Below, piece by piece: positions 1-21,619 of a stretch of 21,619 nt of DNA. Position numbers and translations under genes: made by a program. Each line of letters begins with the position of its first letter. Position 1 is the first letter of the stretch. The notes beneath the pieces were generated by a model. It was given only the letters and a program-made list of their open reading frames with translations. It ran no database searches and had not been told where the DNA came from. This stretch comes from a virus, in IMG/VR virus record IMGVR_UViG_3300047373_000244, positions 1-21,619 of that record. One strand, 5' to 3'.

Positions 1-3
1 ATT

Positions 4-75
4 ATGTGGACAACACCAGTTGCAACTGAAATGCGTTTCGGTTTTGAAGTAACAATGTACGTAATGAACAAGTAA
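4..75 (+). CDS. pqqA: PqqA-like PQQ precursor peptide
   Basis: Encodes 23 residues, starting MWTTP and containing FGFEVTMY near the end. PqqA is the ribosomal peptide whose Glu and Tyr side chains are cross-linked by the radical SAM enzyme PqqE (with chaperone PqqD) and trimmed to make pyrroloquinoline quinone, the redox cofactor of periplasmic alcohol and sugar dehydrogenases. Seen here: total length 23, Trp2, Pro5, Arg11, Gly13, Glu15 and Tyr19 fall at the same positions as in Klebsiella PqqA as I remember it, including the essential E-x-x-x-Y pair. No pqqB-E gene is in the window, so maturation would depend on the host. The ATG at 4 is chosen because it gives the family's exact length; only three bases precede it, so a longer N-terminus cannot be excluded. 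It is the last gene before a terminator. Confidence 0.8.
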   Translation: MWTTPVATEMRFGFEVTMYVMNK

Positions 76-87
76 TACATGTATTAC
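72..87. repeat. 16-bp perfect palindrome over the pqqA stop
   Basis: GTAATACATGTATTAC is its own reverse complement and covers the pqqA stop codon at 73-75. It could be a DNA-binding site or an RNA hairpin (6-bp stem, CATG loop) protecting the 3' end of the upstream transcript. The function is unknown. Confidence 0.5.
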
Positions 88-100
88 AACGTTTAAATTT

Positions 101-123
101 AAGGGGCTTAGGCCCCTTTTTTT
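101..123 (+). terminator. Rho-independent terminator after pqqA
   Basis: AAGGGGC (101-107), a TTAG loop, then GCCCCTT (112-118) form a 7-bp GC-rich stem, followed at once by a T run to 123. It separates the upstream operon ending in pqqA from the fibre operon. Confidence 0.9.
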
Positions 124-126
124 GTA

Positions 127-140
127 GTATAATCATGGGA
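127..140 (+). promoter_or_regulatory. Probable promoter of the fibre operon
   Basis: A perfect TATAAT (128-133) follows the terminator, and GGGA (137-140) lies where a transcript would begin. No good -35 hexamer is seen at 17 bp, since that region is the terminator stem. A GTATNWT core recurs in the other three wide intergenic gaps of the window, which supports a regulatory role. An activator-dependent or phage-specific promoter is possible. Confidence 0.5.
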
Positions 141-171
141 CATATAATTAAAATTTACATGGAACACTAAG

Positions 172-3100
172 ATGGCATCTAATAAAATTCACCTAGGTAA
201 CACAAAAATAGTATCTGACTCAGAAGCCCCTGAAGGTACTGTAATAGCAACACCCACTAAATCAGGAACTATAGCACTTCTTTCAGATGTTGGAGAGGGC
301 GCGTCACCTGTAGATACTTATACTAAAACTGAAATAGATGCACAACAGGCAAAACAAAACCACGACATAGCTGATAACCATGCATCGACTCAGACCAACT
401 CAAATAGAATTACTAAAAATGAAGAGGATATAGCTGCATTAGAAGCTAGACCTATCGGTGGCGAAACTGTTGATGCTTACACTAAAGATGAAGTAGATGC
501 CCAACAAAATTTACAAGACATAGAGATTGCAAAGAATGCAGAAGCTATTTCAAATATACCAGCACCTATAAGTACATATAGTAAAGACCAAATAGATGCT
601 CAACAAAAAGCACAAGATGATGTAACTGCTACAAAAGCAAATAAAATTGATGTTTATACTAAAGCTGAAGTAGATGCACAACAAGCAGAACAAGATGCAG
701 AAATTGTTAAAAAAGCAGATGCAAAAGATGCCTTTCCTGAAGCACCAGAAGATGGTGAGACATATGCCCGTAACAATAAAACATGGGTGTCTATTAGTGA
801 AACTTCAGGTATACCTGATGCACCTGTTGACGGCAAAATGTATGGTAGAAAAGATGGAGAGTGGGATGCTGTAGCTGATGCAGGAGATATCTATACTAAA
901 GCTCAAATAGACTCACAACAGTCTGCCCAAGATACAAAGATAGATAAGAACAAAACAGACATCGCAAAAAACACAGCAGACATTGCAGCAATACCTGCGC
1001 CTGTAGATGCCTATACTAAAGCCGAAGTAGATGCTTCACAATTAGCACAGGATACAGAGATAGCTAAAAAAGCAGACAAAGAAACTACATACACTAAAGC
1101 TCAAATAGACTCACAACAGTCTGCTCAAGATGTAAAGATAGATAAGAACATAGATGATATACAAACTAATGCAGATGCTATTGCAGCAATACCTGCACCT
1201 ATAGATTCTTATACTAAAGCTGAAGTAGACGCATCTCAAAATGAACAAGATACAGAGATACTTAAGAAAGCGGATAAGGCAGATGTCTATACTAAAACTG
1301 AGATGGACACACAGCAGTCTGCTCAAGATACAAAGATAGATAAGAACGTATCAGATGTTGCAAAAAACACAGCGGACATTACTAAATATACAGCAGATGT
1401 TGCAAAAAACACAGCAGACATCACAAAAAACACAGCAGATATTGCAAAAAATACAGCAGACATAGAAGCAATGCCACCATATGTTGATGCTTATACTAAG
1501 ACTGAAACCAATACTCTATTAGATGGTAAAGCAGACAAAGGAGATACAGCAGAAGCTCTTACATATAAAGGCAGTATTAATGCTACAAATACAGGGGCTC
1601 CAGTAGACGCTAACATTGGAGATCTGTATATCAATGATTTCAATCCCGCTGAACCAAATAAAGTTTACCCTGTAGCTGAGTATGGTGATTGGGGTATGGT
1701 AACTGAGGTTAAGTATAACGATAAGCTAATTAAAGTAGCAGGAGGATGGGATAGGATTGAAGCACCGCAAATTCCAGATGGTATAGAACCTATTGATGCT
1801 TATACTAAAGATGAAGTAGATGCATCTCAAAAAGTACAAGACGATGCTATAGCAAAATTACAAAATCAGAATGCACCGTGGGAACCACATGATTATTTAT
1901 ATGTTAACAACTGTGTTCCAGCCCCTGCACCTGAAGAGACTGGTACATATTGGGATACATTTGTTGCTCCTCAACCAGGAGAAATCTTTTTCGTAGCAAG
2001 ATTTGGTCACCCTTTGGAGGACGATAATTATTCATCAATAGAAACAATTTTTATTTCTAAATACGACAAGAAAGGAAACGAATTACCATTTAAACACGAA
2101 AAAATCTATAATGAAGAAACAGGTGAATTAGAATTTATATCCTATGATGTTTATGGAAAAGAACTTAAATTAAATAGTCCTAATGGTTCTGCTACATATT
2201 TTATGGAAGGAATTGTAGATTCAGATACTGCTCCAGAACATGTTGGCTATGAAGGAGAACCATTTTATGTAATACAACTTGATACCTACGAATCTGAAGT
2301 GCAAGGTACAATAACTGAGGGAGAAATTGCACAAGTAACTTCACCAGAAGATAAGGGAGTCTCAGTTGACTGGAAATTAAAAGAGTATGCATCTGAAGAA
2401 AAGTCTGGATATCCATATCCTCCTGTAAAAATTTCTTCTGCTACCATTAACAACGACACTATAACCATTAATAAATTGTCAATAGGTGCTTCTTTGTATC
2501 ATGACGAGGTTTCAAATATAATGATTGGAAGTGAGCCAAGCTCTAAAGCGCCTTGGTGGGCTGATGACTATTTACCAGGATTACATTGGAATGCACAGGA
2601 TTCAGGTTTCGGAGAATCATCAGGAAACATTGCAATAGGTAGGGGAGCTCTTGGGGCTTGCCAAACCATTTCAGAAAATACAGCAATAGGTTTTGATAGT
2701 TTAACAGATCTTAGGAACGGTTGGAGTAACACTGCTATAGGTTATGGAGCTGGACAAGGTCTTCAATCTGGTCAGAACAATACTTTCATAGGTTATTGGG
2801 CTGGACCAAAAGGACCAGATGCAGAAAACGCTAATAATCAAGTTGTTCTAGGCCATTATGCGGCAGAAGAATTATGGGTAGGTAATAATAAAGTATTCCC
2901 ATTCCCAGATGATTTAGGTGGCGTATGGGAAGAAGTTGGGTCTGGATTTGGAAGAGCTGCTGTAACGCAAGTGTATGGTCTTGGGATTGGAACAGATTAC
3001 CCATATAAACCTTCAGGTAGAACATTACAAGTAGAAGCTGATGGACCAACAAGACTTATTTTAAATAACACGAAAGCTAACATGATGGTTATAAAGGCAG

Positions 3101-3723
3101 ATGACCCTGCGGCTGATTCGTCAAATCAAGGTGGTGGGATAGTAATTTCTGATTATACTGGTACGAATGAAGCTGGTGCTGAACCAATTGCACGATTCAA
3201 TAGTAATGGAGTATTTGTAGAAAAAGACTTATCAGCCAATAGAATACTTGTTGGTTCAGGGAATGGTAATTGGACAAATACTCGTATCGGCAGTAACACC
3301 TTTAAAGACATGGATGATTCAGCAGTTCATAACACAGCAGTAGGAAGACAAGCATTACTTAGTGTTACTAATGGTATTGATAACGTCGCTGTAGGTAGTG
3401 GAGCTTTACAATGGACTAGAGAGGGTAGTAAGAACGTAGGAATAGGTCATGAAGCTGGTTTAAATATAACTACAGGAATTAACAACACTTGTATAGGATA
3501 TGCAGCTCAACCTTCTGACCCTAAAGTATCTAACGAAGTTACTATTGGTAATGATGATGTAACAACTACTAGACTAAAAGGGACAGTGACTGCTAACGGA
3601 ACACCTTTAACAACAACTGTTGATGTAGATACTGCTATTGACAAGAAGTTAGCTATCAAAGATAAACTCATTGAGAAATTATCAGCAAGACTGGATAAAC
3701 TAGAAAAGAGGATGAAAAAATGA
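172..3723 (+). CDS. Long repeat-rich tail fibre protein (1183 aa)
   Basis: A virion fibre likely to recognise the host surface. Residues ~45-570 hold ten copies of a YTK(A/T/D)EVDxxQxxQD motif alternating with heptads such as IAKNTAD, which predicts a long trimeric coiled coil. Residues ~815-905 and ~1050-1135 carry NxAIGxxAL / NTAVGxxAL repeats, the YadA-head-like pattern common in phage fibres and tailspikes. The last ~25 residues (IKDKLIEKLSARLDKLEK) form a short coiled coil; the S74 intramolecular chaperone often found after such repeats is not evident. SD-like GGAA at 161-164 supports the ATG at 172. The stop overlaps the next start (ATGA at 3720), implying translational coupling. The fibre role is well supported; the receptor is unknown. 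Confidence 0.85.
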   Translation: MASNKIHLGNTKIVSDSEAPEGTVIATPTKSGTIALLSDVGEGASPVDTYTKTEIDAQQAKQNHDIADNHASTQTNSNRITKNEEDIAALEARPIGGETVDAYTKDEVDAQQNLQDIEIAKNAEAISNIPAPISTYSKDQIDAQQKAQDDVTATKANKIDVYTKAEVDAQQAEQDAEIVKKADAKDAFPEAPEDGETYARNNKTWVSISETSGIPDAPVDGKMYGRKDGEWDAVADAGDIYTKAQIDSQQSAQDTKIDKNKTDIAKNTADIAAIPAPVDAYTKAEVDASQLAQDTEIAKKADKETTYTKAQIDSQQSAQDVKIDKNIDDIQTNADAIAAIPAPIDSYTKAEVDASQNEQDTEILKKADKADVYTKTEMDTQQSAQDTKIDKNVSDVAKNTADITKYTADVAKNTADITKNTADIAKNTADIEAMPPYVDAYTKTETNTLLDGKADKGDTAEALTYKGSINATNTGAPVDANIGDLYINDFNPAEPNKVYPVAEYGDWGMVTEVKYNDKLIKVAGGWDRIEAPQIPDGIEPIDAYTKDEVDASQKVQDDAIAKLQNQNAPWEPHDYLYVNNCVPAPAPEETGTYWDTFVAPQPGEIFFVARFGHPLEDDNYSSIETIFISKYDKKGNELPFKHEKIYNEETGELEFISYDVYGKELKLNSPNGSATYFMEGIVDSDTAPEHVGYEGEPFYVIQLDTYESEVQGTITEGEIAQVTSPEDKGVSVDWKLKEYASEEKSGYPYPPVKISSATINNDTITINKLSIGASLYHDEVSNIMIGSEPSSKAPWWADDYLPGLHWNAQDSGFGESSGNIAIGRGALGACQTISENTAIGFDSLTDLRNGWSNTAIGYGAGQGLQSGQNNTFIGYWAGPKGPDAENANNQVVLGHYAAEELWVGNNKVFPFPDDLGGVWEEVGSGFGRAAVTQVYGLGIGTDYPYKPSGRTLQVEADGPTRLILNNTKANMMVIKADDPAADSSNQGGGIVISDYTGTNEAGAEPIARFNSNGVFVEKDLSANRILVGSGNGNWTNTRIGSNTFKDMDDSAVHNTAVGRQALLSVTNGIDNVAVGSGALQWTREGSKNVGIGHEAGLNITTGINNTCIGYAAQPSDPKVSNEVTIGNDDVTTTRLKGTVTANGTPLTTTVDVDTAIDKKLAIKDKLIEKLSARLDKLEKRMKK
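895..1347 (+). repeat. 198-bp super-repeat inside the fibre gene
   Basis: Blocks beginning ACTAAA at 895, 1093 and 1291 are spaced exactly 198 bp (66 codons). The ~57-bp blocks at 895-951 and 1093-1149 are nearly identical. The intermediate motifs at 1015 and 1213 keep the same 198-bp spacing. This indicates recent in-frame tandem duplication of a two-motif unit. Confidence 0.85.
1336..1461 (+). repeat. Tandem 21-bp (7-residue) repeats
   Basis: Six consecutive 21-base units encode IDKNVSD, VAKNTAD, ITKYTAD, VAKNTAD, ITKNTAD and IAKNTAD. The exact heptad period and the I/V and T positions fit a trimeric coiled coil. The near-identity of units suggests length change by slippage or recombination. 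Confidence 0.9.
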
Positions 3724-5573
3724 AATTAAAAGACATCATAAAAAAGTTTTCTGAAGAGCCAGAAAAGATTAAGAAGAAGCCAAAAGCTAAAGCTAAGGCT
3801 AAAGCTAAACCAAAAGCTGAACCTAAAGTTGACTATATAGATGAGGAAGTCCCAGGATTAATCCAAATCAATAAATATACAAGGCCCTTTGAAATTACAG
3901 GTACGGGTATTCTATTCCCTGATGGATCAGTTCAATCAACAGCACAAGGCGGAACTGTAGAGATTGACCCAGACGTAATAAAACAAGTAGAACAGAACAC
4001 CTCGGACATTGCAAAAAACGCAGCGGATATAGCAGCTATAGAGATTCCTGAGATTCCAGAAATACCTGAGATTCCAGACCCAATAGATGCCTATACCAAA
4101 GCTGAGGTAGATGCTTTACAAGAAGCTCAAGATGAAATTATTGATTTAAAAGCACCTCAAGAAACTACATATACTAAAGCTCAAATAGACTCCTCACAGG
4201 GAGCTCAAGACGCCCAGATTGCTTCTAAAGCACCTCAAGCTACTACTTATACCAAAGCTGAAGTAGACTCCTCGCAGGGAGCTCAAGATGTTAAGATTGC
4301 TAAAAATTTGGCAGACATTTCAACTAATAAATCTAATATAACAGCCAATGCAACTACTATTGGTGCAGTATCAACAAGAGTAACTGCTGCTGAAAACGAT
4401 ATCATTGAGTTAGAAGAAGAGATTGAAGCTCTTGCACCCTCGTTTGACCGAGGTCACTGGGAACACGACCCAGTAGAAGGTATGGCAGCTAGAGCTCCGA
4501 TTGAAGGTGCATACTATCTAGCAGGTAATGCTACTCAAATTGTACAGAAGTTTGAAGAAACTCATCAAATCTACTTTCACAATGTAGACTCTGAAGAGCC
4601 ACCACAGACTCATACGTTTGACGATATAACTGAAGGTATGTACATAGAGATGTTTGAAGGATTAGACAGCTCATTCTTACTAGGTGTAGTTGAAACTGTA
4701 ACTAAAGGTTCTTCTCATACAGTGATAGATGTTACTGTAGTGAAAGCCGAAGGTGGTCCAGGAGAAGAAGACGACACTGTTATATCAGGAGCGAGTGTAA
4801 GAGATGGTGTACGAGTTAAGTTCTTTAATCTTGCTGAAGGTGAGCTAGACCTTGATGGTTATATGCAAACATCTGGTGGTACATTCACAGGTGAAGTCAA
4901 ACACAAAAAAGACATTATTATTGAACCTACACTGCCAAGCAGATTTGTTACTTTTAAGAATCGCTATGCTACAAACGCAGACGGCAGTGATGCTGGTGCT
5001 GGTGGTACAGCTTTTGGTGTTAACTTTGACCTAGACCATGGCAACTCTGGATACAATCAGGTAAAGTTTACTAACAGAAGTGGTGATATATTATCAGTTA
5101 ATGGTGGCTCTAATCCAGCAGCTAAATACAACGGTAGAATAACAGACGACAAGCATCTTGTTACTAAAGCTTATGTAGATTCTAAAGCAGGTAAAGATTT
5201 AGTTGTTCTCCATTCAGGTGGTAATACATTTAAGTTTAACTCTAGTTCAAACGCTCCAAATACTAATTACTTTACTACTGTATCTAGCTTAACATCCTCT
5301 AACAAAGAGTGGCATTTTAGAAACTTATGGGATTACACAGGTATTGGTGTTAATTGTAAAGACTATGAAGCTACAGCTGGAAGTATGTTTGAGCTTTGGG
5401 ATGGAACCAACCTGTTAGTAAAGACATCTATAAGAGACTGGAAGACTTCAACTAGAGGCAACACTTCTATGATGTTTAATTGTGCTGGATATAAGCCAAC
5501 AGTTTATGCCGCAGAGTATTTAAGTGAGTCTAAGATTTACGGCGTTGTCTTAACTAACATGGTGAAGAAATAG
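3720..5573 (+). CDS. Second repeat-rich tail fibre protein (617 aa)
   Basis: Probable partner of the upstream fibre, translated through an ATGA overlap. The N-terminus is very basic (KAKAKAKAKPKAEPK, residues ~19-35). It is followed by a GTGILFPDGSVQSTA stretch typical of phage fibre shaft starts, an IPEIPEIPEIPD linker near residue 110, and three YTKAxxDxxQxxQD repeats at ~residues 122-200. A coiled-coil segment lies around residues 210-240 and a presumably globular C-terminal half follows. The repeat DNA is close to that of the first fibre: bases 4161-4190 differ from 1081-1110 at one position of 30, so the two genes share or exchange modules. No enzymatic motif is recognised in the C-terminal region, which probably carries binding or oligomerisation functions. 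Confidence 0.75.
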   Translation: MKLKDIIKKFSEEPEKIKKKPKAKAKAKAKPKAEPKVDYIDEEVPGLIQINKYTRPFEITGTGILFPDGSVQSTAQGGTVEIDPDVIKQVEQNTSDIAKNAADIAAIEIPEIPEIPEIPDPIDAYTKAEVDALQEAQDEIIDLKAPQETTYTKAQIDSSQGAQDAQIASKAPQATTYTKAEVDSSQGAQDVKIAKNLADISTNKSNITANATTIGAVSTRVTAAENDIIELEEEIEALAPSFDRGHWEHDPVEGMAARAPIEGAYYLAGNATQIVQKFEETHQIYFHNVDSEEPPQTHTFDDITEGMYIEMFEGLDSSFLLGVVETVTKGSSHTVIDVTVVKAEGGPGEEDDTVISGASVRDGVRVKFFNLAEGELDLDGYMQTSGGTFTGEVKHKKDIIIEPTLPSRFVTFKNRYATNADGSDAGAGGTAFGVNFDLDHGNSGYNQVKFTNRSGDILSVNGGSNPAAKYNGRITDDKHLVTKAYVDSKAGKDLVVLHSGGNTFKFNSSSNAPNTNYFTTVSSLTSSNKEWHFRNLWDYTGIGVNCKDYEATAGSMFELWDGTNLLVKTSIRDWKTSTRGNTSMMFNCAGYKPTVYAAEYLSESKIYGVVLTNMVKK

Positions 5574-5597
5574 GGTAGATAAAATATGAAATAAGTA

Positions 5598-5617
5598 GTA
5601 TGATAATATAACTGGGA
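5598..5617 (+). promoter_or_regulatory. Possible promoter before the small-protein operon
   Basis: GTATGAT (5598-5604) shares the GTAGTAT(A/G)AT stretch of the 127-133 element and is followed by TGGGAACATA, compared with TGGGACATA at 136-144. No terminator or good -35 is seen upstream. The matching sequence in an otherwise gene-free gap is the main support. Confidence 0.4.
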
Positions 5618-5626
5618 ACATAACCG

Positions 5627-5677
5627 ACTTATCAAACTGCCCCAGCAGACGCATACACGATTGATAAGTTATAACTT
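5627..5677 (+). promoter_or_regulatory. Foldable 5' leader with alternative pairings
   Basis: ACTTATCAA (5627-5635) is the exact reverse complement of TTGATAAGT (5661-5669). The enclosed stretch contains a small hairpin CTGC-CCCA-GCAG (5637-5648). The 3' arm overlaps a second palindrome, AAGTTATAACTT (5666-5677), so the two helices cannot both form. It ends just before the SD (GGAG, 5683-5686) of the 58-residue gene. It could be a regulatory leader or a processing site; no known riboswitch consensus is recognised. Confidence 0.45.
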
Positions 5678-5694
5678 TGTATGGAGAAATCAAA

Positions 5695-5871
5695 ATGGCA
5701 ACAACTACATTCAGTGGGCCGGTAGTATCTAAAAACGGCTTTTCATCAGCAGGCGGTTCATTCACAATTAATAGCGAAGTGGTAATCATGGCAAACTTGC
5801 CTACATCTGACCCTTCTGTCGCAGGACAGTTATGGAATAACGCTGGCGCTTTAGCAGTATCAGCAGGATAA
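5695..5871 (+). CDS. Small virion-type protein, GPV.S.NGF family (58 aa)
   Basis: Not assigned to a named family. The N-terminus (FSGPVVSKNGFSSAG) closely matches that of the next gene (FIGPVRSHNGFISTG), so the two share a short module and probably a docking or decoration role. The C-terminus (PSVAGQLWNNAGALAVSAG) has the form often found as 'GxLWNdxGxLkVS' in phage surface proteins. The start at 5695 is chosen over an in-frame ATG at 5677 because GGAG (5683-5686) is correctly spaced. It is first in its operon, downstream of a structured leader. A structural role is inferred from context. Confidence 0.65.
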   Translation: MATTTFSGPVVSKNGFSSAGGSFTINSEVVIMANLPTSDPSVAGQLWNNAGALAVSAG

Positions 5872-5877
5872 TACATT

Positions 5878-6477
5878 ATGTCAATGACATCTTTTATAGG
5901 ACCTGTCAGATCACATAATGGCTTTATTAGTACTGGTGAGGACAGTGTTGTATCCTTTCCAGGCGGTACGCTTAATCTAACTGTTGAAGGACAATCAGGT
6001 AAACAGATTACTATATCTGCAAACGGAGGCACAATCAATCTACCAGCTATTATTAGTTCAGGTGATGACTGTAACTTTGGAATGCAGTATAGCTTTATCG
6101 TTTTAGCTGACCTTACTTCACCTATTACATTTAATACTGGAAAAATAGCGGATACGTTCTACGGAACAATTAACTATTGTGATGATGCAGGTGGGCTAGC
6201 AGGATTCTATCATACACCTGGCACTGCTAATACAATATCAGGCGATGGAGATTCTACAGGCGGAGAAGCAGGTTCTGTATATGTCTTAACTTGTATTGGT
6301 GCAAATGCATGGAGTATCCAAGGGGTAGCAGTATTTCCAACAGATGCGACACCGGCATCACCATTTATAACTAGGGTAGCTAGAAAGAAAGCTAAACCTA
6401 AACCACCGACAAAAAAATTAGCTGACCCTAATCCAATGGCAAAAGCTAATAAAGGCAAGAAAAGAAGGTGGGCTTAG
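5878..6477 (+). CDS. Putative virion decoration-type protein (199 aa)
   Basis: It begins with the same GPVxSxNGFxSxG module as the 58-residue neighbour. Residues ~28-160 look like a beta-rich, Gly/Thr/Ser-rich fold (GGTLNLTVEG, LTSPITFNTGK). The last ~35 residues switch sharply to a basic tail (KKAKPKPPTKK ... KGKKRRWA). AGGA at 5865-5868 fits the ATG at 5878; an alternative ATG lies at 5884. The basic tail could contact DNA or an acidic capsid or fibre surface. No catalytic motif is recognised. It is probably a structural protein, but its exact place in the virion cannot be told. Confidence 0.65.
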   Translation: MSMTSFIGPVRSHNGFISTGEDSVVSFPGGTLNLTVEGQSGKQITISANGGTINLPAIISSGDDCNFGMQYSFIVLADLTSPITFNTGKIADTFYGTINYCDDAGGLAGFYHTPGTANTISGDGDSTGGEAGSVYVLTCIGANAWSIQGVAVFPTDATPASPFITRVARKKAKPKPPTKKLADPNPMAKANKGKKRRWA

Positions 6478-6564
6478 ATGGACGAAGAGCCCAAACCTGT
6501 AAGTAATAAAGAGCGCCTTGAGGAATTGAGACGTTGGTTTGAAGCATTAGGAGATTGTGTGTAA
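6478..6564 (+). CDS. Tiny helical protein (28 aa)
   Basis: A 28-residue frame directly abuts the preceding stop (TAG then ATG) and overlaps the next start in TAATG. The peptide ends with an amphipathic stretch, NKERLEELRRWFEALGDCV. GAAGG upstream (6464-6468) is a plausible SD. The perfect fit between two coupled genes makes it more likely real than chance. Its function is unknown. Confidence 0.5.
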   Translation: MDEEPKPVSNKERLEELRRWFEALGDCV

Positions 6565-6860
6565 TGGCAACACCTAAGAAAAAAGGAATGGGAATCAAAA
6601 CTTCTGTTAAGTCAGGTAATTTTAGAAAGACTAAAACAGGAGCGGGAATGACAAAGAAAGGCGTTGCAGCCTATCGGAAAGCAAACCCAGGTTCTAAACT
6701 TAAAACAGCAGTAACAGGAAAAGTAAAGAAAGGTTCTAAAGATGCAAAGAGACGTAAGTCATTTTGTGCAAGGTCTGCAGGACAAATGAAAGACTTTCCT
6801 AAAGCTGCAAAAGACCCAAACTCTAGATTACGTCAAGCACGTAAAAGATGGAAGTGTTAA
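6564..6860 (+). CDS. Basic conserved phage protein, SFCAR...RKRWKC type (98 aa)
   Basis: A highly basic protein with about 30% Lys/Arg. The pattern G.TKKGVAAYRKANPGSKLKTAV, then RRKSFCARSAGQMK, KDPNSRLRQARKRWKC is a recurring marine phage protein that I associate, without certainty, with the DUF6321 type. The conserved Cys residues (C-terminal WKC and SFCAR) could bind metal or form a disulfide. The start at 6564 is chosen over a TTG at 6555: it gives a TAATG overlap and has TAGGAG at 6548-6553. It is a likely virion-associated or DNA-condensing protein, but this is inference. Confidence 0.75.
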   Translation: MATPKKKGMGIKTSVKSGNFRKTKTGAGMTKKGVAAYRKANPGSKLKTAVTGKVKKGSKDAKRRKSFCARSAGQMKDFPKAAKDPNSRLRQARKRWKC

Positions 6861-6872
6861 TAGGAGAAAGTA

Positions 6873-7100
6873 ATGGCAGACGGTAAGAAAAAAAGTAGTC
6901 CTGAGAAAAATGTATTTGACAAATACATGAAGGACAATCCATTGTTTAAAGGTGCGGATAAGATTCAAAAACACCTAAAAGACAAACTAGAGAAGAAGGG
7001 CAAAAAGAAAGTTAAGAAAATGAAAAAAGGTGGCGCTGTTACAAAACATCGTGGCGACGGCTGTGTTATTAAAGGACGAACTAAAGGCCGCATGGTCTAA
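6873..7100 (+). CDS. Lysine-rich KKGG protein (75 aa)
   Basis: A predicted short helix-rich N-terminus (residues 15-50, DKYMKDNPLFKGADKIQKHLKDKLEKK) is followed by a basic tail: KKMKKGGAV, KHRGDGCVIKGRTKGRMV. The tail type 'KKGGxV...GDGxxxxGxTKGRM' is seen in many marine phage small proteins, and related KKGG stretches occur in the next two genes. GGAG at 6863-6866 serves as SD. The function is unknown; a minor virion or DNA-binding protein is likely from charge and context. Confidence 0.7.
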   Translation: MADGKKKSSPEKNVFDKYMKDNPLFKGADKIQKHLKDKLEKKGKKKVKKMKKGGAVTKHRGDGCVIKGRTKGRMV

Positions 7101-7116
7101 CTCAAGGAGAATTAAA

Positions 7117-7737
7117 ATGGCAACAGATGATAAAAGAATTAAAGACCCGATGAAATCAGGAAAAGATTTTGGGTCTCCGTTTGATATATTTAAAGCAAAA
7201 CTAAATAAAGAAACTGTTAAAAATTTAAAACAGCCAACAGGCGGATTAACACGTAAAAGAGGTAAGATGGTTCCAGACCCTAAAGTGAAGATAAATAAGT
7301 CAACACTTAAAAGTTTATCAGCTAATAAAACTAAAGCTCAAAAGGATACGGCTAAAGCTAAGAGTAAAGCTAAGACCGCTGCTCCTAAAGCAGGTAAACC
7401 TACTAATACTAAAATAGGACCTAATATGAGTAAGGTTAATAAAGCCGCTCCTAAAGCAGGTAAACCTACTAAGACTAATATAGGACCAAACATGGGTAAG
7501 GTTAATAAACCTGATACACCACGAGTAAAAAAGAAAGCTAGAAAAGATGGGCCGTCAGGACCTAAGATGACTTCTGTGGGTAGACCAAGTACTGGGCCTA
7601 AACCTAGAAACAAAGACCCAAAAGTTAACCTGAAGAAACGCGGACCAAGTGGACCAAGCATGACTGGATTTAAGAAAGGCGGTAGGATTGATGGTTGTGC
7701 AACTAGAGGTCTCACAAGGGCTAAAAGGTCTAGATAA
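7117..7737 (+). CDS. Repetitive basic protein with KKGG tail (206 aa)
   Basis: Almost entirely Lys, Ala, Pro and Gly with no predicted globular core. A 22-residue unit (APKAGKPTNTKIGPNMSK...) is tandemly repeated at residues ~88-109 and ~110-131, corresponding to 66-bp repeats at 7381 and 7447. A second pair, GPSGPKMTSVGRP and GPSGPSMTGFKKG, follows. The C-terminus, FKKGGRIDGCATRGLTRAKR, matches the tail type of neighbouring genes. AAGGAG at 7104-7109 fixes the ATG at 7117; upstream in-frame starts overlap the preceding gene and lack an SD. It is histone-like in composition, so DNA packaging or ejection help is conceivable but unproven. Confidence 0.7.
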   Translation: MATDDKRIKDPMKSGKDFGSPFDIFKAKLNKETVKNLKQPTGGLTRKRGKMVPDPKVKINKSTLKSLSANKTKAQKDTAKAKSKAKTAAPKAGKPTNTKIGPNMSKVNKAAPKAGKPTKTNIGPNMGKVNKPDTPRVKKKARKDGPSGPKMTSVGRPSTGPKPRNKDPKVNLKKRGPSGPSMTGFKKGGRIDGCATRGLTRAKRSR

Positions 7738-7976
7738 TGCGTGGCTGCCGAGGAATGGGGATTGTAAATCCTAAGAAGCTTCCTAAAGCAATGAAGAAAG
7801 GCGGCAAGGTAAAGAAGAGTGATTGTGGATGCAGTCACTCAAAGACCAAGATGAAGAAAGGCGGAAGTGTTAAAGATGATTGTTACCACAGAGTAAAGTC
7901 ATCATATAAAGTATTTCCAAGTGCTTACGCATCTGGTGCTATTGCTAAATGTAGGAAGAACAAAGGTAAAAAATAA
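7737..7976 (+). CDS. Conserved small Cys/Lys protein, PSAYASGA..KCR type (79 aa)
   Basis: It contains two KKGG motifs (AMKKGGKV, MKKGGSV), a CGC..H cluster, and a C-terminal VKSSYKVFPSAYASGAIAKCR signature that recurs in many marine phage and giant-virus small proteins. It overlaps the previous stop in TAATG. An internal ATG at 7755 has only an overly close GAGGA, so the first ATG is kept. The signature is conserved but of unknown function. Cys residues in the first half might bind metal. It is probably a virion component. Confidence 0.75.
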   Translation: MRGCRGMGIVNPKKLPKAMKKGGKVKKSDCGCSHSKTKMKKGGSVKDDCYHRVKSSYKVFPSAYASGAIAKCRKNKGKK

Positions 7977-8266
7977 TGGCTGTTAGAAAGACGGCAAAAG
8001 GTGCATCACTTAAACGTTGGTTTAAGGAAGAGTGGAAAGACGTAAAGACTGGGAAAGCATGTGGTAGAAAGAAGGGCGATGGCCGGAGTACACCATATTG
8101 TAGACCGAGTAAACGGGTGTCAAGCAAGACTCCAAAAACATCTGGAGAAATGACAACTGCACAGAAACGCTCTCGAATAGCGCAAAAGAATAAACTTGGA
8201 CAACCTGCGGGTAAACCAAGAAGAGTTGCTGCTTTAAGAAGAAAGAAAGCAACAAAGAAAAAATAA
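7976..8266 (+). CDS. Conserved basic protein, CGR..CRPSKRVSSKTPKT type (96 aa)
   Basis: The N-terminal half has the signature LKRWFKEEWKDVKTGKACG, then CRPSKRVSSKTPKT, a widespread short viral domain (I believe the DUF5872 type, unverified). The C-terminal half is a basic tail ending in ALRRKKATKKK. It is coupled to the previous gene by a TAATG overlap. Two Cys (CGR, YCRPS) in the signature are typically conserved. Its role is unknown. It closes the run of basic proteins. Confidence 0.75.
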   Translation: MAVRKTAKGASLKRWFKEEWKDVKTGKACGRKKGDGRSTPYCRPSKRVSSKTPKTSGEMTTAQKRSRIAQKNKLGQPAGKPRRVAALRRKKATKKK

Positions 8267-8280
8267 TGGAGGATAGCAGT

Positions 8281-8427
8281 ATGGAAACTTTATGGACAGT
8301 ATCAGCACCAGCATGGCAATGGATAGTTGGGACAGTAGTAGCATTGTATGTATGGGAAATGTACTTAGAACACGTTTGGTACAAATTTAAACACTGGGTT
8401 CTTAACGAACCTCACAAAGCTAAGTAA
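8281..8427 (+). CDS. Small single-pass membrane protein (48 aa)
   Basis: A Trp/Tyr-rich hydrophobic stretch (AWQWIVGTVVALYVWEMYL, residues ~11-29) should cross the membrane. A short basic/aromatic tail (HVWYKFKHWVLNEPHKAK) follows. TGGAGG at 8267-8272 lies 8 bases before ATG 8281, which is preferred over an in-frame ATG at 8266. It is first of three short membrane or secreted genes, so it could be a holin-like or pinholin-like lysis protein. No family is recognised and the role is inference. Confidence 0.6.
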   Translation: METLWTVSAPAWQWIVGTVVALYVWEMYLEHVWYKFKHWVLNEPHKAK

Positions 8428-8437
8428 GGAGGTTATT

Positions 8438-8632
8438 ATGGAAGTAATAGCAATTTTAGCATTAGTAGGTGGAGTAGGTTATGGCATGGAGCATGATTGG
8501 CAAGCAGCAAAAGCTTACAAGTCATACAAAGAATGCCGAGCTGAAAATCCTAAATTTCATAACACTATGACATCATGGCAATATGACCCGTGTAATTTAG
8601 CGGCATATCATGTTAAACAAGTAATGAAATGA
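8438..8632 (+). CDS. Small protein with N-terminal membrane anchor (64 aa)
   Basis: Residues 1-16 (MEVIAILALVGGVGYG) are a hydrophobic anchor or signal. The remainder is hydrophilic and includes two cysteines (KECRAEN, DPCNLAAY) compatible with a periplasmic disulfide. It has the strongest SD of the region (AAGGAGGT, 8426-8433, just before ATG 8438). The stop overlaps the next start (ATGA at 8629). Topology suits a spanin or other envelope protein, but there is no lipobox and no coiled coil, so this is only a possibility. Confidence 0.65.
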   Translation: MEVIAILALVGGVGYGMEHDWQAAKAYKSYKECRAENPKFHNTMTSWQYDPCNLAAYHVKQVMK

Positions 8633-8778
8633 AATACAAAGAAACATTTGTAAGTATTATCGCTTTAGTCACTGCCTTCGTTGGTGGTGACTATCTCGAC
8701 TCAGTTGAGCCTACGGTACATACGCACGTGATATCAGAAGAATGCACTGTAATTAGAAACATTGAAAAGGAGATGTAA
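8629..8778 (+). CDS. Small secreted or membrane protein (49 aa)
   Basis: It starts within the ATGA overlap at 8629 and ends in the TAATG that begins the adaptor gene. The N-terminus MKYKETFVSIIALVTAFVGG has a Lys-bearing head and hydrophobic core like a signal peptide or anchor; the rest is acidic with one Cys. Together with the two genes before it, it may form a lysis or envelope cassette. No homologous family is recognised. Tight coupling on both sides supports it being expressed. Confidence 0.6.
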   Translation: MKYKETFVSIIALVTAFVGGDYLDSVEPTVHTHVISEECTVIRNIEKEM

Positions 8779-9461
8779 TGGCTACATCAAACACAACAAC
8801 ATTTAATTTAGACCTTAACGAAATAGTAGAGGAAGCTTTTGAAAGATGTGGAGCTGAATTAAGAACAGGATATGACTTAAAGACTGCTAGAAGAAGTTTA
8901 AATTTAATGACAGCGGAGTGGGCTAACCGTGGAATTAACCTTTGGACAATTGAAGAAGGTAGTATCCCATTATTAAAAGGTGTGCAGTCATATGACTTAC
9001 CTGCAGATACTATTGACTTACTTGAACAAGTAATCCGCACAGGTACAGGGCAGAACCAAAGTGATTTAAGTATCAGTAGATTATCTACTTCATCATGGGG
9101 TTCAATACCCAACAAGAATAGTGAAGGTAGACCTAACCAACTTTGGATAAATAGACAAGAAGCTAATCCTATTATTAATCTATATCCAAGACCTGACCAA
9201 GACGATGAGTATACTTTCGTATACTGGAAAATGAAAAGATTAGATGATGCAGGGAAAGGCTTAAACACTCAAGATATTCCATTTAGATTTTTACCGTGCA
9301 TGGTAGCAGGTTTAGCTTATTACTTAAGTTTAAAAATACCAGGCGCAGGAGATAGAACACAGTTTTTAAAAGCGTCTTATGAAGAGCAGTGGACATTAGC
9401 AGCTGACGAAGATAGAGAAAAAGCTGATTTAAGAATAGCACCAAGGGCTTACCATATATAA
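8778..9461 (+). CDS. P22 gp4-like head-tail adaptor candidate (227 aa)
   Basis: The pattern 'IVEEAFERCG..L..G.DLKTARRSLNLMTAEWANRGINLW', then GVQSYDLPADTIDLLEQVI, is characteristic of a common marine podovirus head-tail connector or tail accessory protein related to P22 gp4. The N-terminal helical bundle is followed by a beta-rich part with conserved INLYPRP and a helical C-terminus (PFRFLPCMVAGLAYYLSLKIP). The expected role is to extend the portal and close the DNA exit channel after packaging. AAAAGGAG at 8765-8772 serves as SD, with TAATG coupling to the gene before. The family match is from recalled patterns, so the precise connector position is uncertain. Confidence 0.7.
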   Translation: MATSNTTTFNLDLNEIVEEAFERCGAELRTGYDLKTARRSLNLMTAEWANRGINLWTIEEGSIPLLKGVQSYDLPADTIDLLEQVIRTGTGQNQSDLSISRLSTSSWGSIPNKNSEGRPNQLWINRQEANPIINLYPRPDQDDEYTFVYWKMKRLDDAGKGLNTQDIPFRFLPCMVAGLAYYLSLKIPGAGDRTQFLKASYEEQWTLAADEDREKADLRIAPRAYHI

Positions 9462-9814
9462 TGAGTAGCAAATTTACAGGTGGAAAACATGCATTAGGTA
9501 ATTGTGATGTTTGTGGGTTTCAGTTTAAATTAAATAAACTAAGAGACCTATTTATTAGAACTAAAGACTCACATGTAAAGGCTTGCGAGGAGTGTTGGAA
9601 CAGTGACCATCCTCAAAATATGCAAGGTATGTATCCTGTTAATGACCCTCAAGCAGTACGTAATCCTAGACCGGATACAAACTTAGAGGTGCAACGAGAT
9701 TATCAGTGGGGTTGGAACCCAGTGGGCTTACATAACCCATTAGAGCTAGAAGGATTAGTTGATAATTTAGAAGGTGAAAGTCAAGTAGGAAATGTTACAA
9801 TAACGATAACTTAG
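9461..9814 (+). CDS. Zinc-ribbon phage protein (117 aa)
   Basis: CDVCGF (C15, C18) and CEECWN (C42, C45) give a four-cysteine zinc ribbon with a 23-residue spacer. The C-terminal half contains the conserved RPDTNLE..RDYQWGWNPVG stretch seen in marine phage homologues. It is coupled by TAATG to the adaptor gene. It presumably is a small accessory protein of head-tail completion, or a host-interacting protein; context favours the former. The metal site is visible but the function is not. Confidence 0.7.
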   Translation: MSSKFTGGKHALGNCDVCGFQFKLNKLRDLFIRTKDSHVKACEECWNSDHPQNMQGMYPVNDPQAVRNPRPDTNLEVQRDYQWGWNPVGLHNPLELEGLVDNLEGESQVGNVTITIT

Positions 9815-9824
9815 GAGAATTACA

Positions 9825-10046
9825 ATGGCTGAATATAAACAACCAAAAGAAGTAGCACTACCGAAACCTATAGAATACCCAGCTAGAAGACGGGGTAAGG
9901 TTTTTGGAACAATGATGGCTAACATCAATAGAGGACCAAACAAACTATCGGGCTACCCTGATACTGACGTGAAAAGAGATGGTATTGAAACTAGAGGTAA
10001 CGGTGCAGCAACTAAAGGCACAAAAGCTCGTGGCCCAATGGCATAA
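9825..10046 (+). CDS. Conserved small basic phage protein (73 aa)
   Basis: Contains a basic middle (YPARRRGKVFG) and a C-terminal GIETRGNGAATKGTKARGP motif, a recurring ending in small marine phage proteins next to connector genes. The whole chain looks disordered and Gly/Lys rich. AGGAG at 9812-9816 precedes the ATG by a good distance; the same AGGAGAATTAcAAtg start region is reused at 7105 and 12158. Its conserved position between the zinc-ribbon and adaptor genes suggests a virion role; none is established. Confidence 0.65.
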   Translation: MAEYKQPKEVALPKPIEYPARRRGKVFGTMMANINRGPNKLSGYPDTDVKRDGIETRGNGAATKGTKARGPMA

Positions 10047-10056
10047 GGAATAGTCA

Positions 10057-10692
10057 ATGAACTATACAGAATTAGTAGGAGCAATAGAAAGTTATACAGA
10101 GAATAAATATACAAAAGATGATGTAGATAGATTTATTCAAAATGCTGAACAGACAATTTATAACGCTGTGCAGTTACCTGACTTACGTAAAAACGTTACG
10201 GGTACTATGACTGCAGGTAATAAATATTTTAGTTTACCTTCTGACTGGCTATCAACATTTAGTATCGCCGTAATTGATAGTTATGGAGAATATGAGTATT
10301 TACTGAATAAAGACGTTAATTTTATTAGAGAAGCTTGCCCTGACCCTTCTGCAACATACTGGGGGACACCAAGATTTTATGCAATATTTGATGATGATTC
10401 AATGATTTTAGGACCAACACCCAATGCTGATTACATCGCTGAGTTACATTATTACTACTATCCTGAGAGTATTGTCACTGTTGGTAATTCTTGGCTTGGC
10501 AATAATTTTGATACTGCTTTATTTTATGGATCACTTCTTGAGGCAGCTGCATTTATGAAAGAAGACGCAGATACTGTGGCTCAATACTCAAGTAGATATC
10601 AAGAAGCAATGGCACTTTTACAGAATTTAGGTGAAGGTAAAAATAGACGAGATGCCTACAGAAGTGGGCAAGAAAGGATACCGGTAAGATAA
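10057..10692 (+). CDS. Second adaptor-type protein, SU10-adaptor/gp6-like (211 aa)
   Basis: The sequence order fits the phage adaptor fold: an N-terminal helical pair (DDVDRFIQNAEQTIYNAVQLPDLRKN), a beta section with YFSLPSDWLSTFSIAV, GTPRFYAI, ILGPTPNADYIAELHYYYYP, and a C-terminal helix (LFYGSLLEAAAFMKEDADTVAQYSSRYQEAM). Such proteins bind below the portal and connect it to the tail. It sits with the gp4-like gene, supporting a head-tail connection module. It is distinct in sequence from that gene, so they are not simple duplicates. I am fairly confident of the fold class, less so of the exact ring it forms. Confidence 0.7.
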   Translation: MNYTELVGAIESYTENKYTKDDVDRFIQNAEQTIYNAVQLPDLRKNVTGTMTAGNKYFSLPSDWLSTFSIAVIDSYGEYEYLLNKDVNFIREACPDPSATYWGTPRFYAIFDDDSMILGPTPNADYIAELHYYYYPESIVTVGNSWLGNNFDTALFYGSLLEAAAFMKEDADTVAQYSSRYQEAMALLQNLGEGKNRRDAYRSGQERIPVR

Positions 10693-10982
10693 TGAATAAT
10701 ACAGGAGAAATGATTCAAGGCACAGACTATAAAGTTATTACTTCGGAAGAAGGAAAAGGTCATACGCCTGAACAAGTAGCGGAGATGGCATTAGCAAAGA
10801 TAATACATGTCGGAGAAGATGCTGACCCGTTAATACGTGAGCAAGCAAATGCTTACAAAAATAACATTAGACTCGTTCTAGTGCAGTATATGAAAAAGGC
10901 AATCAAGTCTAATCATACAACAATCGCGAATAAACTGCGTGAAGCGGGACATTCAGATTTAATTAAACTTTTGGAGATATAG
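10692..10982 (+). CDS. Conserved small helical protein (96 aa)
   Basis: Coupled by TAATG to the adaptor gene. Seen: IQGTDYKVITSEEGKGHTPEQVAEMALAKI, then DADPLIREQANAYKNNIRLVLVQYMKKAIKSNHTTIANKLREAGH. The second half predicts two amphipathic helices. Very similar short proteins recur in marine podoviruses in the same place as I recall, with no known function. The constant neighbourhood suggests an assembly role for the connector. Confidence 0.65.
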   Translation: MNNTGEMIQGTDYKVITSEEGKGHTPEQVAEMALAKIIHVGEDADPLIREQANAYKNNIRLVLVQYMKKAIKSNHTTIANKLREAGHSDLIKLLEI

Positions 10983-10984
10983 AA

Positions 10985-11431
10985 ATGGCAATTACTCAAG
11001 CAATGTGTACGTCATTTAAAGTTGAAATACTGAACGGTATTCACGCTTTTGGTACAACTGTGGCTCGTGCAGATACAACTGCTGACACTTTTTACCTAGC
11101 ACTTTATACTGATTCAGCTTCTTTAGATGCATCAACCATAGGATATGAAACAGGTGGCGAGACAGTAGGAACAGGATATACAGCAGGTGGACAAGAATTA
11201 TCAGCTGTCGCCCCAACATCATCAGGTACTACAGCTTATTTAGATTTTGCTGATGAAACATGGACAACCGCTACTATTACAGCACGTGGTGCTATGATTT
11301 ACAACCAATCTCAAGGCAACAAAGCTGTTGCAGTGTTAGACTTTGGTGGTAATAAAACATCAACTGCTGGTGACTTTACAGTAGTATTCCCTACTGCAGA
11401 CTCTGCGACTGCTATTATACGTATAGCGTAG
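10985..11431 (+). CDS. Putative virion structural protein (148 aa)
   Basis: A Thr/Ala/Gly-rich, beta-type protein: FYLALYTDSASLDASTIGY, then GYTAGGQELSAVAP, TTAYLDFADETWTTATITARGAMIYN, KAVAVLDFGGNKTS. This pattern recurs in many marine phages, usually annotated only as structural. The start is close behind the previous stop with GGAG upstream (10973-10976). It probably forms part of the tail or neck surface. No catalytic residues are evident. Confidence 0.65.
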   Translation: MAITQAMCTSFKVEILNGIHAFGTTVARADTTADTFYLALYTDSASLDASTIGYETGGETVGTGYTAGGQELSAVAPTSSGTTAYLDFADETWTTATITARGAMIYNQSQGNKAVAVLDFGGNKTSTAGDFTVVFPTADSATAIIRIA

Positions 11432-11443
11432 TAGGAGCCTAAG

Positions 11444-11956
11444 ATGGCTCGATGGGAAGGTTGGAGTTCAGGTCCTTGGGGTAGAGGCTCATGGGGAACG
11501 GCTGTAGATATAGCTGAACCCACAGGCGTAGATGCTACTATTGGACTAGGGACTGTCACGGTAGATGCTAAAGCTGTTGCAGTAGTTAGTGGAGTTTCAG
11601 CAACCGTTAGTCTACGTGATGTAATTGTTGAAGCGGATAATAATGCTAACACAGGGTCTGTATTTGCAACTGGACATGTAGGTGATCTCACCATGGTGGG
11701 AGAAGCAAATGTTTATCCTACAGGTGTGTTTGGTACAGGACAGATAGGCGAAGCAGAAAGTGAAACTGTTAACTTAGTACCTGTCACTGGGGTTGAAGCT
11801 ACAGGATATTTAGGTGGATCAGAGCCAGACGCAGAAGGAACAGCATTCCCAACAGGAGTAGAAGCTATAGGGGGAGTTGGAAACAATAGGTTTACTTTAG
11901 TCTGGGGTAAAATTGACACCAGCCAAGACGCTAATTGGAAAAGGATAGCATCATGA
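11444..11956 (+). CDS. GV.AT repeat structural protein (170 aa)
   Basis: The N-terminus holds GWSSGPWGRGSWG (residues 6-18). Six imperfect ~22-residue repeats with core (T/S)GVxATxxxG start near residues 27, 49, 70, 93, 115 and 137. It ends with VWGKIDTSQDANWKRI, a typical closing segment of this marine phage family. Short beta-strand repeats of this kind suggest an elongated fibre or a stacked beta structure. TAGGAG at 11432-11437 serves as SD. The same GPWGRxxWG motif recurs in the 713-residue tail protein at 18234, suggesting contact with a shared partner or common ancestry of the segment. Confidence 0.65.
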   Translation: MARWEGWSSGPWGRGSWGTAVDIAEPTGVDATIGLGTVTVDAKAVAVVSGVSATVSLRDVIVEADNNANTGSVFATGHVGDLTMVGEANVYPTGVFGTGQIGEAESETVNLVPVTGVEATGYLGGSEPDAEGTAFPTGVEAIGGVGNNRFTLVWGKIDTSQDANWKRIAS

Positions 11957-12156
11957 TTGTTAACGCAAAAAAGACAAAAAATGGTACAATTATAAATAAA
12001 TATAGAACGCATCTAGAATGTGCCGAATGTGGTATGAAAGTGGATGCAGAAGAATATAAATCAGGAACCTGCTCTGATTGTGGTGCCGCATGGAATGGTA
12101 AGCAACATACAGCCGTCTATGTTACAAGCGTACCTGCTAGCGGCCAGACAAGTTAA
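11953..12156 (+). CDS. Second zinc-ribbon mini-protein (67 aa)
   Basis: CAECG (C23, C26) and CSDCG (C40, C43) form a compact four-cysteine zinc ribbon. The ATG at 11953 lies in an ATGA overlap with the preceding stop and has AAAGGA at 11939-11944; a TTG start at 11935 is possible but less likely. The protein is too small for more than the metal-binding knuckle plus tails. It might bind nucleic acid or a virion partner. It is placed directly before the collar fibre. Confidence 0.65.
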   Translation: MIVNAKKTKNGTIINKYRTHLECAECGMKVDAEEYKSGTCSDCGAAWNGKQHTAVYVTSVPASGQTS

Positions 12157-12171
12157 TAGGAGAATTACAAA

Positions 12172-13263
12172 ATGCCAAGTACTTATTCAGAGTTAAAAAT
12201 AGAATTAATCGCTACAGGCGAACAGACGGGAACATGGGGCGCAACAACTAATGTGAACTTAGGTACTGCGTTAGAAGAAGCTATTACAGGTTCTGCAGAT
12301 GTTACTTTTGCAAGTGGCGACGTAACCCTTGATTTAACAAACACTAATGCATCTCAAGCTGCTAGACACTTAAGACTAAACTTAGTAGGAACAACAGGGG
12401 GCGCGGCTAGGAATTTAGTTGTACCTACAATCCAAAAGTTATATCTAATTAATAATACTTGTGGCGATGCTGTTACAGTTAAAAACTCAACAGGCACAGG
12501 GATTGTGGTTGGTGCAGGTAAAACAAACTTCGTATATAACGATGGTTCTAATGTTGTTGACGCTGTTAAATTAGGAACAATGTCAGAGCAAAATGATGAT
12601 GCAGTAGATATTAATGGCGGCTCTGTAACAGGACTATCTGATTTAACTGCTGCACAAGCCACAATCGGTGGCGGAGACCTAAATATTACAGGTCTAGTTA
12701 AGTTAAATGGACAACAGGGCACATCAGGACAATATCTAGGTTCTAATGCGGGATCTGACCCTACATGGCAAACAATACCTGCAGCGGCGGTTGTAATTCC
12801 AGCGGGTTCTAGAATGTTATTCCAACAAACAGCAGCACCTACAGGTTGGGTAAAACAAACAACATATAATAACTATGCTCTAAGAGTTGTATCAGGCACA
12901 GCAACTACAGGTGGTACGGTAGCATTTACTACAGCATTTAAATCATATTCTGTGGCTATTTCTGGTAACACAGGCAACAAAGCTGCAGGCGGTACGGTTG
13001 CTAACCATACGCTGTCTAATGCAAGAATACCGAGCCATACTCACTCTTATACTTACAGAAGCGGCGGATATCAAAACAGCGCATTGGGTAAAGGTACAAA
13101 CAACACTCTAGGTACTGGTAATGCTAACACAGGAGCGTCAGGTGGTTCACAAGCTCACAATCACGGATTTACAGGGGCTAACCACAACCATAGTTTCTCA
13201 GGGTCATCAACAGTTAACGTTGATGTTTTACATGTGGACGTAATTATAGCTACTAAGAGCTAA
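12172..13263 (+). CDS. Collar/short-tail-fibre-like protein with HxH sites (363 aa)
   Basis: The N-terminus (TYSELKIELIATGEQTGTWGATTNVNLGTALEEAI) is the standard start of a large family of marine phage fibres. GGQYLGSNAGSDPTWQ-like and IPAGSRMLFQQTAAPTGW segments (residues ~185-230) lead into a C-terminal collar domain. Three HxH pairs are visible (H289/H291, H329/H331, H338/H340), like those binding metal along the axis of the T4 gp12 trimer. The protein probably forms a trimeric receptor-binding or baseplate-like fibre. AGGAG at 12158-12162 precedes the start. This is the most clearly recognised receptor-binding candidate after the two long fibres. Confidence 0.8.
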   Translation: MPSTYSELKIELIATGEQTGTWGATTNVNLGTALEEAITGSADVTFASGDVTLDLTNTNASQAARHLRLNLVGTTGGAARNLVVPTIQKLYLINNTCGDAVTVKNSTGTGIVVGAGKTNFVYNDGSNVVDAVKLGTMSEQNDDAVDINGGSVTGLSDLTAAQATIGGGDLNITGLVKLNGQQGTSGQYLGSNAGSDPTWQTIPAAAVVIPAGSRMLFQQTAAPTGWVKQTTYNNYALRVVSGTATTGGTVAFTTAFKSYSVAISGNTGNKAAGGTVANHTLSNARIPSHTHSYTYRSGGYQNSALGKGTNNTLGTGNANTGASGGSQAHNHGFTGANHNHSFSGSSTVNVDVLHVDVIIATKS

Positions 13264-13276
13264 CGAAAGGATATTA

Positions 13277-13567
13277 ATGCAATTACCTACTGGGGACTAT
13301 TGTCCCTTATTGAAGAAGAAGTGTATTGGTTTAAAGTGTATGTGGTTCACCAAGTTACAAGGAACAGACAGTAATACTGGAAAGAATGTAGATGAGTATT
13401 CTTGTGCTGTCACTTGGTTGCCGATGCTACTGGTTGAAAATTCTGGTCAGCAAAGACAGACCGGAGCGGCTGTAGAGTCGTTTAGAAACGAGATGGTTAA
13501 AGCTAACGAAAGTAGTGTAAAATTGTTAGAAGAAACTGCTAAAAGAAAATTATTAGGGGATAAGTAA
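13277..13567 (+). CDS. Conserved Cys-containing phage protein (96 aa)
   Basis: The pattern DYCPLLKKKCIGLKCMWFTKLQGT..NTGK.VDEYSCAVTWLPMLLVENSGQQRQTGAAVESFRNEM is highly characteristic of a small protein in many marine phages. C9, C16, C21 and C43 are arranged so that they could hold a zinc ion or an iron-sulfur cluster. The C-terminal third is a charged helix. AAAGGA at 13265-13270 is the SD. The function is unknown; it lies between two fibre-type genes. Confidence 0.7.
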   Translation: MQLPTGDYCPLLKKKCIGLKCMWFTKLQGTDSNTGKNVDEYSCAVTWLPMLLVENSGQQRQTGAAVESFRNEMVKANESSVKLLEETAKRKLLGDK

Positions 13568-13568
13568 A

Positions 13569-14594
13569 ATGGAAATAAATAGCGACACACATTTTTCAAT
13601 AGTACCAAGTGATGGTGCAATGACCGTAGACGGTAAAGGCATGGGGGGTATAGACTTCTCTTCAGCCGGTATACCTGCGGATGTAAACGCATTACAATGG
13701 GAAGATGGTCAAGGCGAACTAGAGTATCTAGATGCCAGAAATAACCCTAATACAATTCTTAATGAGGTTCCAGAATGGGCACATAAGTGTGTGGAGTTAT
13801 TTGTTGCAGCAATACAAGCAGAATTAGATGAGGATGTTAGACTAGCAAAATTGCGCTTAGGCACAGCTAGCCCAGACCCTAAAATAACTGAAATCATGGA
13901 TGCGTATCCTACTATAAACTACGAGGACGCAAATAAATTAATACTTATGTTCAGCTCTAAAGATTTAGAATTAGAGATAGTAAGTGGGACATTTATGTAT
14001 GATGAAGTAACTCAAATGGATACTCCATACAGACCTGTTGGAATAGCTATTACACAGTTGACCGGTAATGGGGCATTAATAGTTAGCAAACTTACTCAAT
14101 TAACTGAGGCGGCAGCTTTAGTTGCTATCCCCATTCTCTCAACTCCTTTCGCTGATAACGCTCAACTAAGACAACTAAACGAACAATTAGGTCAATCAGC
14201 ATATGATTACACTTACGCTGAAACAGAATATACGCTTTATTATCCTGAATGGACTCTAGAAAAAGATAAACTTAAAAAAGGCAGAGACATTGATACAGAA
14301 AGATCGGTAGAGTTACTACAAGGTTTTGAGTACGAAGGAAAAATGTATGATGCGGGGCCTACTAGTAGAACTAATCTAGCTGATTATATGACTCTAGTTA
14401 ATGCAGGTGTTGATTTACCTGGAGGCTTTACATGGCGCGCTTCAGATAATACTAGTACAGGTTTTGATAATACGACACTTAAAGACTTTGCCAATGCAAT
14501 GTTTACCTTTATGAATGATACATATATTAAATCATGGAATAGGAAAGCAACATTACCTAATGCAAAAACAATTAAAGATGTTCGGGCGGTTTAA
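13569..14594 (+). CDS. Tail protein with DUF4376-like C-terminus (341 aa)
   Basis: The N-terminus (FSIVPSDGAMTVDGKGMGGIDFSSAGIPADVNALQW) is a common marine phage fibre start. The C-terminal ~90 residues (FEYEGKMYDAGPTSRTNLADYM...LPGGFTWRASDNTSTGF...WNRKATLP) match the DUF4376 pattern found at the tips of phage fibres. The middle contains two mostly helical sections. It is probably a tail fibre or fibre-assembly protein. Its end overlaps the start of the first desaturase by 17 bases, linking the structural and metabolic parts in one transcript. Confidence 0.7.
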   Translation: MEINSDTHFSIVPSDGAMTVDGKGMGGIDFSSAGIPADVNALQWEDGQGELEYLDARNNPNTILNEVPEWAHKCVELFVAAIQAELDEDVRLAKLRLGTASPDPKITEIMDAYPTINYEDANKLILMFSSKDLELEIVSGTFMYDEVTQMDTPYRPVGIAITQLTGNGALIVSKLTQLTEAAALVAIPILSTPFADNAQLRQLNEQLGQSAYDYTYAETEYTLYYPEWTLEKDKLKKGRDIDTERSVELLQGFEYEGKMYDAGPTSRTNLADYMTLVNAGVDLPGGFTWRASDNTSTGFDNTTLKDFANAMFTFMNDTYIKSWNRKATLPNAKTIKDVRAV

Positions 14595-15402
14595 CTTAAG
14601 TAATAATTTTAAAATAAAAGTAGTACAGGCATTTGCATATCTAGGAGCGGTAGCTACTTTAATATTTTGGTGGGACACAACCTTATTTATTCTTGCAATG
14701 ATTTGGGGTTGGCTTCTTACAGGCTTTGGCTCTAGCATGGGGCTACACAAAATGTCTGCTCACCGGTCTTTCAAACCAAAAAATAGATTTATAAAGATAT
14801 TTCTTTTATTCATGGGGACTATTGTTTCTATGGGTAGCACTATATATTGGTGTGATACTCACAGACTACACCACGGCACTTCAGACTCTGACAAAGACCC
14901 TCACCCACCTAGAGGCTCTCTATGGAATAAAATAAAGATATGGTTCTATTACTTTAAGCCCTATAAAATTGAGCCAATGAGAGTAAAAGATTTAATAGCT
15001 GATAAAGACCATATGTGGTTTCATAAGAATTATTATAAGATAGTTATTGGGTGGATTGTCTTACTCGGATTAATAGACTTAAAGATAGCCGCTTATTTCT
15101 ATTGTGTCAGCATGCTCTATGTATTCTTTGGAATTAGTTATATAACAGTAATAGCACATATTCCTAAACTAGCTGTCAGAGGTTATAGGTTATTTAACTC
15201 AACTGATTATACATACAACAGCCACTTTTTTGCGTGGTTACTGTGGGGCGAAGGATATCACAATACTCATCATAACAACCCTAAACTTTATAATTTAGCA
15301 CTACTTCCTGATGAGTTTGACTACTCAGCTAAAGTTATAGAGACCATAGGAATCCCCTGCGAGCAGAAACCTAAAAAGTTTGATACAATAGTAAGACTCT
15401 AA
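14578..15402 (+). CDS. Membrane fatty-acid desaturase I (274 aa)
   Basis: An integral-membrane di-iron desaturase that inserts a double bond into an acyl chain (probably delta-9 type) using O2 and an electron donor. The three histidine boxes are present in order: HKMSAH (H57, H62), HRLHH (H95, H98, H99) and HNTHH (H228, H231, H232). Hydrophobic segments near residues 15-55, 73-90 and 155-195 give the usual two membrane hairpins. GLHKMSAHRSFK and GEGYHNTHHNNP are typical of acyl-CoA/acyl-lipid desaturases. The length is near that of bacterial DesC types. The start at 14578 lies within the previous gene and has no clear SD, implying translational coupling; an earlier in-frame ATG at 14515 is less likely. 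Desaturases are known in cyanophages. The substrate (ACP, CoA or lipid) is not proven. Confidence 0.9.
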   Translation: MFGRFNLSNNFKIKVVQAFAYLGAVATLIFWWDTTLFILAMIWGWLLTGFGSSMGLHKMSAHRSFKPKNRFIKIFLLFMGTIVSMGSTIYWCDTHRLHHGTSDSDKDPHPPRGSLWNKIKIWFYYFKPYKIEPMRVKDLIADKDHMWFHKNYYKIVIGWIVLLGLIDLKIAAYFYCVSMLYVFFGISYITVIAHIPKLAVRGYRLFNSTDYTYNSHFFAWLLWGEGYHNTHHNNPKLYNLALLPDEFDYSAKVIETIGIPCEQKPKKFDTIVRL

Positions 15403-15422
15403 AAACTTATGAAAGGAATGTA

Positions 15423-15653
15423 ATGAACGTAAAGGATACGGTACTTAAAATTATATCTGCCGAAACAAAAACACCACTAAAAGAAATAGATTTAAAAGCT
15501 GACATACGGGACATGGGTATAGATTCTCTAGCCACAGTAGAAATAGTTGTAGCAATAGAAGAACAGCTAGGTATTGAAATCCCTGAAGATAGTGTCAACG
15601 AGATTATAGTCATTGAGGATATTATAGAGACATGCCAAAACTTGCACTCATAA
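15423..15653 (+). CDS. Acyl carrier protein (76 aa)
   Basis: A small acidic four-helix carrier. The phosphopantetheine site is GIDSLATVEI with Ser35, followed by the recognition helix (VAIEEQLGIEIPEDS). The length equals that of fatty-acid ACPs. It must be loaded by a host 4'-phosphopantetheinyl transferase, as none is seen here. AAAGGA at 15412-15416 is a good SD. The 3' end overlaps the second desaturase by 22 bases. Sandwiched between two desaturases, it most likely presents acyl chains to them, or diverts host fatty-acid synthase products. A role as an unrelated peptidyl carrier is less likely because no synthetase is present. Confidence 0.93.
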   Translation: MNVKDTVLKIISAETKTPLKEIDLKADIRDMGIDSLATVEIVVAIEEQLGIEIPEDSVNEIIVIEDIIETCQNLHS

Positions 15654-16432
15654 ACCACAGAATCCTCTGGGTTCTTGTACACACTGCCGCTATTCTTTCA
15701 ATAGTGTTAGCAATATTTTATGGATATGGGTGGTGGTTATTAGCTGCGTTTTTAATATCTAGAGTATGGGTAATAGGTGGTATGAGTATGGGACTGCACC
15801 GTTATTTCTCTCACAGAAGTTTTAAGACTACTCCATTTAAACACAAAATAATATTATTCTTAAGTGTAATGGCAGCTCAGGGTAGTCCTTTAGGTTGGGC
15901 TACAGTGCACAGACATCACCATAAACATTCTGACCGAGAGTTTGATGTGCATTCACCAAAAGACGGTGCGTGGCATGGGGCACTATGGATGTTAGGCAAC
16001 CCTCAAAAATGGAAAAAAAAGTTAGGTATGAAGTTCTCCACTGTTGATTTACTTAAAGATAAAACAGTCGTATTTGTTGAGAAATATTATTATGTTTTCT
16101 GGGCTGTTTTAATTGCAGTTAGTTTCCTTATTGATTGGAAGATAGGATTGTTCCTAGTATTAGCACCCCCAGGATTAGGTTATATGCTGGATATGTACTT
16201 TGTTAACTATCTTACTCATACTCCACTCTTACCTAAAGGGTATAGAAACTTTGATTCAAACGACACAACTTGGAATTATAACTGGGTTATATGGTTAGGT
16301 ATACCTGATGGGTTACACCACAATCATCACACAGAACCTTGGAAAACAAACGCAGCTATTAAGAAAGGAGAGTACGACATTACCGGTTGGATTATTGACA
16401 ATTGGTTTGCAAAAAATGTTAAGTCTACTTAA
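15632..16432 (+). CDS. Membrane fatty-acid desaturase II (266 aa)
   Basis: A second three-box di-iron desaturase: HRYFSH (H56, H61), HRHHH (H93, H96, H97) and HHNHH (H229, H232, H233). Boxes one and two (GLHRYFSHRSFKT, WATVHRHHHKHSD) are of the classical acyl-CoA/acyl-lipid delta-9 type. Hydrophobic segments lie at residues ~12-50, ~72-85, ~155-175 and ~172-195. It is clearly related in architecture to the desaturase 230 bases upstream but diverged in sequence, so the two may act at different positions or on different substrates. It overlaps the ACP gene by 22 bases and the cupin gene by 17 bases. The electron donor is presumably host ferredoxin or rubredoxin. Confidence 0.92.
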   Translation: MPKLALINHRILWVLVHTAAILSIVLAIFYGYGWWLLAAFLISRVWVIGGMSMGLHRYFSHRSFKTTPFKHKIILFLSVMAAQGSPLGWATVHRHHHKHSDREFDVHSPKDGAWHGALWMLGNPQKWKKKLGMKFSTVDLLKDKTVVFVEKYYYVFWAVLIAVSFLIDWKIGLFLVLAPPGLGYMLDMYFVNYLTHTPLLPKGYRNFDSNDTTWNYNWVIWLGIPDGLHHNHHTEPWKTNAAIKKGEYDITGWIIDNWFAKNVKST

Positions 16433-16928
16433 AAAGAAATTTATAAAGATAAGATACTACCCTTTTATTGCAGCTAAGGGGCCTATAGATACTTTAGAAG
16501 TAAAGAGATACTACTTATGGTTTTGCCATCGCGTGTTTATAAATGTCATGAGAAAGGGAGATGATGCCTTGCATGACCATCCATGGAACTATGTATCTAT
16601 AATACTTTGGGGTGGGTATAAAGAAACCACTATTGATAAAGATACAGAAAAGTTAGTTACAAAGAAATATGGTCCAGGGTCTATTATATCTCGTCCTCAC
16701 ACAGCATTCCATAAATTAGAAATACTTAAGTCTAAGTCTATTAGTTTGTTCTTTGTATCTAAAATAAAAGTAGAAAAAGATTGGTGTCAAAGTTGGGTTG
16801 TTAATGATAAGATACTGAATTCTTTAGATTACCAATTACATTTATGTAAAACTCCAAAACAAAAGAGAGAGCTGGTAAAAATATACAGAGATGCTAGAGA
16901 TGATGTGATGGAAGGAGAGAGGGTATGA
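16416..16928 (+). CDS. Small cupin-type metalloprotein (170 aa)
   Basis: A single-domain cupin. ALHDHPWNYVSIILWGGYKE carries H53 and H55, and PGSIISRPHTAFHKLEI carries H95 and H99, the usual metal-ligand arrangement of the beta barrel. HDHPW cupins are known in other phages, with no established substrate. The start at 16416 is chosen because the earlier in-frame ATG at 16308 lies deep in the desaturase gene; there is no clear SD, so translation is probably coupled. Co-occurrence with four other metal-oxygen enzymes suggests an isomerase or oxygenase step on a lipid or sugar, but this is inference. Confidence 0.7.
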   Translation: MLSLLKKKFIKIRYYPFIAAKGPIDTLEVKRYYLWFCHRVFINVMRKGDDALHDHPWNYVSIILWGGYKETTIDKDTEKLVTKKYGPGSIISRPHTAFHKLEILKSKSISLFFVSKIKVEKDWCQSWVVNDKILNSLDYQLHLCKTPKQKRELVKIYRDARDDVMEGERV

Positions 16929-17455
16929 TACAGTTTGATAGATTAGATACTATAACTCATGATTGTGCAGAAGTCTGGAATATAACTGGAGTATGTAATA
17001 AACGTATAGCTGAAGAAACAATGAAATTTGTAGGGCAGGTTCTCAATCCAGATAGTAGAACTACTAGAAGTGAAGATTCTGTTCTTGACATTTCCGCTTC
17101 TGCCACTAGAGAATTATTTGACGAGATTGAAAAAGTTTTAGACCGTAGAAATTTACAGCGAATACCCAATCAATATTGGGGACAAATTCACAGGCAATAT
17201 GAATCAACAGAAATGCATGAGCATACTCCTTGGGACGTTGGATGGGTATATTATGTTAGGGTTCCTGAAGATAGTGGGTTATTAGTATTTACACAGTTTC
17301 AAGGATGGACTAATAAATATGAGCATACACATTATCCTAAAGCAGGTCAGCTTGTACTATTCCCTGGATGGATGATACATAGAGTAACTAAAAACTTTAA
17401 CACAATTCCTAGAATAAGTATTTCAGGAAATGCAAATTATATAGAGAGGAAATAA
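16925..17455 (+). CDS. 2OG-Fe(II) oxygenase-like protein A (176 aa)
   Basis: The double-stranded beta-helix pattern is visible: QIHRQYESTEMHEHTPWDVGWVYYVRVPEDSG, then PKAGQLVLFPGWMIHRV, then RISISGN. H98 or H100 with D104 and distal H152 are candidate iron ligands, and R163 is a candidate 2-oxoglutarate binder. The overall order matches the small phage 2OG-Fe(II) oxygenase group (TIGR02466/PF13759 type), common in marine phages near fibre genes. It overlaps the cupin stop by ATGA and has AAGGAG at 16912-16917. The substrate could be a protein residue, lipid or nucleobase; none can be read from the sequence. Confidence 0.75.
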   Translation: MIQFDRLDTITHDCAEVWNITGVCNKRIAEETMKFVGQVLNPDSRTTRSEDSVLDISASATRELFDEIEKVLDRRNLQRIPNQYWGQIHRQYESTEMHEHTPWDVGWVYYVRVPEDSGLLVFTQFQGWTNKYEHTHYPKAGQLVLFPGWMIHRVTKNFNTIPRISISGNANYIERK

Positions 17456-18030
17456 TGAGTATACCAAATTTTATAGAAGTATATCCTACGTTTGATAAAG
17501 AGTTTTGTGACTATGCAATCAAATGTTTTGACGAAGCAGACAGTCATGGGTTGTGTAAATCTAGGCAAGAGAAACAAGATATTAGTAGTATGTTAATAGA
17601 CGATAGTTCAGTTCATTTTCCGGTTTATGATTTTCCAATAGCTCACCTGACAGCCTCTCTGGTAGAACAATTTGATGCAGGGTTTGATGAGGCTCAACAG
17701 AAATACTATGCTAAATATGGGCAGTTGCAAGAAGTAGGAGCCTTAAGATACTACGAAGCCAAACTACAAAAGACTCATCCAGGACAGGGGTACCATACTT
17801 GGCATTGCGAAGCAGGGGGACGAGAATTTCAAACAAGAGTATTAACTTGGACTGTGTATTTAAATGATGACTTTGATGCGGGAGAAACAGAGTTCTTATA
17901 CCAGCAATACAGATACAAACCAAAGATGGGGGATTTAGTTATCTTCCCCGCAGCATTTACTCACTCTCATAGGGGCAATTCACCTATAGGTGGGGTCAAG
18001 TATATTATCACAGGATGGCTAGAGTTCTAG
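17455..18030 (+). CDS. 2OG-Fe(II) oxygenase, prolyl-hydroxylase-like (191 aa)
   Basis: Clear P4H-type signature: YHTWHCE (H117, E119) within a beta-helix, VYLNDDFDAGETEFL, KMGDLVIFPAAFTHSHRGNSP (distal H172, or H170), and VKYIITGW with K182 as the 2-oxoglutarate anchor. A Glu rather than Asp in the HxD/E motif is allowed in the family. The N-terminus (FIEVYPTFDKEFCDYAIK) is the typical start of this group. It is coupled by TAATG to the other oxygenase. Such phage enzymes are widespread in marine myo- and podoviruses; targets are unknown. Hydroxylation of Pro/Lys-rich virion proteins or of acyl chains are both open. Confidence 0.82.
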   Translation: MSIPNFIEVYPTFDKEFCDYAIKCFDEADSHGLCKSRQEKQDISSMLIDDSSVHFPVYDFPIAHLTASLVEQFDAGFDEAQQKYYAKYGQLQEVGALRYYEAKLQKTHPGQGYHTWHCEAGGREFQTRVLTWTVYLNDDFDAGETEFLYQQYRYKPKMGDLVIFPAAFTHSHRGNSPIGGVKYIITGWLEF

Positions 18031-18035
18031 AGAAA

Positions 18036-18066
18036 GTATGTTAAAATAAGCCTATTGTATTGGGAG
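18036..18066 (+). promoter_or_regulatory. Possible promoter and SD after the oxygenase block
   Basis: GTATGTT (18036-18042) matches the GTATNWT core seen at 127, 5598 and 20940. TAAAAT (18042-18047) is an alternative -10. GGGAG (18062-18066) is 7 bases before an ATG at 18074 and may be a ribosome binding site. No clear -35 is seen. Confidence 0.35.
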
Positions 18067-18073
18067 CAAAATT

Positions 18074-18280
18074 ATGTTATCAATGTTAACGGAAGAAGAA
18101 ATTGCTTCACAAAAGAATACTGAAGAAAATAAAGCGGAATCGTATCCTATTAGTTATACTTTCCATTATGGCGTTCGCCCCAATAACGCCTCTTTTTTTA
18201 TTTCTCTTCTCTTCTTATTTATGGACATAAAATATGGCACTCAAAAAGCTTGTATTCCAACCAGGGATAAACAGGGATAG
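18074..18280 (+). CDS. Candidate leader ORF over a terminator (68 aa)
   Basis: GGGAG at 18062-18066 gives a well-spaced SD. The first ~40 residues are hydrophilic (LTEEEIASQKNTEENKAES). The frame then runs through the hairpin-T-tract at 18170-18199, giving FFISLLFLFM, and overlaps the next gene start by 47 bases in another frame. A working terminator inside the frame would normally stop full-length synthesis, so it may act as a leader peptide coupling translation to read-through. It may equally be chance; no homologue is recognised. Confidence 0.3.
   Translation: MLSMLTEEEIASQKNTEENKAESYPISYTFHYGVRPNNASFFISLLFLFMDIKYGTQKACIPTRDKQG
18170..18199 (+). terminator. Terminator or attenuator before the 713-aa gene
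   Basis: GGCGTT (18170-18175) pairs with AACGCC (18185-18190) across a 9-base loop, and TCTTTTTTT follows. It lies ~150 bases after the auxiliary block and only 35 bases before the next start, so the downstream gene needs partial read-through, or a start between the hairpin and the ATG. Confidence 0.7.
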
Positions 18281-20375
18281 AACCGATTACTCATCAGAAG
18301 GTGGGTGGTACGCTTGTGATAAGATAAGATTTAGGCAGGGTTACCCTGAAAAGATTGGTGGGTGGACTCCTATCAACTTCAAACCTTACACAGGTGAAGC
18401 TAGTACTATCATACAGTACGGCACTACTGACAACAACGTTATTATATCTATTGGTACTAATGAAAAGAACTATGTCATTCTAGGTACTGAATTATATGAC
18501 ATCACGCCAATTCGCATAGTCCTTACCTCTCCAGCTACAGACAATTGCATATCTACAGTAGAAGACTCTACAACTATAACATTTAATATAATGGCTCATG
18601 GCGCAGCTATAAATGACTATGTGACTATCAGTGGAGCTACTAGTGTAGGCGGAGTTCCAGCAGGTGAAATAAATAAAGAACATAGAATAACAAATGCCAC
18701 TACTAATACCTTCGACGTTACAGTTGAGACCGCAGCAACTTCTACAGTAGCAGCTGGTGGTGGTACAGCAATTTCTGCATCCTTCCAATACCCAGTAGGT
18801 TACCCGACGACTACTTTTGGTTATGGCTGGGGTGCAGGCCCTTGGGGTAGAGATACGTGGGGTTCAGGCTCAGATATTGCAGTCGCATTCGCTCCTAGAC
18901 TTATATTCCAAGAGAAGTTTAATAATGATGTTATCTATAATATCAAGGGTGGAGATATATTCTACTGGCAGTATACCCCAACAATCTCTGAAAGAGCAGT
19001 AGAGCTTAAGACTTTACCTGGCTCTAGAGCTGTCCCTGAACAAGTGGGTAATATTATATTTGCATTTAGTGGTCACTTACTTGCAATGTCTTGTACAGAA
19101 TACAATATTGTTGAGACTGATGGGTTAGTTATATCTTCTTTAACTAGAACTACTAGACTTACTACTGTTACAGTTACTACCGTAGGGTCACATAATTTAG
19201 AAGTAAATGATTGGGTATTAATGCAAGGTCAGGCACCTTCAGGTTATCAAGGTGAGGTTCAAGTGATGTCAGTGCCTACAGCAGATACATTCACATATGA
19301 AATGGCATACGACCCAGGAATAGATGCTACCACAGTAGGAACATATAAATCTATAGACTACTCAGGCGACTTCGATCCGTTACTAATTAGATGGGCAAAC
19401 GTTGACCCAGTTATAGGACCACAGCCAGAAGAATGGAAACCAGAACTAACTAACACAGCAGGATTCTTAAGAGTCCAACAAGGTTCTCAAATAATCGCAG
19501 CTCACAGAACTAGACAAGAAGTCCTAGTATGGTCTGATGTTGCATTATATACAGTGCAGTTCTTAGGCACAGAAGAAGTATTTGCATTACAAGAGATATC
19601 TGATTCTATTAATATCATAGGCCCTAACGTAGTAGCAGAGGCAAACAACATCATATTCTGGATGGGTAACGATAAGTTCTTCGCATATGATGGGCGTGTA
19701 AGCACATTACCATGCACACTAAAACAATATGTATTTGAAGATATGAACAAGACTAACGGCAGACTTAACTTTGCTGGTATTAATAGTGAGTTTAATGAAG
19801 TTATATGGTTCTACTGTTCTGCAACGTCAGCCTCAATTGATAGGTATGTTATCTTTAATTACGAAGAAAAAATATGGTACTACGGCACACTAGCGCGCAC
19901 TGCATGGGCTAATGTTGGAACTATTAAATTCCCTCTTGCAGCTAATGCAGGATATGTCTATAAACATGAAGATGGTATTGATAATGTAGAAGACCCTAAA
20001 TCAGCGCCTAAACCTATCTCTGCCTTCATAGAATCTGCCGACTTAGGTATAGATGATGGAGACTCATTTGTATTAACCAAGAGAGTAATACCTGATGTTA
20101 ACTTTGTTAATTCTTCAACAAGTAAACCTGAAGTAGAAGTAACTGTAGGAGTACGAAACTTTCCTGGAGCAAGAACAAAAACAGAAGATGTTGCCGGTAA
20201 TACTTTAACTAGGGATGTTGTTACTACTGCATCTGTTGACCAATATACTAATCAAGTCTTTGTAAGAGCAAGAGGTAGACAGATGAGCTTTAAGATTGCA
20301 TCAGATAGTTTAGGAACTCAATGGCAACTTGGCACGACTAGAGTAGACTTTAGACCAGACGGAAGGAGAGGGTAA
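18234..20375 (+). CDS. P22 gp10-like tail/stabilisation protein (713 aa)
   Basis: It begins LVFQPGINRDRTDYSSEGGWYACDKIRFRQGYPEKIGGW, the recognised N-terminus of large marine podovirus tail proteins of the packaged-DNA stabilisation (P22 gp10) type. Residues 202-206 carry GPWGR followed by DTWG, as in the 170-residue protein. Residues ~90-190 and ~300-370 look like small beta domains (NDWVLMQGQAPSGYQGEVQV), and the later part (AHRTRQEVLVWSDVALYTVQFLG, WMGNDKFFAYDGRV) resembles a beta-propeller-like tail hub. It probably forms the tail nozzle ring below the adaptor. There is no strong SD; GGA at 18223-18225 is the best. It is co-transcribed with the next two genes by TAATG coupling. Confidence 0.7.
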   Translation: MALKKLVFQPGINRDRTDYSSEGGWYACDKIRFRQGYPEKIGGWTPINFKPYTGEASTIIQYGTTDNNVIISIGTNEKNYVILGTELYDITPIRIVLTSPATDNCISTVEDSTTITFNIMAHGAAINDYVTISGATSVGGVPAGEINKEHRITNATTNTFDVTVETAATSTVAAGGGTAISASFQYPVGYPTTTFGYGWGAGPWGRDTWGSGSDIAVAFAPRLIFQEKFNNDVIYNIKGGDIFYWQYTPTISERAVELKTLPGSRAVPEQVGNIIFAFSGHLLAMSCTEYNIVETDGLVISSLTRTTRLTTVTVTTVGSHNLEVNDWVLMQGQAPSGYQGEVQVMSVPTADTFTYEMAYDPGIDATTVGTYKSIDYSGDFDPLLIRWANVDPVIGPQPEEWKPELTNTAGFLRVQQGSQIIAAHRTRQEVLVWSDVALYTVQFLGTEEVFALQEISDSINIIGPNVVAEANNIIFWMGNDKFFAYDGRVSTLPCTLKQYVFEDMNKTNGRLNFAGINSEFNEVIWFYCSATSASIDRYVIFNYEEKIWYYGTLARTAWANVGTIKFPLAANAGYVYKHEDGIDNVEDPKSAPKPISAFIESADLGIDDGDSFVLTKRVIPDVNFVNSSTSKPEVEVTVGVRNFPGARTKTEDVAGNTLTRDVVTTASVDQYTNQVFVRARGRQMSFKIASDSLGTQWQLGTTRVDFRPDGRRG

Positions 20376-20566
20376 TGTCAGGTAAACATACTAAAATAAC
20401 TATAGCACCTAATATATCTAACCCTCAATCAGATTATAGTAGAGACCAACAATTACAAATGGTCAACCAACTTAGATTATACTTCAACGAGAATGATGGC
20501 GTGCATAGACAAGCTAAAGGGCATTTTGATATGCTACTCACACTACAATGGTTAGGAGATAATTAA
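20375..20566 (+). CDS. Small conserved phage protein (63 aa)
   Basis: A hydrophilic, mostly helical protein with no recognised domain: SDYSRDQQLQMVNQLRLYFNENDGVHRQ and a hydrophobic end (FDMLLTLQWLG). It is bound on both sides by TAATG overlaps and has GGAGAG just upstream (20364-20369), so it is certainly positioned to be translated. LRLYFNENDG is a motif often seen in short marine phage proteins next to the tail hub gene. Confidence 0.65.
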   Translation: MSGKHTKITIAPNISNPQSDYSRDQQLQMVNQLRLYFNENDGVHRQAKGHFDMLLTLQWLGDN

Positions 20567-20904
20567 TGGCTTTTCAAGGAGTTACACCATCAAAACTAGC
20601 ACAGAATGTATTGACTACAGACTACATTGCTATCTATACAGTGCCTGCAAATACAAGAACTTATGTAAAAGATATATGCATCTGTAATACAACAGCAGCT
20701 GGAGTAGATATAAGTATAAGTTTAGTGCCAAGTGAAGGTACCCCAGGAACATCTAATGCTTTATATTATGAATTTACTGTAGATGCTAATGAAACTATGC
20801 AGTGGAAAGGTTCTCAAATTATGTATGAGAACGATACGATACAAGTTAAAGCTTCTGCAACAGGATGTACAATCAACATTGGGGGTGGCGAAGCCACTGA
20901 ATAA
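20566..20904 (+). CDS. Small beta-rich virion protein (112 aa)
   Basis: A compact beta-type protein: DYIAIYTVPANTRTYVKDICICNTTAAGVDISISLVP, then ALYYEFTVDANETMQWKGSQIMYENDTIQVKAS. It resembles small phage decoration or tail-surface proteins with a jelly-roll-like strand pattern. It is coupled by TAATG. The 3' end carries a hairpin (GTGGC-GAA-GCCAC, 20885-20897) inside the coding sequence but no T-tract. The exact function is not known. Confidence 0.65.
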   Translation: MAFQGVTPSKLAQNVLTTDYIAIYTVPANTRTYVKDICICNTTAAGVDISISLVPSEGTPGTSNALYYEFTVDANETMQWKGSQIMYENDTIQVKASATGCTINIGGGEATE

Positions 20905-20937
20905 CAAGCAAAAACGGTTTATACATAGCATATTACA

Positions 20938-20946
20938 TGGTATTAT
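20938..20946 (+). promoter_or_regulatory. Extended -10 promoter candidate
   Basis: TG-G-TATTAT (20938-20946) is an extended -10; TTTATA at 20918-20923 is a weak -35 with 17-base spacing. It lies in the 68-base gap before the ejection-type gene and shares the GTATNWT core with the other gaps. Confidence 0.45.
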
Positions 20947-20972
20947 ACAACTTAAATAAATAGGAATAAGAT

Positions 20973-21619
20973 ATGTCATTTTTCGGAGACGCTCTCAGAG
21001 TAGCAGCCCCTATAGCAGCAGGATGGTATGGAGGTCCAGCATTTGCAGGTACTTTTGGAGGGAGCGCCGCAGCCGCAGGTATTGCTTCTGGTGCCGTTGC
21101 AGGTATGGGTATTGCTGCTTTAACAGGTGAAGACCTTTTAGCAGGGGGATTAACTGGAGCTTTCGGTGGATATAGTGGTCAAGGGTTACAAGCTGCATTT
21201 AACCCAGCGGTTGCAGGGAAGGCTGCAATTGATTCAGGAACAACAACTGCCGTAGCAAATGACGCAATGATGAGTCCTTATACTGGTGTAGCAAGTGGCA
21301 CACAAGAAGCAGCAAGAGGGTCTCAGTTAGGTATGTTCTCTAATCCAGCTGCAGTAAGTGGTACAGCTCAACCAGCTGCTACAGGAATTGTAGGTACTAA
21401 TGGTCAAATAGGGGCTAACATGGGACAAGTAAATGTTCCTAGTTATGCAGTAGAGCCTGGGGTTACGGGCCCAGCATCTGTAGCACCAAACGGAGCTAAT
21501 ATACAAAGTGGTACGCAATTGAAAGCTGGCTATGGAACTACAGGAAATGCAAGTAAAGTACCAGGAATACGTGATGCAGGTTCAGGAGGATATGCAGGAA
21601 ACCCAGCTCCACCTGATAC
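20973..21619 (+). CDS. Gly/Ala-rich probable DNA ejection protein, 3' truncated
   Basis: An open frame runs from ATG 20973 to the window end (215 codons seen). It begins MSFFGDALRVAAPIAAGWYGG and continues with Gly/Ala-rich hydrophobic stretches (AAAAGIASGAVAGMGIAAL) for the first ~65 residues, then a low-complexity Gly/Ala/Ser region. Long proteins of this composition after the tail hub gene are typically internal virion or ejection proteins that form the DNA channel through the envelope. AGGA at 20962-20965 is the SD. The identity is inferred from composition and position only. Confidence 0.6.
   Translation, partial: MSFFGDALRVAAPIAAGWYGGPAFAGTFGGSAAAAGIASGAVAGMGIAALTGEDLLAGGLTGAFGGYSGQGLQAAFNPAVAGKAAIDSGTTTAVANDAMMSPYTGVASGTQEAARGSQLGMFSNPAAVSGTAQPAATGIVGTNGQIGANMGQVNVPSYAVEPGVTGPASVAPNGANIQSGTQLKAGYGTTGNASKVPGIRDAGSGGYAGNPAPPD

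Follow-up and report, generated by a model that had tools for sequence, protein, structure and literature searches.

The viral DNA studied here, from a phage of marine type, carries a cassette of three genes in which two different membrane fatty acid desaturases (DES1 and DES2) flank an acyl carrier protein (ACP). We propose that the cassette desaturates carrier-bound fatty acids as a transferable phage unit, in which an ACP of the FAS-II type is charged by the host and the desaturases act in series; we put the probability of this reading at roughly one half. While infecting, the phage probably uses its own carrier to produce an unsaturated fatty acid of a kind peculiar to it. Phage desaturases have so far been read as simple membrane-fluidity genes. 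The ACP between the desaturases, the movement of the block between unrelated phages and the 4'-phosphopantetheinyl transferases (PPTases) in larger arrays point to a carrier-bound pathway that would redirect the host acyl pool. Whether integral-membrane desaturases act on acyl-ACP outside JamB-type clusters can be tested with this cassette, and it also suggests phage lipids, or compounds derived from lipids, not yet sought.

Gene organization of the cassette

The window, that is the whole stretch analysed, is the virus fragment IMGVR_UViG_3300047373_000244 of IMG/VR (21,619 bases). PHROG and other matches place virion genes in this record, including tail, tail-spike and SU10-type adaptor genes. 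The genes of the cassette and its neighbours are listed in Table 1; the Pfam matches of DES1, ACP and DES2 were all above the curated cut-offs. The earlier note had described two diverged three-histidine-box desaturases around a complete GIDSL-type ACP, and the Pfam matches, the histidine boxes, Ser35 of the ACP and an identity of about 33% between DES1 and DES2 bear this description out. Its overlapping reading frames are found at three of the four junctions: the upstream DUF4376 gene overlaps DES1 by 17 nt, ACP overlaps DES2, and DES2 overlaps the cupin-like gene by 17 nt. In the window a 20-nt gap separates DES1 from ACP.

Table 1. Features of the cassette region in the window, and coordinates of a larger cluster in three other viral contigs.
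Feature	Position	Strand	Match or remark
Cys-rich protein (g13277), 96 aa	13277..13567	+	travels with cassette; 48-70% identity in backbones otherwise little alike
DUF4376 / tail-fibre-like gene (g13569)	13569..14594	+	PF14301 1.3e-14; PHROG virion/tail families
DES1, integral-membrane fatty acid desaturase, 274 aa	14578..15402	+	PF00487 7.8e-18
DES1 histidine boxes HKMSAH, HRLHH, HNTHH	14746-14763, 14860-14874, 15259-15273	+	
ACP, 76 aa, FAS-II type	15423..15653	+	PF00550 4.1e-14; serine codon 15525-15527
ACP/DES2 reading-frame overlap, 22 nt	15632..15653	+	length equal in relatives
DES2, second membrane desaturase, 266 aa	15632..16432	+	PF00487 2.5e-14
DES2 histidine boxes HRYFSH, HRHHH, HHNHH	15797-15814, 15908-15922, 16316-16330	+	
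Cupin-like protein (PHROG 'cysteine dioxygenase')	16416..16928	+	phrog_4786 3.6e-17; variable downstream module
2OG-Fe(II) oxygenase	16925..17455	+	PF13759 8.2e-11; phrog_81; variable downstream module
2OG-Fe(II) oxygenase	17455..18030	+	PF13640 1.6e-11; phrog_61 4.9e-39; variable downstream module
Cluster in L064, L077 and L089	L064 681-10508; L077 987-8392; L089 2052-9464		

The DUF4376 gene is the constant upstream neighbour and accompanies the cassette in three backbones. Downstream, the oxygenase/cupin module differs among relatives. In the window it consists of the cupin and two 2OG-Fe(II) oxygenase genes (16416-18030); in relatives other oxygenases substitute, and the cupin-like gene is present, duplicated or absent. 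In one contig (L013) a phage lysozyme gene follows downstream of the cassette region.

The constant position right after a tail-fibre-like gene that overlaps DES1, in a region of structural genes, would suit a special acyl chain that the cassette makes for attachment to a protein of the tail or fibre. We consider such acylation of virion proteins very improbable. No acyltransferase gene was recognised nearby, and conservation is good in the cassette but poor in its partner tail gene (25-38%).

The acyl carrier protein

The phosphopantetheine serine of the ACP, Ser35, lies within the GIDSL motif, and the serine of DSL is invariant in 9 ACP orthologues. With this serine and a domain above the cut-off, the product is classed as a PF00550 acyl carrier protein, for which conversion to the holo form and acylation are predicted. 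Its identity is 30% to E. coli AcpP and 14-20% to four cluster ACPs, and phmmer favours AcpP. All of the 18 phage ACPs compared scored higher against FAS-II AcpP than against the four ACPs of JamB-type clusters. Being AcpP-like and not JamC-like, the phage ACPs fit loading by host FAS-II.

Sequence, fold and phylogeny of DES1 and DES2

Both desaturases keep all nine metal-ligand His residues of the SCD1 type (in DES1 H57, H62, H95, H98, H99, H194, H228, H231 and H232), which are invariant or nearly so among the 40-45 viral desaturases aligned. The SCD-like Asn four residues before the sixth ligand His is N192 in DES2; T190 stands there in DES1. The AlphaFold models had pLDDT values of 91.5 (DES1) and 92.7 (DES2). 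Foldseek matched them to mouse SCD1 with E-values of 1.6e-9 and 6.3e-9, respectively, and SCD structures were the sole matches with E < 0.001 for either model. The fold is common to the phage proteins and SCD1 (4YMK, 4ZYO, 6WF2), with TM scores of 0.71-0.75 by query length, although the identity is 19-27%. By their PF00487 matches and the SCD fold of the models, DES1 and DES2 are assigned to the membrane fatty acid desaturase superfamily, and their activity is predicted.

In SCD1, Arg155 and Asp156 hold the adenosine of CoA (PMC9825965). At these two positions DES1 has D/T and DES2 has T/V. Since the adenosine contacts are not kept, acyl-CoA is not favoured as the substrate. Stand-alone cellular desaturase relatives likewise have no such pair, so the missing contacts do not separate acyl-ACP from acyl-lipid.

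DES1 and DES2 are found in different parts of the desaturase tree, DES2 within an all-viral clade. Recent tandem duplication of one desaturase was rejected on these separate positions. In AU tests on a balanced 25-row desaturase set, a single clade of DES1 and DES2 was not significantly rejected (p 0.08), so the two may share an older origin. Two genome-contig scans with narrow peptide patterns gave no match to a cellular source of the cassette; plasmid-borne relatives and SCD1 made up the cellular comparison.

Conservation and transfer of the cassette

Protein-guided scans of viral contigs yielded nine further contigs spanning the cassette and two edge fragments (L002 and L009). Several of the spanning IMG/VR contigs are near-duplicates, and about six distinct variants are represented. 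No contig spanning the cassette departs from the order DES1-ACP-DES2, and the ACP/DES2 overlap is 22 nt in every relative readable there. Scattered, unlinked genes in relatives, which the earlier note had named as the outcome that would speak against a phage cassette, were not found when the gene order was checked in these viral contigs. In L011 and L012 a third desaturase stands directly after the cassette, giving three in total in L012.

The dN/dS values were 0.04-0.13 for DES1, 0.07-0.25 for ACP and 0.05-0.21 for DES2. All three genes are under purifying selection, the ACP evolving faster than both desaturases. The orthologues, the invariant active sites and these dN/dS values rule out degeneration or chance ORFs.

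One relative, G005, has a backbone of the window type, with 76% identity in the adaptor and 63% in a structural protein; its DES1, ACP and DES2 are 86, 71 and 78% identical to those of the window. Another, G003, differs in its backbone and encodes a portal and a major head protein of its own. When it was compared with the window genes upstream of g12172, the adaptor alone matched (27%), and the window's downstream structural genes had no match in it. The identities of g13277, g13569, DES1, ACP and DES2 to the window are nevertheless 70, 38, 82, 57 and 77% in G003, and they are 48, 25, 69, 42 and 60% in the L012 contig. Such identities, despite the unlike backbone of G003, indicate that the block passed as a whole from one phage lineage to another. 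From these sequence comparisons, the cassette is a real, conserved and transferable phage unit. The order kept in relatives, the block common to unrelated backbones and the virion genes in the record thus agree with the earlier description of a desaturase-ACP-desaturase unit carried by a phage.

Desaturases and ACPs in other viral contigs

We scored 49 viral contigs reached via the DES2 profile, and the counts are hence not prevalences. PF00487 genes above the cut-off numbered at least two in 41 of the 49, at least three in 21, at least five in 9 and ten in one. A PF00550 ACP above the cut-off was present in 25 of the 49; about half of these desaturase-bearing contigs, many of them fragments, thus have no ACP. 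Among 18 contigs not belonging to the window family, 10 have the ACP no more than 500 nt from a desaturase, where 1.8 would be expected from position (P 8e-7, an optimistic value, because the arrays of G019, G028 and, probably, G020 are related). A PPTase (PF01648) above the cut-off was found in 8/49 contigs, all of them ACP-bearing (P 0.002 for the co-occurrence; 0.0004 without the window family), and by coordinates each has a desaturase no farther away than about 2.2 kb. PPTases were seen in other phages alone and are absent from the window cassette.

A common cluster in L064, L077 and L089 (Table 1) contains an ACP, a PPTase, a type III PKS-like synthase, an SDR, TauD, a 2OG oxygenase and 3-7 desaturases, and is predicted to be a self-contained lipid or polyketide-like pathway. 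Its PPTase is of the AcpS type, and the best PDB match of the PKS-like synthase was Pks11 (2e-29). The L064 and L077 contigs carry a terminase as viral marker. In L046 (122-9135), L074 (3-9135) and L047 (1822-6785) the fetched stretches hold an ACP and arrays of 5-9 desaturases, and the whole contigs have seven to ten PF00487 genes and a PPTase each. The L046 contig has T4-like structural genes, with baseplate wedge and head protease as viral markers, and two weak rubrerythrin-like proteins.

Other arrangements were also seen. In a 355-kb viral contig (L055, 3903-5768) an opposite-strand ACP lies between two desaturases and overlaps one of them, with a PPTase directly after. In L075 (2397-7661) a radical SAM/B12-binding protein is encoded beside five desaturase genes that overlap or abut one another; this contig, with eight PF00487 genes in all, also encodes a virion protein, an endolysin and ribonucleotide reductase. 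In a 228-kb viral contig (L056, 4027-10663) five tandem desaturases are followed by membrane genes that look TRAP-transporter-like by eye. The cultured SAR11 phage Pelagibacter phage Mosig EXVC030M (L016, 5372-6648) has a lone short desaturase of 216 aa beside an Asp/Arg hydroxylase-type gene, and may possibly serve as a tractable model. Two matches in Acinetobacter phage MD-2021a were left out because their neighbours look bacterial (btuB, baeRS); at L128 of this phage the desaturase surroundings resemble a bacterial chromosome (btuB, ydiU, baeRS), and the record is probably mislabelled as a phage.

Judged from these contigs, phage desaturase/ACP clusters form a wider set, and the cassette of the window is its smallest member. 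Tentatively, many phage lineages might encode a carrier-tethered fatty-acid tailoring pathway, composed of a dedicated ACP, 2-10 membrane desaturases acting on the chain it carries and in some cases a PPTase and a type III PKS-like synthase, with polyunsaturated or acetylenic, phage-specific acyl chains as products and the window cassette as its smallest version.

The many viral desaturase contigs without an ACP would suit ordinary auxiliary metabolism for membrane fluidity, in which acyl-lipid type desaturases act on phospholipid acyl chains, while the ACP has the separate role of raising fatty acid synthesis in the host. Acyl-lipid or acyl-CoA are the usual substrates of membrane desaturases (PMC9825965), and fluidity or auxiliary metabolism is the published reading for acpP-bearing roseophages (PMC8224337) and, in the accessible text, for phages carrying as many as five desaturase genes (PMC7300359). 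Still, this leaves unexplained the tight placement of the ACP between the desaturases, the joint movement of all three genes and the PPTases in or near desaturase arrays, and seven to ten different desaturases seem too many for fluidity. We regard it as rather unlikely.

Proposed pathway

Under the carrier-bound model, the phage ACP would be converted to its holo form by a host 4'-phosphopantetheinyl transferase and loaded by host FAS-II enzymes or by acyl-ACP exchange; host loading is inferred because no phage ligase is present. DES1 and DES2 would then set double bonds at differing positions of the chain on the phage ACP, and late in infection the product would enter membrane lipid (or lipid A) through host acyltransferases. 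With the ACP, little enzyme would suffice to divert the host acyl pool toward a phage-chosen acyl chain.

The fixed order with its 22-nt overlap, the block transfer, the dN/dS values, the nearness of ACPs, and in some contigs PPTases, to desaturases, the lost CoA contacts, the AcpP-like ACP and the missing AMP-binding ligase all argue for this model; binding of the desaturases to the ACP would have to be assumed, which counts against it. While the gene content, integrity, selection, linkage and transfer are read directly from the contigs, acyl-ACP specificity, substrate, product and fate are predicted. The earlier suggestion that the phage makes unsaturated acyl-ACP stands as the best-supported mechanism, with its substrate and product conjectural, and the present data do not distinguish between the membrane remodelling, lysis and virion lipidation proposed with it.

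No electron donor, thioesterase or acyltransferase was recognised accompanying the cassette; these absences, the faster evolution of the ACP, the many desaturase contigs lacking an ACP and the fact that acyl-lipid desaturases would lose the CoA contacts as well also weigh against the model. A PF00501 AMP-binding ligase was found neither in the window nor in its 11 closest contigs, which are fragments; it was above the cut-off in two of the 49 wider contigs, neither belonging to the cassette family. The search for rubredoxin (PF00301) in viral contigs other than the window gave none in the close contigs and one among 47 viral contigs, and its positive control was detected.

Comparison with known systems

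Cyanophage lipid desaturases are not known to come with an ACP partner. Like those of the window, they are reportedly phage-encoded membrane desaturases (Roitman et al. 2018); however, no close sequence relationship was seen, as no cyanophage record in INPHARED matched DES1 or DES2 (tblastn, E 1e-5).

According to the accessible text of two reports, two Arctic cryopeg brine phages of 222-230 kb have five desaturases each, under purifying selection and with 4ZYO-like models (PMC7300359; PMC10405475), and low-level transcription of these genes was later found (PMC10405475). Compared by description, several PF00487 genes per phage are found there as here (two in the window, three in L012 and up to ten elsewhere). 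That text names no ACP or PPTase and explains the desaturases by membrane fluidity. The Roseobacter prophage fabG-acpP-fabF (PMC8224337) also represents a phage-carried ACP of the FAS-II type, but it is a host-like fab operon for which adjoining desaturases were not reported. We found no report of phage desaturases linked to an ACP or PPTase in the open-licence literature searched. This linkage appears to be undescribed so far in phages, while multi-desaturase phages have been published (PMC7300359, PMC10405475). The earlier note knew of no other phage unit of this kind, but the unit does not stand alone: larger arrays of desaturases accompanied by an ACP occur in many phages.

In the jamABC terminal-alkyne/polyyne clusters (PMC8406139), one to three desaturases of the same superfamily stand beside a dedicated ACP, as in the phage unit. 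The layout was seen in Streptomyces goshikiensis (L116), Polaromonas (L117) and others. Since desaturases and an ACP form the core of the bacterial polyyne cluster, repeated ACP-bound desaturation, possibly acetylenic, might lead in phages to a polyunsaturated or polyyne-like small molecule; the three desaturases of L012 and the PPTase, PKS-like synthase, SDR and oxygenases added in L064, L077 and L089 would suit such a natural-product-like pathway. For the window we think it improbable. The cassette has no fatty acyl-AMP ligase (JamA), its ACP is not JamC-like, and no rubredoxin, in the close contigs searched, or recognised thioesterase lies beside it. Placement of the desaturases in the JamB clade was rejected for both DES2 (AU p 1.1e-5) and DES1 (0.0015). 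On these grounds membership in the jamABC/polyyne family was rejected. Returning to carrier-bound desaturation by a host-charged ACP, the jamABC/polyyne cassette is its nearest working analogue, and the phage unit may, by analogy, work partly alike.
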